Both the position numbers and the translations under genes were made by a program. DNA of 64,000 nt from Polyangiaceae bacterium (GTDB lineage: Bacteria; Myxococcota_A; Polyangia; Polyangiales; Polyangiaceae). Under the pieces are notes generated by a model. It did no database searches. It saw only the letters and a list, made by a program, of their open reading frames with translations, and was not told where the DNA came from. The first letter of the stretch is position 1, and every line of letters starts with the position of its first letter. The stretch spans positions 62,001 through 126,000 of the forward strand of contig CANJMI010000013.1 of the NCBI GenBank assembly GCA_947475525.1, given 5' to 3'. Positions 1-64,000 of this stretch are shown piece after piece.

Positions 1-1788
1 GTACTTCGGCACGCCCAGCAATTTCGGAATCTGCTTGGCCCCAATCTCGACCGCTTTCTCTTTGCCGTCCTTCACGACCTGCCGCGCAACCTTGCGGCAC
101 ACGCTGGCAATCTCACGGTCGAGCGAACGTACGCCGCTCTCATGCGTGTAGTGATGAACGATTGTGCGGATCGCGCTCTCGGAGATCGAAAGCGGCACGT
201 CCTCGAGACCGCACTCCTTACGGTTCCGCGGGATCAAATAATCGACTGCAATGTTCAGCTTCTCAAACTCGGTGTAGCCACCAAGCTCGATGACCTCCAT
301 GCGGTCTTGAAGCGGAACGGGGATCTGGCTGAGCGAATTCGCGGTGGTGATGAACATCACGTCGGAGAGGTCGTAATCGAGGTCGAGGTAGTGATCGCTG
401 AACGCGTGGTTCTGCTCGCGATCGAGAACCTCGAGCAACGCGGACGCCGGATCACCACGGAAATCACTCGACATCTTGTCAACCTCGTCGAGCAAAAACA
501 CCGGATTGTTCGTCCCGGCCTTTTTCAGCGACTGGATGAGCTTGCCCGGCAGCGCACCGATGTACGTGCGTCGATGACCTCGAATTTCCGCTTCATCGCG
601 GACGCCGCCGAGCGCGAGTCGCACGAATTTGCGGCCCGTGGCGCGGGCGATGCTCTTCGCTAGCGAAGTCTTTCCGACGCCCGGTGGCCCGACGAAACAC
701 AGGACCGGGCCCCGCAACTGCTTGGTCAGCGCTTGCACCGCAAGGTGCTCGAGGATACGCTCCTTGATTTTGCGCAAACCATAGTGATCCTCGTCGAGGA
801 TTTTCGAAGCCTCTTCGAGATCGTAGCGTTCCTCACTCTTGTCGAACCACGGCAGCTCGAGAATCCAATCGATGTAGTTGCGAACGACGGTCGCCTCGGC
901 GCTCGTCGGATGCATCATCTTGAGCTTTTTCAGCTCTTTTTTGATCTTCTCTTGAGCCTCTTTGCTCAACCGCTTGTTCTTTATCTGCTCGGTAAGCTCT
1001 TGGATCTCACTCTTGAACTCATCGCGCTCGCCACCACCCAGTTCCTTCTGGATGGCCTGCATCTGCTCGTTTAGGTAGTACTCCTTCTGAGTACGGTCCA
1101 TCTGACGCTTCACGCGCGAGCGGATCTTCTTCTCGACCTGCAGGATCTCGATCTCACCCTGGAGGAGCTCGAGCAAACGCTCGAGGCGCGAACGCGGCTC
1201 CGGGTTCTCGAGCAACTCTTGCCGGTCGCTAAGCTTCACCGTAGGAAGGTTCGCCACGATCGTATCGGCAAGGCGCGAGGCCTCCGCGATCGCTTGCACC
1301 GAGACGAGAACTTCAGGCGGGAGCTTCTTGTTCAGCTTGAGGTAGGTCTCAAACGTCGACTGCGCCGAGCGCACCAGCGCCTCCGCCGTAACGTCGTTCG
1401 CCTCGGGCTCCTCGATAGCCTCGCAGTCGACCAGGTAGCACGGGTTCGTCTGCACATACCGCGTGATCCGCGTGCGGCGCTTGCCCTCCACCAACACCTT
1501 CACGGTTCCGTCTGGAAGCCGCAAAAGCTGCCGGATGTCGCCTACGGTACCCACCGCGAAGATGTCATCCGGTGTCGGGTCATTCGTCTTCGCATTGCGC
1601 TGAGCCGCAAGAACGACTTCCTTGCTCCCGGCCATCGCCTCCTCGAGCGCGGCGATCGAGCGCTCTCTTCCAACGAAGAGCTGGGAGATCATCCCCGGGA
1701 AAAGGATGATGTCCCGTAGCGGTAGCAGTGGCAACACCACCGATGCGGATGACTTGGGTTCGGCGTCGTCGGCGTTCTTGAACAACAT
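1..1788 (-). CDS. lon: ATP-dependent protease Lon (3' end outside window)
   Basis: Lon is a cytoplasmic AAA+ serine protease that removes damaged and short-lived regulatory proteins. Reading the minus strand from the ATG at 1788 gives 596 uninterrupted codons to the window edge. They cover the N-terminal substrate-binding domain, beginning with the typical [15 protein letters not shown] stretch, a long charged coiled-coil region with [17 protein letters not shown], and the AAA+ module with Walker A GPPGVGKT near residue 360, FLLDEVDKM and the sensor region. The C-terminal Ser-Lys protease domain lies outside the window, so its integrity cannot be judged. The gene follows clpX on the same strand, 92 bases away, completing a tig-clpP-clpX-lon proteostasis block. 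The start is the first in-frame ATG before the conserved N-terminus. Confidence 0.97.
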
Positions 1789-1880
1789 GGCGCTTCGTTT
1801 GCGCGACCGATCCGTTTACCGACCGCCGCGCACGTTTGGCCCGGAGCTCGACGGAGCGCGCGAACCCAGGTCCATCCGAA

Positions 1881-3164
<1,284 letters not shown>

Positions 3165-3207
3165 CGCTCACCTCAGGGGCAAGGAGACCACACAGGACTC
3201 GTGACGA

Positions 3208-3278
3208 GGCTCCGTGCTTGGAGCCTCAGCGTGAAAAGGAAACCGGCTCCGTGCTCGGAGCCTCAGCGTGAAAAGGAA
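3208..3278 (-). repeat. Two tandem 34-bp hairpin repeats between clpP and clpX
   Basis: Two near-identical direct copies lie at 3208-3241 and 3245-3278, 37 bases apart. They differ at one position. Each contains the inverted repeat GGCTCC ... GGAGCC with a 5-6 base loop, followed by the shared tail CAGCGTGAAAAGGAA. On the minus-strand transcript they fold as two consecutive hairpins between the clpP stop and the clpX start. No U-run follows, so a simple intrinsic terminator is unlikely. RNA processing, partial attenuation or a protein-binding site are possible. Confidence 0.7.
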
Positions 3279-3279
3279 G

Positions 3280-3945
3280 TCAGGATTCCTGACCGGCCTT
3301 CTGAAGAACGCGATCGATGATGCCGTACTCTTTGGCTTCGGACGCGCTTAAATAGAAATCACGCTCGATGTCGCTTGCGATGCGTTCACGGGTTTGACCC
3401 GTCGCGCCGGCGAGCATGTCGGTGAGGGTGTCCTTCACCTTTTTGATCTCACGCGCCTGGATCTCGATGTCGGTCGCCTGACCACGTGCGCCGCCGAGCG
3501 GTTGATGGATCATGATACGAGCATTGGGAAGCGCGAAGCGGTGCCCCTTCGCTCCCACGGCGAGCAACACGGCGCCCATCGACGAGGCCTGACCGATGCA
3601 CATCGTCGAGACCTTGCTTCGGATGTAATTCATCGTGTCGATCATCGCGAGGCCGGCGGTGACGATTCCGCCTGGGCTGTTGATGTACATCTGAATTTCT
3701 TTGTCCGGATCCTCGCTCTCGAGGAAGAGGAACTGAGCCACCACGGCGTTCGCGACGAAGTCATCGATCTCCGTGCCGACGAAGACGATCCGGTCCTTCA
3801 GGAGGCGGCTGTAGATGTCCCACTCGCGCTCACCGCGGTGGGTCGTTTCAGTGATGCGCGGCAGATAGTAGGCGGCGCGCTCGCGCTCGTGCCGGATGTA
3901 GTCCGCGGAGCTGTCCAAAATGTCGAGTGCTTTGCTGCGATTCAT
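3280..3945 (-). CDS. clpP: ATP-dependent Clp protease proteolytic subunit ClpP
   Basis: ClpP is the tetradecameric serine peptidase chamber that degrades proteins unfolded by ClpX. The start was set at the ATG at 3945 because GGAG lies just upstream and the protein then begins in the family's usual place; an upstream in-frame start adds only a non-conserved 13-residue leader. The 221-residue product carries the triad as S122 (in SSMGA), H147 (in IMIHQP) and D196 (in IERDFYLSA), with the same spacing as E. coli ClpP. The oxyanion glycines (SPGG) at about 90-93 are present. It sits 39 bases after tig and before clpX, the standard order. Confidence 0.97.
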
Positions 3946-3984
3946 CGGGTCTCCTTCGGTGGGGCCAGCGCCCCACCAGCTCAA

Positions 3985-5238
3985 TCAAGCGGGCGTGATC
4001 GTGGCTTCGTTTTCCATCAGCGTGAGGACTTTGTCCTCGAGAATCATGCCGATCAACATTTCTCGTTTGCCACGCTCGCGGTACTCGGCCTTGACGCGCG
4101 CGACGTTCTTGCCCGACTGCGCGGCGAGCTCTTCATAGCCCTTCTCGATGTCCGCCTCCGTGACGTCGAGCTTGTTGTCCTTGGCGATTTCCGCCATGAG
4201 CAGGCCAGCGCGGACCTTCATCTCCGAATCGACGCGGATGTGTTCGACGAGCTCCGCTGTCCGGCGGAAAGGCTGACCGGACATCTGCGCCATCTGCTGC
4301 ATCTCACGCTCGCTCATGCGCGACTGCTGCTCGACGAGCGAAGGCGGTACTGGAATCGTGTTCTTCGCGCAGAGCTGCACGACGAGGGCCTTGGCGACCT
4401 CTTCTTCCGCGCGCTGCTCAAGTTCTTTGCCGAGGCGCTCCTTGATCGACGCCTCGAGGGCGGTGAGGCTCTCACTGCCGGCGTCCTTCGCGAGCTCGTC
4501 GTCGATGGCGGGAAGGATGCGCTCCTTCAGGTCGTCAATTTTGACCGTGATCGTGATGTCCCTGCCGCGCAGCTGAGCCGCGTGGTGGTTCTCGGGAAAC
4601 GTGACGACGACGGCCTTCTCATCGCCGGCCTTTGAGCCTGCGAGAACCGCCTCGATGGGTTCCATCACCTTGCCCTCGCCGACTTCGGTTTCGACCGTCT
4701 CGTTGCGGTCCGCGCCATCGATCTTGAAGCTGAGCGAGAGGGTCGCGACATCACCCTTGTGAGCGCCACGGCCTTCGACGGCTTGAAGGGTCGAGTGCTC
4801 GCGTTGGACGCGTTCGAGCTCGGTCTTCACGGTCTCGTCGGTCACGGCGACGCTCGGTTTGGTGGCGGCGAGGCCCTTCCACTCGACCTTCTCGATCTCG
4901 GGGCGAACCTCGAAGCGCGCCTTGAATGAAAACGCTTTCTTCGGCTCGAGTTCGGCTGGCTCCACCGCAGGCTGGGTGAGCGGCTGAATGCCCTTGTCAC
5001 CGAGGGCTTGCTGAAGCGTCGAGTCCATCAAGCGGCGCGCGACGTCGGCGCGAACGGCTTGGCCGTACAACTGTACGAGCACGTGCCGCGGCGCTTTGCC
5101 CGGGCGGAAGCCACGAACGCGGGCGGTTTTTTGCAGCGACGTGAACGCGCCGTCGACTTCGATTGTGACCTGGTCGGCCGGCACCTGGATTTGGAGTTCC
5201 AACAGGACGGGCGAGAGCTTTTCGACTTGAACTTCCAT
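3985..5238 (-). CDS. tig: Trigger factor, ribosome-associated chaperone
   Basis: Trigger factor binds ribosomal protein uL23 at the exit tunnel and shields nascent chains. The 417-residue product from the ATG at 5238 has the N-terminal ribosome-binding domain, including the conserved FRPGKAPRHVL form of the signature loop. A central FKBP-like prolyl isomerase domain (about 150-240) follows, then a helical C-terminal chaperone domain. The open frame extends 41 codons further upstream, but that part is Arg/Pro-rich and not conserved, and the family begins at MEVQVEKL. It starts the tig-clpP-clpX-lon block. An intrinsic terminator for the upstream small gene at 5333-5371 implies that tig has its own promoter. 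Confidence 0.96.
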   Translation of the reverse strand: MEVQVEKLSPVLLELQIQVPADQVTIEVDGAFTSLQKTARVRGFRPGKAPRHVLVQLYGQAVRADVARRLMDSTLQQALGDKGIQPLTQPAVEPAELEPKKAFSFKARFEVRPEIEKVEWKGLAATKPSVAVTDETVKTELERVQREHSTLQAVEGRGAHKGDVATLSLSFKIDGADRNETVETEVGEGKVMEPIEAVLAGSKAGDEKAVVVTFPENHHAAQLRGRDITITVKIDDLKERILPAIDDELAKDAGSESLTALEASIKERLGKELEQRAEEEVAKALVVQLCAKNTIPVPPSLVEQQSRMSEREMQQMAQMSGQPFRRTAELVEHIRVDSEMKVRAGLLMAEIAKDNKLDVTEADIEKGYEELAAQSGKNVARVKAEYRERGKREMLIGMILEDKVLTLMENEATITPA

Positions 5239-5332
5239 GGCTTCCACTACGACTGGGGGATTGCCACGCGGCGGGGGCGAGGTCAAGAAGGATAACCCTC
5301 CACGGCGTGGCAACAAGCAGACCCGCGCGGAC

Positions 5333-5371
5333 AAAAAAAGACCCCGGCGCTGAGGCATCAACGCCGGGGTC
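5333..5371 (-). terminator. Intrinsic terminator of the small acidic-protein gene
   Basis: A perfect 10-bp inverted repeat, GACCCCGGCG at 5340-5349 with CGCCGGGGTC at 5362-5371 and a 12-base loop, is followed on the minus strand by seven T (5333-5339). This is a textbook rho-independent terminator read leftwards. It lies 32 bases after the stop of the 5403-5573 gene and before tig. Confidence 0.88.
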
Positions 5372-5402
5372 AGGCAAGTCCCGGGAGGGACTCAAACTCC
5401 AA

Positions 5403-5573
5403 TCACGCGTCGTCCTCGTCCATCTCCTCGGCGAGGAGGTCGCGGTCCATTTCGAACTCGGCTTCGAAGGGGCTATCGCCCACCATGTCTTCGAAAGTCT
5501 GTCCGACGCGGAACGCGGGCTTGAGGTACTCGCGCTCGAACTCGGCAAAGTTTTGGTACGACTTGGGCTGCAT
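5403..5573 (-). CDS. Small acidic protein of unknown function, 56 residues
   Basis: This short minus-strand gene starts at the ATG at 5573, seven bases after a strong GGAGG ribosome-binding site, and ends with TGA at 5403. The product begins MQPKSYQNFAEFEREYLKP and ends in a very acidic tail (EEMDEDDA). No signal peptide, membrane segment or known motif is visible. It has a dedicated intrinsic terminator directly downstream, so it is probably a monocistronic transcript separate from tig. It is transcribed divergently from parA. I do not recognise the family; the good ribosome site, dedicated terminator and plausible codon pattern are the evidence that it is real. Confidence 0.75.
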   Translation of the reverse strand: MQPKSYQNFAEFEREYLKPAFRVGQTFEDMVGDSPFEAEFEMDRDLLAEEMDEDDA

Positions 5574-5733
5574 CGAATCCTCCGAAAAACCTGCGACTAC
5601 TTAGGCACGCGGGGTCAGGAAACTACACCCACCCACATGTGAGCAACTGTAGTTGCACCTTGACGATTGGCGAAGAAAATGGCGCATAAAAATGTCGGTG
5701 CCGAGTCGCCGCTGCGGTAATCAGCAGGTGCTC

Positions 5734-6507
5734 ATGCCTCGCTCCATCGTCATCGCCGTTGCCAACCAGAAGGGCGGCGTCGGCAAAACCACGACCAGCG
5801 TCAACGTCGCGGCTGGGCTCGCCACGGCCGAGCGCAGAACGCTACTCGTCGACGTCGATCCGCAAGGCAACGCGTCGAGTGGCGTCGGCATACGCCCCCG
5901 CACGGTGGAGCTCTCCCTCTACGATGCGATCGTCGGACGATCCACGCTCCGCGAGACGATCGTCAGGACCGAGATCGCGACGCTCGACCTCGTGCCGGCG
6001 ACGCAAGACTTGGTCGGGATGGAGCTCGAGCTCGTGGACGCAGAAGACCGCGCGCTGAAGCTCCGCCAGACCCTTAAGCCCATCCGTGAAGACTACGACT
6101 ACGTGGTGCTCGACTGCGCGCCGTCGCTCGGACTGCTCACCGTGAACGCGCTCAGTGCGGCGGACTTCGTGCTCGTTCCTATGCAGTGCGAGTACTACGC
6201 CCTCGAAGGGCTCACCCATTTGATGGCCACGATCGACCGTGTCAAAGACCTTTACAACCCGACGCTCGACGTCGCCGGCGTCGTGCTGACGATGTTCGAT
6301 GGTCGCAACTCGCTCACGCACCAGGTTGCGAGAGAAGTACGCGACCATTTTCACGTGTTCGACTCGATCATCCCGCGCAACGTGAAGCTCTCGGAAGCGC
6401 CATCGCACGGCAAGCCAGCGCTGCTCTACGACATCGAGTGCAAAGGCTCGCAAGGCTATTTGAGTCTCGCCCGCGAGCTCATCGCGCTCCGCGAAAAAAC
6501 CGCCTGA
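5734..6507 (+). CDS. parA: Chromosome-partitioning ATPase ParA (Soj family)
   Basis: ParA binds DNA non-specifically when ATP-bound and, with ParB-parS, moves chromosome origins apart. The start was placed at the ATG at 5734 (MPRSIVIAVANQKGG), where the family begins; the frame is open a further 27 codons upstream without similarity. The 257-residue product has the deviant Walker A KGGVGKTT at 13-20, the switch DVDPQGNAS, and Walker B in YVVLDCAPSLG. The usual partner parB lies immediately downstream but on the opposite strand, with the two stops about 30 bases apart. That is unlike the common parA-parB operon, so the two must be transcribed separately. Confidence 0.95.
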   Translation: MPRSIVIAVANQKGGVGKTTTSVNVAAGLATAERRTLLVDVDPQGNASSGVGIRPRTVELSLYDAIVGRSTLRETIVRTEIATLDLVPATQDLVGMELELVDAEDRALKLRQTLKPIREDYDYVVLDCAPSLGLLTVNALSAADFVLVPMQCEYYALEGLTHLMATIDRVKDLYNPTLDVAGVVLTMFDGRNSLTHQVAREVRDHFHVFDSIIPRNVKLSEAPSHGKPALLYDIECKGSQGYLSLARELIALREKTA

Positions 6508-6537
6508 GCGTCGCCCTACTGGGCACGACGCGCGGGC

Positions 6538-7434
6538 TCACGCGCCGAAGACAGCGAGGATTCGATCGAGCTCGTCGAGCGAGTTGTACGTAACGACGAT
6601 CTGACCGCCCGGACCCTTGTGCGCGACCGATGTGCGCGCTCCGAGGCGACGGGTGATGCGCTGCTCGACGTCGCGAACGTTGGGCGACTTGACCGCGCCC
6701 GGCGTCCCAGTCGAGGGTTTCGAGCGCAAGCGAACGAGCGACTCGAGGTTGCGAACGCTGAGCTTTTTCGCGACGGCATTCCGAGCCAGCGACACCATCG
6801 TCGCCTCATCGGGCGCGCCAAGGAGGGCTCGTCCGTGCCCTTCAGACAGCTCGCCGCTTGCGACCATCGTGCGAATCACTTCGGGCAACTTCAGCAGGCG
6901 GAGACCGTTCGTAACAGCCACGCGGCTCTTGCCGACTCGCGTCGCGAGCTGCTCTTGGGTGTACCCGTTGTCCGCGATCAAACGCTCGTATGCCGCGGCG
7001 GTCTCGAGCGCGTTCAGGTCTTCGCGTTGCAGATTTTCGATCAGCGCGAGTTCGAACGACTCGGCCGAATCGACGTCCTTGACGAGAACCGGTACCTCTT
7101 TTTTTCCGGCGAGCTGGGCGGCTCGCCAGCGGCGCTCGCCCATGATGAGCTCGAAGCTATCGGCCGTGCTCGTGCGCCGCACAAGAAGCGGCTCGAGAAC
7201 ACCGTATTGCGCGATGGTGGCCGCGAGCTCCTCGAGGCGCTCTTTGTCGAAATAGCGCCTCGGCTGGCCGCGCATCGGAACGATTCGCTCGATGGGACAC
7301 TCGAAAAACGTGCGGGCAGCCGAACTTCCGGCCGACGCCCCGGAGGCCTCCAGCGGGAAGCTTGGCGGTCGTTTCGGAGGCAGGAGCGCATCGAGGCCTC
7401 GGCCGAGCGCGCGGCGCGGTTCTTTGTCTTTCAT
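6538..7434 (-). CDS. parB: Chromosome-partitioning protein ParB (Spo0J), CTP-dependent clamp
   Basis: ParB loads at parS sites near the origin, closes into a CTP-bound clamp and stimulates ParA. The 298-residue product begins with the ALGRGLDALLP signature. It has the CTP-binding motif GERRWRA at 99-105 and ENLQRED at 133-139, then a helix-turn-helix at roughly 155-183 and a C-terminal dimerisation region. It lies tail to tail with parA and 26 bases after the stop of a TPR lipoprotein gene on the same strand, so it is probably the second gene of that transcript. I noticed no parS-like palindrome in the window. Confidence 0.95.
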   Translation of the reverse strand: MKDKEPRRALGRGLDALLPPKRPPSFPLEASGASAGSSAARTFFECPIERIVPMRGQPRRYFDKERLEELAATIAQYGVLEPLLVRRTSTADSFELIMGERRWRAAQLAGKKEVPVLVKDVDSAESFELALIENLQREDLNALETAAAYERLIADNGYTQEQLATRVGKSRVAVTNGLRLLKLPEVIRTMVASGELSEGHGRALLGAPDEATMVSLARNAVAKKLSVRNLESLVRLRSKPSTGTPGAVKSPNVRDVEQRITRRLGARTSVAHKGPGGQIVVTYNSLDELDRILAVFGA

Positions 7435-7460
7435 CGCTGTCGATTCGGGCCGGGGCGGCG

Positions 7461-8495
7461 TCAGTGGTGCCCGCGCTGGAGCTTTTCGTTGGGGTGCGTG
7501 AGCTCGTCCCAGCGCTCCTTCGCCTTGCGTCCAACGGGCGTAGAGGCCCCAAGCTTGTACGCTCGCTCGAACGCCTCGGCGGCCTTGGCGCGCTTCTTCG
7601 CCGCGAGCAACGCCATCCCGACGTAGTAGTGCGCCGGCTGGTAATTGGCATCGAGCTGCACCGCGCGCTCGTAGTCGGTGGCGACCTCGACTTCGGGCTG
7701 GTGCAACTCATGGCGGCAGAGGCCACGATTCAGCCAGTGGCTTGCGTCCTTTCCGTCCACGGCGATGGCGGCGCCGTACGCTGCGACGCAGTCTTCAAAT
7801 GCTCCGGCTTTTGCGAACCGCCCACCGAATGCCGCGAGCGCCTTCGAGTTCTTGGAGAAATTCGGCACAAGCTTGCGCATCTCCACGGCGGCTTCGGTCA
7901 TCTTGCCACCGTCGAAGAGGACGTCCGCAAGCATCTGACGAGTCTCCACGCGGTCCTCCGTCTCGAGCGCGGCCCGGTACTGCGCCGCGGCCTTGTCGAC
8001 CTGATTCGCCTGCCGGTACGCGAACGCGAGGTTCAGCCGGACGTCGACAGCCTTCGGTTCGAGCGCCACGGCCGGCTCGAGGACGAGAACGGCCTTCTCG
8101 GGCCGAGCGGGCGGCTCGAGGTACATGGCTGCGAGGTTGACGCGAGCGCTGACGAGCTTCGGATCGAGGACGATCGCTCGCTCATAACGCGACTCGGCTT
8201 CGGCGCGCTTGCCCGTCCGGTCGTAAGCGTAGGCGAGATGGTAGACGGCCTGCGCATCGTTTGGCAGCATTTTGATTGCCTTTTCGAGCGTTGTGATACC
8301 GTCCGCGTAGCGCTCGTTCTGAACCATGGCGATGCCGCGATCGAGTTCGGTCGCGCTCTGCCCCGGGCTCCCGCTATCGAGAGAAGGGACCGGGTCGGCC
8401 GTGAGCACAGGGCGAGGCGGCCCCCCTTGAGTGGTCGCGCATCCGAGCGCGGCGGCCGCAAGCGACAGAACCAGCAGCGGAGCGAATGTACGCAT
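7461..8495 (-). CDS. TPR-repeat lipoprotein
   Basis: The chosen ATG at 8495 gives MRTFAPLLVLSLAAAALGC, a lipoprotein signal peptide with lipobox at the cysteine, preceded by GGAAG. The longer open frame (to 8576) would bury this signal and was rejected. The remaining ~325 residues are a string of tetratricopeptide units with alternating A/Y/L helix positions (for example YHLAYAYDRTGKRAEAESRY), so it is probably an envelope-anchored protein-interaction scaffold. No enzymatic motif is seen. It precedes parB on the same strand with a 26-base gap, a link between an envelope protein and segregation that may simply be operon convenience. It is divergent from moaA. Confidence 0.85.
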   Translation of the reverse strand: MRTFAPLLVLSLAAAALGCATTQGGPPRPVLTADPVPSLDSGSPGQSATELDRGIAMVQNERYADGITTLEKAIKMLPNDAQAVYHLAYAYDRTGKRAEAESRYERAIVLDPKLVSARVNLAAMYLEPPARPEKAVLVLEPAVALEPKAVDVRLNLAFAYRQANQVDKAAAQYRAALETEDRVETRQMLADVLFDGGKMTEAAVEMRKLVPNFSKNSKALAAFGGRFAKAGAFEDCVAAYGAAIAVDGKDASHWLNRGLCRHELHQPEVEVATDYERAVQLDANYQPAHYYVGMALLAAKKRAKAAEAFERAYKLGASTPVGRKAKERWDELTHPNEKLQRGHH

Positions 8496-8599
8496 GATCT
8501 TCCAGACTCCTGCGGACAGTACTCGTTCATTTTCATGGCGAGGTCCAGCGACGTCGACGCATGCGGACTCGCTCACGCCGAGGTAGAGTCGCCCTCATC

Positions 8600-9625
8600 A
8601 TGCGTGCCCCGATCCACGACACCCTCGGGCGCCCGCTCGGTGCGCTACGCATGAGTGTCACCGATCGGTGCAACTTGCGCTGCAGCTACTGCATGCCAGA
8701 AGACGACTACGTGTGGCTTCCACGCGAAGGTTTGCTCGATTTTGACGAGCTCGCGCGGGTGGCTCGTCTCTTTTCCGAGCTCGGCGTCGACCGAATCCGG
8801 TTGACTGGCGGCGAGCCGCTCCTGCGTCGCGGGCTTCCCGACCTCGTGGCGAAGCTCCTCCTGCTCGAGACGATTGGCGAAGTCGCCTTGACCACGAACG
8901 GTGTGCTCTTGGACAGCCAGGCGGCCGCTCTCGCCGCGGCGGGATTGCGACGCATCACCGTCAGCCTCGATACGCTGGACCCGGCCAGGTTCCAGCGCCT
9001 CACGCGCAAAGATGAGCACGCACGTGTGCTCGCAGGGATCGACGCGGCCCGCGGTGCAGGGCTCGCCATCAAGCTCGACACGGTGGTGTTGCGGGACGTC
9101 AATGACGACGAGATAATTCCGCTCTTGAGGTACGCGGCAAGCATCGGCGCCGAGCTGCGGTTCATCGAATACATGGACGTCGGCGGGGCGACTCGATGGC
9201 GGCGCGCCTCGGTCGTCACACGGGAAGAAATCCTCGTGCGGGTGCGCGAGGCCTTCGGCGCGGTCGAGCCCCTAAGCGGCCGAGGCTCGGCCCCGGCAGA
9301 GACGTACCGCCTGCCGAGTGGCGCCTCCTTCGGCGTAATCGCGAGCGTGACGGCTCCCTTTTGTCGGGCATGCGACCGCAGTCGAGTGACGGCCGACGGC
9401 ATGTGGTACCCGTGCCTTTACGCGGCGCGCGGACTCGACCTCAAGGCCGCGCTGCGAGGGGGCGCAACCGACGACATGCTCCGCGCTTTGCTGGAGACCG
9501 CCTGGCGAAAGCGTGACGACCGAGGAGCGGAAGTGCGGGCGCTGCTCCCCGACCGCGAGGCTTTGATCCCTGCGAGTGCATTGCGCGGGGACCCTCACCT
9601 CGAGATGCACACCCGCGGCGGATGA
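8600..9625 (+). CDS. moaA: GTP 3',8-cyclase MoaA, molybdenum cofactor biosynthesis
   Basis: MoaA is the radical-SAM enzyme that converts GTP to the cyclic intermediate of molybdopterin synthesis. The 341-residue product from the ATG at 8600 has the radical-SAM cluster cysteines C24, C28 and C31 (CNLRCSYC) and RLTGGEPLLR for SAM binding. The second 4Fe-4S site is marked by CRACDRSR and a following YPCLYA. It ends in the double glycine typical of MoaA (HTRGG). A longer frame to 8561 has a non-conserved Arg-rich start and overlaps the promoter area of the divergent TPR gene. No other moa gene is adjacent. Confidence 0.96.
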   Translation: MRAPIHDTLGRPLGALRMSVTDRCNLRCSYCMPEDDYVWLPREGLLDFDELARVARLFSELGVDRIRLTGGEPLLRRGLPDLVAKLLLLETIGEVALTTNGVLLDSQAAALAAAGLRRITVSLDTLDPARFQRLTRKDEHARVLAGIDAARGAGLAIKLDTVVLRDVNDDEIIPLLRYAASIGAELRFIEYMDVGGATRWRRASVVTREEILVRVREAFGAVEPLSGRGSAPAETYRLPSGASFGVIASVTAPFCRACDRSRVTADGMWYPCLYAARGLDLKAALRGGATDDMLRALLETAWRKRDDRGAEVRALLPDREALIPASALRGDPHLEMHTRGG

Positions 9626-9692
9626 GACGAACGCAGGCGCCGCTCGACGCACCGCTTGACGCCCGCGGTCGAACGAATCGATTCTCCCGCCC

Positions 9693-9980
9693 ATGACCGA
9701 CGCGATGTACCAGCGCATGCTCGAGCGTGCCGAGGCTCAATCCTCGAAGAAGGGCCCCTCGAAGCTGCCCGACGAGAAGACGATCACGCTCTACGTGACG
9801 AGTCACGGAACGTCGATCACGGTGTCGAACGTCATCGAGCTTGCGCTCTCCGAAGGCATCGTTGAAGCGAAAAACCGCAAAGGCGAGCTCTTCATCCTCG
9901 GCCTCGGCGACATCCTCGCGGCCGCGATCAATGCCAACGATGAGCGTGGCGCGGGTCGCCGTGCCGGATTTGTCGGCTAA
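9693..9980 (+). CDS. Hypothetical protein, 95 residues
   Basis: This short gene starts with ATG at 9693 and ends six bases before the GTG start of an ABC ATPase. The product has a charged N-terminus, then a compact stretch with TITLYVTSHGTSITVSN and IELALSEGIVEAKNRKGE that looks like a small alpha/beta fold. No signal peptide or membrane segment is seen. I do not recognise the family. Tight spacing suggests co-expression with the MlaF-like ATPase downstream. Confidence 0.65.
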   Translation: MTDAMYQRMLERAEAQSSKKGPSKLPDEKTITLYVTSHGTSITVSNVIELALSEGIVEAKNRKGELFILGLGDILAAAINANDERGAGRRAGFVG

Positions 9981-9986
9981 GTCCGC

Positions 9987-10802
9987 GTGGTGCGGAAAAC
10001 GCGCCCGACTCCACCGGATTGGGTGAAGCCCGAGGACCACATCGTCCTCGACGGCGTAACCAAATCATTCGGCACGACCGAGGTGCTGAAGGGCCTCGAC
10101 CTTCGCTTCAAGCGCCACGCGACCGCGGTGATCATCGGCGGCTCGGGCGCTGGCAAGACGACCCTCCTTCGACTTTTGATCGGCCTCGACCTGCCCACGA
10201 GCGGGCACATCTGGGTCAACGGCGAAGACATCGCGGCGCTTGGCGAGGTTGACATGAACCGCGTACGCCAAAACTTCGGCATGGTGTTCCAATATGCCGC
10301 CCTGCTCGACTCGCTGAACGTATTCGAGAACGTGGCATTCCCGCTGCGCGAGCACCGCAAGCACATGACGGCTCGGCAACTCGACGAGAAAGTGCGCGGG
10401 ATGCTCGCAACGCTTGGCCTCTCCGGCAAGGAGCGTCACATGCCCTCCGAGCTCTCGGGCGGGCAGCGCAAGCGCGTCGGACTTGCGCGCGCATTGATGC
10501 TCGAACCCGAGATTCTGGTCTACGACGAGCCGACGAGCGGACTCGATCCTGAAACGAGCCGCATGGTCGATGACTTAATCGACGAGACCCGTGAGCGCTT
10601 CAACGTGACGAGCGTTGTCATCTCGCACGACATGGCGAGCTGTTTTCGCATCGCTCACCGGGCCTACCTGCTGATCCATGGGCGTGTGGTCGCCGAAGGC
10701 ACGCCCGAGGAGCTGGCGTTCGGAGAGAACGCCGTGGCGCGCGACTTCATCGCGAAGAGTGGCGTGGATCCGACACGGCTCAAGCGCATCGTCGAGGCCT
10801 GA
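9987..10802 (+). CDS. ABC transporter ATP-binding protein, MlaF-like
   Basis: The 271-residue protein is a complete nucleotide-binding domain with Walker A GGSGAGKTTLLR, a Q-loop, signature ELSGGQRKRVGLARAL, Walker B ILVYDEPTSGLDP and the H-loop VISHDM. The wording of the signature and C-terminus resembles the MlaF/Ttg2A group, which energises phospholipid transport between the membranes. The start is GTG at 9987, directly after the 95-residue gene. No MlaE permease or MCE-domain protein is in the window, so its partner must be encoded elsewhere and the substrate is inferred only from family resemblance. Confidence 0.85.
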   Translation: MVRKTRPTPPDWVKPEDHIVLDGVTKSFGTTEVLKGLDLRFKRHATAVIIGGSGAGKTTLLRLLIGLDLPTSGHIWVNGEDIAALGEVDMNRVRQNFGMVFQYAALLDSLNVFENVAFPLREHRKHMTARQLDEKVRGMLATLGLSGKERHMPSELSGGQRKRVGLARALMLEPEILVYDEPTSGLDPETSRMVDDLIDETRERFNVTSVVISHDMASCFRIAHRAYLLIHGRVVAEGTPEELAFGENAVARDFIAKSGVDPTRLKRIVEA

Positions 10803-10844
10803 GAGCGACTCCGAGTCACCGACGTTGCGCGCGAGGCGCCGCCG

Positions 10845-11996
10845 TCACTCCAACCTGGAACGCGCGATAACGATGCGCTGGATCTCGCTTGTGCCTTCGT
10901 AGATTCGCGTGACGCGGACGTCGCGCAGATGGCGCTCCACCGGAAAGTCCTTCACGTAGCCATAGCCGCCGTGGATCTGCAGCGCACGATCGCAGATCTT
11001 CCACGCCGCCTCGCTTGCGAAAAGTTTTGCGATGGCCGCCTCGCGAGTGAAGCGACCGGCGCCCTTATCCTTCATCTGCGCCGCACGAAGCGTGCAGAGC
11101 TTCGCCGCCTCGAGTTCGGTCTTGCTATCCGCGATCATCCATTGAATCGCCTGAAAGTCGGCGATGGGATGGCCGAACTGTTTGCGCTCTTTCGCGTAAG
11201 CAATCGCCGCCTCGAGCGCCGCGGTCGCGATTCCGATCGCCTGCGACGCGATGCCGATGCGTCCTCCGTCGAGGGCCATCATCGCGACTTTGAACCCCGC
11301 GCCGATGTCGCCCATGAGCGCGCTCTCCGGCACGAAGCAATCGGTGAACGTAAGCGGCACCGTCTCGCTCGCGCGCAGGCCCATCTTGTCTTCGTGTTTG
11401 CCGACCTCGAGGCCCGGCGTGCCGGCGACGACGAGAAAGCAGCTCAGGCCCTTGTTGCCTAAGCGTCGTTCGGGCGTATCGGTGCGGGCCCACACGACGG
11501 TCACGCCCGCCTTGCTGCCGTTGGTGATCCATTGTTTTTGACCGTTCAAGATGAAGCCACCGTCGCCGCGTACCGCGGTCGTGGCCATGCCGCCCGGATC
11601 GCTGCCCGCGCCCGGTTCACTCAATCCGAACGCACCCGCGAGGAACTCGCCGCTGGTCAAACGCGGGATGTAGTTTTCGCGTTGCTCGTCGTTACCAAAT
11701 GCGTTGATAACCTCGCCGACCATGTTGGTGACGGCCATCGTGACAGCCGTCGACGCGCAGCCACGCGCCACTTCCATCATCGCGAGCGCATACGCGACCG
11801 CACCCGCCTCCGCGCCACCGAGCTCCGCGGGTAGGTTCACCCCCATCAGCCCAAGGTCGGCGAGGCCTTTCAGCTGCTCGGTCGGAAAGCGCCCCTCGCG
11901 GTCGAGCTCGGCCGCCACGGGCTTGAGCTCGCGCTCAACGAACTCGCGGGCGCTCTTGACGATCAGGGATTGCGTCTCGGTCAGCTCAAAATTCAT
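10845..11996 (-). CDS. Acyl-CoA dehydrogenase
   Basis: FAD-dependent acyl-CoA dehydrogenases introduce the alpha-beta double bond in fatty-acid or branched-chain acyl-CoA breakdown. The ATG at 11996 is preceded by a strong AGGAGG site, giving 383 residues, the normal family length. Seen in order: the N-terminal helical domain, the FAD/substrate region with AFGLSEPGAGSD and KQWITNGSKA, and the C-terminal domain with FGHPIADFQAIQWMIAD and QIHGGYGYVKDFPVERHLRD. The glutamate in RIYEGTSEIQ matches the catalytic base of short-chain enzymes. Substrate chain length cannot be read from sequence. It is convergent with the MlaF-like ATPase gene. Confidence 0.93.
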   Translation of the reverse strand: MNFELTETQSLIVKSAREFVERELKPVAAELDREGRFPTEQLKGLADLGLMGVNLPAELGGAEAGAVAYALAMMEVARGCASTAVTMAVTNMVGEVINAFGNDEQRENYIPRLTSGEFLAGAFGLSEPGAGSDPGGMATTAVRGDGGFILNGQKQWITNGSKAGVTVVWARTDTPERRLGNKGLSCFLVVAGTPGLEVGKHEDKMGLRASETVPLTFTDCFVPESALMGDIGAGFKVAMMALDGGRIGIASQAIGIATAALEAAIAYAKERKQFGHPIADFQAIQWMIADSKTELEAAKLCTLRAAQMKDKGAGRFTREAAIAKLFASEAAWKICDRALQIHGGYGYVKDFPVERHLRDVRVTRIYEGTSEIQRIVIARSRLE

Positions 11997-12087
11997 GGCA
12001 GTCCTCCTGGGGTCGCCTGCGGTATGGCACACCTTGGGCCCGGCAAAAACTCGCCCTCGGCAATCCGCGTAGGTTAGGACTCGCGTA

Positions 12088-13617
12088 GTGAGGATGTTCT
12101 CGGGTCGCTGCGTGCTCGGACTCGGCCTTGCGTTCGTGTCGTGCGCGCCCGCCCCAGGTCCAAGCGACACCGAGTCCGCGAGCCCGGCCGCATCGAGTGC
12201 ATCCGCCTCCGAGCCTGTCGCCACGCCCTCCGCGACGGCATCCGCCAGCGCCGCATCGGGCGATGCCGGCCCGCCGGTAAGCGACGATAACGGCGCCGAT
12301 TGGCCGAGCCCAGAGCAGCTCGCCCTTGGCTTCCCGAGACCCGCAGCGGGCGCTCGAATTTACAGCAAATCACGGCATTTATGGATTCGTTCCCAGGCCG
12401 GAGGCAGCGGTTCGAACTGGCTCGGTTACCTGTCGCTCGGCGACTCGGTCCGCCTAAAAAACGGCGACGCAACCCAGGCCTACGCCGGCGTTGGCGACGG
12501 CGCGTGGTGCCGCGAATGGTATGCTGTTGAGCCGCGCGGATTCGCATGCACCGGAGTCGATGCCACCCTCGACGGAGCCGATCCCGAGGTCGTGGAGCTC
12601 ATCCGCACCCGCGCGAACACCGAGTCGCCTTGGCCGTACCACTACGGCGAGTCCCTCGGCGCATCGGTGACGCTCTCGCTGCCCGGGGGCGCGGCGGACA
12701 GCGGTACCCCCTCCTCGGCACCGCCGCTTTTTCAGCTTGGACCAGGCGGACGCTCGCTCACGCGTGAACTCGCTCCGGGCGCAACCGTCGCCTTCACCGA
12801 CGCCTTCCAGCACCGGGGCCGCAGCCTCTTGCTCACCTGGGACCGCGGCATCATCGAGGCGGCACGCGTGCGTCCCTACGCCGAATCACCGTTTCACGGG
12901 GTGGCGCTTGGAGCCGAGCGCACGCTCCCTCTCGCGTTCGTGAAAGAGGATGGCGGAACCGAGGAGCTGCGACGAACCGACGCCGGGAGCTTCGAGCCGC
13001 GAGGCACGAGTCTCCCACGGCTCGGGGTCATCTTTCTCACGGGAAAACTCGATAAATTCGGCACCGAGCTCCTCCACGAGACGCGCGACGGCACGTGGGT
13101 CCGCGACGCGCACGTCGGCATCGCCCGCGAAGCTGCCGACGTGCCACCGCTCGTCAATTCATCTGGAGGGCGAAAGACGTGGCTCGACATCAGCATCGTC
13201 AACGGCACCCTCGTCGCGTACGAGGACCGCACCCCCGTCTATGCAACGTTGATCTCGGCGGGGCGTGGCGGTCCACCTGTTCCCGGATTGCCCACGCTGA
13301 CGACCGCGTCCACACCAACAGGGACCTTTGCGGTGCTCGGCAAGTTCACGACCGCCACGATGGTCTCGAGCACCGTGTCGACGTTCGTCCACACCGAGGT
13401 GCAGTATCCCCAAAACTTCGACGGCCCCTACTCACTCCACGCGGCGTACTGGCACGATCGGTGGGGACAGAAAAAGAGCGCCGGCTGCGTGAACCTGGCC
13501 CCGATCGACGCGCGACAGCTCTTCGCGTGGACCGACCCACCGCTGCCGGAAGGCTGGCACGGCATCAAGTCCATCGAATCGAGAGCCTCGCGCACGGTGA
13601 TTTCGCTCCACCGTTGA
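12088..13617 (+). CDS. L,D-transpeptidase (YkuD domain) lipoprotein, paralogue 1
   Basis: L,D-transpeptidases form 3-3 peptidoglycan crosslinks or attach proteins to the wall. The start is GTG at 12088 or ATG at 12094; either gives a short signal with lipobox FVSC. After a low-complexity Ala/Ser linker comes an SH3-like module (about 110-165). The C-terminal YkuD domain holds HAAYWH and SAGCVN, where the cysteine (C467 from the GTG) is the nucleophile. The ending FAWTDPPLPEGWHGI is nearly repeated in the protein encoded at 49822-51465, so the two are paralogues. The product is expected at the periplasmic face of the cell wall. Confidence 0.88.
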   Translation: MRMFSGRCVLGLGLAFVSCAPAPGPSDTESASPAASSASASEPVATPSATASASAASGDAGPPVSDDNGADWPSPEQLALGFPRPAAGARIYSKSRHLWIRSQAGGSGSNWLGYLSLGDSVRLKNGDATQAYAGVGDGAWCREWYAVEPRGFACTGVDATLDGADPEVVELIRTRANTESPWPYHYGESLGASVTLSLPGGAADSGTPSSAPPLFQLGPGGRSLTRELAPGATVAFTDAFQHRGRSLLLTWDRGIIEAARVRPYAESPFHGVALGAERTLPLAFVKEDGGTEELRRTDAGSFEPRGTSLPRLGVIFLTGKLDKFGTELLHETRDGTWVRDAHVGIAREAADVPPLVNSSGGRKTWLDISIVNGTLVAYEDRTPVYATLISAGRGGPPVPGLPTLTTASTPTGTFAVLGKFTTATMVSSTVSTFVHTEVQYPQNFDGPYSLHAAYWHDRWGQKKSAGCVNLAPIDARQLFAWTDPPLPEGWHGIKSIESRASRTVISLHR

Positions 13618-13686
13618 CGGGCATCAATCCGGATGGTGCTTGCCGCCCGGCGAGTTTCTCGCGACGATTGGGACGCGAGCGAATCG

Positions 13687-14694
13687 ATGGCGGACAGTCC
13701 GAACAACCCGAACTCGAAGCGCCCCGACGGCGGGACGCTGGCCCCGCGCGCGATGCCGACCCGGTCGTCGATTGTCGCCCCGGCGCGTAACGCGTCGAAG
13801 ATGGCCGGCCCTCTTGCTGGCAACCCCGGCGCGACCCCCGTCACCCACTCGAAACACGACGCGAAGCACCGGCTCCTCGCGAAACTCAGCAAAGTGCGAC
13901 CGATGAGCGCCTCGGCGCAGCGCGTCCTCGCACTCACGTCCAACCCGGACGTGGACATCGCCACGATCGCCGACGCGATATCGGGTGACCCCTCGCTCGC
14001 GACCGAGACCCTGCGGATCGCGAACTCCGCCATCTACCGTCGCTCCTACCCCATCGATGACCTCCGTCGCGCGGTGATGTCGATCGGTCTCGAGCAGACC
14101 CGCTCGATGGCCACGGCCATGGCGCTCCTCGGCACGGTCTCGTCCAATCACCCGCTGTTCGAAGATCTCCACGGAACGTCGGTGCTTGCCGCCACGCTTG
14201 CAGGCTTGCTCACCACCGAGCTCTTCGAGGTCGAGAAGAGCACGGCCTTCGTCGCGGGTCTCTTGAGCGAGATGGGAGCGATGGCCTGCTTGATGGTCGA
14301 CGACGACTATGCCGCGATCCGCCGTTCGGTTACGGGCGGTCCACTCGATCGCGAGCGTGTTGAGTTCGAGGCCTACGGGATGACGACCTGGGAGGTCGGT
14401 GGGCAGCTCCTCGCCAAGAACCACGTCCCCAATGCCATCGTCGAGGCCGTCGCCCAACCCACCGATCTCCGCCAACGCGACGTCCCCGCGCTCGCTCGCA
14501 TCACGGTCTTCAGTCGCAGCGCAGCCCCTCTCATTCTTACCGCCGAACGTGAAGGCAAACTTGCCGATACCCGCTCCGCACTCGATGAGCTTGCGAAGCT
14601 AGCCGGCCTCGAGGTCAGCCCCGATACCCTCGTCGCCTTGTGCGACTGGGCGACCTCGAGTGCTTCGCTGATGCTCGGTGGCTCGTCGTTCTAA
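13687..14694 (+). CDS. HDOD-domain signalling protein
   Basis: HDOD domains are non-enzymatic relatives of HD phosphohydrolases used in bacterial signalling. From the ATG at 13687 the product is 335 residues: a disordered Pro/Ala-rich N-terminus, then the HDOD core from about residue 70. The core contains VLALTSNPDVDIATIADAI, DPSLATETLRIANSA and the regulator-like AVMSIGLEQTRSMA, typical of the family. No catalytic HD pair is expected or seen. An in-frame start 18 codons upstream is less likely because that part reads as a non-conserved tail. The gene stands between an L,D-transpeptidase and a convergent aminotransferase. Confidence 0.85.
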   Translation: MADSPNNPNSKRPDGGTLAPRAMPTRSSIVAPARNASKMAGPLAGNPGATPVTHSKHDAKHRLLAKLSKVRPMSASAQRVLALTSNPDVDIATIADAISGDPSLATETLRIANSAIYRRSYPIDDLRRAVMSIGLEQTRSMATAMALLGTVSSNHPLFEDLHGTSVLAATLAGLLTTELFEVEKSTAFVAGLLSEMGAMACLMVDDDYAAIRRSVTGGPLDRERVEFEAYGMTTWEVGGQLLAKNHVPNAIVEAVAQPTDLRQRDVPALARITVFSRSAAPLILTAEREGKLADTRSALDELAKLAGLEVSPDTLVALCDWATSSASLMLGGSSF

Positions 14695-14702
14695 CGCGCA
14701 CC

Positions 14703-15875
14703 CTACGCTTCAGACCAAACGGCCACCGCCCGCGCGATTCCCTCGGCGAACGTGGCCTCGTCGGTCAACAAACTCACGACCATCATCCCGGCCGTCGCCA
14801 CCTCGAAAAAATATCCTGGGTGCACGAGCACGCCCGCCGCGAGGGTTCGCTCGAGCCACTGATCGTCATCGCGCGTTCGCGGCAACTGCACGAGCGCGTA
14901 CCAGCCGCCGTCCATCGCGAGCCGCCGCACGGGGCTGTCGAGACCCGCGAGAAGGAGCGTGGCATCGAGCACCGCGAGGTTTTTTCGCAGCCGCTCTCGC
15001 ACCTGGGCCTGCAATGCGGGGGCGGCCGCCAAGATTTTGGGTAACGCGAGCTGTACCGGGGTCGCGACGGACAGGTAGCAGTCGGCGATCACTTCGAGGC
15101 GTTCGAGAGCCTCACGGCGCGTGGCTTCATCCGCCCCCGCGACGACGACCCAACCGAGCTTCAGTTGGGGACTGAGGGCCACCTTCGACAGCCCGCTCAT
15201 GACGATGGTAAGCGCCTCGGTTCCCCCGGCGAACGTCGGCTGTCGGTCCGGCGCGAGCACGCCGTGCGCATAGTCGGAGAACACTTCATCGACCAGCAAC
15301 GCCGCGTCATATCGCCGCGCCATTGTGGCGAGCGCACAGGCTTCGTCGCGCCGCGTGAAGCTCCCCGTGGGGTTCCCGGGATGCACCAGCGTCACGGCTC
15401 GTGCGCGGTTCTCGGCGAGCAAACGTTCGGTCGCACCGAGGTCGATGCGCCAACATTCTTCCCGCACGTGCGGGTAGCGGACGAGGCGCACCTCCTCGAG
15501 ATCGGCGAGGAGCGGCAGGAGCGGGTAAGCTGGCGCCGGTACGAGAACGCAATCTCCAGGCTCGCAGAAGAGCTTGAACATCCAGCCGTACGCTTCACTC
15601 GTGCTGGCCGTAAGGACGACCTGCTCGGGCGAGACGGACGCCCCGCGCTCTCGGTAGTACCCACAGATGGCCTCGCGCGCTGAAAGCATCCCGCGCGGCT
15701 CGGGTCGGTACGTTGCGCCCCGCGCGTCACCAAGCTCCGCCACGACGCTCGGTGCGGTGAATCCGGCGAGGGTTGGATTGCTCTCCGTGAGGTCGAGCAG
15801 CGGCCCCGATGCGAGGGCCACAAGCTCGCTCAAGCGACTCGGCGCGCGCGACCAATCCGTCCGTTTCGAAAACAT
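14703..15875 (-). CDS. Pyridoxal-phosphate aminotransferase, class I/II
   Basis: The 390-residue product is a fold-type I aminotransferase. It shows the substrate-side NPTLAG region, LTASTSEAYGWMFKLF, the conserved HPGNPTGSF, the Asp of LLVDEVFSDY that contacts the pyridine nitrogen, and the Schiff-base lysine in SGLSK. Substrate specificity cannot be assigned. The ATG at 15875 was chosen over an upstream TTG because it sits one base after the stop of the preceding lipoprotein gene (TGAGATG), indicating translational coupling. It is the third gene of the aat-lipoprotein-aminotransferase unit. Confidence 0.88.
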   Translation of the reverse strand: MFSKRTDWSRAPSRLSELVALASGPLLDLTESNPTLAGFTAPSVVAELGDARGATYRPEPRGMLSAREAICGYYRERGASVSPEQVVLTASTSEAYGWMFKLFCEPGDCVLVPAPAYPLLPLLADLEEVRLVRYPHVREECWRIDLGATERLLAENRARAVTLVHPGNPTGSFTRRDEACALATMARRYDAALLVDEVFSDYAHGVLAPDRQPTFAGGTEALTIVMSGLSKVALSPQLKLGWVVVAGADEATRREALERLEVIADCYLSVATPVQLALPKILAAAPALQAQVRERLRKNLAVLDATLLLAGLDSPVRRLAMDGGWYALVQLPRTRDDDQWLERTLAAGVLVHPGYFFEVATAGMMVVSLLTDEATFAEGIARAVAVWSEA

Positions 15876-15876
15876 C

Positions 15877-16890
15877 TCACGGACAGTGAACAATGTTCAC
15901 GGGAGCCGATTTGCCTTCGGCGATGGTGACGTATCCGTCGCCCGCCGCGGTCCACGCCACCGACTCGCCTTGCACCTCGATGGCGACGGGCACGTCACAC
16001 GGGATGCCCGAGAGCGCAGCCGCGATCGAGTCGCCGAGCGGGTAGTAACCGAGACCGGTGTACGTGCGCAGCAAAATCCCGGAGGCGTTCGGGTGAATCG
16101 AGCCGCCGGTAATGCGGGGAACGAGCCCGTGCGGCGCGACGGCGCCAAGTTTCTCGAGCACGACGGGCGACCCCGGCGTGAGCGGCATCGGGAAGCGGTA
16201 CATCGGTGCAGGCCCGCTCGCCACCTTGGTGACGATGACGATCTCGCCGGTGCTCGGGTGGACCAGCAGCGTCTCGGCGTTGTGGCTTCCGTCGGGGTAA
16301 CTAAACGTGAGGGTCTCGGCGGCGACGTTGTGAGTTCCCGCTGCGATGGCGAGGGGCTCGGTCACCCGGTAGACAGCGTAGCTCGTGCGCTGCTCGTTGT
16401 TGTCGCCGATGTCGCCGAAGTAGAGACAATGGCCGAGGGGACACGGACCGGACGCGGCATCCTCCCAGTCCACCGCGAACGCACCATCGACGTCGTAAGT
16501 CGCGAGAGTTTGGCCGGCGGAGTCGATCGCGAAAAAGCGTGGCGAGTCGCCGGAGTCATTGTGAACGAAGTACGTGCCCGCGTGGACCGCGCTTGCGGCG
16601 ATACCCGAAATTTCCTGCAACTCCTCCGATGCGATAACGCCGTTTTTTTCGGGCTTTTTGCACGATTTGCACGGCTCGAAAGGCAATGGGCCCTGCCCTC
16701 CGCTGCCAGTCGTTCCCGATGACGACGAGCTGCTCGCGGACGTCGAAGCGGTACCGCTTGCGGCTTCGTCCGAGGACGCTGACGACGAGGCGGAAGACGA
16801 CGACGAGCCCGCTGCATCCGTCGGTGCGCGCGCCTCGCAGGCGACGAACGCGAACGCAAGCGGGACGGCGAGCCGAGTCAAACGGTGCAT
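15877..16890 (-). CDS. Lipoprotein with Ser-rich linker and probable beta-propeller domain
   Basis: The N-terminus MHRLTRLAVPLAFAFVAC is a lipoprotein signal. Residues about 25-65 are a nearly pure Ser/Ala/Gly linker, followed by a CKSCKK pair and then a globular domain. That domain has regularly spaced beta-like blocks (YFVHNDSGDSPRFFAID, LYFGDIGDNNEQR, GEIVIVTKV) that resemble secreted propeller proteins reading out an integrated quantity. No catalytic motif is recognised. It lies 3 bases after aat and overlaps closely with the aminotransferase gene. Function is unknown. Confidence 0.75.
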   Translation of the reverse strand: MHRLTRLAVPLAFAFVACEARAPTDAAGSSSSSASSSASSDEAASGTASTSASSSSSSGTTGSGGQGPLPFEPCKSCKKPEKNGVIASEELQEISGIAASAVHAGTYFVHNDSGDSPRFFAIDSAGQTLATYDVDGAFAVDWEDAASGPCPLGHCLYFGDIGDNNEQRTSYAVYRVTEPLAIAAGTHNVAAETLTFSYPDGSHNAETLLVHPSTGEIVIVTKVASGPAPMYRFPMPLTPGSPVVLEKLGAVAPHGLVPRITGGSIHPNASGILLRTYTGLGYYPLGDSIAAALSGIPCDVPVAIEVQGESVAWTAAGDGYVTIAEGKSAPVNIVHCP

Positions 16891-16893
16891 GCT

Positions 16894-17607
16894 TCAGCCC
16901 CTAGCACGCGCGGCAGGCGCATCGAAGCTCCACTTCCCGCGACGAGTCGGCAACACGACGAGACGCGCGAGCTCGGCAAGGTAGCGTTCGCGCGGCCACC
17001 CACGACCACCGAAGCGCTCGAGGTGAGCTGTGTGGACCTGCGCATCCACGAGAGATATCCCCCACGTCGAGAGCGCCCGGACAAGCGTCACAAAGCCGAC
17101 CTTCGACGCATCCGGTTCGGTGGCGAACATCGACTCGCCAAAGAACACGCCGCCGAGCGAGACCCCGTAGAGACCGCCACAAGGCTCGGTCGCATCGCCA
17201 CACCAGACCTCGACCGAGTGCGCGAAACCGAGGTGATGGAGCTCGACGTACGCATCGAGCAACTCGTCCGTGATCCACGTACCGGATTGACCACCTCGCG
17301 GGACCTCCGCACAGCGCGCGATCACAGCCTCGAACGCGCAATCGAGTGTCGTTCGATAGGTGCCGCGATTCAGCACGCGCCGCAGACTTTTCGGCACGCA
17401 GAGCTCGGACGTCGGCAACACGTAACGAGGATCTGGGCTGTGCCACAGCAGCGGGTAGCCCTCCGCAGGCCAGGGAAAAATCCCCGAGGCGTAGGCTAGG
17501 ATGACGCGCTCCGGCTCGAGGCCGCCACCGACCGCGAGCAGTCCGTCCGGATCGGCGTGTTCGGGCGGCGGAAACACGATGCGTTCGTCCAATTGGTAGA
17601 TTGGCAT
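16894..17607 (-). CDS. aat: Leucyl/phenylalanyl-tRNA-protein transferase
   Basis: Aat transfers Leu or Phe from tRNA to proteins with N-terminal Lys/Arg, marking them for ClpS-ClpAP degradation in the N-end rule pathway. The 237-residue product has the family hallmarks in order: FPPPEHADPDGLLAVGG, AYASGIFPWP, LWHSPDPRYVL, GTWITDELLDAY, GFAHSVEVW, GGVFFGESMF, and LVDAQVHTAHLERFGG. The ATG at 17607 is preferred over a TTG two codons upstream. It heads a three-gene unit with the lipoprotein and aminotransferase genes. The ClpX/ClpP machinery is in the same window but the specific adaptor ClpS is not. Confidence 0.95.
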   Translation of the reverse strand: MPIYQLDERIVFPPPEHADPDGLLAVGGGLEPERVILAYASGIFPWPAEGYPLLWHSPDPRYVLPTSELCVPKSLRRVLNRGTYRTTLDCAFEAVIARCAEVPRGGQSGTWITDELLDAYVELHHLGFAHSVEVWCGDATEPCGGLYGVSLGGVFFGESMFATEPDASKVGFVTLVRALSTWGISLVDAQVHTAHLERFGGRGWPRERYLAELARLVVLPTRRGKWSFDAPAARARG

Positions 17608-17651
17608 CGTCAAAACTCGTGGAGAATCTTATCGCGCGAGTGCCGCCCCGT

Positions 17652-17688
17652 CCGGTAAATTGCTGCGCTCGGCGGTCCAATTTACGGG
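17652..17688. promoter_or_regulatory. Inverted repeat in the divergent aat/peroxidase-like promoter region
   Basis: GTAAATTG at 17655-17662 and CAATTTAC at 17678-17685 form a perfect 8-bp inverted repeat with a 15-base spacer, in an otherwise G+C-rich 129-base divergent intergenic region. AT-rich arms in this setting are unusual and could be a dimeric repressor or activator site, or part of a promoter. No U-run follows, so it is not a clear terminator. Confidence 0.4.
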
Positions 17689-17736
17689 ACAACCGATTGG
17701 AGTTCGCTACACTTGCGGCCACATGGAGCGTGACGC

Positions 17737-18498
17737 ATGAAAGCTTGGAATAGGGTTCCTCGGGTGTCGGTAACGAAGGTAGCTCAGGTAGCCGCGCTCG
17801 CGGTCCTAGCGGCGGCATGCAGCAAGTCCGATGCCACACCAGCTGGCGCGGCAACGACCAGCGGGGCCGGCGGGGCCGGTGCAGCGGACACGGCTAGCTC
17901 ATCGACTCAGGTCGCGTCGGTGCAGTCCGTCGTTTCGAGCGGCGCGGTGAGCACCGCAGGAGCTGGCGGAAGCGGGGCGGGCGGAGGCGGGGCTGGCTGC
18001 GATCCGGCGCCGGCGAAGGGCAGCATCTACGAGCTCACCGACACGCAACTCGGCGAGATCGCGCCGACGACCATGTGCACCTACGCGGGCAAGGTGTTGT
18101 TCATTTTCAACGCCGCGGAGCTCTGCGGTTACACGCCACAAACCACGGCAATCCAGGCGATTCAAGCAAAGTACGAGGCGCAAGGCCTTACCGTACTCGG
18201 CTTCTACAGCGACGATTTTGGCAACCAAGGCGGGGTGCCGGCGACGTGCAACGCCAAGTACGGCATCACCTTCGACACGTTCGACATCGCGCCGGTCAAG
18301 GGAGCCAACGCGCGCCCCGTGTTCGCGTGGTTCGGAAAGCAGACGAGCCCCGGTCCCGAAAAAACCGCCGAGCCGCAGTGGAATTTTTCGAAGTACCTCG
18401 TCGCGCGTAATGGAACGTGGGCGAAACATTGGTCGGTCCCGACCTTGCCCGACGCGAAGGAAGTTACCGACGCCATCGAGGCCGAGCTCGCGAAGTAA
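17737..18498 (+). CDS. Glutathione-peroxidase-like lipoprotein
   Basis: The signal region ends in LAVLAAAC, a lipobox, followed by about 65 residues of Gly/Ala/Ser linker. The remaining domain follows the glutathione peroxidase layout: IYELTDTQLGEI, a catalytic cysteine C130 in ELCGYTPQ, the GFYSDDFGNQ block at the place of the family's FPCNQFGGQ, and WNFSKYLVARNG near the end with the conserved Trp-Asn. It probably reduces peroxides at the envelope with a thioredoxin-type donor. The active-site codon is TGC, so no selenocysteine. Its last 35 bases overlap the end of the convergent subtilase gene. Confidence 0.82.
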   Translation: MKAWNRVPRVSVTKVAQVAALAVLAAACSKSDATPAGAATTSGAGGAGAADTASSSTQVASVQSVVSSGAVSTAGAGGSGAGGGGAGCDPAPAKGSIYELTDTQLGEIAPTTMCTYAGKVLFIFNAAELCGYTPQTTAIQAIQAKYEAQGLTVLGFYSDDFGNQGGVPATCNAKYGITFDTFDIAPVKGANARPVFAWFGKQTSPGPEKTAEPQWNFSKYLVARNGTWAKHWSVPTLPDAKEVTDAIEAELAK

Positions 18499-20905
18499 CC
18501 CGCAGCGCTCCGATCAGCAAAAGCGCCATGAGCCAGGCGCCGTTCCTGTCGGCGCGCAGCGAGCCTCGCCCCACCCCGCAGCCTCCCGTGGCTGCAACGC
18601 GTCCGTCCGTCATCCACGGATCAGCCGCGATGCGAAGCACACGAAAACCGAGCGATTTCCCGCGTGATTTGACTTCAACGCGGGCCACGGTGCCCCCGGC
18701 GTTCGCGGGGGCCGTGACGGCAAATCGCCACAAGCCCGGCGCGACCCGCGCGAGCGACTCGGTCACGCGCGCCCCGTCGACGACGAGCTCGAGTGCCCCA
18801 TCTGCCACGGTGCCGACGAGGTGTCCGTCGGCGTCGCGCAGCTCAACGATGCCCGTCACCGCCTGCGGCGCGTCGCTCCTCAGATAGTCGGCCGAGAGGT
18901 TGAACCAGCTCGTTTCCGCGCTTGGCTCCGTCGCGAGCGCGCGCCCATCGAGCAGCTCGAGCGCACCCATCAGATCGATACGGCCTGGCCCCGCGGCAAC
19001 ATCGAACGGCCTCGCGCCGCCTGGTCGCGCGGTACTGCCTTGCAAGACGTGAAGCAGTTGCCGTTGCGTCAGCGAGGGGTCGCGCTGCAGGAGGAGAGCT
19101 ATCGCGCCCGCGACCTGCGGCGCCGACATCGACGTGCCGCTGGAGACCGCGTGAGTCTCGTCGGCGACGTAGCAGAAGGACTTGCCATCCGGGCACACGG
19201 GGGCGGCGAAGATGGCACCGTCCGTGGTGCGCGGATCGACGTTGCGGCTCATCGCGGAGATGATGTTCATCCCTGGCGCGAGCAGATCGGGCTTCATCGC
19301 TCCGGTCGCATTGGGTCCCGCCGCGCTGAAGGAGCACACGTCGTCGAGCGTCAGGTCCGCAAGGACGACCACGCCTCCTTCGACCATCGGCCAGGCGCGA
19401 CGGTTTACCGTGCATCCCACCGCGATGAGCTCGGGGTGACTCGCGGGCACGGCGATGGTGCCGCTCTTTCGCGCCCGCGGGAACACCAAGCCGAGTCCGT
19501 TACCGAACGACGCCCCGCCCGTCGTGCTGAGCCACAGCCGCGCGTGCCCTCGGCCGCGAAGGAGCAACTCTACCGGCTCGGTCGCCTTCCAGTTGCCGCT
19601 CCACGATACGATCGCCCCGCGTGAGCCAACCGGGATGCGGTTCACGCCCGTCTCAGAATTGATGACGCCCGCGCGCAGCTCGTCATCGTGATACCCGCGA
19701 TCGTCGCCCGGCGAGACGAGTGGAATCGACACCGCTGCCGGACCCTCGAGCCCAACCTCGACCTCGTCGCCCGGATCGAACGTGAGCCAGACGAACCCCG
19801 CACCCGTAATCGTACCGCTCGCGCCCGGCGCCACAATCGGCACGCGCGTGATCCCGTAGGGCGAGACGAACACCTCGGTATGGATGCCGTAGGGCCCTTC
19901 GCCAGGCGCTCCGTGAAAGAGGCTGCCTTCGTTGCCCGCGGCCACGACGATCGCGCGCCCCGGGAGGTCATCTCCGACCATGGATGCGAGGCCTTTTTCG
20001 AGCTCGCTCGTTCCATCGTGAGGTCCAAATTCGGAGCCGAGGCTCGCGTTGACGACGACCGGAAGGTTCAAGGCTTCCCCGCGATCGAAGATGAAACGCG
20101 CGGCATTCAGAATGTCCGGATCGCTGAAACCTTCGCTCGACGGCGCGGCCACAACGAGCGTCGCCTTTGGAGCGAGTCCAACGTAGAGAGGTGAGGAATT
20201 CGTGGAAATTGAGCCATTTCCTGCGGCGATCGCGGCCACGTGAGTGCCGTGTCCGCTCGTGTCGCCGGGAGCGTTGCCGTTCTCTATCGCCGCATCGAGG
20301 TCGGCGGCGTCGTAGATCGCGCATGGCGCTTGAGCCGGATCGCTGCAGCCGAAGCGCGCTTCGAGCTCGGCATGCTTGCCGCGTGGTGGTTCACGTCGGA
20401 GGAGCCACGCAATGCGGGTCTTGCCGCTCGCGTCGCGAAAATCGCGGTGCATCACGTCGATGCCCGTGTCGATGATACCGACGACGACACCGCTGCCATC
20501 GAGCCCTGTCTCTGCTCGAAATGGCACGACGCGCGTCCAGTTCGTTCCCGCGTAATCGAGCAGGGGATGTCGCGGTGGTCCGGCCCATACCTGCCAGTCG
20601 GGATGCGCGGCCGCAAAGCTTGGCACGGCATCCACCCCGAGGTGCAGCGACGCGAGCCCGGGCGCGAGCGGCAAGAGGCCGTTGACCTTCGCGTTCGCGC
20701 CGCTCGGCAACCGCACGAGCAGCGGAATGCGGCCCTCCGGATCGGCGAGCGGATGCAAACGTGCCGGCTGACTCGGCAGACCCCGCAAGAGCGGAACGAT
20801 GCGACGCGCCTCGGCGTCCGCCTGCGCGCGGGTGGCGACAACACTCGAGGCGAGCCCGAGTGAGAGAGCCGAGACGAATCGAAACGAGCGCGCCCTCGAG
20901 AGCAT
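18464..20905 (-). CDS. Subtilisin-family serine protease with MYXO-CTERM-like sorting tail
   Basis: The 813-residue protein starts with a Sec-type signal (to about ARA-QA, residue 28). It carries the S8 triad: D147 in GIIDTGID, H219 in GHGTHVA, and S592 in GTSMSAPQVAG. Between H and S is a large insertion, which fits a protease-associated or beta-rich domain as in C5a-peptidase-like enzymes. The C-terminus has GGCGVGRGS, a hydrophobic segment of about 15 residues and a terminal RPRWRR, the layout of MYXO-CTERM signals processed for surface anchoring. The start codon overlaps the stop of the acyl-CoA carboxylase gene (TGATG), so the two are co-translated. Confidence 0.93.
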   Translation of the reverse strand: MLSRARSFRFVSALSLGLASSVVATRAQADAEARRIVPLLRGLPSQPARLHPLADPEGRIPLLVRLPSGANAKVNGLLPLAPGLASLHLGVDAVPSFAAAHPDWQVWAGPPRHPLLDYAGTNWTRVVPFRAETGLDGSGVVVGIIDTGIDVMHRDFRDASGKTRIAWLLRREPPRGKHAELEARFGCSDPAQAPCAIYDAADLDAAIENGNAPGDTSGHGTHVAAIAAGNGSISTNSSPLYVGLAPKATLVVAAPSSEGFSDPDILNAARFIFDRGEALNLPVVVNASLGSEFGPHDGTSELEKGLASMVGDDLPGRAIVVAAGNEGSLFHGAPGEGPYGIHTEVFVSPYGITRVPIVAPGASGTITGAGFVWLTFDPGDEVEVGLEGPAAVSIPLVSPGDDRGYHDDELRAGVINSETGVNRIPVGSRGAIVSWSGNWKATEPVELLLRGRGHARLWLSTTGGASFGNGLGLVFPRARKSGTIAVPASHPELIAVGCTVNRRAWPMVEGGVVVLADLTLDDVCSFSAAGPNATGAMKPDLLAPGMNIISAMSRNVDPRTTDGAIFAAPVCPDGKSFCYVADETHAVSSGTSMSAPQVAGAIALLLQRDPSLTQRQLLHVLQGSTARPGGARPFDVAAGPGRIDLMGALELLDGRALATEPSAETSWFNLSADYLRSDAPQAVTGIVELRDADGHLVGTVADGALELVVDGARVTESLARVAPGLWRFAVTAPANAGGTVARVEVKSRGKSLGFRVLRIAADPWMTDGRVAATGGCGVGRGSLRADRNGAWLMALLLIGALRVTSRARPRWRR

Positions 20906-22434
20906 CAGACGGGCGGGACGATGTGCTTCTTTTTGGCGCTTATTCCGCGGTTTCCTGAGATGAGCGCATACCGGCGCACAATCTCCGAGCGGAGCGCGTC
21001 CGCCGGAACGATGTCGTCGATGACCAGATCGCTCGCAAGCTTCTCGAGGTCGACGTCGGCGCGGTACTCATCGCGCAGCGTCTCGACCATCTTGTCGCGC
21101 TCGGGCCCCGCGGGGACTTCCTGGATCTTGTTGTAGTAAACCGCGTTGACGGCCGCACTCGGCCCCATCACCGCGATCGAGGCCGTCGGTAGCACGAGGC
21201 ACGCATCGGGCCCGAACGCCGGCCCGCACATCGCGTAAAGCCCAGCGCCATAAGCCTTGCGCACCACGACGCTGAGCTTCGGAACGGTCGCCTCACTGAC
21301 CGCCGCGATCATCTTCGCGCCGGCGCGGATGATCCCCTGACGCTCGACGATGGTCCCGATCATGAAGCCTGGTACGTCCGCCAAAAAGAGCAGCGGAATG
21401 TTGAACGCATCGCACAGCCAAATGAAGCGCGCCGCCTTGTCCGCCGAGTCCACGAACAACACGCCGCCCTTGTGCTTCGGCTGATTGGCGACGACGCCGA
21501 CGACGCGACCGTCAACCCTCGCGAAGCCCGTAATGATCTCCTTAGCGAAGCGCTCCTTCACCTCGACGAAGCTGCCTTCGTCGATCAGCGCATCGATCAC
21601 CCCGAACATATCGAAGGGTTTGTTCTCATCGATGGGAACGATGTCGACGATCGCGCGGCCCGCCTTCGGGGCACGTGGCTCGGCGAGCGGCGCCCCCTCG
21701 CGGAAGTTCTGCGGCATGACGGCGAGGTAGCGCTTGCAGTAGGCGATGGCGTCGAGCTCCGTCTTGACGAGCACGTCGCCACAGCCCGAGACAGTGCAAT
21801 GCATGCGCGCGCCGCCGAGCTCTTCGAGCGAGACTTTTTCGCCGATGACCATCTCCGCCATGCGCGGCGAGCCGAGGTACATGCTCGCGTTCTTGTCGAC
21901 CATCACGACGACATCACAGAACGCCGGGATGTACGCGCCGCCGGCCGCCGAGGGCCCAAACAACAAGCATATCTGCGGCAATTGCCCCGACATGCCCACC
22001 TGATTGAAGAAGATCCGACCCGCGTGGCGTCGCCCCGGAAACATGTCGATCTGGTCGGTGATGCGCGCGCCCGCCGAGTCGACGAGGTAAACGAGCGGGC
22101 ACTCGAGGCGCGCCGCCGTCTCCTGGATGCGTAGAATTTTCTCGACCGTTCGCGCGCCCCACGAGCCCGCCTTCACGGTCGAGTCGTTGGCCATCGCGCA
22201 CACGCGTCGACCGCCGATGGTGCCGACACCGGTGACGACGCCGTCGGCCGGGAGGCCACTCGCCGTGCAGTTCGCGAACGCTCCATCTTCGACGAAGCTC
22301 TCCGGGTCGAACAAGTGAGCGATCCGCTCGCGGGCGAACAGCTTGCCCTGCTTCTTGTTGGACTCGTGGTACTTCGGCGCGCCGCCCTGCTCGATGTCGG
22401 CGCGCTGCTCACGAACGCTCGCGTCGGTTGCCAT
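20905..22434 (-). CDS. Acyl-CoA carboxylase, carboxyltransferase (beta) subunit
   Basis: This 509-residue protein belongs to the propionyl/methylcrotonyl-CoA carboxylase carboxyltransferase family, which moves CO2 from carboxybiotin to an acyl-CoA. Visible blocks are the N-terminal KLFARERIAHLFDPESF, the acyl-CoA oxyanion region LVDSAGARI, GPSAAGGAYIPAF, and in the C-terminal half GVVANQPKHKGGVLF, LADVPGFMIG and YGAGLYAMCG. Propionyl-CoA versus other substrates cannot be decided here. No biotin carboxylase subunit is adjacent. It is directly coupled to the downstream subtilase gene by a one-base overlap. Confidence 0.92.
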   Translation of the reverse strand: MATDASVREQRADIEQGGAPKYHESNKKQGKLFARERIAHLFDPESFVEDGAFANCTASGLPADGVVTGVGTIGGRRVCAMANDSTVKAGSWGARTVEKILRIQETAARLECPLVYLVDSAGARITDQIDMFPGRRHAGRIFFNQVGMSGQLPQICLLFGPSAAGGAYIPAFCDVVVMVDKNASMYLGSPRMAEMVIGEKVSLEELGGARMHCTVSGCGDVLVKTELDAIAYCKRYLAVMPQNFREGAPLAEPRAPKAGRAIVDIVPIDENKPFDMFGVIDALIDEGSFVEVKERFAKEIITGFARVDGRVVGVVANQPKHKGGVLFVDSADKAARFIWLCDAFNIPLLFLADVPGFMIGTIVERQGIIRAGAKMIAAVSEATVPKLSVVVRKAYGAGLYAMCGPAFGPDACLVLPTASIAVMGPSAAVNAVYYNKIQEVPAGPERDKMVETLRDEYRADVDLEKLASDLVIDDIVPADALRSEIVRRYALISGNRGISAKKKHIVPPV

Positions 22435-22458
22435 GCGAGCGCTTTACCACGGTCGCCG

Positions 22459-23586
22459 TCAACGCGCCGGATCGCCGCGTCGCCGCAGGTAGAAAAAGTC
22501 GCGCTCGGCCGCGCGCTCGACATACCGGCGGCGGTCGAAGTCCAACTTCGGCACCAAGGCTTCTCCGATGCGCGGCGGCGCCCCCGGTGGATGCTCGAAC
22601 CAGAAGAACCGCGTATACGACCAGTTGATGTCGAGTTCGGCGGCGTCCGTGGCTCCGAGCGCGACGAGCGCGTGTGCGAGTTCGTTCGCGTTGTTCCATT
22701 CGCTGAAGACGTAAAAAAGCACGCGCCGGCTTGCGTCGAGCGCGAGCGCCGAACGCCGGATGTCCGTGTGCCCCTCGAGCGATTTGCCCCAAAGTCCGCT
22801 GCCCGGCTCGCGCAAAAGCCGCGCGTGGATACGACCGCCCTCAACGAGGCACGGCGGCGTCTGGCGCCACCACGCGAGGGCGTCTTTGCCCTCGAGCGTG
22901 CTCCACGTAGCGACGGCAATGCGGCCATCCGCGCGCCCCGCGATCGTGCAGGCCTCGTCGCGCGGAGGCGTGTAGACGTCGCCGTCGTGCATCATCCCCC
23001 AGTTGCCGTGGCGCTGCATGAAGCCCCCGTTGAACACGGCGAGAAGCGCATCATGGTCCCGCGCGGGGACGAGACCCGTCCGACGCTCGGGCGCCACGGT
23101 GGCTTGGGGTTCGTCTTTGCCCACCACGAGTGCGAGGTCGACGAGGGCGCGATCCACGGCCACGACATCGATGTATTTGTCGCGGCGCAGGGGGTGATTG
23201 TGAAGGCGCGTGCGCACCATTCGAACGCGCCCGTCGGCGTTGGGGGCGTCGATGCGTTGCCAGCGTCCGTCGCCCGTCGCCGCGGTGCGGACGTGAGGCG
23301 GGGGCACATCGGGCGGCGGAAACGGGGTGCCTTCGAACGGCTCAATCGTCGGCGCCGGCAACGCGGGTGGGACCAGGGGCGCCGAAATCTCCGCCCGCGA
23401 GGCGGCAGGAGACTCGACAAGCACAGGCGCCCGAGCCGGCGTCGGAGCCACGTCCGCAATCGCCACGCGCGAGGCGGCACGATGGGTTGGCACCGCGGGC
23501 CCACAGGCCATGGCCGCAGCGCACCACGCCGCGCACCCGAGCGCCCGAAGACGACGCGTGCTCCTCTCGAGCCTTCGCACAACCAT
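22459..23586 (-). CDS. Phosphodiester-glycosidase-family (NAGPA-like) lipoprotein
   Basis: The N-terminus has an Arg-rich n-region, then an Ala-rich segment ending in AAAMAC, a likely lipobox, followed by a Pro/Ala-rich linker to about residue 100. The globular domain contains the family's LLAVFNGGFM signature, then VEGGRI, ALALDASRRVLFYVFSEWN and AAELDINWSY, which match phosphodiester glycosidase/NAGPA-type proteins linked to exopolysaccharide or uncapping reactions. The precise substrate is unknown. It lies upstream of the carboxylase gene on the same strand with a 24-base gap and is divergent from the haem lipoprotein gene. Confidence 0.78.
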   Translation of the reverse strand: MVVRRLERSTRRLRALGCAAWCAAAMACGPAVPTHRAASRVAIADVAPTPARAPVLVESPAASRAEISAPLVPPALPAPTIEPFEGTPFPPPDVPPPHVRTAATGDGRWQRIDAPNADGRVRMVRTRLHNHPLRRDKYIDVVAVDRALVDLALVVGKDEPQATVAPERRTGLVPARDHDALLAVFNGGFMQRHGNWGMMHDGDVYTPPRDEACTIAGRADGRIAVATWSTLEGKDALAWWRQTPPCLVEGGRIHARLLREPGSGLWGKSLEGHTDIRRSALALDASRRVLFYVFSEWNNANELAHALVALGATDAAELDINWSYTRFFWFEHPPGAPPRIGEALVPKLDFDRRRYVERAAERDFFYLRRRGDPAR

Positions 23587-23638
23587 CGCGGACGGCTACC
23601 CTAGCACCGTGGCTTTCAACGCAAAGGGCGCATCGTGC

Positions 23639-24211
23639 ATGGCGTGCATGGCACTTGGCATCGCGCTCGCTCTCGTGGCGGGCAGCTGCGTGCCTGCCCC
23701 GCTGCCCCTCGACGCGAACGACGGCTGGGACGCCTCCGGGCCACAACGCCACGCGAATGGAGAACACGTCCAAGCCTGGACGGTCCTCCCGATCGCCGAG
23801 GAAAAACGGCAACGGTGGCCGTACGCCGGCGCCGCTTCGGAATGGACCCGCATCCCAGGCCGTGAGCGCTCCGACCACGGCGGGGGCGCCTTCGATCGCA
23901 CGGTGCGCATCGACGCGCTCGCGCAGAGTTACGCGACGCTCGCCGCGACGCCGCGCATTGCCGAAGGCGCTCGCGTACTCGAGGACCTCATCCCAATCGG
24001 CGGCACACGAGCCGTCGCCGTCTACGCGATGCGCAAGCTTCCCCAAGGCGCGTCACCCCAAACGAACGACTGGGCCTTCACCGTGCTCGACCCCGAGTTG
24101 CGCGTAGCCGCGGAAGGCGACCTCGGCGCGTGCGCGCGGTGCCATGCCGACGCCCCCCATGCCGGGTGGTTTGGCCCGCCCGCTCTCACGGTGCCTCCGG
24201 CTACGCAATAA
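23639..24211 (+). CDS. Cytochrome-P460-like haem lipoprotein
   Basis: The short product starts with a hydrophobic stretch ending in LVAGSC, consistent with a lipoprotein signal. A single c-type haem motif CARCH lies near the C-terminus, with a P460-like preceding fold (GTRAVAVYAMRKLP, DWAFTVLDPELRV). The ATG at 23639 gives 190 residues; an in-frame GTG at 23609 is an alternative but leaves almost no space to the divergent neighbour. Most P460-fold proteins bind c-type haem in the periplasm, but whether the special Lys crosslink exists cannot be seen. Redox partner unknown. Confidence 0.7.
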   Translation: MACMALGIALALVAGSCVPAPLPLDANDGWDASGPQRHANGEHVQAWTVLPIAEEKRQRWPYAGAASEWTRIPGRERSDHGGGAFDRTVRIDALAQSYATLAATPRIAEGARVLEDLIPIGGTRAVAVYAMRKLPQGASPQTNDWAFTVLDPELRVAAEGDLGACARCHADAPHAGWFGPPALTVPPATQ

Positions 24212-24335
24212 GTTGCGGACCATGCCGTGACCGCGACCCGAATGCCCGCCTCGCGAAGGATGGGCACTGCGCCGGCCAAGGGATGTGGCAGACGCCTCAT
24301 GCGATTATTCCGTGTTTTTGCTACGAAAGCGGAAC

Positions 24336-24351
24336 TGGCACGCCGGATGCT
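24336..24351 (+). promoter_or_regulatory. Sigma-54-type -24/-12 promoter
   Basis: TGGCACGCCGGATGCT matches the sigma-54 consensus (TGGCACG, four bases, TTGCW) at all but one key position. The invariant GG (24337-24338) and GC (24349-24350) are separated by exactly 10 bases. It points rightwards, predicting a transcript start near 24362, where no protein gene begins. The downstream hairpin series and terminator suggest it drives an RNA. Enhancer sites were not identified. Confidence 0.6.
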
Positions 24352-24361
24352 TTAGGTGAGT

Positions 24362-24786
24362 TCGACGTTCGCTGCAGTGGGCTGCAGCCCGAGGGAAATC
24401 CCTCGAAGGACGTTCGCTTAGCGCTTCCACTTTCTTTCCTAGCTTGCACCTTCCCTATCTTGCACCTCGCGCCTCCGCTTTTTTTTCGAGGCGCGCTTGT
24501 TTCTTTGGCGACCGCGGGGCCAGAACCCCGCGTTCTTCGACTCGCTTGGCTTAATTCTTTTATTCAACGGGCTCGTCGGCTCGTTTCTTCCGTTCTCCTC
24601 TTGCCTCGGTTGTTCTTTTTCTGACGGAGTCTTTCTTTTTTTCGTTCTCCTTTCTCGTTCGGTTTGATCCTCGATCCTTCTGTTTGGTTCGTTCGATTTT
24701 CCTCCCGTTCGACTCGAGGCGGCTCTCTCAGTGAGCTCGCCGAACACGCGGCGCCAGTGGGCGGTAGCCGCGTGTTTTCTTTTTGT
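24362..24786 (+). ncRNA. Candidate structured non-coding RNA, about 425 nt
   Basis: The segment begins just after the sigma-54 element and ends at an intrinsic terminator. No convincing gene is present on either strand; the open frames are Lys/Arg-rich or Ser-rich by composition only. Perfect hairpins are visible at 24371-24377/24382-24388, 24390-24395/24400-24405, 24468-24475/24488-24495 and 24513-24519/24526-24532. The first two are flanked by direct copies of GACGTTCGCT (24364-24373 and 24409-24418). The body is strongly pyrimidine-rich on the plus strand (24430-24710). It resembles no known RNA family I could name (not tmRNA, RNase P, SRP or 6S by signature). Confidence 0.5.
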
Positions 24787-24789
24787 TTG
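24743..24789 (+). terminator. Intrinsic terminator upstream of tRNA-Arg(ACG)
   Basis: A perfect 10-bp stem, AACACGCGGC at 24743-24752 with GCCGCGTGTT at 24767-24776, and a 14-base loop are followed by the T-rich run TTCTTTTTGTTT. It reads as a rightward rho-independent terminator. Its upstream transcript can only be the candidate RNA or read-through from the haem lipoprotein gene. Confidence 0.75.
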
Positions 24790-24883
24790 TCGTCTGAGTG
24801 CTCGCACAAGGCAGATTCGATAACGAAGCGCCAAGGCATCCTTGACATCGACGACCGAGGCTCATAAAAGTCGGTCACTGTTT

Positions 24884-24957
24884 GCGCCCATAGCTCAGCT
24901 GGATAGAGCACAAGCCTACGAAGCTTGGGGTCGTATGTTCGAATCATACTGGGCGCG
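24884..24957 (+). tRNA. tRNA-Arg, anticodon ACG
   Basis: The 74-nt sequence folds as a full cloverleaf: acceptor GCGCCCA/TGGGCGC, D-arm GCTC/GAGC, anticodon stem CAAGC/GCTTG with loop CTACGAA, and T-arm GTATG/CATAC with TTCGAAT. The loop gives anticodon ACG, whose first base is edited to inosine by TadA, encoded 1.2 kb downstream. CCA is not encoded. Confidence 0.95.
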
Positions 24958-25221
24958 CTGAACTTCCCTTCCTAGAGCCGGGACCATTTCAACGGAAAGC
25001 CGTTGCACCGTCGGGGCGGGAAGCACGAACGACCGAACCGCGCACGCCGGTCGACAGGTCGGCATGACCGGCCACGCCTCGCGCGTCGCCACAAGGCGCC
25101 CCTCCGCCGATGCATCGACGCTGGCCAATCGGACTGTCGATGGCTTGACGTTTCTCGAAAACGAATCTATTACTGGCTCTGCGATTCGACCGGCCGGCCG
25201 GTTTTACCACAAGAGGCTCGC

Positions 25222-26070
25222 ATGAACACGAACAGGTATCTCGGCGCAGGCTCGCTCTTCGTTTTCTTCACGGCGTTCGCCGCATGCAACGCGATCACGG
25301 GAGCATCCGACGTGGAGTTCGATCCGGAGATGCACGGCTCCGCGGGTTCGGCCAGCGGCTCGGGCGGCGCGAACGGCGCCTCGACGGGCTCATGGAACGG
25401 CGGAGAGACGAGCGGCTCCGGAGTCGGCTCGTCGACCGCAACCAGCGGCGTCGGTAGCACCGTGGGGGCTGGTGGCGCAAACTCGACCGCGAGCAACTCG
25501 TCGGCGAGCAGCGTCGTCGCGAGCAGCTCGGCCGCCTCTTCGGGTTCGGGCGGAGCGGTCGCTTGGCCTGCCGGTCCTTACGGGGTCACGATCGGCAAGA
25601 CCGTGCCGGAGTCGTTGTCGTGGGCGGGGTACGTCGAAGGATCAAAGAGCCCAGCCACCCTCTCACTCAAGAGTTGGTATGACCCGGATGGCACGAAAGG
25701 CATCGAAGCCATTCTCGTCATTACGTCGCAATTTGGCTGCGGCCCCTGTTACGAAGAAGCGCAAACGCTTCAGGGTCACAGCCAGTCGTGGAAGAGCCAA
25801 GGCTACGGCATCAAGGTGCTCCAGCTCGTGGTCAACGACTCGAACGGTGACTCTGCCGACATCAGCGCCGCGAACGAATGGAAAGCCAAGTTCGGCCTCG
25901 TCGACATCGCCGTGGGCGCCGATCCGAACGACGAGATGGCGCCGGGAGGTTCCTTCGGGACGCCACTGCAGACGTTGATCGACCCACGAACGATGAAGGT
26001 CATCGACGTGACCGAAGGGTTCAGCGGCGACTTCTCCGACGTCGAGAGCCTCGCCGACACGAACAAGTGA
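25222..26070 (+). CDS. Thioredoxin-like (CGPC) lipoprotein with low-complexity linker
   Basis: The ATG at 25222 has AAGAGG just upstream and yields a signal with lipobox FAAC (MNTNRYLGAGSLFVFF...). A Gly/Ser/Ala linker of about 90 residues follows. The C-terminal domain is a redoxin fold with the active-site pair C173/C176 in FGCGPCYEEA, and the cis-proline region FGTPLQTLID. It is expected to act as an envelope thiol oxidoreductase or peroxide-related reductase. The open frame continues 73 codons upstream of the ATG but without signal or conservation. It precedes tadA by 43 bases. Confidence 0.82.
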   Translation: MNTNRYLGAGSLFVFFTAFAACNAITGASDVEFDPEMHGSAGSASGSGGANGASTGSWNGGETSGSGVGSSTATSGVGSTVGAGGANSTASNSSASSVVASSSAASSGSGGAVAWPAGPYGVTIGKTVPESLSWAGYVEGSKSPATLSLKSWYDPDGTKGIEAILVITSQFGCGPCYEEAQTLQGHSQSWKSQGYGIKVLQLVVNDSNGDSADISAANEWKAKFGLVDIAVGADPNDEMAPGGSFGTPLQTLIDPRTMKVIDVTEGFSGDFSDVESLADTNK

Positions 26071-26113
26071 GCTTGCGCGCCGCCTTGGCGCCGTTCGGTG
26101 TAGCGTCGCTTCC

Positions 26114-26572
26114 GTGACCGACGAAGAGGCGATGCGACTCGCTCTCGCGGAGGCGGGGGCCGCGGCCGCTCACGGCGATGTGCCGATCGGGGCTATCATC
26201 CTCGACGCGGACGGGGCGTTCGTTGCGAGCGGACACAACCGTCGCGAGGTCGATCGTGATCCGACCGCGCACGCGGAAGTGGAAGCGCTGCGCAGCGCGT
26301 CGCGATTACGTGGGCAATGGCGGCTCGACGACGCCACGATGGTGGTCACGATGGAGCCGTGTCCTATGTGCGCTGGCGCTCTGGTCAACGCACGCATCGC
26401 TCGCCTGGTGTACGGCTGCCACGACGAAAAGGCCGGCGCGGTAGCTTCGCTGTTCGTCATCGGACGCGATCCGCGCCTCAATCACCGCTTTCCGATCACG
26501 GCAGGTGTGCTCGCCGCTGAGTGCGCGTCCTTACTCAAACAATTCTTCCTCGCGCGGCGGGGCGCGAGATGA
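26114..26572 (+). CDS. tadA: tRNA adenosine-34 deaminase TadA
   Basis: TadA converts A34 of tRNA-Arg(ACG) to inosine so that one tRNA reads CGU, CGC and CGA. The 152-residue product has the cytidine-deaminase-fold zinc site: H53 and the proton-shuttle E55 in HAEV, and C83/C86 in PCPMC, with the GHNRR substrate loop. The start is GTG at 26114 since the family begins near MTDEEAMRLAL. The tRNA substrate is encoded 1.2 kb upstream on the same strand. The 3' end overlaps the convergent 26531-27196 gene by 42 bases. Confidence 0.94.
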   Translation: MTDEEAMRLALAEAGAAAAHGDVPIGAIILDADGAFVASGHNRREVDRDPTAHAEVEALRSASRLRGQWRLDDATMVVTMEPCPMCAGALVNARIARLVYGCHDEKAGAVASLFVIGRDPRLNHRFPITAGVLAAECASLLKQFFLARRGAR

Positions 26573-27196
26573 ATCCAAGGTAATTTCCTCGGCGCGCGGT
26601 CGACGGAACAAGAGAACGGCGCAAGCCACCAGCGCCACCGCGGCCACGCCGCCTAAAGCCACGCGGGGATGTTCGGCGGCCTCGGTCGCGCGGCGCACGA
26701 GCCAGCCTGGCGTCGGCGCGGCGACGAACGCGGCCTCCACGCGCAACGAGTCGAGTCGGGTCTCGCATCCTGCGGAAGTGGCCGCCCCTTTCGGCGCGCT
26801 GCACAGCGCCGTGCAGATGACGACATCGCTGGCGGGGCCGACAAAGCCAAGCACGTGCCTTCCGAGCGCGGTTCGCTCGCCGCTCTCACCCGAAACTCCG
26901 CGGTGCACAACGGGGCCTTCGCGCGTGTTCGACGTGACGACAAGTGACGTGAGTTCGGCAAAAGCGCGCACCTTCGCCGACGCCGCGTCGAGGAGCGTCT
27001 GCTCGAGCCCAGGCACCCAGACGCGCGTCGGTGCGCTCACGCACACAAGCTCGATGCGAGCTTCCTCGCGCAGCCACGCGCCGCTCACGACGGGGACGAG
27101 GCCAGGCACGCCCGACGTGTCGAACGGCCGTGGGGCGACCGCGCGGGCTCCATCGATGTCGAGCGTGAGCGAGAGGCCTCCGCCCTCGAGCTTCAC
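26531..27196 (-). CDS. Hypothetical membrane-anchored protein
   Basis: The 221-residue product starts with GTG in a GTGA overlap with the merR stop codon, so its translation is coupled to merR. Most of it is a soluble domain of unknown fold with paired cysteines (CVSAP, CTALCSAP, GCETRL). Near the C-terminus there is one hydrophobic helix (VALGGVAAVALVACAVLLF) followed by Arg-Arg and an acidic tail, suggesting a single-pass tail-anchored protein. No family is recognised. It ends inside tadA on the opposite strand. Confidence 0.65.
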   Translation of the reverse strand: MKLEGGGLSLTLDIDGARAVAPRPFDTSGVPGLVPVVSGAWLREEARIELVCVSAPTRVWVPGLEQTLLDAASAKVRAFAELTSLVVTSNTREGPVVHRGVSGESGERTALGRHVLGFVGPASDVVICTALCSAPKGAATSAGCETRLDSLRVEAAFVAAPTPGWLVRRATEAAEHPRVALGGVAAVALVACAVLLFRRPRAEEITLDSSRAPPREEELFE

Positions 27197-27588
27197 GCGG
27201 AGGCTGGCATGTCGAACGAAGCCAAGGCCTGGACGATCTCCTCGCGGACAAGCTCGAGACCACTACGAAGGGTGCGGATCTCGCGGAACGTTGGGTCCGT
27301 TTCATCGAGCGGCTCGACGCCGTCCGTGCGCAGCTTCCGCTTCGCTCCGGCAATCGTGTAGCGATGTCCGTAGAGAAGCTCTTTCACTCGGATGAGCGTC
27401 TCGACGTCGCGGCGCGAATAAATTCGCTGGCCCTTGCGGGATTTCTCGGGCCGAACCGAGCGAAACTCGGTCTCCCAGTACCTCAGCACGTGGGGCTCCA
27501 CGCCGACAATCTCGGCGGTCTCACCGATGCGGAAGTAAAGTTTGTCTGGAAGCTGCGGTCGCAATGCGCTCGATCCTGTCCCGACCAT
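27193..27588 (-). CDS. MerR-family transcriptional regulator
   Basis: The 131-residue protein has the MerR winged helix at its N-terminus (LYFRIGETAEIVGVEPHVLR, YWETEF, then RIYSRRDVETL), with a short C-terminal helix rather than a metal-binding domain. No Cys or sensor-like motif is seen, so the ligand is unknown. It starts in a TGATG overlap with ihfA, an arrangement found in many bacteria, and is itself overlapped by the next gene. It probably acts on a distant target; the family normally binds promoters with long spacers. Confidence 0.88.
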   Translation of the reverse strand: MVGTGSSALRPQLPDKLYFRIGETAEIVGVEPHVLRYWETEFRSVRPEKSRKGQRIYSRRDVETLIRVKELLYGHRYTIAGAKRKLRTDGVEPLDETDPTFREIRTLRSGLELVREEIVQALASFDMPASA

Positions 27589-27929
27589 CAGCCCGATCGT
27601 GGCGCGCTGCTAAGAGTGGCGCTTTCGACGTTCAGCTCCTCTTTGAGCAGCTGGCTCGGCTTGAACGTGAGCACACGCCGCGAGCTGATGACGATGGGCT
27701 CACCGGTCTGCGGATTGCGCCCTTGCCGCTCGCGCTTGTCACGGAGGACGAAGTTCCCGAAGCCCGAGATCTTGATCATCTCACCTTGGCCCAAGGTCTC
27801 CTTCATCAACTCGAATATCTGATCGACCAGATCAGCGGCCTCTTTCTTCGAGACCCCCCCAAGCTCGCTGTAGACGGCCTGAACGAGCTCGAATTTGGTC
27901 GTCCGCTTGTCCTTCGATTCTTCGGTCAT
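27588..27929 (-). CDS. ihfA: Integration host factor alpha-type DNA-bending protein
   Basis: IHF/HU proteins bend DNA in nucleoid organisation, site-specific recombination and sigma-54 promoter activation. The start at the ATG at 27929, eight bases after GGAG, gives 113 residues; an in-frame GTG four codons upstream is less favoured. The core has MTEESKDKRTTKFEL, ELGGVSKKEAADLVD, ISGFGNFVLRDK and the DNA-inserting loop RNPQTGEPI. A C-terminal extension of about 20 residues beyond the usual end is Ser/Ala-rich. It is the first gene of the ihfA-merR-hypothetical chain. Confidence 0.93.
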   Translation of the reverse strand: MTEESKDKRTTKFELVQAVYSELGGVSKKEAADLVDQIFELMKETLGQGEMIKISGFGNFVLRDKRERQGRNPQTGEPIVISSRRVLTFKPSQLLKEELNVESATLSSAPRSG

Positions 27930-28008
27930 GATGCACTCCACCCCGGCCGAACGATGCCAGTGAAGCGCGCGCGGGTCCAGCCGAAAACCGGACCCCCAGA
28001 GTGACGGC

Positions 28009-29571
28009 TCAGGCGGCCAGCTCGTCCGAGGCGAGGATCCCCTTGCTGCTCGGACGGATGCCGGAATGCACCATGTCGGTGAGTTCCTCCGCGAGGTCCG
28101 GAAGCGCGGCCGTCGTGGGCTCGACCTCGCGACCGAAGTGCTCCGCCATTACCAAGTAGGCGATGTAGCCATAGCCGAGCGTGAAGAGCGAGACGAACGG
28201 GAAAACGAAGTAGTGCCCGGTCACCAGCGCCATCACCGCGCTCACCGCCGAGACGAGGCCGAGGCCGAGCTCGGGGAACGGGATGCCGGCAACGGCCTTA
28301 TAACGACCGCGGCTGTTGCCATGCTTCGGCGTGCGAACGAACTCCCCGCCGCCTGTGCGGAGGCCGGAATAGACGGCCATCGTCAAGTGCGGAGCGAGCC
28401 CGGCCCCAAGCGCGATCAGCGCCGGAAGCAGCTTGATCGCACCTAAGCGCGAGCGGCCCTGGGCGGACTCGGCGAGCATGTAAAACGACGCGAGTGAAGC
28501 CACCGGCCCCATGCACATCGGCAGATCGATGAGCAGCATGACCTTCCAGTTGGTGGCATCGACAGTGAGGAGAATCGGCAGGAGCAGCAGGTTCAGCATC
28601 ACCATCAGCGGGTACGCAAAATGCGGCGTCATGTGGAAGGCCGCCTCGATGCGCTGCGCGAGCGTGAGGCCGCTGCCCTTGGAGACCACGCGACCCAGAA
28701 GCTTGCGAGCCGTCTGTACGGTGCCCTTCGCCCAGCGGTGCTGTTGCGCACGGAGCGCGGCGATGTCTTCGGGAAGTTCGGCGGGCGACACGACGTCGGG
28801 CCGATAGATGAAGCGCCAGCCCTTCAGCTGCGCACGGTAGGAGAGATCGAGGTCCTCGGTCAGCGTGTCGTGCTGCCAACCGCCAGCGTCGGCGATGGCT
28901 TGGCGTCGCCACATGCCGCCCGTACCCGAAAAGTTGAAGAGCAAACCGGCGCCGTAACGCGCGCGGTTCTCGACCATGTGATGGCCGTCGAGCATCAAGC
29001 CCTGAATCTTCGTCAGCAACGACGCGTCGCGATTCAAATGGGCCCAACGCGCCTGAACGCAGGCGACCTTCTCGTCACGGAAGTGACCGACGATGGCGCG
29101 AACGAAGTCCGGGCTGCAGACGAAGTCGGCATCGAAGATCGCGATGAGGTCACCTTTGGCCGTGCGCAGACCGTGGTCGAGAGCGCCTGCCTTGTAACCG
29201 ACGCGGTCAACGCGGTGCACGTACTCGGCGTCGTAGCCGCGGCGTACGAGCTTCTCCACCTCGGCGCGAGCGATGACGACGGTCTCGTCCGTCGAATCGT
29301 CGAGCACCTGAATGTGGAGCTTGCTGCGCGGGTAGTCCATGCGCGCGACGGATTCGAGCAAGCGTACGACAACGGTCGATTCGTTGAAGATCGGAAGCTG
29401 CACCGTCACGACCGGCAGCTCATCGACAGCCACGCGCGGGGCGAGCGTCGAGACCGCCGCGATCACGTCGCGGTTGCGCCAGCAGAGGTACACGAGATGG
29501 GCGCGATGAAGGCCGTATGCGGAGAGCACCGCGAGCACGGAAAAGTAAGCGACGCAAAGGAGGATGGTCAT
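28009..29571 (-). CDS. Membrane glycosyltransferase family 2, glucan/mannan-synthase-like
   Basis: The 520-residue protein has an N-terminal membrane helix, a cytosolic GT-A domain and several C-terminal membrane helices. GT2 signatures are all present: VQLPIFNE, the first Asp in LDDSTDET, DAD (IFDADF), the TED motif in DTLTEDLDLSYRAQ, and QQHRW as the processive Q/RXXRW box. This is the layout of processive polysaccharide synthases such as CslA-type glucomannan synthases. The sugar donor and product are not deducible. The ATG at 29571 was preferred to an upstream GTG seven codons before. No other polysaccharide gene is adjacent. Confidence 0.87.
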   Translation of the reverse strand: MTILLCVAYFSVLAVLSAYGLHRAHLVYLCWRNRDVIAAVSTLAPRVAVDELPVVTVQLPIFNESTVVVRLLESVARMDYPRSKLHIQVLDDSTDETVVIARAEVEKLVRRGYDAEYVHRVDRVGYKAGALDHGLRTAKGDLIAIFDADFVCSPDFVRAIVGHFRDEKVACVQARWAHLNRDASLLTKIQGLMLDGHHMVENRARYGAGLLFNFSGTGGMWRRQAIADAGGWQHDTLTEDLDLSYRAQLKGWRFIYRPDVVSPAELPEDIAALRAQQHRWAKGTVQTARKLLGRVVSKGSGLTLAQRIEAAFHMTPHFAYPLMVMLNLLLLPILLTVDATNWKVMLLIDLPMCMGPVASLASFYMLAESAQGRSRLGAIKLLPALIALGAGLAPHLTMAVYSGLRTGGGEFVRTPKHGNSRGRYKAVAGIPFPELGLGLVSAVSAVMALVTGHYFVFPFVSLFTLGYGYIAYLVMAEHFGREVEPTTAALPDLAEELTDMVHSGIRPSSKGILASDELAA

Positions 29572-29746
29572 AGACGGAGATGTAGGTAACACCGCGTCCC
29601 CGCGTAATTGTCACCGGGATGTAATTCTTTGCACTCAGGTGTCAAACGATCCCCTACACTCCCGAAAGACTTCAACTTTCAGGCGATTTCGCGCGCCACT
29701 TTCGGTGCGAAAAAATCGCTGATTTCAGTGGGACTACGGAGGCGTC

Positions 29747-32700
29747 ATGGCGTCAGGGCACTGGTGGAAACGTGCAATCTTAGGGACGCTCTCGGCGATG
29801 GTCGCGACGGCAAGCTGCCAAGTCGACCGGGCGCCCGACGGCTTCGGTGTCACGCCAGCCGGTTCCGGCGCGCGCGTTCGTTACGACCTCGGCGCCCGAC
29901 CGCTGCCGGAGATCCCGCTGCCGAATGACACGGCGACCTGGCCCGATCCGACGAGCCGAACCGGCCTGCGCGTCAATGCGAGCCTTATCGCGCCGACGGC
30001 GATCGAACAGCAAGCGCGGCAACGGTTCAGCCAACTCGAAGGCTGGGGCACGTTCGCGCCACTGACCGTCTCGTTCGACGTCGACCGCTCGGAGCCGGGC
30101 TATGCCGCGTACAGCGGTGCCGCGGTCGATCTCAACGTCCTCAAGCAGCGCCATAGCGGCGACGACTACGACTTCAAAAACGACGCGATCTACCTCGTCA
30201 ATTTGAAGACCGGCGTCCCGGTGCCGCTCGATCTCGGGGCCGGTAATTTCGATTACACGCTGAAGAAACTCGACCGCTATTGGGCGAACGACACGCGCCG
30301 CAGCGAACGCAATCTGCTGTTCGAGACCATCGATGAAACCGCACACGGGAGCGTCACGACCTATTCACCCGAGCTCGACACCGACTTCGACGGCACGCTC
30401 GATCGGCCGAATCTGCTGAACGCGGACGCGTGCCCCGACCCCGACCCCGTGTGCGACAACCCGGAGAGCGGCGACGCCTTCGCGAGCGACAACTGCAAAG
30501 CGACGCGACGCTTCCGCGATCAGTGCATCGCCGACAACTTCCTCAATTGGTACGAGCGAGAGACGGACACCTTGATCGTCCGACCGATCATCCCGATGGA
30601 CGAGATGACGCGCTACGCCGTCGTCGTCACGGATCGAACCGTAGACGGCAACGGGAACGCCGTCCGGTCGCCTTTCCCGTTCGTCTACCACGCGGCACAA
30701 CGCAACGCGGCGAACGAGGTCGCAGCCGCGATCGACAATCCGACGCTCGGTGAGTTCTGGGGCGACGTTGCCGGAACGGGCCTCGACCATGTCGCGTTCA
30801 TGTGGTCGTTCACGACCCAGCCGACCGTCGACGACATGAAGCGCTTGCGCGACGGATTGTATGGCGAAGGCCCCTTCGCTCGGTGGGAGTCGCACTACCC
30901 CGCCGAGCTTGAGGTGCAACGCGCCGTAGGCCTCTCGGGCGGCCTCGCGGAGGGCGCAACGGACGCGCCCGGCTGGGAGACAAGCTCACTCGGAACGAAA
31001 GCCGGCTGCGCAACCAAGGCCGGAAATCTTTGGGTCGTGAAGTTCGCGGACATTCGCCCGCAGCTCAAACAATTGCTGGCCGAGGGGTTCGGAGTCGGCT
31101 CCGGGCCAACCCTCGAGATGCTGCTGCGTCGGCTCGACTCGATCGATCACATGGTCGTCGGCACATTCAAATCGCCATTCCTTCTCGAAGGCGGGCCGAA
31201 ATCGACCGACCCAAATGCCGCATTCCATCTCGATTACGCGACGGGCGAAGGCGACGAGACGAGCGACACGGTCCAGGTATGGATGCTCGTCCCGAAGGAA
31301 ACCGCGAAATACAAGCAGCCGTTCGACGTCAACATCTACGGACACGGCTACACGGGGAATTTCCTCGAGCACGTGTTTTACGCGGGCAATCTCGCGGAAC
31401 ATGGCCTCGCGACCGTCGGCATTAACGCGATGGGCCACGGCCTCGTCTTTGGCGAAGGTGCGGAGAAGACCGCAGCCACGGCAGTCCTCGGCTCGGCGTG
31501 CTTCCGACCTTTCTACGATGCGCTCACGCTCGCGCGCGCACGCGATTTAAACCGCGACGGCGCGCCCGACTCGGGCGGAGACTTCTGGTCGAGCTACCTT
31601 TTTCACACCCGTGACGGCGTGCGACAGTCCGTGCTCGATCACATCCAGCTCGTCCGCATCATGCGAGCCTTCGGGGTAGCACCGATGTCCTGCCGCAACG
31701 ACGGCGACGCGGCGAACCCGACGCGCACGTGCGATCCGGACGGCGATGGCGCGCCTCAACGCTCAGGTGATTTCGACAACGATGGGACCGTCGATTTCGG
31801 CGGACCGAGCGCAACCTACGGCACGTGGGGAGAATCACTCGGTGGCATTTTGAGCGCGATTCATGGGGCGGTCGATGCCTACGTGACGAGCGCCGTGCCG
31901 GGCTCGGGCGGCGGCGGATTGACGGACATCGGCGTTCGTTCTTTCCAGGGGGGAGTCGTCGAGGCCGTGCTCCTGCGAATGTGGGGACCGCTGCTCGTCA
32001 GCGTCGAGGCGAGCTCTCGGACGGCATGCACGCCGACCTCGAAGGCCGATGACCACTGCACGAGTTGCCAAGAGACTCAACGCAGCGTGCGTTGGGTGCT
32101 ACCCGACGTGAACGGCACGGGCGAAGTCGAAGTCGCGTGCCTCAACGCGGAGACGATCGCGAACACGACGGTGCTCGTGCGAAACCTCGACACCGACGAA
32201 GTTCGCTGCGGCAGTGTCGACGACCTCCAACGCTTTCGCGTCGGCTTGCCCGCGGCCACCGGGAACCGAGTGCTCGTCTCGTTCTGGAATGGCAAACACC
32301 AGGTCGAGGACTACAAGAGCTGCCGACTTACGACGACGACGCTGCGTCACACGCTCGAGAGCTGGGGCCCCGGCCGTTTCCAGACCGGAGCCACGAGCGG
32401 CGATGGCACCTCGACGTGCAGCGCCGAAACGTGTGCCGCATTTCAAGGGCGTTTTTACGCGGCGGGCAGCCCACTTACGTCACCGGGCGACGGCTACGGG
32501 ATGATTCGGCAGACCCCGCAATTGCGTCGATTCCTTGGGCTTGCTCAGGCCGCTCTCGAACCCGGCGATCCGATAAGCTTCGCGCCTTTCTACGCGCTAA
32601 AGACCATGACGGATCCGCACGGTCAGGCGCTCGAACCCCATGCGCTGCTCACGTTGAATACGATCGGCGACATGAACGTACCGCTGAACGCCGGCATCGC

Positions 32701-33508
32701 GCAGGCGCGTGCGGCCGGTAGCCTGCCGTTCATGCGACCGGACCAGGCGGAGACCTATCCGCAGTACCTCGACTACGTCACGCCCAAGGCGCTCTTCGAC
32801 GCGCTCGGTGGACGCACTCCAAACCAAGAGCTCATCGAACGGCACGTCGTCGAGGGCATCACCGCGCTCGCACGCCATCCGGCGGGAACGGAATGCGCGA
32901 CGAGCGCCAACGCGGCCCCATTAAGCGCGACGTGGATCGACGGCACGGGGGCGAATCAAAAATGCTTCCCGAAAGGCTGCACGCCGGACACGGAGAAGAA
33001 CTCCGAGACGCGCAAATGCCATGAGGCGACCCATTGCGACATCGGCTCGGCCACATGCGTGCCGAACACGCTCGGTAACGACCGCTGCGAGGAAGCGCTT
33101 TGGGACATCGACGACCTCGACGAAGGCCAACAGCACTACTTCGAGCAGCACTCGAAAGTACCCCTTCGCCTCGCGCGGCTCACGGCATCTGCGACGCGTG
33201 CCCCGTTGGACTTCGTGTGGGCACCACGACTTGCGGGCGTGCCGTTCTCACCCGACGCGAGCGCGTATGCACCCAACGCCGCACCGTTCGGTCGTCTGAC
33301 GGCGTTGCTCGACGCGTACACGGTGCCGGAAGGTGAACATACGTTCGTCAACGGAAACCCGTGCCAAGGCTTCGATCACGGGACGTACCTCACGAACCTC
33401 GTCGCGCGTTTCTTTCAGTCGGATGGCACGGACCTCTACTACTTGAGCCATCCGAGCTCGCACCATTGCCTGGGCTCCCAGACCCCGACCTGCGACTACC
33501 TGAAGTGA
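29747..33508 (+). CDS. Very large lipoprotein with alpha/beta-hydrolase (lipase-like) fold
   Basis: A strong GGAGG site precedes the ATG at 29747. The N-terminus is a lipoprotein signal (lipobox ATASC). The 1253-residue protein carries acidic calcium-type loops (DTDFDGTLD, DPDGDGAPQ, DFDNDGTVDFG). A hydrolase domain has the NIYGHGYTGN oxyanion region and a nucleophile elbow GESLGG with S697. Cysteine-rich inserts occur at roughly 780-830 and 1070-1120. The size and anchoring suggest a surface or outer-membrane esterase/lipase used against extracellular substrates. The stop overlaps the start of the next gene (TGATG). Confidence 0.78.
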   Translation: MASGHWWKRAILGTLSAMVATASCQVDRAPDGFGVTPAGSGARVRYDLGARPLPEIPLPNDTATWPDPTSRTGLRVNASLIAPTAIEQQARQRFSQLEGWGTFAPLTVSFDVDRSEPGYAAYSGAAVDLNVLKQRHSGDDYDFKNDAIYLVNLKTGVPVPLDLGAGNFDYTLKKLDRYWANDTRRSERNLLFETIDETAHGSVTTYSPELDTDFDGTLDRPNLLNADACPDPDPVCDNPESGDAFASDNCKATRRFRDQCIADNFLNWYERETDTLIVRPIIPMDEMTRYAVVVTDRTVDGNGNAVRSPFPFVYHAAQRNAANEVAAAIDNPTLGEFWGDVAGTGLDHVAFMWSFTTQPTVDDMKRLRDGLYGEGPFARWESHYPAELEVQRAVGLSGGLAEGATDAPGWETSSLGTKAGCATKAGNLWVVKFADIRPQLKQLLAEGFGVGSGPTLEMLLRRLDSIDHMVVGTFKSPFLLEGGPKSTDPNAAFHLDYATGEGDETSDTVQVWMLVPKETAKYKQPFDVNIYGHGYTGNFLEHVFYAGNLAEHGLATVGINAMGHGLVFGEGAEKTAATAVLGSACFRPFYDALTLARARDLNRDGAPDSGGDFWSSYLFHTRDGVRQSVLDHIQLVRIMRAFGVAPMSCRNDGDAANPTRTCDPDGDGAPQRSGDFDNDGTVDFGGPSATYGTWGESLGGILSAIHGAVDAYVTSAVPGSGGGGLTDIGVRSFQGGVVEAVLLRMWGPLLVSVEASSRTACTPTSKADDHCTSCQETQRSVRWVLPDVNGTGEVEVACLNAETIANTTVLVRNLDTDEVRCGSVDDLQRFRVGLPAATGNRVLVSFWNGKHQVEDYKSCRLTTTTLRHTLESWGPGRFQTGATSGDGTSTCSAETCAAFQGRFYAAGSPLTSPGDGYGMIRQTPQLRRFLGLAQAALEPGDPISFAPFYALKTMTDPHGQALEPHALLTLNTIGDMNVPLNAGIAQARAAGSLPFMRPDQAETYPQYLDYVTPKALFDALGGRTPNQELIERHVVEGITALARHPAGTECATSANAAPLSATWIDGTGANQKCFPKGCTPDTEKNSETRKCHEATHCDIGSATCVPNTLGNDRCEEALWDIDDLDEGQQHYFEQHSKVPLRLARLTASATRAPLDFVWAPRLAGVPFSPDASAYAPNAAPFGRLTALLDAYTVPEGEHTFVNGNPCQGFDHGTYLTNLVARFFQSDGTDLYYLSHPSSHHCLGSQTPTCDYLK

Positions 33509-34515
33509 TGACGCTCGATGCGGAAACGCGGCGCCTCGTTCGCGAGACGCAGCTCGCCTGGCTCGCCCGTTGGCTCGACGGTGATGAGGCCCGCCGCACG
33601 TGGGTGCGCATGGTGGGCCAGGGCGTCGAGATGATTCTCGCGAGCCCGCCAGCCGCACTCGTGGAGGAGGCTGCGGTGTCGCGATTTCTCGCGGAAACGC
33701 TCGCCTCCGAGTCGCTCGTGGCCACCATCGCGCCAGCCGTGGTCGCGGCCGTCGCCGACGCGAGCCTGCGCGTGCGCGAGTGGCGAGAGAGTCCACGCGG
33801 CCTCGCGGGAGACACCGCCGCAAAGGCGATCGAGCGCATGGCCGAGCTGCCCGAGGTCCTGAGCGAGGCCGTGGTGCGTGCAATCGTGACAAGCCCCGCC
33901 GTCGAGACTCTCGTCAGTGCACACGTATTCGAAGCGCTCGACGGCTTCTCGCGCAGGGTCAACCCGTTCGTCGCCGAGTGGGGCCTACCCGCGCTGCTCG
34001 GAGCGCTCCCCCTGCTCGGTCGGGCGACGATCAAGGCTGCGGTCGCGGGCGTTCAACAAGAATTCGAGCGGAGACTCGAGCCCGAGACTCGGCGTTTCCT
34101 CGCCGTCTTCGTGAAGGAATCCCTCGAGCGGGCTGCGCGCGACGTGACGACGAACGGCCACGCCCCCGAACAGGTGCGACTCCGAAAAGAGGTCGCGGCG
34201 GCCGTGATGCGGGTCCCTCTCCGCGAGTTCGTGTGGTCGCCGGACTCCGAGCTCGGAGAGCATGCCCTCGCGGCGATACGTGCGAGCGTGCACCACGTCC
34301 TCGGGCATCCGACCGTCCGCGAAGCTGTCGAAGGCGCTCTCTACGAGGTGTTGGCGGAGACGGCAACCGTGCGTGACATCCTCGCGCGCCACGGCATCGC
34401 CGTGCCCTCGACGGAGGCTTTCGCCGAAGCCACCTTCCCGACCGTCAAGGGCATCCTCGCGCTCCCCGAAGTGCAGGACGAGCTCGGCCGCCGCATCGAC
34501 GAATCGCTCAGCTGA
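33508..34515 (+). CDS. Hypothetical helical protein coupled to the giant lipoprotein
   Basis: The start is the ATG at 33508, sharing one base with the upstream stop (TGATG). The frame is open further upstream, but that segment lies inside the lipoprotein gene. The 335-residue product is almost all Ala/Glu/Leu-rich helix, with no signal peptide, Cys or known motif. One more hydrophobic segment, WGLPALLGALPLLGRATIKA near residue 160, could be a buried or membrane helix. Codon and overlap evidence argue it is real. No family is recognised; coupling suggests a helper or maturation role for the lipase-like protein. Confidence 0.65.
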   Translation: MTLDAETRRLVRETQLAWLARWLDGDEARRTWVRMVGQGVEMILASPPAALVEEAAVSRFLAETLASESLVATIAPAVVAAVADASLRVREWRESPRGLAGDTAAKAIERMAELPEVLSEAVVRAIVTSPAVETLVSAHVFEALDGFSRRVNPFVAEWGLPALLGALPLLGRATIKAAVAGVQQEFERRLEPETRRFLAVFVKESLERAARDVTTNGHAPEQVRLRKEVAAAVMRVPLREFVWSPDSELGEHALAAIRASVHHVLGHPTVREAVEGALYEVLAETATVRDILARHGIAVPSTEAFAEATFPTVKGILALPEVQDELGRRIDESLS

Positions 34516-34580
34516 AGCCACGAGGCGCGGGCACAGGCGCTCGCTGCGTCAAGCCGTTTTCCTGACGCGGCGGCGCGGAA

Positions 34581-36380
34581 TCACTGCTTTTTATCGCTAA
34601 AAATGGCATCGCGAAGGTAGCCGAGCTGACTCTTCGCGAGCTCTTTCGCGGTGTCGACCGAGCTCCCACTCCGAGCCGAAGCCCGAATGAAGAGCTTGCC
34701 CGATTCGTAGAGTTCACGGGCGGCGCCACGCCTGAGCTTGCCGCTCGAGGTCTTCGGCAGCACGCCGATATCGACCGCCACGACGTCATCGATCGCGAGG
34801 CCGGTCGCCTGACGCACCGCCCTCTGCACCTCGAGCTTGAGCGCCTCGCGCGCGGCCGGATCCGTCACCGCCGTCTCGACGCACACCACTACCCGCTCCC
34901 GATCATTGAACGGCTTGCGCGTACCAAAGCCGACGACGTTGCCCTTGCGAACGCCCTCCACCATGCCCGCGCTCCACTCGAGATCCTGGGGATAATAATT
35001 GCGACCATTCAGGATGATGAGCTCTTTGCTTCGACCGCAAACGAAGACCTCGCCGTCAACGCAATAGCCGAGATCACCTGTGCGGAGCCAGCCTCCGGCG
35101 AACGCCTCGCGCGAGAGCGTCGGCTCATTGAAGTACCCCGACGTGATACTGGGCCCGCGGACGCGCAGCTCCCCGACCTGCCGATCAGGCAGCGGGGTTC
35201 CGCTCGAAGCATCCTCTTCGGCGAAGACCAACACCTCGTGCCCTGCGAACGAACGCCCGCAGCTCACGATCGAGGTAATTTCACCCGGCGGGGCGCCAGG
35301 CGAAGGCGCCTTCGCGAGCCCCTCGGCCGCGAGCGTCGCGGCATCGACATCATCGACATGCAGGCCCGTGTTCACCTCGGCAAACGAGACTGCGAGGGTC
35401 GCCTCGGCCATGCCGTAGCAAGGCAAAAGCGCGCGAGGATCGAACCCAACCGACGCAAACTTCTCGGAAAACGCTTCGAGATTCGCCGCACGGATGGGCT
35501 CGGCACCGCAGCCCGCAACGCGCCACGAGGACAGATCGAGACCGGCGAGTTCGGAGTCCTTGATGCGCTTGCAGCAGAGAGCGTAGGCGAAATTCGGCCC
35601 AAATGAGATCGTCGCGCGGTGCCGTGAGATCGTCTGGAGCCAGCGCACCGGTCGCTTCAAGAATGCGAACGGCGGCAGAAACGTGATCGTGTTGCGATGG
35701 TAGATGGGCCCAATGACGAAGCCGATGAGCCCCATGTCGTGGTAGAGCGGCAGCCACGAGACGCCGCTGTCTTTGCCGTCTTCGATGCGCAAGCCGAGCC
35801 GCATGAAGGCGTCGACGTTGTGCGCGATGTTGGCGTGGGTGACGACGACCCCCTTCGGCTGCGACGTGGACCCGCTTGTGAACTGAAGAAACGCGGTATC
35901 TTCGAGCCCAATCGTCACCGGTCGGAGCGGCGCGCGTGATTTTCGGAGGACCTCCACCGAGAGCACCGATTGCAAGCCGGCCGCGCGGAGCTGCACCGTG
36001 CCGAGGAGCGCCTTTATCTCGGCGTCGGTCACGACCAACTTGGCGCCACTCTTCTCGATGATGTGGAGCGTGCTCTCGAGGTAGCCGTCCAGTTTGCGCA
36101 ACCCCGCAGGCGGATAGATCGGCACGGGCACCACCCCCGCGCGCACCGCCCCCAGAAACGCGAACACGAAGTCTTGATTGTCGGGGAGGATCAGCGCGAC
36201 GCGATCGCCCTTCTGCAGGCCCCGCGCTTGCAGCGCACCACCGAACAGCGCCGTGGCGCGCTCGATGCCGCTGAAGGTGAAGAACGGTTCGGCATCCGTC
36301 GCCTCATCGATGAATCGAAATCCGTTGTGCGTGGACTTGCCCGCGTCCTCGATCGCTTGGGCGAGTGTTCGCAGCATCAT
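34581..36380 (-). CDS. Fatty acyl-AMP ligase (FAAL)
   Basis: FAALs activate fatty acids as acyl-AMP and load them onto acyl carrier proteins without CoA. The 599-residue protein has the ANL-superfamily nucleotide motif FTSGSTSQPKGVVVTHANI, SWLPLYHDMGLIG, SYGMAEA-type CYGMAEATLAVSFAE, GWLRTGDLGY, KELIILNGRNYYPQDLEW, and the conserved C-terminal lysine in PKTSSGKLRRGAARELY. The extended region between the main motifs fits FAAL rather than acyl-CoA synthetase. Its ATG overlaps the stop of the ACP gene (ATGA), making an acyl-loading pair. No PKS or NRPS gene is adjacent. Confidence 0.9.
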   Translation of the reverse strand: MMLRTLAQAIEDAGKSTHNGFRFIDEATDAEPFFTFSGIERATALFGGALQARGLQKGDRVALILPDNQDFVFAFLGAVRAGVVPVPIYPPAGLRKLDGYLESTLHIIEKSGAKLVVTDAEIKALLGTVQLRAAGLQSVLSVEVLRKSRAPLRPVTIGLEDTAFLQFTSGSTSQPKGVVVTHANIAHNVDAFMRLGLRIEDGKDSGVSWLPLYHDMGLIGFVIGPIYHRNTITFLPPFAFLKRPVRWLQTISRHRATISFGPNFAYALCCKRIKDSELAGLDLSSWRVAGCGAEPIRAANLEAFSEKFASVGFDPRALLPCYGMAEATLAVSFAEVNTGLHVDDVDAATLAAEGLAKAPSPGAPPGEITSIVSCGRSFAGHEVLVFAEEDASSGTPLPDRQVGELRVRGPSITSGYFNEPTLSREAFAGGWLRTGDLGYCVDGEVFVCGRSKELIILNGRNYYPQDLEWSAGMVEGVRKGNVVGFGTRKPFNDRERVVVCVETAVTDPAAREALKLEVQRAVRQATGLAIDDVVAVDIGVLPKTSSGKLRRGAARELYESGKLFIRASARSGSSVDTAKELAKSQLGYLRDAIFSDKKQ

Positions 36381-36664
36381 GACGCCTCCGCCGAGGTCGT
36401 GGGGTCGAGGCGGCCATCGACGTCAAGGCGACGGACGATCGCACTGGCGACGTCACCGAGGCTCACGACATTCCGGAGTTCGGCATCGCCGATGCGCATG
36501 CCAAACCGATCTTCGAGCTCGGCGACGACCTCCATCACCCCGAGGGAATCGATGCCCAGATCCGCGACGAGCTCGGTCCGCTCATCGAGGCACGCGCCCG
36601 CGTCGGCATGGCCTTCGATTATCCCTCGAACTTCGGCCAACACCGCCTCGCGCGTCCAACCCAT
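36377..36664 (-). CDS. Acyl carrier protein
   Basis: The 95-residue product from the ATG at 36664 is a typical carrier protein. The phosphopantetheine serine lies in LGIDSLGVMEVVAELEDRF, with acidic recognition helix II around it. A longer frame begins 14 codons upstream without conservation. It overlaps the FAAL gene by four bases and is expected to receive its acyl chain. It is a stand-alone carrier, not obviously part of the housekeeping fatty-acid synthase. Confidence 0.9.
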   Translation of the reverse strand: MGWTREAVLAEVRGIIEGHADAGACLDERTELVADLGIDSLGVMEVVAELEDRFGMRIGDAELRNVVSLGDVASAIVRRLDVDGRLDPTTSAEAS

Positions 36665-36726
36665 CGTCTTACCGGTGTACCAAGGGTGCGGGGGGTCGTC
36701 GAGCAAGACCCAACGCCATTGCGGGA

Positions 36727-37533
36727 CTATTCGAGAAACAGCGCCGCGACGCGGTCGAGCTCTTCAAGGGCGCGCCAGCCGTGCCACATGAAGGCCTTAC
36801 CATCGACGAAGCGAACGCGCGGGCGGCAAGGCAACGCCTCAAATACGGCCGCATCCGCAGCCGTAAACTCGTGGGGTTCGTCGGGAAGCAGCACGAGCGC
36901 CGGACGACGCGCCTCCAGTTCTTCGAGGGTAACCCGGGGATAACGGGTATCGCGACCTTCCGGCGCGACGGCTTCGCGAAGCCCGAGGTCCGCCGCGAGC
37001 GGATAGCGCCGCTCACGGCCAGCGAAAATGTTTCGTCCGCCCCCGAGCTCGATAACGTCGGAGAGAAACGCATCCGCATTCCCAGTCATCAGCGGGTCCA
37101 TCCAAATCGGCATGAAGGTAGCGATCGGCGTTCGCCGTACCGACCGCGCGTGGCGTTCGTAACGCTGAGCGAGCTCGGCAATCGCATCCGCGGCATCGAC
37201 GGACGGAAAGAGCGCCGCGAGCCGTCGCACATGCTCGAGCCCAGCGGCCACCGTGCACGGAAAGCTCACGAGCACGGGCACCGACGCCGCCACGAGGCGC
37301 TCGATGTCGTGCTGGCGGTTCTCTTCGCGATTCGCCACCACGAGGTCCGGACGGAGCGCGACAATCGCATCGACGTCCGCGTTCTTGGTGCCTCCGACCG
37401 AGGGGACGTGAAGAACTTCCGCCGGTGCGACACAATAATCCGTACGGCCGACGAGCCGCCCGCCAAGGCCAAGACGCGCGAGTGTGTACGTGTCACTCGG
37501 CACGAGGGAGACGATGCGCTGCGGCTCGTTCAC
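36727..37533 (-). CDS. Helical-backbone metal receptor, cobalamin/iron-binding (BtuF-like), no signal peptide
   Basis: The 268-residue product begins with VNEPQRIVSLVPSDTYTLA and shows LVGRTDYC, VPSVGGTKNADVDAIVALRPDLVVANREEN, WMDPLMTGNADAFLSDVIELGGGRNIF and PALVLLPDEP, all characteristic of BtuF/FecB-fold periplasmic binding proteins. The start is GTG at 37533 in a GTGA overlap with the upstream stop. No signal peptide is visible, so either it stays cytoplasmic, as some family members do, or the start is missed. It is not next to a canonical BtuCD; the nearby permease is of the ABC-2 type. Confidence 0.78.
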   Translation of the reverse strand: MNEPQRIVSLVPSDTYTLARLGLGGRLVGRTDYCVAPAEVLHVPSVGGTKNADVDAIVALRPDLVVANREENRQHDIERLVAASVPVLVSFPCTVAAGLEHVRRLAALFPSVDAADAIAELAQRYERHARSVRRTPIATFMPIWMDPLMTGNADAFLSDVIELGGGRNIFAGRERRYPLAADLGLREAVAPEGRDTRYPRVTLEELEARRPALVLLPDEPHEFTAADAAVFEALPCRPRVRFVDGKAFMWHGWRALEELDRVAALFLE

Positions 37534-38183
37534 GCCTGCCACCACGCGAGAAGCCACGCAACGATGCCCACCATCGCGACGGCGAGCGGGCGCTTTCCCG
37601 AGGACCAATCGAGGCGTCCACCCGCCCCGGCGCTCGCCCGAATTGCAGCCACGAGCCCACCGGACGCCGCAACTACGCCCGCAATCAGCACGACGATCCA
37701 GCCGACTCGCGGGCCTTCGTCACGGCGCATCAAGGCGAGCTGACGGGCCTCGATCAGCCGGTCGGGTCCCGCGTTTTCGTGAACGCCTAGAGCCATGAGC
37801 CGTGCGATCTCACGCTCTGCCCGCTCGCGCTCCGCCTCGTGGGGCGTGACGAGCCAGCGCGTATCCAGCGCCGCCTGCCGCACCGCGCGCCATGCGAATA
37901 CCGCCGTATCGCGAAGATGCCGCTCCTCGGCGGTAACCGCGAGCGCGATCAAACGTCGGTAGGCGAAGCTCACGTGAGGCGCGCCGGGAGCATAAAAACT
38001 CGCCGCTCGGCGTGCGTGGACCACGGCATCGTCCACCGACCCGCTGTCGAGCGCGGCATCACTGGCACGGAGCTCGGCCTCACCACCCACGATGACTCGA
38101 ACCGTCAAGACCCCGAGCCCAACGATGACGACAGCCGCGATGCGGAGCGCGCGCCACGAGGCGTCACGAGTCACCAGGCTCAC
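37530..38183 (-). CDS. Hypothetical two-helix membrane protein
   Basis: The GTG start at 38183 overlaps the permease stop (GTGA). The 217-residue product has a membrane helix at about 15-35 (IAAVVIVGLGVLTVRVIVG), a helical extracytoplasmic middle with several charged repeats, and a second hydrophobic pair near the C-terminus (WIVVLIAGVVAASGGLVA and a final Trp-rich segment). No motif is recognised. The extended frame to 38240 was rejected because it would erase the coupling. It bridges an ABC-2 permease and a BtuF-like protein in one transcript. Confidence 0.7.
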   Translation of the reverse strand: MSLVTRDASWRALRIAAVVIVGLGVLTVRVIVGGEAELRASDAALDSGSVDDAVVHARRAASFYAPGAPHVSFAYRRLIALAVTAEERHLRDTAVFAWRAVRQAALDTRWLVTPHEAERERAEREIARLMALGVHENAGPDRLIEARQLALMRRDEGPRVGWIVVLIAGVVAASGGLVAAIRASAGAGGRLDWSSGKRPLAVAMVGIVAWLLAWWQA

Positions 38184-39112
38184 GTAAAGTCGCGCCGCTT
38201 GAAGACGAACGAGGAGACCGCCAGCAAGCCGAGGACCCAACCGAAAGTCTGCACGCCCGCGAGCGAGAGGTAGCGAAGCAGATTTGCGTCCACGGCCTCA
38301 CCCGTCAAGAGCGGGCGTGCCGGCACATACACGTGAAGGTTTGGAACGACGCGGCTCAGCGCGAACCCGGCATCGTGGAGCGCCTTGCCGAACGTCTTGA
38401 TCGGGAGGTGGGCCATGCTGTCCGCGCTACGCCCGACGATGAACATCCCGAGCGTCAGGAGCGCGGAAAGAAAGGGCGTCGAGAAGGCCGAGAAGAGCAT
38501 CGCGAATCCGGCCACGATCGCGACTTCCATGAATGCAAGGGCGCTGGACGCGAGCACGAGTGAGCGCTCCGCGGGGGCGGTCGAAGCCAGCACGACGCCG
38601 GCTGCCGCCATCGCCACTGCCCAAGGAATTGGACCGGACGTACGCAGCGGCGCAAACCGCCACGCGGCCACCACGATCGTCACTGCGAGGAGAGCTCCGA
38701 CGGAGACGCTAAGAAGAGGCGATCGACCGCCGAGAACCGCGGACATCATCAGAACGAGGCCACCCTCGGCGAGCACGAACACCGCGACCACGAGCATGAT
38801 CCCTAGGTATTTACCGATCAAAAACTCTCCGCGCCCGATGGGTCGCGCGAGGATTGGAAGGATCGTCTTGAGTTCGAGCTCGCGGTAGAGCGACGTCGCG
38901 CCGATCAAAATCGCGACCGCAATCGAGAAGACGCTGATGGTCATCGCACCAAAATCGGAGACCACGCGCGGCGCCTCGCGGAGGGCGAACGCCCCGACGA
39001 CCAGCGAATAAAATGCCGCGGCCACTGCCACGCCGGCAAGGCCGAGAAGAATGCGGGCCCGAACCGCCTCTCGGTAGGTGGCGTAGGCGATGGTCGCTAC
39101 TCGCTGGAACAT
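38180..39112 (-). CDS. ABC-2 type transporter permease
   Basis: The 310-residue product contains an N-terminal cytoplasmic helix (YATYREAVRARI), then about six hydrophobic helices. A loop (LYRELELKTILPILARPIGRGEF) has the layout of gliding-motility/NatB-type ABC-2 permeases that act as membrane halves for export. No ATPase gene is found within the unit, so the energising subunit is elsewhere. It lies 8 bases after the MopE-like gene and overlaps its downstream neighbour by four bases. Confidence 0.83.
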   Translation of the reverse strand: MFQRVATIAYATYREAVRARILLGLAGVAVAAAFYSLVVGAFALREAPRVVSDFGAMTISVFSIAVAILIGATSLYRELELKTILPILARPIGRGEFLIGKYLGIMLVVAVFVLAEGGLVLMMSAVLGGRSPLLSVSVGALLAVTIVVAAWRFAPLRTSGPIPWAVAMAAAGVVLASTAPAERSLVLASSALAFMEVAIVAGFAMLFSAFSTPFLSALLTLGMFIVGRSADSMAHLPIKTFGKALHDAGFALSRVVPNLHVYVPARPLLTGEAVDANLLRYLSLAGVQTFGWVLGLLAVSSFVFKRRDFT

Positions 39113-39120
39113 GAGGCGGC

Positions 39121-41337
39121 TCAGGGTGGCAGATCAGCTAAAAATACGTCGAGAAACCAGGGGCCATATTGCCCAGAAAAACCGTCGATTTGGACAAAAT
39201 AGGTACCGGCGTCGAGCGTAAGATCGAGGAAGCTTCGGTCCGGGTAGTAGCCGACCGCGCAGGCCTTGGCGAGTTCCATTCCAGGACAAGCTGGTCCCTT
39301 TCGCACGGCGAGCAAGGTCGGGTAACCCGAGCCCTGCATGTCGAACACAACGCGCTTTGGCGACGTGAGCACGAGCCGCAACAACTGGTCGGGCGCGGAG
39401 CCTTTCGGCTGCTTTCCTTGATCGCAGCCCGAATCGAAGTCGGCCTTGGCGTTGCTCGTATTGCCTTGAAAAAAACCCCCGAGCGGTCCGATCGTCAGCG
39501 CGTCCGCGCACGCATCCGCGAACGGTACAAGCTTCGGTGGCGCCGCCGGCCGCACGAACGCGGTCAACGCCATCGGCTGGGCCGTTACGCTCTCAGCCAC
39601 GACGCGGTAGCTACCGGCCGCAAGAGCGTGGGCTCGCGCTCGGGTTGGCGAGATGTTTCCAACCGCACACGCGACCTCTTCCGCCGCCGTGCAGCCGGGC
39701 AGCGCGAGAACGACCGCCGCGGCGTCTGCATTCGCATAGCGACCGACGACGAGCACATCCGAAGGCGCCGCTAGCTCGAGCGCGTACGCGGCATCGACGC
39801 CGCCGGTCAAGCAACCGGTGTCGACGTCGTCTTGGTGCAGCGCGAGAGCAACCTCGCGGGTTACGCCCGGCACGAGCGCGGGGGAGTCGAGGCAGGTCTC
39901 GTCGATGGGGAGCGCCGTCGGTGGGCTGGTCGATAGCGTGAGGAGCGCATCGGTCGGAGCGGTCGCGGCAACGGCTACGAAATACACGCCCGGGGCAAGC
40001 GCGTGCCGGAAGACATGTGCGCTCTCGCCGGCATTCGGCGCCACGTTGCAGGTGAGTTCATCGGTGGCCAGGGCACACCCTTCGGTGCGTAGCGAGAGCG
40101 CGGGGCGACCATCACCATCGATCGACGATGCAAACAGATCGACGTCGCGCGGTTCGCTGAGCTCGAAGCGGTAAACGAGCTCGCCCGTCGCGGACGCGCA
40201 CCCCGAAACGAGGTCCTTCACGATGCCAACGAGCGGCGCTTTTTGGGGCACTCCATCGAGCAAAAGCGCCGAGGTGCCGCAGGTCTCGTTGGCAGGCGCG
40301 GAGGTCGCGGGGCCGAGCTCGTAGCGGAGCGTGATCGCGGTTGGCGAGTCCGTTGCGACGTACACGGGCATCACGCTCGGGGTCACTCCGCCAACGCCGT
40401 GGGCCCGCAATTTTGCGACGCGCCCGGACGTCGCGTGAGGGAACCCTGCGCTGCAAGCGACCTCGCTCCCGGGTTGTGCACACGTGCCGGACAGCGTGAC
40501 GGTTACATCCGGAGAATCCGTGCGCGCGGTGAGTGTGACGTCAACCGGACCGCTCGGGATGGACACCGCCGCAACGACGTCGCGAGCGGCCGCAGGATTC
40601 ACGAGCACGCAGCTCGAGCCATAATCGAGTTTCGCGGCGACGGTGCTCATCGCGTAGCTTCCAGGCTTAGCCAACGCGAGGGGCGCGAAGCAATCGTCGT
40701 TCGTCGGCTTGCCGCAATCCGGCTCGTCGACGACGCCGTCGCAGTCGTCATCGGCGCCGTTCATGCAAACTTCGCCTTGCTTGGACGAGACCAGCGGGTC
40801 CTCGTCGTCGCAGTCTCCCCCGGCGCAGTGGATGTCCGGGTCGCCATCGCCGTCGGCGTCGCGAGGTTCCGACAAGCAGCCCCCCGTCGCCGCGTCGCAC
40901 GTGTCGATGGTGCACGGGCTTCCGTCCGAGCAAGTCTTCGGTGCGCCCGCGACGCAACCGTTCTTGTTCGAGCAGACCTCCTGCCCATCGCAGACGACCG
41001 CATTCTGGCAGCTCGAATCATCCGGGATAAAACGGCAGCGCGACAGCATCGCATCGCAGGCATCGAACGTGCACGCCACCGCATCGTCGCATTGTGAGTC
41101 GACGGTGCACGGTCCGCCGAGGGTGGGATCGACAGCCGGCATTCCCGCCCCCACGCCACCATCGGCGCCGCCGCTACCGCCAGCACCGCCACTCGCCGCG
41201 ATGAACGGACTAGGCGCCGCGTACTCACCACAAGCGGTCGCCGCATGAACGACGGAGACCCCGCCGAGAACGGCGAGAATGGCGTGGGCGAGGTGTCGTG
41301 GGCGGAGGTGTCGTGGGCGGAGGGGCACCGGCGTCAC
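39121..41337 (-). CDS. MopE-like metal-binding-motif lipoprotein
   Basis: The 738-residue protein has an N-terminal signal (lipobox HAATAC) and a cysteine-rich region (about 50-200). That region contains repeated CDDAVACTFDAC and CSDGSPCTIDTC units and the motif CDDEDP ... CMNGADDDCDGVVD, the MopE/putative-metal-binding signature. Several later domains repeat a beta-rich pattern with single cysteines (LSGTCAQPG, LRTEGCA, ALPGCTAAE), consistent with stacked adhesion-type modules. The codons near the start contain a tandem repeat (RPRHL twice). The start is a GTG with weak context, so the first residues are tentative. It precedes the ABC-2 permease. Confidence 0.8.
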   Translation of the reverse strand: MTPVPLRPRHLRPRHLAHAILAVLGGVSVVHAATACGEYAAPSPFIAASGGAGGSGGADGGVGAGMPAVDPTLGGPCTVDSQCDDAVACTFDACDAMLSRCRFIPDDSSCQNAVVCDGQEVCSNKNGCVAGAPKTCSDGSPCTIDTCDAATGGCLSEPRDADGDGDPDIHCAGGDCDDEDPLVSSKQGEVCMNGADDDCDGVVDEPDCGKPTNDDCFAPLALAKPGSYAMSTVAAKLDYGSSCVLVNPAAARDVVAAVSIPSGPVDVTLTARTDSPDVTVTLSGTCAQPGSEVACSAGFPHATSGRVAKLRAHGVGGVTPSVMPVYVATDSPTAITLRYELGPATSAPANETCGTSALLLDGVPQKAPLVGIVKDLVSGCASATGELVYRFELSEPRDVDLFASSIDGDGRPALSLRTEGCALATDELTCNVAPNAGESAHVFRHALAPGVYFVAVAATAPTDALLTLSTSPPTALPIDETCLDSPALVPGVTREVALALHQDDVDTGCLTGGVDAAYALELAAPSDVLVVGRYANADAAAVVLALPGCTAAEEVACAVGNISPTRARAHALAAGSYRVVAESVTAQPMALTAFVRPAAPPKLVPFADACADALTIGPLGGFFQGNTSNAKADFDSGCDQGKQPKGSAPDQLLRLVLTSPKRVVFDMQGSGYPTLLAVRKGPACPGMELAKACAVGYYPDRSFLDLTLDAGTYFVQIDGFSGQYGPWFLDVFLADLPP

Positions 41338-41353
41338 CTCGTGAAGCTCGCGC

Positions 41354-41923
41354 TCACTCGTCGCAGTTTTGCATCGCGAGCGTGCTGCCCGGCGCTATCT
41401 GGCAGCTTGAGTCATGGCTCGGGTCGCTGACAGTCTCACACTTGAACGAAACCCAAATCCGGCCGCCGTCGATCTGCTCTTTGCCGGTGATCCAGAACTT
41501 GCAGGGCTCGGCGCTGGGCGCATTGTAGGAGTTTTGTGTCTTCGCGCTGCGGAAGCCAATATTGCCCATCGCAGGAGCGGCCTCGGTGGCAGCGGCGCTT
41601 ATCGACGGGATGAGAAAGTCCAAGTGGTTGCCGAGCGAGTCCTCGAGGATCCCGGCGGCTGCGAAGCCCGCGCCGTTGCGGGTGACCGAGCACTGCAGCT
41701 TGGCCCCATCAACGCTATCTTTCTTGAGCGCGTCGAGCGCAACCGCCGACACGCTGCCGAACGCGATGTTATGGCTCGCCACCTTGCAGTTACCCGACGC
41801 CGCCCCGGCTTGAAGGAACGAGACGGCGTAGGCGCCCTCGCTCGCGACGGGCACGGCCTCGCTGCAACCGAACGATGAGAACGCAAGGGCGACGAGCGGC
41901 AAGGCGTTACGAAAGGTCAACAT
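41354..41923 (-). CDS. Small lipoprotein of unknown function
   Basis: From the ATG at 41923 the product has a good lipoprotein signal (MLTFRNALPLVALAFSSFGC) and a compact beta-rich domain with four further cysteines in NCKVASH, LQCSVTR, EPCKFWI and SCQIAPG-type contexts. No catalytic pattern is recognised. The frame continues 41 codons upstream without a signal, so the shorter start is better. It lies 16 bases upstream of the MopE-like gene on the same strand and could be co-expressed. Confidence 0.75.
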   Translation of the reverse strand: MLTFRNALPLVALAFSSFGCSEAVPVASEGAYAVSFLQAGAASGNCKVASHNIAFGSVSAVALDALKKDSVDGAKLQCSVTRNGAGFAAAGILEDSLGNHLDFLIPSISAAATEAAPAMGNIGFRSAKTQNSYNAPSAEPCKFWITGKEQIDGGRIWVSFKCETVSDPSHDSSCQIAPGSTLAMQNCDE

Positions 41924-42015
41924 GGCTTCAACGAATCGTCTAGCACCGCGGCGCGGGCGGCGCACAAATTTGTGGTGCACCCGCACGCTGTCCCCGCGGG
42001 CGAGCGCCCGACCCT

Positions 42016-43164
42016 TCAGCCGAGCGCGTTCTCGATATCGTCCCAAAGGTCTTCGACCGACTCGATGCCCACCGAGAGCCGCACGAGGCCATCGCTGATG
42101 CCGATGGCGGCACGCACCTCCGCGGGAATCGACGCGTGCGTCATGATAGCCGGACTCTCGGCAAGCGATTCAACGCCACCGAGGCTCTCCGCGCAGGCGA
42201 AGATTTGGAGGCGCTCGAGCATGCGGCGTGCGGGTTCAACCCCACCTTTCAAGACGGCGGAGATCATCCCTCCGGGGCCCTTCATCTGGCGCGCGGCGAG
42301 CTCGTATCCGGGATGACTCTTCAGGCCCGGATAGATGACTTTCTCGATGGCGGGATGTCCTTCGAGACGGTCGGCGAGGATGCGCGCGGACTCCACGTGT
42401 TGGCGCATGCGGACGCCGAGGGTCTTCAGCCCGCGGAGTACGAGGTAACAATCAAAAGGACTGGGGACGGCACCCATCGCGTTTTGGAGAAAGCCGATTC
42501 GCTCTGCGAGCTCGGGGTGGCTCGTGACGACGAGGCCGCCGACGACATCGGAGTGACCGTTCAAGTATTTGGTGGTCGAGTGGACCACGATCGTGGCACC
42601 GAGATCGAGCGGCCGCTGAAGGAACGGCGTCGCGAAGGTGTTGTCGACGACGAGCGGGATCCCAGCTTTTTGCGCGATTTCTGCGACGGCAGCGATGTCG
42701 AAGATCTTGAGTAGCGGGTTTGTTGGCGTCTCCATCCAGACCATCTTGGTGGTGGGGCGAAGGGCCGCGCGGACCTTCGCGGCGTCCGTCATGTCGATAA
42801 AGGTCGTGTCGAAACCAAGCGGCTTCATCACCTTGTCGAGCAAGCGGAACGTGCCGCCGTAAACATCGTCACCGCAGAGGATGTGGTCGCCAGGTTTCAG
42901 CGTGTGAAGGACCGTGGTGGACGCGCCGAGACCGCTGGAGAAGGCGAAGCCGTGCGTGCCTCCTTCGAGCGCCGCCGCGCAATCCTCGAAGGCCTTGCGA
43001 GTTGGGTTGCCGCTGCGCGAGTACTCGTAGCCCTTGTGTTTTCCTGGGCTCTCCTGCGCAAACGTGCTGGAAAGCACGATCGGCGTCATCACCGCGCCGT
43101 GAACCGGATCAGCATGCTGGCCGGCGTGTATCGCTTTTGTATCGAGGGACCATTCGCGCGTCAT
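42016..43164 (-). CDS. Cystathionine gamma-synthase/lyase-family PLP enzyme
   Basis: The 382-residue product from the ATG at 43164 belongs to the Cys/Met-metabolism PLP family. It has AIHAGQHADPVHGAVMTPIVLSST, YEYSRSGNPTRKAFE (phosphate-binding Tyr-Ser-Arg), the LVVDNTFATPFLQRP block and the Schiff-base lysine K199 in HSTTKYLNGHSDVVGG. Whether it is a gamma-synthase, gamma-lyase or beta-lyase cannot be decided from motifs. The open frame runs far upstream but opposite to the divergent kinase-like gene. It is monocistronic as far as seen. Confidence 0.92.
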   Translation of the reverse strand: MTREWSLDTKAIHAGQHADPVHGAVMTPIVLSSTFAQESPGKHKGYEYSRSGNPTRKAFEDCAAALEGGTHGFAFSSGLGASTTVLHTLKPGDHILCGDDVYGGTFRLLDKVMKPLGFDTTFIDMTDAAKVRAALRPTTKMVWMETPTNPLLKIFDIAAVAEIAQKAGIPLVVDNTFATPFLQRPLDLGATIVVHSTTKYLNGHSDVVGGLVVTSHPELAERIGFLQNAMGAVPSPFDCYLVLRGLKTLGVRMRQHVESARILADRLEGHPAIEKVIYPGLKSHPGYELAARQMKGPGGMISAVLKGGVEPARRMLERLQIFACAESLGGVESLAESPAIMTHASIPAEVRAAIGISDGLVRLSVGIESVEDLWDDIENALG

Positions 43165-43210
43165 AGCCGCCCTCTTACACCGAAAATCCAGGACGGTGTA
43201 GGCTCGGGAA

Positions 43211-44038
43211 GTGGTTACCCCGAGCGCTTCGGTCGTAGGGCAGAGCATTCCGCTCGGGGCCGGGAGCGTCTTCGATGTGACGCTCGGCTTATTTGAAGGG
43301 CGCCAGGCGGTGGTCAAAGAGGTGCGACCGGGGCTCCGAGATTCCGCTCTCGCCCGCCTCGCGCTCGACCGAGAGTGCGCGGCACTGGCGCTGCTCGATG
43401 GACGGCATGCACCCGCGTTGCTCCGCGTGGAAACCGACGCGGAAAACCAGCGCATTCGCGTATGGCAAGAGCGCGCTCGCGGCCGGAGCCTCCGGGCGAT
43501 CATCGCGGCGGAGGGGCCCCTTGCGAGTGCCGAGCTCGATCGTGTGATGGGTTGCGTATTCGAGGCCCTTGCCGCCGTGCACGCAGCCCGCGACGCGCGT
43601 GGTTCGTGGAACTTGTGTCACGGTGACCTGCAGCCGGATCACGTGTTTTTGGAGGGCGACCGCGTCACCTTCATCGACTTCGGCATGGCGCGCTTCCGCG
43701 GCCTCGCGGTCACCTCCGCGATGTCGAACGAGCGCGGCACCCTGCCCTTCTGTGCCCCTGACGTCTTGCGGGGCGAGGCCGCGCCCGACCAATCATCCGA
43801 CGTCTATGCACTCGCGGCCGTCATGCTCTACGCCGCACTCGGCTATGAACCCGGCGAAGGGCCGCCCTCGTCGGTTCGGCTCGTCACCCTCGCGGAGCGC
43901 GGGCTCGGCGTCGACGTGGTCGATTCGTGCATGGGCCTCTCCGACGCGGCCTACGCGACCCTGACCGCGACCCTCGCCTTCCAGCACACGATGCGCATCA
44001 ACCGAGCAGTCGACGTCCTCGCGTTGCTGTCCCGGTGA
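43211..44038 (+). CDS. Degenerate Ser/Thr protein-kinase-like protein
   Basis: The 275-residue product has the kinase fold: a glycine-poor P-loop region, the beta-3 lysine K36 (AVVKEV), a helix-C Glu region (DRECAALALL), the catalytic loop as HGDLQPDH at 137-144 and DFG at 156-158, and an activation segment ending GTLPFCAPD. The usual HRDLKPEN loop is changed to Gly for Arg, Gln for Lys and His for Asn, the metal-binding residue, so activity is doubtful. No transmembrane helix or sensor domain is present. The start is GTG at 43211. It is divergent from the PLP enzyme. Confidence 0.82.
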   Translation: MVTPSASVVGQSIPLGAGSVFDVTLGLFEGRQAVVKEVRPGLRDSALARLALDRECAALALLDGRHAPALLRVETDAENQRIRVWQERARGRSLRAIIAAEGPLASAELDRVMGCVFEALAAVHAARDARGSWNLCHGDLQPDHVFLEGDRVTFIDFGMARFRGLAVTSAMSNERGTLPFCAPDVLRGEAAPDQSSDVYALAAVMLYAALGYEPGEGPPSSVRLVTLAERGLGVDVVDSCMGLSDAAYATLTATLAFQHTMRINRAVDVLALLSR

Positions 44039-44101
44039 GGCGCGTTGCTGTCGCGGTGATGCGTCAGCCAAAGCGCCAACGAGCCGCGCGCAAAAAACCG
44101 G

Positions 44102-44175
44102 GGTGAGTAACGGGGCTTGAACCCGCGACATCTGGAGCCACAGTCCAGTGCTCTACCAACTGAGCTATACCCACC
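44102..44175 (-). tRNA. tRNA-His, anticodon GTG
   Basis: Minus-strand reading gives acceptor GTGGGTA/TACTCAC with an encoded extra G at position -1 (44175) facing C73, the hallmark of tRNA-His. The D-arm is GCTC/GAGC, the anticodon stem CTGGA/TCCAG with loop CTGTGGC (GTG anticodon), and the T-arm CGGGG-type with TTCAAGC. CCA is not encoded. Lies between a kinase-like gene and a receptor gene. Confidence 0.95.
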
Positions 44176-44364
44176 GCGGTGCGACTGACGTGGAACGCCA
44201 ACCGCACGTGCACGCCAGTATACGCAAAGCCACCAAGATGACAATCGCTAGTCACCCCCGCGTTCGAGTGTTGTCGCGCGAAACGCCACGGTGCTAACGT
44301 CCCCGGGCCCTCCGGACTCCGGCGGGGCGCGATCCACGGGGCTAGAGGAAGAGAGCGGCGCTCC

Positions 44365-45795
44365 ATGCGCGATACATTCATCGGAGTTTTTGGCGGCATC
44401 GTCATCATCGTCAGCGTGATGTGCTTCGCGCTGATGCGCCTTTCCCTTGGCGACGTGTCGCAGTCTGGGCAAGCGCGAACAGCGGTGAACGCCGCGGCGG
44501 CCCAGCTCGAGCTGGAGACGATGCAGGTGGAGCGTTGGCTCGGCGTGGAGGCCTCCGACGAAGCGGCGAATGACGCGTTCGACGCCGCTTCCCCAGAGGG
44601 GCGCGGCGATCTCGCGACGAAGTACGCGAACCTCGTCGTCGAGCACGCAAAGTCGGCGGGCAAGGAGATCGCGACGATCAACCCGAGCGGCGTTTACATG
44701 TTCGACGAGAAGGGCGTGGTCCTTGGTCGCGATCACAGCAAGCTCTCGCGTGGTGACCAACTCGGAGAAATCTACCCCGACATGCTGAAGGCGATCGCCG
44801 TCGGCAAGACCGGCTCGGCACTGTGGATCAGCAAGGCGCTGAACCATCAGATGCTGGTTTCGTATGCGCCGATCCGCACGACGCAGGGCAAGGTCATCGG
44901 CGGAATCGCCTTCGGTCGCGCGCTGCTCGAGCGTCTGAATGCCGCGAGCCAGTCGTCCAACGGCACGCCGCTCTACGCGGTGGTTCCGGCCGGCGATGAG
45001 ATGCAGGTTTTCGCGCGCACGTCGAACGCAACGCCCGCCATGGACGTGAGCGTGCCGTCGATGAAACAAGCGCTGGGCACCGACCAGGTTTTCGCGCTCG
45101 GTGGCCTCCCGGCGAATTTCGAAGGCGCTGCCCGCGGCCTCGCGAGCTACGGCAACGGCAGGCAGGCCGTCATCGCAGCGATCGTGCAGACCAAGGAAAT
45201 TGGCGGCCTTCGCTCACTCCTCGGCCCACTCGCTGTCGCGTTGGTACTTGGCCTCGTGCTGGTCGGAATCGGCGCGCACCTGGTCAACCAGTACATCTCG
45301 CAGCCCATCGGCGACCTCGAAGAGGGCCTCTTGTCGATCATGAACGGCCAGACCGACATGCGCTTCGAACTCGAACATCGGGTCTACGGAGGCCTCGTGT
45401 TCCGGTTGAACTCCTTGCTCAACCAAATCCTCGGCGTCCAAGAAGACAATACGGATGAGGAGGGCCGCGCGTCGCACGCTCCAAGCGCGAACCACGCGGC
45501 GTTTACCGCGTCATTGCACCTCGACGAGCGTCTCGCCGAAAACGCCGTAGAAGACACCGAGGGAGGACTCGCGCTACGCGACGTCGAGCCCGAAGATTAC
45601 TTCAAGCAACTCTACGACGACTACCTCGCGGCGCAGCGCGATGTCGGCTCGCCGGTCGAAGTGAAATTTGCGCCGTTCAGTCAGCGCATCAAGCAAGTCG
45701 AGCTCCAGCTAACGAACAAACACGGACGCCCGTTCCGCCTCAAGGTGGAGCTTGATGGCAAAGACGTCGTGTTCGTTGCCGTGCCGATGGAGTGA
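44365..45795 (+). CDS. Cache-HAMP membrane sensor protein
   Basis: The 476-residue product has an N-terminal signal-anchor (FIGVFGGIVIIVSVMCFAL), then an extracytoplasmic Cache-like sensor domain (about 30-270) with GVYMFDEKGVVLGRD and IGGIAFGRALL. A second membrane helix (LLGPLAVALVLGLVLVGIGAHLV) and a HAMP-type region (QPIGDLEEGLLSIMNGQTDM) follow. The C-terminal ~120 residues are a conserved-looking cytoplasmic domain with FKQLYDDYLAAQRDVG, which I recall from myxobacterial proteins of the MXAN_5187 type, though this is from memory only. No kinase, cyclase or methyl-accepting domain is present, so the output is unknown. Its stop overlaps the slt start (GTGA). Confidence 0.78.
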   Translation: MRDTFIGVFGGIVIIVSVMCFALMRLSLGDVSQSGQARTAVNAAAAQLELETMQVERWLGVEASDEAANDAFDAASPEGRGDLATKYANLVVEHAKSAGKEIATINPSGVYMFDEKGVVLGRDHSKLSRGDQLGEIYPDMLKAIAVGKTGSALWISKALNHQMLVSYAPIRTTQGKVIGGIAFGRALLERLNAASQSSNGTPLYAVVPAGDEMQVFARTSNATPAMDVSVPSMKQALGTDQVFALGGLPANFEGAARGLASYGNGRQAVIAAIVQTKEIGGLRSLLGPLAVALVLGLVLVGIGAHLVNQYISQPIGDLEEGLLSIMNGQTDMRFELEHRVYGGLVFRLNSLLNQILGVQEDNTDEEGRASHAPSANHAAFTASLHLDERLAENAVEDTEGGLALRDVEPEDYFKQLYDDYLAAQRDVGSPVEVKFAPFSQRIKQVELQLTNKHGRPFRLKVELDGKDVVFVAVPME

Positions 45796-48092
45796 AAGCC
45801 GCGGGGCCTTCGCGTGGACGGCGCCGCTGGCACTGGGCGCTCGCCGTCGCGGCCCTCGAGGTCGGGTTGTCGAGTTGCGGCTCGAGCGGCTGTGGAATAC
45901 GCGGTCTTGCGAGCGGGGATCCGCCCAACGCGGCATCGACACCGGCCGAGCCGGCTGTCACCGGTAGCGCCGCGGCTGCGCCCGATTTTGCGGTGCTCTT
46001 GCCAGACCCGGCGCGCCCCGACCTCGACTGGCGGGCAGCGATTCGCCTGTTGGACTGGAGTCGCGCCTACCGCCTCTTGAGCGCGCTACCGCCCGAGCAG
46101 CTTCGCGAGCCTTCGATTCAACTCGTCATCGGGGTCGCGGCCCTCGAATCCGGGCGCACCGTCGAGGCCGTCGCCGCGCTCACCGGGCTCGAGGAGAAAT
46201 TGCCGCTCGTGAGAGAGGAGGTCCGCGCATGGTACGCACGCGCGGCGGCCGCAACGGGCCCATTCGAAGAGGCGGCGGCCCTGCTCCTCGCGTCGGATCG
46301 AGTCGACGACGCGGTGCTCGCCGCCGAGGCCTACCGGCGGGCGAAGGCCCCTGCCAAAGCGCGGAATGCCGCGGATCGCGCGGTCACCCTCGCGGACCGA
46401 ACACGACGTGACTCGGCCGGGGCGCGCCTCGTGCGGGCTGAGCTTGCAGAAGCTTCGGGGGATCGCGCGACCGCCATCGCCGACCTCCGCTGGCTTGTCC
46501 GCGAGCGCCCAGAGCAAGCGTTGGCGCTCCTCGCGCGGGTCACGTCGCTCGGCGGAACGGTTTCGCTCGAGGAGCGACTCAACGTGCTCGAGAAAGCCGC
46601 GAGCGACAGCAACATGGACGCCATTCGCGTAGCCTTCAGCGAGCTTCGCAACGCAACTCCGGGGGCAACGACGCGGCTCGAGTTCGCGTGGGCCAAGACG
46701 CTGCTCCACGGTCGTCGGTTTGCCGAGGCCTTACCCATTCTCGATAGCGTCGCCCGAGAGCTCCCTCCCGCGGCGGCGATCGAAGCACGCTATCAGGCTG
46801 CCCGCGCCGCGGCGCGCTCGGGAAAAGAGCGCGAAGCTGTCACGCGGTTCGCGGCGATCGCGAGCTCGAAACCGCCAAGCGTTTGGGCCGAGCGTGCGGG
46901 CCTTCGGCATGCGGAGACGCTCTTGCAATTGGGTCGTCACCGCGAAGCTTTGCGCGCGTTCGGTCGTTATTTCGGGATGAAAAAAAAGGGCGTCGACGAG
47001 AACGCCACCTACGGACGCGCGCTCGCAGAGCTCGGTGCTGGCGAACCTGGCAAAGCGCGTGAGGCGTTCGCAGCGATGAAAAAACGCGCGACCGCTCGGC
47101 GTGCTGGCAGTTTCCAAGAGCTCGAAGGGGTCGCCGCCGCACGCAGCGGGGACACCGCCGCAGCCGTGGTCTTGTGGCTCGACCTCGTGAAGAACGAGCC
47201 CCTCACGTGGGCGGGCTGGATGGCACACGCGCGGCTCACGTCCGTTGGGCACACGCCGCTGCCGCCGCTCATCGCGCCATCCAGCAGCGGCGCGTCGATG
47301 CCTCCTCCACTCGCCGCGGTCATGCCGCCCGCGGCAGCGCTGCTCGGCTCGCTCGGCCTCGATGCTGCCGCCGAAGCGCGGCTGATACGAGCGGAAGACG
47401 ACATCGAACGAGCGCATCCAGGCCGCGAAGGTGAGGCGCTTTGCCTCCTGCATGGGCAGCTGACGGCCGGACGGCGCAGGCTTCAAATTGGCGACCGCTC
47501 GGTCAAGCGCGAGCTGCTGATGCGTGCGCCGAACGACGCCGAGCAATGGGCATGGCGTTGTGTCTACCCGGCGGCCTTCGGACCCATCGTCGCACGTGAG
47601 GAGCAGCTCGCTTCGTTGCCGCGCGGGCTCATTCAAGCGGTCATGCGTCAGGAGAGCGCGTTCGATCCGCAAGCGAGCTCGCCCGTCGGTGCGCGTGGGC
47701 TGATGCAACTGATGCCGACAACGGCGCGCCGCGTCGCGCAAGAAGCGGGTATTGCCCTCTTGCCAGAGGACGTTCTTCGGCCGGACATCAACATTCAGCT
47801 CGGCGCGACCTACCTCGCGAAGCTGCTAAAGACCTTCGATGGCAACACCGCACTGACCGCTGCCGCTTACAACGCGGGACCTCACGCGGTGAACGGTTGG
47901 CTCTCCTCGCCGGGAGATCGTGAGCTCGATCTCTGGGTCGCAAAAATTCCATTTCGCGAGACGCGCCAGTACGTCGCAGCGGTCGTAGGAAACCTCCTTC
48001 GCTATCAATTCCTCGAAGGCGGCGCCGCCGCGGTCAACCCACCGAGCCTTGCGCTTCCGCCTGCGCCTGCGCTGAGTGAGTCCGACTACTAG
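45792..48092 (+). CDS. slt: Soluble lytic murein transglycosylase (Slt70-like)
   Basis: The enzyme cleaves the MurNAc-GlcNAc bond, leaving 1,6-anhydro-muramic acid. The 766-residue product begins with GTG in a GTGA overlap with the sensor gene and has a signal with lipobox-like LSSC. A long TPR-like helical superhelix covers about 50-560, the Slt70 doughnut. The C-terminal catalytic domain has VMRQESAFDPQASSP with catalytic E621, GARGLMQLMPTTA, LGATYLAKLL and LTAAAYNAGPHAV. It is likely a periplasmic or outer-membrane-anchored lipoprotein. Coupling to the Cache-HAMP gene suggests wall turnover tied to an external signal. Confidence 0.92.
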   Translation: MKAAGPSRGRRRWHWALAVAALEVGLSSCGSSGCGIRGLASGDPPNAASTPAEPAVTGSAAAAPDFAVLLPDPARPDLDWRAAIRLLDWSRAYRLLSALPPEQLREPSIQLVIGVAALESGRTVEAVAALTGLEEKLPLVREEVRAWYARAAAATGPFEEAAALLLASDRVDDAVLAAEAYRRAKAPAKARNAADRAVTLADRTRRDSAGARLVRAELAEASGDRATAIADLRWLVRERPEQALALLARVTSLGGTVSLEERLNVLEKAASDSNMDAIRVAFSELRNATPGATTRLEFAWAKTLLHGRRFAEALPILDSVARELPPAAAIEARYQAARAAARSGKEREAVTRFAAIASSKPPSVWAERAGLRHAETLLQLGRHREALRAFGRYFGMKKKGVDENATYGRALAELGAGEPGKAREAFAAMKKRATARRAGSFQELEGVAAARSGDTAAAVVLWLDLVKNEPLTWAGWMAHARLTSVGHTPLPPLIAPSSSGASMPPPLAAVMPPAAALLGSLGLDAAAEARLIRAEDDIERAHPGREGEALCLLHGQLTAGRRRLQIGDRSVKRELLMRAPNDAEQWAWRCVYPAAFGPIVAREEQLASLPRGLIQAVMRQESAFDPQASSPVGARGLMQLMPTTARRVAQEAGIALLPEDVLRPDINIQLGATYLAKLLKTFDGNTALTAAAYNAGPHAVNGWLSSPGDRELDLWVAKIPFRETRQYVAAVVGNLLRYQFLEGGAAAVNPPSLALPPAPALSESDY

Positions 48093-48121
48093 CCCGGCTC
48101 CATGTGACTTCGATGGCGGAG

Positions 48122-49324
48122 CTAGCGCGTCCTCAGGAGCGGACTCGCTTCCCAGGCGTATGTCCCCGGCGTTCGCGCACGGTGCGCAAGCAGCGGTCGG
48201 TACCATGCGTCATCGCCGTCGGTTGCCCATCCCGTCGAGAATGCGTCACGTAGCACGAGCTCGGCGAGCTTCCCGCGGGGGGAATATCCCCACTCTGCTT
48301 CCTGCGAAACATCTGCCGGATCGGCGTAAGTGCGCCACACGAAAAACCCGGCGCACCACGGCTCATCGGCAAGCGGCGCGAGCAGCGCACGGTACGCGTC
48401 GGCTTGAGCCTGCTCGTCCATGCGCACGTCGGTCATCGAGTCAGGCCACTCCCATGGACGCAACGCCGGATCGACGCGGTTCGTGTAGCCCATCTCGGTG
48501 AGCAGCACGGGCTTGCGCCACTCGACAGCGAGCTCGCGAAGTTGGACCGTGACGCGACGACCGCCTTCGAGGAGCACACTCGGCCCCGCGCGCTCCTTGT
48601 CCGTCAGCGGAAAAAAAGCGTTCACGCCGATGACGTCGATGTCGCCGAGGATGGTCGTGTTCGCGATGTCATCCCAGTTTCCGGAGTACGTAAAAAGGCC
48701 AGAAAAATGGCCGCGCGCGCTCCGTATGAGTTGCTGAAAGCTCGCGGCGCGACGCGTCGTCACCCAGCTGCGCAGCTCCACCCCGACGCTCAGCATCTCC
48801 GCGTGCCCGCGCTCCGCGACGTCCGCCCAATGCAAGAGGAACCGCTCGTAGGACGCGGCCCACCGCTCCCAACCTGCATCGTCTCCAGGATCGATGAGCG
48901 CGCGCCATCCGCCCGATTCGACCCAAAGATGCGGCACGATCATCACCCGCAGACCCTCGGCATGCGCATGCTCGATCGCCGCGAGGATAGCCTCGGTATT
49001 TCGCTCGACCGGCGCCTCGAACGTCAAGTCGACGCCGCCGCCTTTCAAGTCATACACGCGACCGAAGGGCGTCAACGCCACCCACGTCGCGCCCATCGCC
49101 CGAGCTTCACGGAGCGCCGCACGGCCAGCCACGGTGCCGTAGCCAACGCCTGGATGCACCGTGCTCTCGATGGGACCCACCGTGACACCGCGTACGGCGC
49201 CGAGCCCGGAGTCCCGCCATCCTTCCGCCCCGTGCGGGAGCGCGTAAAGGCGCACGTTCGAGCGCGACTCGAAGAGCTGGGACAACAACGTCAGCGCCGA
49301 CCAAACGAACCGCACCGGCGGCAT
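48122..49324 (-). CDS. TIM-barrel glycoside hydrolase, GH113-like
   Basis: The 400-residue product, from the ATG at 49324 one base after the upstream stop (TGAGATG), shows TIM-barrel glycosidase features. These are GATWVALTPFGRVYD, LRVMIVPHLWVESGGWRA, LSVGVELRSWV (acid/base Glu in place of the usual NE), DIDVIGVNAFFPL, and VLLTEMGYTNR, whose Glu would be the nucleophile. This resembles GH113 mannanase-type enzymes. The N-terminus has a hydrophobic stretch but no clear cleavage site. The start was chosen for the coupling. It is convergent with slt, 29 bases apart. Confidence 0.75.
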   Translation of the reverse strand: MPPVRFVWSALTLLSQLFESRSNVRLYALPHGAEGWRDSGLGAVRGVTVGPIESTVHPGVGYGTVAGRAALREARAMGATWVALTPFGRVYDLKGGGVDLTFEAPVERNTEAILAAIEHAHAEGLRVMIVPHLWVESGGWRALIDPGDDAGWERWAASYERFLLHWADVAERGHAEMLSVGVELRSWVTTRRAASFQQLIRSARGHFSGLFTYSGNWDDIANTTILGDIDVIGVNAFFPLTDKERAGPSVLLEGGRRVTVQLRELAVEWRKPVLLTEMGYTNRVDPALRPWEWPDSMTDVRMDEQAQADAYRALLAPLADEPWCAGFFVWRTYADPADVSQEAEWGYSPRGKLAELVLRDAFSTGWATDGDDAWYRPLLAHRARTPGTYAWEASPLLRTR

Positions 49325-49325
49325 C

Positions 49326-49736
49326 TCAATGCATTCGGCGCCGCACCGCAACCACGAGCTCGAGCGCGCCGAGCAACGCCGCTCCGAGGGCCGTCGCGAC
49401 ACCGAACAGCAATGCGACGTCCGCAAGGTGCGTCTCGCCCGCCGGACTCACGGCTCCGATGCGCCACACAACGACGAGATCGACGAGCTCGACAGCGGTG
49501 AGCGCCGCACCGGCAGCCATGGCCCCCTGCCAAACCCGCGTCCCGCGCGGACGCGTGACCCAGAACCACCCGAGCATCGAGAGCGGCCCGAAGGCGTACA
49601 CCGACGCTCCCCAAGTCGCGAAGTTCCACGTGCGAGCCCGCATCGCCGCGGACATTCGACGGCGATCCATCCGTTGAATTGCGACCGGCAGCACGATGCT
49701 CACGACCATCGCGACGGCGAGACGCACGACCTGCAC
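49326..49736 (-). CDS. Small multi-helix membrane protein
   Basis: From the GTG at 49736 the product is 136 residues with three or four hydrophobic helices (VVRLAVAMVVSIVLPVAI, ASVYAFGPLSMLGWFWVT, GAMAAGAALTAVELVDLVVVW and a C-terminal ALLFGVATALGAALLGALELVV). Charged Arg turns sit on the predicted cytosolic side. No conserved domain is recognised. The start is uncertain (an ATG at 49709 is possible); a longer frame to 50060 lies antisense to the transpeptidase coding sequence and was not used. It is coupled to the glycosidase gene. Confidence 0.6.
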   Translation of the reverse strand: MQVVRLAVAMVVSIVLPVAIQRMDRRRMSAAMRARTWNFATWGASVYAFGPLSMLGWFWVTRPRGTRVWQGAMAAGAALTAVELVDLVVVWRIGAVSPAGETHLADVALLFGVATALGAALLGALELVVAVRRRMH

Positions 49737-49821
49737 GCGGCCGAGACTACACCGGCGCCGAAGCGCGAGGTGCCTCGATTCGGCTCGACAAGCACGCGGA
49801 ACGCGCCGCGAACGCGGATGC

Positions 49822-51465
49822 TCACGGATGAACGTGAACAGTGGTGCCGTCGCCCATCGACTCGCCCGCCGTCGTGCCGTGCCAGCCTTCCGGAACCGGT
49901 GGGTCCGTCCAACCGAAAATGCGGTGCGCGTCGATCGGCGAGAGGTTGATGCAACCGTGGCTTCGCGGGCGACCGTATTCCGTGTGCCAATAGGCCGCGT
50001 GGAGTGCGTAGCCTCCTTGGAAGTACTCGACCCACGGAACGTCTTGCAGCTCGAACTCACTACCGAGGCTCTGCGAGTCCATGGTGGCCGTGATGTGCTT
50101 CTCGCGAATTTTGAAGGTTCCCACGGGCGTCGAGTGCGTCGTCTTCGGGTCGCCGAGTCCGTCTTTTCCGGTCGAGACCATGGTGACGAAGATCGCCTTG
50201 TCCCCTTCGAAGAGCGTCAGCGTCTGACGCAGGATTGAGACGTCGACCCACTTGAGGTTGCCCTTCGCGAACGTCGGTAAGGAGGACGTCTTCGCCGCGA
50301 TGGCGAGGTCCGAAGCCTTCATCCACGTGCCCTCGGTCGTCTCGACGTAGCGCCGCTCGCTTTCACCTTTGGACTCACCCGTCAGCTGGATCGGCGCGCC
50401 GTAAGCGAGGCGAGTCTTGATGCGCTTGAAGCGGCTCCCGGGGAGTTTCTCGTAATGGCTTACGTCGTCCTTGCGGGCGAAGCCGAGCGGTAGCGTCCAC
50501 CCTTTGTTGCCAAGCTCCACGCCGTGGAATGGCGAGCCACGGCCGGGCTTGAGCTTGCTCGTCGGAATGAGCCGCAGGTCGGTCGTCAACGCAAAATGGC
50601 GCTTTTCGCCTGGGAATGCGTCAATCAGCGCGACCCCAGCGTGGCGCTTGATGCGGTTCGTGATGACGGCGTAATCCGGCACCGCGAAGTTCGAGACGTT
50701 CGGGATCTTGCGGCCGCTCTCGAAGTACCAGGGGACCTTGCCGCCCGAGACGCCGCCGAACCGCTCGTTATCGTCGAGCTCAGGAGCCTCGGCGGGAGCT
50801 TCGCCGATGACGAGGCCGAATGCATCGGTCGGTACATCGTTCGCGCCCACTTCGTAGCCTAGCCACTTCTCTTTCAGTCGGTCGAACGAACGCAAATTGC
50901 GATCGAGCGCCATCTCGTATTGTTGCTGCTCCTTGAAGGTGGGCAGTCGGTAGTAGCGAGGCGCGATCGCGCGGACGAACGCGTAGGCGTAAGGCAAAGG
51001 CTTCGAACGGTCGGGGGCGCGCAGCGTCGCCTTCAAGAGCGGGTGGCTCTCGTCGAGGGTCGCGCCTTCATCGACGCAGACATACCCGCGCGGCAAGACT
51101 TCGTAGTAGCCGCCTTGGCACGCGTCGAAGGCCGTGGGCTTCTCGGCGCGAGTGAGCTTCTGGCCAACGCGCAGGTACCCGAGTTGCGAGCTGCGCGGAT
51201 CGGGCCGCTCGCGAATCACGACCGACATCTTCACGGCGCCGAGCTTCGGGCCACCCGCCTTCGCGATCATGGCTGGCTCGCGGGGACGCTCTGGCTCGGC
51301 TGCGCTGCCGGCTGGGCTGACTTTTACGTTGGCGACGTCGGTAAGCTCGCCCTTCTCGCCCTTCTCGCCCTTCTCGCCGGGCTTGCCGCGCTTGCTACTA
51401 CAGCCGGAAGCGCACGCTAGGAGCGCCACCACCACCGCCAACCCCGTCCATCGCACGGCACGCAT
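49822..51465 (-). CDS. L,D-transpeptidase (YkuD domain) lipoprotein, paralogue 2
   Basis: The 547-residue product from the ATG at 51465 has a lipoprotein signal (LLACASGC) followed by a collagen-like GEKGEKGEKGE stretch encoded by three 9-bp repeats. An SH3-like module (LGYLRVGQKLTRAE ... YEVLPRGYVCVDEG) and a YkuD domain with HAAYWHTEYGRPRSHGCINLSP follow; the cysteine is the nucleophile. It shares the ending GWTDPPVPEGWHG with the protein at 12088-13617, so the two are diverged duplicates. Function is peptidoglycan 3-3 crosslinking or protein attachment; the target is not visible. It lies 69 bases before tRNA-Arg(CCG). Confidence 0.88.
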   Translation of the reverse strand: MRAVRWTGLAVVVALLACASGCSSKRGKPGEKGEKGEKGELTDVANVKVSPAGSAAEPERPREPAMIAKAGGPKLGAVKMSVVIRERPDPRSSQLGYLRVGQKLTRAEKPTAFDACQGGYYEVLPRGYVCVDEGATLDESHPLLKATLRAPDRSKPLPYAYAFVRAIAPRYYRLPTFKEQQQYEMALDRNLRSFDRLKEKWLGYEVGANDVPTDAFGLVIGEAPAEAPELDDNERFGGVSGGKVPWYFESGRKIPNVSNFAVPDYAVITNRIKRHAGVALIDAFPGEKRHFALTTDLRLIPTSKLKPGRGSPFHGVELGNKGWTLPLGFARKDDVSHYEKLPGSRFKRIKTRLAYGAPIQLTGESKGESERRYVETTEGTWMKASDLAIAAKTSSLPTFAKGNLKWVDVSILRQTLTLFEGDKAIFVTMVSTGKDGLGDPKTTHSTPVGTFKIREKHITATMDSQSLGSEFELQDVPWVEYFQGGYALHAAYWHTEYGRPRSHGCINLSPIDAHRIFGWTDPPVPEGWHGTTAGESMGDGTTVHVHP

Positions 51466-51564
51466 CGTCACCGCGGATCGCAGGTTTTTCGGCAAGGGGC
51501 CAACTTCACGGCGGCAAGCTCGACTTGCGGAGATCGACTGTCGGGACTAGGGTTCGCGACGCAC

Positions 51565-51638
51565 GCGCCGGTAGCTCAGTTGGATAGAGCGTTGGCCTCC
51601 GAAGCCAAAGGTCGTGGGTTCGATTCCCCCCCGGCGCG
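51565..51638 (+). tRNA. tRNA-Arg, anticodon CCG
   Basis: The 74-nt cloverleaf has acceptor GCGCCGG/CCGGCGC, D-arm GCTC/GAGC, anticodon stem TTGGC/GCCAA with loop CTCCGAA (CCG), and a T-arm with TTCGATT. No CCA is encoded. Its last six bases, GGCGCG, begin a direct repeat that recurs at 63430, so this tRNA is the apparent attachment site of the CRISPR-carrying island. Confidence 0.95.
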
Positions 51639-51776
51639 CTGATTTCGTTCACGTTTTTGGGAGCTGCCGGCGGAGGTCTGGCAGGAAAAAGCCAAACCGC
51701 CCCGGTTTTCGAGAGGGATCGGCAGCTTCGGCAGCGCCGCCCAGCTCGTCCACGAGGCCCTCGCGCCGCGTCCACT
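51633..51776. repeat. Left copy of island direct repeat (att-like)
   Basis: Starts with GGCGCGCTGA, sharing the last six bases of tRNA-Arg(CCG), then matches 63430-63567 over about 140 bp with scattered substitutions and small length differences near the far end. Read on the minus strand, both copies keep one reading frame ending in LRRQ(L/I)PKT and a TGA, just before the tRNA bases. This suggests the repeat contains the 3' end of an integrase-associated gene. Confidence 0.8.
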
Positions 51777-52105
51777 CCGCGCGGGCTCACCCCGACCTTG
51801 GCCTGCTTGCCGCTTATGAAGTCCTCAGTGAAGTCTTCCCACCGCATGGCGTGAAGCTCGCCCGTTTGCAGGCCACCAAAGCACCAAGAGACAACCGCCG
51901 TAGTCCGGCGCTGCGACACGGCAAGTTCTCGCGCTTCGTCCGGGTGTTGCCACTCGAGGTAGGCAACCAACTCGACTTCGGTCATGACAGCGCGGTGGCC
52001 GTTGCCACACCTCACCTTCGGCAAGCGCGCACGCTTTACAGGGTTCTCGTTGATCTGCTCGTCGTGCCACAAGTCATCGAAGATAGGCGATATGAAATTG
52101 CGCAC
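51640..52105 (-). pseudogene. Tyrosine-recombinase-like integrase remnant
   Basis: The minus-strand reading gives a core-domain-like stretch: FISPIFDDLWHDEQINENP, LPKVRCGNGHRAVMTEVEL, WCFGGLQTGELHAMRWEDF. This matches the integrase region around the first catalytic Arg (normally GLRxGELxAL). Here that Arg is Gln, and the HxxR and Tyr catalytic parts are missing: the frame passes into a different reading near 51790 and then into antisense tRNA. A second frame starting near 51790 ends in PDLRRQLPKT, shared with the right repeat. I take it as a broken, frame-disrupted integrase. Its position next to the tRNA fits the original integration module. Confidence 0.6.
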
Positions 52106-52599
52106 ATAAACCAGGGTTTACCGCGACCGACCCGCACTCGCGACCAAGACGAACATGGTTTTTATGTCGCTCTTCATGATGCTGGCCGCGGCGCGGTAGC
52201 CGATGTGGTGGACATCGTGCACATGCTCGTGAAGCACGGTGCAGTCAGCCGAGCACCCGAGCACCCGAGCACCCGAGCACCCGAGCACCCGAGCACCCGA
52301 GCACCCGAGCATGAAGCGTCGCAACGCCGAGACGCGGATCGCAACCGTGGTCACGCCATCCGTTCGCCATCGCGCGATTGTGGTGTTTGCTGCTTCGCGC
52401 ACCGTGAGCGCGGCCGGTAAGCGTCAAGATAGTTGCCGCATGAGTCTTCACGCTCCGTGAGCCTCGGTAGAAAAATTCCTCGTTGTCGAGTGTCCTCCGC
52501 AGCGGCGCGCACTCGACACGCGAATTCGAGTGGCAGAGTCCCTCGGGTTCAGGGCCACGAGGGTGGGCGCCTCCCAGGCACGCGGTAGCCTACTCCATT
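52106..52599. other. Non-coding island segment with octanucleotide repeat
   Basis: No gene is supported here. The stretch between the integrase remnant and the array has an 8-bp tandem repeat at 52250-52311 and a short G+C-rich flank before the first CRISPR repeat. Open frames across it are short or are translations of the tandem repeat. Confidence 0.6.
52250..52311. repeat. Tandem CGAGCACC octanucleotide repeat
   Basis: CGAGCACC is repeated head to tail seven full times from 52250, followed by a partial eighth unit CGAGCA. Eight is not a multiple of three, so copy-number change would shift any reading frame. This is typical of slippage-prone DNA, but no gene with a start here was found. Confidence 0.85.
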
Positions 52600-54736
52600 C
52601 TTCTGAGCTGCCTATGTGGCAGTGAACGGCGGCTGCTACGGCTGCGGCTCGAGAGGTTCCTTCTGAGCTGCCTATGCGGCAGTGAACGCGAGAGCACTTC
52701 GCGGTTTCTCGGCTGGGGTACTTCTGAGCTGCCTATGCGGCAGTGAACGCGAGAGCACTTCGCGGTTTCTCGGCTGGGGTACTTCTGAGCTGCCTATGCG
52801 GCAGTGAACGTTGCGCCGCAGGGAGCGCGGGAGCTGGTTTACTTCTGAGCTGCCTATGCGGCAGTGAACCTTGCGGCCTACGCAGCGCTCTTGGCCGAGC
52901 TCTTCTGAGCTGCCTATGCGGCAGTGAACCGCGTCGAGCTGCAACGCCAGCGGCCCCAAGTCTTCTGAGCTGCCTATGCGGCAGTGAACCAAGAGAGCAA
53001 GAGAGCGCGGGCGCGCGAGAGCTTCTGAGCTGCCTATGCGGCAGTGAACACCGAGGCCAAAACCTACCGCGCCTTGAGTCACTTCTGAGCTGCCTATGCG
53101 GCAGTGAACGTGTCGTCGGTGTCGGTATCGTCGGTGTCGTCCTTCTGAGCTGCCTATGCGGCAGTGAACGAGTCGGCGCACCGGCGAGCGGCTGCGGCGG
53201 TCTTCTGAGCTGCCTATGCGGCAGTGAACGGCGTGTTTGCGTCGCTTAGTGCCGCGTCAAACTTCTGAGCTGCCTATGCGGCAGTGAACCGTAGCCCCGC
53301 TCGCCGAGGCTTTTTCCACGCCTTCTGAGCTGCCTATGCGGCAGTGAACTCGCTTCGGTCGCCTCGACACGCGAGCCTGGTACTTCTGAGCTGCCTATGC
53401 GGCAGTGAACCGCCGCAGCACGTTCGAGGCGATGGCGCAGGTCTTCTGAGCTGCCTATGCGGCAGTGAACCGGAGCAAAATTCCACGACTCGTGGACGCT
53501 CACTTCTGAGCTGCCTATGCGGCAGTGAACTCGTTTTGGCTCTCGGGCTCGCGCGTACCCTCCTTCTGAGCTGCCTATGCGGCAGTGAACGGTTTCTGAC
53601 TGAGACGGTGCCCACGGATTCGACTTCTGAGCTGCCTATGCGGCAGTGAACGCTGCCGAATTTCTGCTCGTGCGGATCGCATACTTCTGAGCTGCCTATG
53701 CGGCAGTGAACGACCCCCCGGAATTGGGGAGCCGTCGCGACGTCTTCTGAGCTGCCTATGCGGCAGTGAACTCGTCCAGGACGCCTACGAGGCGGACTTC
53801 GTACTTCTGAGCTGCCTATGCGGCAGTGAACGATGGGGGGGGCGGTCAAGGTCGTCCTCTTGGACTTCTGAGCTGCCTATGCGGCAGTGAACAAGGGTCG
53901 AGGTGGCGCTTTAGTCCCGTACTACTTCTGAGCTGCCTATGCGGCAGTGAACACATGGCCTGTGCTGACACGTGAAAGGGTCGAGCTTCTGAGCTGCCTA
54001 TGCGGCAGTGAACTCCGAGTCGCCCCGGTGCCGTGGCCGAGTACGACTTCTGAGCTGCCTATGCGGCAGTGAACAAGGCTAAGGTTGGTTTCCAGGGTTT
54101 CAACCTCTTCTGAGCTGCCTATGCGGCAGTGAACGTTCAGGCCGCTAGCGACTGCCGTGGCCGTGTTCTTCTGAGCTGCCTATGCGGCAGTGAACTTCCA
54201 TTGTCTTCCCTCTTTCACGAGCCGGATCTTCTGAGCTGCCTATGCGGCAGTGAACCTTGCGTAAGCGGCGGCGGCTTCTTTCCTGGCCTTCTGAGCTGCC
54301 TATGCGGCAGTGAACACGTAGACGCCGACGCCAGTTCTCGCGACCGACTTCTGAGCTGCCTATGCGGCAGTGAACTTCTCGTCGAAGTGACCTACCAGCT
54401 CGCGTGACTTCTGAGCTGCCTATGCGGCAGTGAACAGAAAAGAAAAGTCTTTCCTTCTCCGTCCGTCCTTCTGAGCTGCCTATGCGGCAGTGAACTTTTG
54501 TCGCGGTCGTGATTGACCGACGGAGAGCTTCTGAGCTGCCTATGCGGCAGTGAACGCGAAAATGTCGCAGTCATCCGCGAAGACTTCCTTCTGAGCTGCC
54601 TATGCGGCAGTGAACACGCGACGTAGGCTTCTCGCGAGAGCCTGTTAACTTCTGAGCTGCCTATGCGGCAGTGAACCTCTGGGCCTGGGTTGAGCCGGTA
54701 CAGTTTCGCTTCTGAGCTGCCTATGCGGCAGTGAAC
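52600..54736 (-). CRISPR. Type I-F CRISPR array, 36 repeats and 35 spacers
   Basis: Thirty-six 28-nt repeats are spaced by 32- or 33-nt spacers. On the minus strand each starts GTTCACTGCCGCATAGGCAG and ends CTCAGAAG, the type I-F form. All copies look identical except the first on the plus map, 52600-52627, which has one substitution (TATGTGGC), marking it as the old, trailer-end repeat. The leader is on the other side at 54737. The spacer is 33 nt at 52688, 52749, 53350, 53591, 53832, 53953, 54014, 54135 and 54616; the others are 32. Two neighbouring spacers (52688-52720 and 52749-52781) are identical. Spacers are mostly G+C-rich. Confidence 0.98.
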
Positions 54737-54863
54737 AAGACGGTCTTACCGCTAAGTCATTGATTTGAAGAAGAAATCATCCGAATCCAACGACAATCCT
54801 TCTTTCATTGATTCTCCCAAGCCCTTGAATTCAAACGACTTTTAGTGGCAACCAGAAAAAGGG
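54737..54863 (-). promoter_or_regulatory. CRISPR leader and cas6f downstream region
   Basis: An AT-rich 127-base segment lies between the cas6f stop and the repeat at 54709-54736, in the position of the leader. New spacers would enter at the adjacent repeat and the array would be transcribed leftwards from here. Runs such as TTGATTTGAAGAAGAAATCA stand out from the G+C-rich host. IHF-type sites and the exact promoter were not resolved. Confidence 0.75.
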
Positions 54864-55427
54864 TCAAAACCAGGGAATCGTCGCGGTTGCACTCAAGCCA
54901 TAGGCCCCAAAGATGCCCGCATTTGCAGTTTCAAGCAATGCGCCGTGCCGGATAAACAGGCGAAAAGACTGCTCTGTGCTTTGGCTGCGCAGCTTCAGAT
55001 AGGGCAAGTCCAAGCGCTCTGCCGCCGTGTCAGGCACGCGTACGAGCGCCTGCGTTTCGTCAAGGCCGTGGCGGCGCATCTGGCGGCGCTGCAGGCGCTC
55101 TGGGTTGCTTTTGGCTTGCACGCGACTCACGACGCGAAAGCTCGCCTTGGGAGGCACCGCAAGCACCGCTGTTGCGTGAACATGATCGCGCATGCCTGCT
55201 AGCCAGTTGAGCGCCATTAACCCGGCCAAGGCGGCTTGGTCGCCGTGCAATCGCAGACGATCGCCCAGCCACGAGGGTTCTGTTCGAACCGCCGGAAAAC
55301 TGATGCCAATGTGTTGGCTGTGCTGCGCCACCAGTGCGCGGTGCACCTTGCTGAACAAGGCGCCCATCAAATGCTGTTGGGCAATTTCGGGATCAGGCCT
55401 CAAGGTCAAATCAACGTAGTGGTCCAT
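54864..55427 (-). CDS. cas6f: CRISPR endoribonuclease Cas6f/Csy4, type I-F
   Basis: Cas6f cuts the array transcript at the base of each repeat hairpin and stays bound to the crRNA 3' end. The ATG at 55427 gives 187 residues, the same as Pseudomonas aeruginosa Csy4. The start MDHYVDLTLRPDPE, catalytic H29 and S148 (in LRSQS), and the RNA-binding Arg helix NPERLQRRQMRRH at 108-120 match that protein closely. The C-terminus ends IPWF as in the family. The start lies five bases after the csy3 stop, so the longer open frame was rejected. It is the last cas gene before the array. Confidence 0.97.
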   Translation of the reverse strand: MDHYVDLTLRPDPEIAQQHLMGALFSKVHRALVAQHSQHIGISFPAVRTEPSWLGDRLRLHGDQAALAGLMALNWLAGMRDHVHATAVLAVPPKASFRVVSRVQAKSNPERLQRRQMRRHGLDETQALVRVPDTAAERLDLPYLKLRSQSTEQSFRLFIRHGALLETANAGIFGAYGLSATATIPWF

Positions 55428-55431
55428 GGCG

Positions 55432-56460
55432 TCAGTCCTTGCCGGAATCGCCAAACACACCGCCACGAACCAGGTTGGCGATTATATAGTGCTGTTGCGT
55501 TACCTCCGGCACCTGGTCTCTCAACACCCATGCGTCGAACTGGGAATAGAAATCCATCTTTGCCTTGGGCTGGCGGTAGGCCTTGCCTTGTGAGGTGACC
55601 GAGCCGTAGGGCTCAACGGCAATGGGACCGAGGCCGTCCTCGTCGGGATACCAGGTGTCAACGGTGCGAATGGCGTTGCCCAGTTTTTGGGAGTGCATCG
55701 CGGCAATTTTGTTGACGGTGTAAAGGGTTTTGCTTTTCCCCGCTTTTTCCTTGTCCAAAATCAGCTCTTGGGACGGAAACACTTCCTGCCCTGCGCCGAC
55801 GCGCACATACGCGGTGACCTGCAACAGAACGTGGTGCGAACCACCCAAGCCCCGCTCCAGCAAAGCGGCCATTTCCGTCAAGTCAGTAGAGCTCGCGCTG
55901 AAGTCGCGCAGCGAGTGCCCAAGGGCATCAAACGTCCAGCTTTGCGCCGCTTGCCCTTGCACCCATTGGGCTACCTGCACTTCGATTTGCTCGGAGCCCA
56001 AACGGTTGCGCCACAAGAACCGCCCATTGGCGAGGTTGTGCGCATAGCGACGGGCCAGTTCGCCAAAGCCCTGCGACTGGGTATAGGTCTGCACCGTGGC
56101 GAGCAACTTGGCTTGGTAATCGGCGCTGTTGCAGGCCGAAGGTGTGCCCGTGCCACCCAAGACACGCAGGGTGAAACTGACCTTGAGCGTGTCTGCATCG
56201 GCGGGTAGCGTGGCCACATCGACGGTTTGCAGGTTGGGGCTTTCGATGGCCGCGTCCAGCTTGGCCGGGTCTTGCTCTTTGGTTTTGAGGCGGTTGGAAA
56301 TGGTGCCGCGAACCGATTTGGTCCGCACCTCGACAGCAGGCCAGTTGTGGCTGGCGCTGCGCTGTTCCCAGGTGCCCGCTGCGAACAGGGCATCAGACGG
56401 GTCGAGCTTGCGTTCAAACGCGAGGACAGAGGCGGTTTTGATCGTGCTTGTGGTTGCCAT
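55432..56460 (-). CDS. csy3: Type I-F Cascade backbone protein Csy3 (Cas7f)
   Basis: Six copies of Csy3 form the helical crRNA-binding backbone of the I-F surveillance complex. The 342-residue product has the family start ([18 protein letters not shown]), the RGTISNRL segment and [15 protein letters not shown] near the end. It lies 17 bases downstream of csy2 and four bases upstream of cas6f, in the standard order. It shows no internal frame problem. Confidence 0.96.
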
Positions 56461-56477
56461 GGTTTAACTCCCGTAAA

Positions 56478-57539
56478 TCAGTCAATAAAGGGAACAGGAA
56501 TGTAGGTATCGGTTACCGGTGCTTGGTAGGCGTTGATGCAGCGGTACAGCCCGCTGGTGGGCGCATACTCGGCCCGCCACGTCAGTTGAGTAATGTCTTG
56601 CAAACGGTGCGGGCTGATCCATTGGCCGATGGAATACACGCTTTCGACAAAGCGAAAAGGTACGCTCGCATCGCGTGCGCCAGCCACCGCGCCGGCAGGG
56701 TGCAGGTCGGACAAGGCGGCGTAGCCGACGGGGATGGGCACCAGCCAACCGGGTCGGTTGTCGGCAGCCCATTCGACGACCTCGGTGGATGGGTCGCCTG
56801 TTTCGTTCAGCACGGTTTTGGTGGTGGCCCGATGGTTGATTCGCGACAGGTCCAGCCAAGCATCCAATAGCGAAGGCTGGGGTTGCGCGTCAGGAGCGCT
56901 GGCACACAACGCTTTCAGGCGGCTTTGCAGCACATCGTCGCGTGACACCAGCGCAAAGCCCGGCAACCATTGACGGCACAGCCTTTTGAATTGCTTGGTG
57001 CGCAGGTCTGGAGCTTCTGCTAGAAGCACGAGCTGCGCGCGTGGTTGCTGGCGAGCCATGCCAAACAAGTTGGGCAAAGGCGGCATGACGCTGCCGCCTG
57101 CAATGCGCATGCCGGCGACGCATTCGCCTATCTGCGCAGCGCATTCGGCACGCGCGGCATCATTAAGAAGGGCTGAACTAAGCTTCACCTCGAACACCAG
57201 CGTGATGTCGAGGTGGACCCGGCCTTCTTCCACAATGGCGGCAGTTGAACCGTCATGCAACGCCGGGTTGCGCGTCAGGCAAAAGCTGCGGGTGTACCCG
57301 CCTTGAGTGACTAGCGCCTCAAAGCCATGGCACACCACGCCCACACTTTGAAAACTAAGCCCCGTCTCAGCTCCCAAGCGCCGCGCGAGTGCGGTCATGA
57401 GCCCCGTGAAAGCGGTGATGGACGGAAATCCCCAGGTCAACGGACTGGAAATGGCGTTGGCGTTTTGCACCCGCAAGCGGGGCAGCACCAACAATGCGGC
57501 GTGCTGCGGCAGTTCATTTGGCGGCACATCATTCGACAT
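56478..57539 (-). CDS. csy2: Type I-F Cascade subunit Csy2 (Cas5f)
   Basis: Csy2 with Csy1 holds the 5' handle of the crRNA. The ATG at 57539 (MSNDVPPNELPQHAALLVLP) gives a 353-residue protein with VQNANAISSPLTWGFPSITAF and later PIPVGYAALSDLHPAG, as in the family. The open frame extends 74 codons upstream into csy1 in another frame; that part is not conserved. The start overlaps the csy1 stop by 11 bases, showing coupling. Confidence 0.93.
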   Translation of the reverse strand: MSNDVPPNELPQHAALLVLPRLRVQNANAISSPLTWGFPSITAFTGLMTALARRLGAETGLSFQSVGVVCHGFEALVTQGGYTRSFCLTRNPALHDGSTAAIVEEGRVHLDITLVFEVKLSSALLNDAARAECAAQIGECVAGMRIAGGSVMPPLPNLFGMARQQPRAQLVLLAEAPDLRTKQFKRLCRQWLPGFALVSRDDVLQSRLKALCASAPDAQPQPSLLDAWLDLSRINHRATTKTVLNETGDPSTEVVEWAADNRPGWLVPIPVGYAALSDLHPAGAVAGARDASVPFRFVESVYSIGQWISPHRLQDITQLTWRAEYAPTSGLYRCINAYQAPVTDTYIPVPFID

Positions 57540-58833
57540 GATTACCCTCCCGTTCTTCGGTTTTGATGTGCTCGTGCATGGCATTGCGCCAGGCCAGAAA
57601 CTCCGTGTCACCCGTAGGCAGCGGGTCACGCAACTGGGCGTTGAGCCAGTTGGCAAACGCGGCGCTGATACGTTCAGGAATGTTTGTGGGCGCCGGGCGA
57701 ACCAGCTCGGCATCGGTCGTTGCCACGCCATCGGGGTCGAGCCAACGAGCTTCTGCATCACCCAATTGGCAGGCCGGTGTTTGACTCCAGCCGGGCTCCA
57801 AGCTGCGCAACTCGGCAGTGAACTGCAAAAATTCGTCGCTCAAAAGCTGGACCCATGCGGCACGTTTGTCACGGGTGTCCATGTTGCGCTTGGGGTCGCT
57901 CTTTAAGAAGGCCAGCAGTGCTTTAACGCTTTGACGCACCTCGGGGCGGCGGCCGAAGCGATGGAACATCGAATCCGTGCTGAGCAGCGGCTTCAGGTCC
58001 ACCGAGCGCCACACGGGTGGCAGTGAGGCGAGCAGGTAGTTGTTGCCACGGCGTTCACTGTTAAGCTGGCTTATGTTCTGCGGCTTGGTGCCGCCTAGTT
58101 GTTGCACCGCGAGTTGCGGGTACTCGCGCACCGGGCGTTCGCTGAAGGTGTTGGCCTTCCTGGCTTCACGTGCCGCTTTGGCGGCATCACTGAACCGGTC
58201 ATCCTGCAAGGTCTCAAACACACGGTGCGCCAGCGAGCTGGCGTACAGCGGAGCCAGAAGTTGAAAACCAGCGTCATTCAGCGGGTCGTCGCCCGTTTGC
58301 CAATAGAGCTGTTTGGCTAAGGTGTGCGAGGTCAATCGCCCGCGCGGCTCGGTGAGCGAGGCGAAGGCTTGCATCCACGCCAGCGCCTTCGCAGGGTCAT
58401 CGCTCAGAGCGGCTGCCAAATCAGCGTCAGCCGCGACAGACAGCTCCAATAGGCTGCTGCCTGCATGCGCCTGCTTGAGAAACTTATGCACATCCAATGC
58501 GGCGGCATTGCCCACTACATCCCCGGCGAAGTTGTCGCCTAGGCAATGACTGCCAACCACCTCTGCTGCAGCGAGTGTGCTGGGCGGGCAGTAGAGGTTA
58601 GTACCTTTGGCATCGGGGTGCACGGGCTTTAACGAGTGCGTCACCGCTTGAATTTGCCCAGCACGACGTGCAGCATCTTCTAGCCAGGTGGCGGGGATGA
58701 ATTGCTCGTGCAGTTCGGCGCGTTTGGGTTCATCGGGGGCGAGATCTTTGAGTTTGGCATCTCGGCGCTTCATCAAAAAGTCTGTAATGATACCTCGCAA
58801 CGCGGTTGCCCGGTTCGGATCAGGTTGGTTCAT
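57529..58833 (-). CDS. csy1: Type I-F Cascade large subunit Csy1 (Cas8f)
   Basis: Csy1 reads the PAM and recruits Cas2-3. The 434-residue product has the usual I-F Csy1 length and position. Segments such as TLAAAEVVGSHCLGDNFAGDVVGNAAALDVHKFL, GGTKPQNISQLNSERRGNNYLL and FLKSDPKRNMDTRDKR match the family's conserved blocks. It starts about 46 bases after the cas2-3 stop. No truncation is seen. Low sequence conservation of this family means positional context is important evidence. Confidence 0.93.
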   Translation of the reverse strand: MNQPDPNRATALRGIITDFLMKRRDAKLKDLAPDEPKRAELHEQFIPATWLEDAARRAGQIQAVTHSLKPVHPDAKGTNLYCPPSTLAAAEVVGSHCLGDNFAGDVVGNAAALDVHKFLKQAHAGSSLLELSVAADADLAAALSDDPAKALAWMQAFASLTEPRGRLTSHTLAKQLYWQTGDDPLNDAGFQLLAPLYASSLAHRVFETLQDDRFSDAAKAAREARKANTFSERPVREYPQLAVQQLGGTKPQNISQLNSERRGNNYLLASLPPVWRSVDLKPLLSTDSMFHRFGRRPEVRQSVKALLAFLKSDPKRNMDTRDKRAAWVQLLSDEFLQFTAELRSLEPGWSQTPACQLGDAEARWLDPDGVATTDAELVRPAPTNIPERISAAFANWLNAQLRDPLPTGDTEFLAWRNAMHEHIKTEEREGNHVE

Positions 58834-58879
58834 TTAATGGCTTCCTTTCAAAAATGGTTTCTTCTGAACAACGTACCGC

Positions 58880-61800
58880 TTAACTCTTGGCCTTCGTAAA
58901 CCCCAGCGCCGGGTGAAAGCGCCAGCCATTGTCGTTTTTCGGCAGGCTCACCGTTCCAAAACGTCGGGCGCAGGCCTCCAGCGACACATCCAACTCGATG
59001 GCCAGGGCTGCCAGTGCCTCCATGTAGTCCGTTTGGCCCCACGCACTGATGCAATCGCCATGCACCTCGCCATCCGGAACGCGTGTGTGTAGGGATTTTT
59101 CGATCTCGACAAAAACCGTCTCTCCCCTGCGGTCTCCTTTCTTCGCTATTAATTGGATCAGCGCATAGTTGTCGCCCTCCGCATTAGGACGCAACTCCAA
59201 ATCCACGCGCTGGACCGGGTCGAAGCGGAACGGCTGTTGCTGCGGCAGCACGGCGGTGACCAGTGCATCCGCCGGTGCCAGGTGCCACCAGCTGGCGGCA
59301 TTCAATGATGGAATGACGTTGGGCGCTAGGGGCCGCATCGTGGCCTGCATCCGCGCATGTTCCAAGTCCACCAGCCGACCACAGGGCTGCAGTTTGTCAC
59401 GCGCCATGATGCGGGGACGGGCATCAATCACAGCTACTTCATCAGGGTCCATTAATTGACCCAGGCCATGAGCATGCAAGGGAAACTGTTCTGTCTCAAA
59501 GCCGGGCTTGCAAAACGCGGGCTTGTTGGGGTTTCTGAAGTGGCGCAGGTTGGTGTCGAACACCCGAATGTTGGGCGTGCTGCATTCGCCTTCACGGTGC
59601 CTGCGAACACGGCCCGCCAGTTGGATCAGCGAGCGCATGGACGATGGTTCCACCACGGCCCAGTCGTAGTCGTGGTCCCGCCCGACTTCGGTAACGGGCG
59701 AGCCGAGCACGATGAACAGGTGATCTGTTTCTGGATGGTCGTGCAAGCGCTGGCGAACCTCGGGCATCATGAACACGGCATTCGGCTGGCGGCGGTTCAG
59801 TGATTGGTCCAATTGCCGCTCAATAGCGGAGCGAATCAATAGAGGGAATTGCGAATGGTATGTACAGAGGTGAACGCGCACACCCGCAGGCCAGGGCAAG
59901 CGGTACAGCTCCAACGCCACATCCACCAACGGCTCGATATTCGCCATGCGAATCAAACCGAAGCTGACGCGCTTGTCGCTTTCGGGATTGGGGCTGTGGT
60001 GCTTGCGGTGCAACCCCGTCGCGTGTCGAATGGCTTGCTGCGCAAAAAGTGAGGCCAGCGAGTCGCAGTGTTTGCCTGTCAAATCCAGGGGCACCAGCAC
60101 CGCCCGGCGGCGCACTTCGGTTTTGCCCAATTGTTGCGCCCTGTGCTTGGCGAAGACCTCATGCACCGCCCCGTAGCTGGGGCCATCAGCGCAGGCGGCT
60201 TGCTGCACATCAAATTCATCGATCCATGCGCAGCAAATATCAACCGCTTGGCTCGCTGCGCCGGGCCGCTCACCTCGGTTGCGCTGGTAGTGCTGACGAC
60301 CGTTGCGGTAGGCCTCAAACAACCCCTGCACCAAGGCGGGCGGCAAGGTGGCCGACGACAGCAACACCCGCGCACCCAATAACCCGGACCAGTGCACCAA
60401 GCGGGTAAGCGCAGGCAGGTCGTCAATGTCGAAATCATCCGGCTCGTCCAGCACCAGATCGCCGCTCATCAATCGCAGCATGGGCGCAATCTGGCGGCCG
60501 CCGCGCTGGCTTTCGGTCGCTGGCGTCAGGTGGTCGATGGTGCATACCAGCACGGGCGCGGCCAACAGCGCTTTTACCGCAGGGTCGTGCATTACCCGTT
60601 GCAGCAGGGGGTGGGCATCGGCGTTGCCCTCAAACAACACATGACTGTCCTCATCCAACAGCGACTGTCGCGAGGCAGAGCCCGTTTTTTCAGCCTCACG
60701 CTCGTAGTGCTCAAACAAGGCCCGGCTGGCGCTGCCGCCGACGCGGATCGCTAGTTCGTCATCGCCCAAGCCCAGCAGGTCGCGAAACGCCCGGCCCGTT
60801 TGCAGAGTGAGGGTGCGCAAGCCCATCGCAAACGCGCAGCGCATGCCGTGTACAGGGTCTGCCAGCGCGTACATGATGCGGGCATTGGCCAGTGTTTTAC
60901 CGCACCCCGTGGAAGCCATGTTGACGATGAAAGCGCCTTGACGCTGGGTGCGACCTCGCATGACCTGCGCCATATCAAAGGCCTTGTTCTGCCAGTGGTA
61001 GCGTACGTCTTGAGCCCGTTTTTTCAGCGCTCGATGTCTAGCCAGTCGGGGCAAATTCAACTCAAAGCGCGGTAAGGCGTAAGTCACTTCACCGCTGTGC
61101 TGGGCCACACCCAACAAATGCTCGTCCAGCGTTTGGTTAAGTTGGCTGGCTGACCCTTGGGTATTGGCAAAGAGTGGGTAGTCTTTTTGGCCTTGGACAC
61201 GCCCTTCGACGGGCTTGCCTTTTTCATCCACGCCCAAGCTGGAATAATGGTGGTCGGCCAGCATCAAGCATAGCCGTGAAACATGCATTACATAGGGGTT
61301 TGCCAACCAATCACCTTTACCAGGAGATTGAACTAGCGCCTGCAGGCGCACCGCCAAACGTGCCGCACGTTTGCGCCATTGCTCGGTGGTCACGGGAAGA
61401 CCGTGCGAAAAGGCCCAGTACAGCGGCAAGAGCGCGGCATCTCCTTCGTCCGTGCGTTCATTCCAACCTGCGTCCATGCGGCTGAGCACATCATTAAGCG
61501 CCTGCGCTGTGACCCAGCCGACTTTGCCGCCTAAATACGGCTTTCCGTGCTCGGCATCTTTTTCAGGTGCCACGGGCAAGCGGTGGTGCGTCACCACCAA
61601 CCAGCCAATAGCTTGCGCCAGCGGTGCCCGTGACAAGTGGCCAAAAGGCCGCTGGGTAAAGGGGTCTTTGCCATCGCATTGCAGGCGGCCCAGCCATGTA
61701 GCGTCATCCTCCGGCGTGGGTTGGGCAAGGCGGGCTAACCAAGTAGCGTCGTCGTCATCACCCACAAAAGCTTCAAACAAGCGTAGCGACACCCATTCAT

Positions 61801-62242
61801 GGCGGTATTGGTTGCGCTCATGCAATTGCCCCAGCAGGCGCATTTGAAACGCCTGACTGGCTTTGCCCAGGTCATGCAACAGAGCGGCCAGCCCTGTGAG
61901 CAAGTGGATGTCCTGCCCCGTATGCCAATCGTTCTCATCAGTCTGCCGCAAGATGTTGCGTTGGGTCGTGTTGGTAGGCACCGCACCCACTTCATTGAAC
62001 TGGCTGGCATCACCCACCAGCCACATCAGCTCGCTGTGATCCAAACCGCGAATCCAGTGGCAGGCCACAGCCGTGTTGCGCCGTGCGGTTTTTTTCAAGA
62101 GGTGGCGCAGGGTGTCCAAACCCTGTTGGGTGATGGGCGTTTGCCAGGTGCGGTCGCCGCGCCGTTCGGCAAATTGGTCAAGAACGCGGCGGGTTTCGGT
62201 GAGCGCGCGTTTGGAACATTGGGAGATCAAAAGCACATTCAC
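58880..62242 (-). CDS. cas3: Type I-F Cas2-Cas3 fusion nuclease-helicase
   Basis: The I-F effector fuses Cas2 to Cas3: it joins Cas1 for spacer uptake and degrades targets recognised by the Csy complex. The 1120-residue product has an N-terminal Cas2-like part (MNVLLISQCSKRALTETRRV), then the HD nuclease with H123-D124 (LLHDLGKASQ). The helicase follows, with Walker A ASTGCGKT at 443-450, DEPDD at 599-603 as motif II, LLSSATLPP at about 628-635 as motif III and the LAGRVRRHREG motif VI. All key residues seen are intact. Its ATG overlaps the cas1 stop by four bases. Confidence 0.97.
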   Translation of the reverse strand: MNVLLISQCSKRALTETRRVLDQFAERRGDRTWQTPITQQGLDTLRHLLKKTARRNTAVACHWIRGLDHSELMWLVGDASQFNEVGAVPTNTTQRNILRQTDENDWHTGQDIHLLTGLAALLHDLGKASQAFQMRLLGQLHERNQYRHEWVSLRLFEAFVGDDDDATWLARLAQPTPEDDATWLGRLQCDGKDPFTQRPFGHLSRAPLAQAIGWLVVTHHRLPVAPEKDAEHGKPYLGGKVGWVTAQALNDVLSRMDAGWNERTDEGDAALLPLYWAFSHGLPVTTEQWRKRAARLAVRLQALVQSPGKGDWLANPYVMHVSRLCLMLADHHYSSLGVDEKGKPVEGRVQGQKDYPLFANTQGSASQLNQTLDEHLLGVAQHSGEVTYALPRFELNLPRLARHRALKKRAQDVRYHWQNKAFDMAQVMRGRTQRQGAFIVNMASTGCGKTLANARIMYALADPVHGMRCAFAMGLRTLTLQTGRAFRDLLGLGDDELAIRVGGSASRALFEHYEREAEKTGSASRQSLLDEDSHVLFEGNADAHPLLQRVMHDPAVKALLAAPVLVCTIDHLTPATESQRGGRQIAPMLRLMSGDLVLDEPDDFDIDDLPALTRLVHWSGLLGARVLLSSATLPPALVQGLFEAYRNGRQHYQRNRGERPGAASQAVDICCAWIDEFDVQQAACADGPSYGAVHEVFAKHRAQQLGKTEVRRRAVLVPLDLTGKHCDSLASLFAQQAIRHATGLHRKHHSPNPESDKRVSFGLIRMANIEPLVDVALELYRLPWPAGVRVHLCTYHSQFPLLIRSAIERQLDQSLNRRQPNAVFMMPEVRQRLHDHPETDHLFIVLGSPVTEVGRDHDYDWAVVEPSSMRSLIQLAGRVRRHREGECSTPNIRVFDTNLRHFRNPNKPAFCKPGFETEQFPLHAHGLGQLMDPDEVAVIDARPRIMARDKLQPCGRLVDLEHARMQATMRPLAPNVIPSLNAASWWHLAPADALVTAVLPQQQPFRFDPVQRVDLELRPNAEGDNYALIQLIAKKGDRRGETVFVEIEKSLHTRVPDGEVHGDCISAWGQTDYMEALAALAIELDVSLEACARRFGTVSLPKNDNGWRFHPALGFTKAKS

Positions 62243-63216
62243 TGGGCTTGCCTTCCCAGCGTCAGGGCTACGTCCTTCAAGGTGTCGATCATGAAGTCTA
62301 GGGCTTCGGTGCGTGTGAGCTTTTCGATACAGGCGCGACGGAAGGCTTGCTCGTCATCGCCCTTCATGGCCGATAAAAAGGCTTGCGGCAAGATCACCGC
62401 ATCCTTGACCAAATCGGCTACGTCAAACACCAGGCCACCCCGCCGCGTTTTGCCATGCAGCACGGCCAGCCCATGCGGCAGGCCCAGCACCCAGGTGGCA
62501 CTGGCGGCCAAGCCATAGGCGAGGTAGTTGCCGTGGTCCAGAAAACGATTGGCGGGGTCTGAAGCGCTGCCGCGTTTGCCCCGCACAAACTCGCCATAGT
62601 TCACCGCGCGGGCTGCGAGTTTGTAGAGCTGCTTGGTCAGGCGGGCTTCATCCGTCAGCAGAATGGTTTGGTCTGCCGCATGGTCAATGGCCTGTAGCGT
62701 GGGGGTAAGGGCGGCATCCAGCGCAGCGGAGTCTATGTCAAAGCCTTCGTCCCGGAGCAACCGGTTGTTTTTCCAGTGGTCACGAACACGCTCAATGCGC
62801 GAGCGCTGAAAGGCCTTGGCAGCCTGGAGGCGCAGGGCATCGTCAAACCAAAACTTGACCCAATACTGCAAATACTCTGTGGGCCGGTATTCGCTTTGCG
62901 GCGAAAACCAGGCCACCTCAATATCCACTTCGTTCGCACTGAATAGCGGCGTACCACCCCCGCCGCAAAAGCCAACCAACACGCCCGCCTTGGCCAATTC
63001 ACGCATCGCCGCCTGCGTGACGGAGGTACCGTTACCAAGCATCACAGTGGTCGTGTTTGCAATGGGTATGTTCCAATACAACGAACGCTTTCCCTCGTCC
63101 GTGACAAATTCAACCCGTCCGCCATTCACCAACACCCGGCAGTGTTCCAGATAGTAGATGTTGGCACGCTTGGAGTGCATTATTGATTTTAGACTGTTTA
63201 AGCTCAAATCTTTCAT
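62239..63216 (-). CDS. cas1: CRISPR integrase Cas1, type I-F
   Basis: Cas1 integrates new spacers at the leader-proximal repeat. The 325-residue product has the metal-binding triad at E190 (LLTDEARL), H254 (AVLHGK) and D268 (FDVADL), at the same numbers as Pseudomonas aeruginosa I-F Cas1. The N-terminal beta-sandwich begins with IMHSKRANIYYLEHCRV. It is the first gene of the operon, with an AT-richer promoter region upstream at 63217-63429. Intact Cas1 and Cas2-3 mean adaptation may be functional. Confidence 0.97.
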   Translation of the reverse strand: MKDLSLNSLKSIMHSKRANIYYLEHCRVLVNGGRVEFVTDEGKRSLYWNIPIANTTTVMLGNGTSVTQAAMRELAKAGVLVGFCGGGGTPLFSANEVDIEVAWFSPQSEYRPTEYLQYWVKFWFDDALRLQAAKAFQRSRIERVRDHWKNNRLLRDEGFDIDSAALDAALTPTLQAIDHAADQTILLTDEARLTKQLYKLAARAVNYGEFVRGKRGSASDPANRFLDHGNYLAYGLAASATWVLGLPHGLAVLHGKTRRGGLVFDVADLVKDAVILPQAFLSAMKGDDEQAFRRACIEKLTRTEALDFMIDTLKDVALTLGRQAQ

Positions 63217-63429
63217 AAGTGCGTTATTGTGGTGATCGTGAGCACAAGTTTGGGTCGATCATGACTGGTTACGCAGTGCGGGGTGTTGCCACCCGAATGT
63301 TATAAGGGTCGGTCACGATAGCCTACGGAAATAGTTCCCATACCCACTCCGCCGGAAGAGGAGATTTTAAGGCAGGGGAACTCGCAAGAAAAACCATGGC
63401 ACCGTTACCCGCGGGACATCGGTCGAGGT
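63217..63429 (-). promoter_or_regulatory. Upstream region of the cas operon
   Basis: A 213-base region without supported genes lies between cas1 and the right direct repeat. The part next to cas1 (63180-63250) is AT-rich and probably holds the promoter of the six-gene operon. No particular -35/-10 pair is clear enough to fix. Distal to it the composition returns toward host-like. Confidence 0.5.
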
Positions 63430-63567
63430 GGCGCGCTGAGTTCGTTCACGTTTTTGGGATCTGCCGGCGGAGGTCTGCCAGGAAAGAGCCAAACCGCCCC
63501 GGTTTTCGAGAGGGCTCGGAAGCTTCGGCAGCGCGCCCGGCTCGTTCACGCCGGCCCTCGCGCCCCG
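63430..63567. repeat. Right copy of island direct repeat (att-like)
   Basis: Begins GGCGCGCTGAG and matches 51633-51776 over about 140 bp. Only the last six bases of the tRNA are duplicated, not the whole gene. The shared minus-strand frame ending LRRQIPKT-TGA is kept, but the upstream part differs from the left copy, so an integrase body is not restored. This marks the island's right edge. Confidence 0.8.
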
Positions 63568-63643
63568 TTAAGCTCTTATTCCGGCGATGGACGTTAAAAA
63601 TTGACTGGGACCACCACAACAGGATGCAAATAAAGTGGAGGCG

Positions 63644-64000
63644 ATGAGGCAGAGCACAGTAGTACTGGCGGGATTGGTGCTCATTGCCTGTGGCAGGGGG
63701 GCGACAACGACGCCCGCGATCACCGCGACGGTGACCTTGGCGCCCGCGCTAGCGCCGAGCACGTTGCCCCCGGAGTCGGCACCGTCCGCGGTCCAGACAC
63801 TCGCCTTCGAGCTCCGGGAGCGCAAGCTCGAGGGCACTGGCGTCGAGATTGACGTGGTCTACGTCGAGTTGAGGCCGCCCGACGACGAAGCGCGTCTTGG
63901 CGTGGTGCGTAAGCTGAACGCGCTGCTCGCCCAGATGGCCGACAAGTGGGTCACTGAGTTCGAGAAGGAGCACCGCGACGTAGGCGAGCAGGGCCTGTCG
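63644..64000 (+). CDS. Lipoprotein, truncated by window edge
   Basis: The ATG at 63644 follows a good AGTGGAGG site and opens a frame of 119 codons that runs to the window end without a stop. The start MRQSTVVLAGLVLIAC is a lipoprotein signal. After a Thr/Pro/Ala linker comes a beta-rich segment (LERKLEGTGVEIDVVYVEL type, then VVRKLNALLAQMADKWVTEFEKEH) that recalls DUF3298/PdaC-type domains. The family is uncertain because the C-terminus is missing. Codon composition returns to host-like after the island. Confidence 0.7.
   Translation, partial: MRQSTVVLAGLVLIACGRGATTTPAITATVTLAPALAPSTLPPESAPSAVQTLAFELRERKLEGTGVEIDVVYVELRPPDDEARLGVVRKLNALLAQMADKWVTEFEKEHRDVGEQGLS

Follow-up and report, generated by a model that had tools for sequence, protein, structure and literature searches.

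A predicted sigma-54-dependent small RNA gene conserved beside tRNA-Arg(ACG) in Sorangium and other Polyangiaceae, a candidate regulatory RNA

Introduction

What is transcribed from a sigma-54 promoter that is followed by hairpins and a terminator, and by no evident gene? This question is raised by an intergenic interval in the window, i.e., the whole 64-kb stretch of Polyangiaceae DNA that was analysed. The interval has as its left neighbour an open reading frame (ORF) with a CxxCH motif, which ends at position 24211 and gave no Pfam match, and is followed by the gene for tRNA-Arg(ACG) (24884–24957, plus strand). The original prediction proposed a structured RNA resembling no known family. 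To our knowledge, few sigma-54-driven small RNAs (sRNAs) are known, and Pxr is the one that was studied in myxobacteria.

A terminated unit without a reading frame

The -24/-12 element TGGCACGCCGGATGCT (24336–24351, plus strand) shows the GG-N10-GC arrangement and reads TGGCACG-N5-TGCT. It is indeed near-consensus as had been proposed, matching 11 of the 12 fixed positions of TGGCACG-N4-TTGCT and being the top sigma-54 match in the window, and the gene encoding RpoN is present in the host genome. With the start set by sigma-54 spacing and the end by the terminator, a transcript of about 425 nt is predicted on the plus strand (24362–24790), which also carries the elements of the unit described in the following. 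The transcript would begin with a 5' domain (24364–24414), in which an outer helix (24364–24370 with 24408–24414) encloses the perfect hairpins 1 (GCTGCA-GTGGGC-TGCAGC, with UGGGC in the loop; 24371–24388) and 2 (CGAGGG-AAAT-CCCTCG; 24390–24405), accompanied by two copies of the direct repeat GACGTTCGCT starting at 24364 and 24409. By composition and folding, the pyrimidine-rich body (24423–24728) is mostly unstructured; it contains two further perfect hairpins that are not conserved in relatives (CGCGCCTC/GAGGCGCG, 24468–24495; CGCGGGG/CCCCGCG, 24513–24532) and a single copy of the conserved motif GCUUGGCUU (24544–24552). The intrinsic terminator (24744–24789) consists of the stem ACACGCGGC/GCCGCGTGT (24744–24775) and a T-rich tail. 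Thereby, the four perfect hairpins, the direct repeat and the terminator of the original prediction were all recovered.

That the unit lacks a convincing reading frame was borne out as well. The longest complete ATG/GTG ORF within the RNA of the window comprises 14 codons and is not shared, the ORFs of relatives have no sequence in common, and, when close relatives are compared, 72–100% of the indels have lengths that are not divisible by three. A small-protein messenger is therefore very improbable: in many members the loop GUGGGCUGC could serve as the start of the peptide V-G-C, but the GTG is not retained in G064, G034, G070 and G029, the ORFs vary in length from 14 to 117 codons without a common sequence, and most indels break the frame.

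Conservation of the promoter beside tRNA-Arg(ACG)

A DNA search of relatives yielded three congeneric loci. In each of them, a TGGCACG-N5-TGCT promoter is accompanied by a pyrimidine-rich body, a terminator of the ACACGCG type and, downstream, the same tRNA. Alongside, a search for the tRNA only, with inspection of its surroundings, showed that this promoter recurs in most of the other genera; this sampling was extended by 40 more genomes in a second round. By a strict criterion (sigma-54 match at no fewer than 10 of 12 fixed positions, at most 1 kb from tRNA-Arg(ACG)), 58 of 72 loci from 28 genera carry the promoter, compared to 8% of shuffled loci, where a few of the positives are doubtful by their enhancer score (e.g., G110), the better promoter of G079 falls outside the scanned interval and many of the sampled genomes are draft assemblies. 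Counting only loci that were found via the tRNA and are hence unselected for the promoter, including the one of the window itself, 43 of 56 have a strong match. The 14 loci without promoter by the strict criterion include one from the genus of the window (G004), which has a clear enhancer cassette and a degenerate promoter, TGGCATGGCCCATGCC, showing that the criterion misses degenerate members. The original prediction had named orthologous regions with neither the stems nor the -24/-12 element as evidence against it, and the recurrence of the element in 28 genera answers this challenge. Among the carriers in this family of soil myxobacteria are Sorangium cellulosum So ce26, So ceGT47 and So0157-2, with one copy per genome as far as seen. 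Further loci were judged to be chance or coding matches and were set aside (L006, L032, L039, L044, L050, L051, L087, L090, L091, L096–L098, L104, L107 and L108).

The neighbourhood of tRNA-Arg(ACG), which is shared by nearly all members, might suggest that the unit is a leader or precursor through which sigma-54 transcription feeds the tRNA gene. A tadA-like deaminase gene (26114–26569) is located nearby; TadA edits A34 of tRNA-Arg(ACG), i.e., the product of this gene would act on the very same tRNA. However, a strong terminator separates the unit from the tRNA, which has its own sigma-70-like promoter (CTTGACA ... CATAAAA, 24841–24869, plus strand), separate from the sigma-54 promoter. The CTTGACA box is invariant across four congeneric genomes; a strict promoter scan did not list it. 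Moreover, the promoter runs along the tRNA strand at 29 loci and opposite to it, facing away from the tRNA, at the other 29 (n = 58), marking it as an independent transcription unit. Finally, the anticodon stem of the tRNA varies between genera, whereas the motif in the RNA is constant, for which reason pairing of the RNA with the anticodon arm was rejected as well. The leader reading is thus largely refuted and we regard it as hardly tenable. The linkage of tRNA-Arg(ACG) to a tadA-like gene seems to recur, as ORFs ending in RDxRLNHRF are found near the tRNA at L083, L084 and L088.

A two-site cassette upstream of the promoter

Upstream of the interval that had been described originally, and missed by it, lies a cassette of two sites (24204–24247). 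Site A is the conserved inverted repeat CGCAATAAGTTGCG (24204–24217, plus strand; family consensus CGCAAANNTTGCG); the ORF with the CxxCH motif and site A overlap at the stop codon of the former. Site B is CGACCCGAATGCCC (24234–24247, plus strand; consensus CGACANNGATGCCC). In an independent best-match scan, B starts exactly 30 bp after A in 19 of the 27 first members, as it does by coordinates in the window, and B is separated from the -24 element by a variable stretch (67 to 137 bp). A looping activator of the NtrC type would need fixed spacing between its sites and loose spacing to the promoter, which is just the arrangement observed here. A TATTCC motif between enhancer and promoter (24306–24311, plus strand) is present in many members, not in all.

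The composite cassette score has a mean of 17.3 compared to 12.2 for shuffled upstream regions, and reaches at least 14 in 49 of 58 promoter loci compared to 9% of the shuffles. Across 14 genomes, the cassette pattern matched this promoter in nine, and the four other places that it matched look like chance. Furthermore, an order-wide scan for the cassette together with a GG-N10-GC box resulted in six further loci with the layout of the RNA, all of them beside tRNA-Arg(ACG); one of these, G073, was already in the earlier set and had gone unrecognised. Judged by its sequence conservation, the cassette is a probable dedicated enhancer. Taken together with the promoter and the terminated non-coding unit, these comparisons leave little doubt in our view that the locus is a genuine gene for a sigma-54 sRNA, as far as sequence can tell.

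At several loci of the same order (L079, L076, L078, L035/L072, L081 and L082, around position 1500), another layout of a sigma-54 RNA gene was observed. It comprises TGGCAC-N6-TGCT followed by hairpins whose loops are rich in C (CCCTCCCC, CCCCCCCC), with a T-run at several of the loci, spans about 100–220 nt and has no cassette with A and B at 30 bp. The neighbouring gene at L081 encodes a sigma-54 activation domain together with a Fis-type HTH, an arrangement that recalls Pxr and its regulator. In a search of the order with the RNA model, the top matches outside the family were of a different layout.

Structure of the predicted RNA

Across members, the predicted RNAs are about 180–440 nt long, and a GC-rich hairpin followed by a T-rich tail closes almost every one of them; in the Sorangium counterpart (L085 and L088) the terminator is GCGCGCGG. 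Over 33 RNAs, the folding signal is concentrated at the terminator end (last 60 nt, mean z -3.60) and weak in the first 80 nt (mean z -0.73, with -2.3 for the window and for its closest relative), and the body gives none (mean z -0.03 compared to shuffles). For the transcript of the window as a whole, folding exceeds that of shuffles only marginally (z -1.67).

Hairpin 1 has a conserved loop, UGGGCUG, on a stem that varies. Given the structure that we specified, rather than one recovered from the alignment, its stem shows eight double-changed, compensatory cells, a value that was reached in 0 of 500 shuffles, and slid controls pair worse. RNAalifold did not recover hairpin 1 from a plain MAFFT alignment, because the register shifts and the spacing is variable; within the genus of the window, the pairing register already moves by a few bases. 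The outer helix and hairpin 2 can be seen by inspection in several genera with differing sequences (e.g., CGTCGTTCG/CGAACGACG in G002 and GCGTCGGCGA/TCGCCGGCGC in G066), where the outer helix is persuasive in individual genera; as a set they did not beat the shuffles (outer helix, mean of 7.0 compared to 6.5 pairs). The null used for hairpin 1 in this comparison retained its first conserved bases and is conservative. Recurring structure is thus claimed for hairpin 1 and the terminator only, as predicted from sequence. The structured RNA proposed originally was only partly right, and its chain of hairpins was not supported: recurrence is limited to the 5' hairpin domain and the terminator. The body shows no structure above the level of chance and neither of its hairpins is conserved, for which reason a heavily structured RNA was rejected. 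In the genus of the window and a few others, GUGGGC occurs in the loops of both the 5' hairpin (24371–24388) and the terminator (24744–24775); the remaining genera have a different terminator loop.

A pyrimidine-rich body with a repeated word

The proposed pyrimidine-rich body of about 280 nt was confirmed: in the window it is 73% pyrimidine over 280 nt, making it the most biased stretch of this length. In 33 RNAs, the 8-nt word CUUGGCUU occurs 34 times compared to 1.1 expected copies, with 0 to 4 exact copies per RNA (present in 22, absent from 11). Similarly, there are 24 copies of GCUUGGCUU (0.4 expected) and 16 copies of GUGGGCUG (0.2 expected). What exceeds chance by far is the recurrence, next to this tRNA throughout the family, of the promoter, the upstream cassette, the loop motif, CUUGGCUU and the terminator. 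Compared to shuffles, the shorter words CCTCC (35 versus 18.6) and TCTTC (80 versus 43.6) are enriched and GGA is depleted (71 versus 94). AAGCCAA, which is complementary to most of the motif, is present in none of the 33 RNAs, and its absence would help to hold the CUUGGCUU word single-stranded. The predicted unpaired probability of motif-type sites is 0.46 compared to 0.45 for the rest of the body, i.e., there is no gain in accessibility. At L139, the locus of G004 with the degenerate promoter and the intact cassette, the body is expanded from about position 821 by near-tandem CTTCCTTCGCCCTGCTCTG-like units.

Comparison with known RNAs

A search against Rfam 15 at gathering and relaxed thresholds resulted only in tRNA, CRISPR repeats and tmRNA, with one sub-threshold match on the tRNA itself. 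The Infernal/Rfam search suggested originally thus matched no family. The CRISPR matches include an array of 36 CRISPR-DR4 repeats on the minus strand (52600–54736). In a literature search that fell short of most subscription literature, no paper on a sigma-54 sRNA of Polyangiaceae or Sorangium was found. The claim that the RNA resembles no known family therefore holds at the level of the family, but not at the level of its kind, since sigma-54 regulatory RNAs, including Pxr, are already known. The unit shows the features of a sigma-54-dependent sRNA, namely a -24/-12 promoter directly before a conserved, non-coding and terminated unit and conserved upstream enhancer sites. The RNA represents an apparently new family within a functional kind that is already established.

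Pxr of Myxococcus xanthus (Cystobacterineae) is likewise myxobacterial and non-coding, with a predicted sigma-54 promoter, an upstream enhancer region and a last stem-loop needed for accumulation, which we count as a further likeness. That the RNA is the Polyangiaceae version of this developmental sRNA is suggested by the shared sigma-54-type promoter, yet it is scarcely credible. Pxr is a compact RNA of three stem-loops, whereas the RNA described here reaches about 440 nt, is largely unstructured and repeats CUUGGCUU. Pxr is encoded between nla19 and a NADH dehydrogenase gene (PMC5568312), while the neighbours here are the ORF with the CxxCH motif, tRNA-Arg(ACG) and the tadA-like gene. Moreover, SL3 of Pxr, taken from primers (PMC5684412), was not matched, with up to three mismatches allowed, in any of 379 genomes from the phylum including the one of the window. 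This sample contained no positive control, and the negative result does not establish in which genomes Pxr is lacking.

In Vibrio, Qrr has a sigma-54 promoter and two upstream palindromic sites TTGCAWWWTGCAA for LuxO, a member of the NtrC family (PMC10162802). The predicted RNA shares such a promoter and two upstream sites; in contrast to Qrr, the half-sites of site A stand in reverse order (CGCAA-N3-TTGCG) and do not form a LuxO site, and the second site and the RNA both differ. GlmY/GlmZ of enterobacteria combine the use of sigma-54 with protein titration. They are found in another neighbourhood, and no Rfam match to them was obtained here. QseF response-regulator sites are described at the sRNA promoter (PMC8745638).

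In its supposed mode of action, the RNA is most like CrcZ/CrcY of Pseudomonas and Azotobacter, whose sigma-54-type promoter is equipped with sites to which the NtrC-type activator CbrB binds; CrcZ is induced by CbrB and sequesters Hfq/Crc (PMC6292655). Both systems have short repeated words, which in CrcZ/CrcY are decoy binding sites. However, those words are A-rich Hfq/Crc sites, whereas the member RNAs here contain 7–18% A, and unlike in the hosts of CrcZ/CrcY, Hfq was not found in ten Polyangiaceae genomes carrying the family.

Proposed function

We consider the locus, with somewhat better than even confidence, to encode a sigma-54-controlled regulatory RNA of a Sorangium/Polyangiaceae family for which titration is the likeliest action. 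An NtrC-type enhancer-binding protein would bind to sites A and B, about 55–170 bp upstream of the -24 element, and would loop to the RNA polymerase-sigma54 complex at the -24/-12 element. In the presence of the signal of this activator, the RNA would start at 24362, and transcription would stop at the strong hairpin at 24744–24789. The 5' hairpin would probably protect the end or display the UGGGCUG loop, and the body displays one to several CUUGGCUU words. Most likely, these words would titrate a protein that binds RNA and whose usual targets are mRNAs, in the manner of CrcZ with Hfq/Crc. A role in starvation or development might also be supposed. A decoy is favoured since an RNA of this kind, driven by sigma-54 from an enhancer of its own and repeating short words in an unstructured body, would work most like CrcZ. 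A decoy of the Csr/Rsm type with repeated GGA was rejected in view of the depletion of GGA.

As a close second in this comparison, base pairing is a reading to be taken seriously, to which we give a lower probability. The RNA might act in trans and independently of Hfq, with CUUGGCUU, CUUCGCUU and CCUCC pairing with the purine-rich translation-initiation regions of several mRNAs, i.e., repeatedly with AAGCCAAG-type sites. The enrichment of CCTCC and TCTTC and the C/U-rich stretches seen in several genera downstream of the 5' hairpin are consistent with this, and the sigma-54 sRNA Qrr1 was shown to repress a specific regulator post-transcriptionally (PMC10162802). However, identical short words amid drifting sequence suit protein sites at least equally well, and titration of a protein stays the preferred reading.

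Implications

The conserved and apparently single-use enhancer means that the activator could be identified by DNA pull-down. Similarly, the 8-nt repeated word could be used directly as bait to capture a new RNA-binding protein or a set of targets in organisms in which no Hfq was found. Carriers occur in at least 28 genera and include Sorangium cellulosum, a major producer of natural products. It is conceivable, although we hold it to be rather unlikely, that a family RNA of myxobacteria without recognisable Hfq, a dedicated enhancer-binding protein and CUUGGCUU sites titrating an RNA-binding protein together constitute a new system of post-transcriptional control. If true, this system would stand in parallel to CrcZ-Hfq/Crc and CsrB-CsrA.
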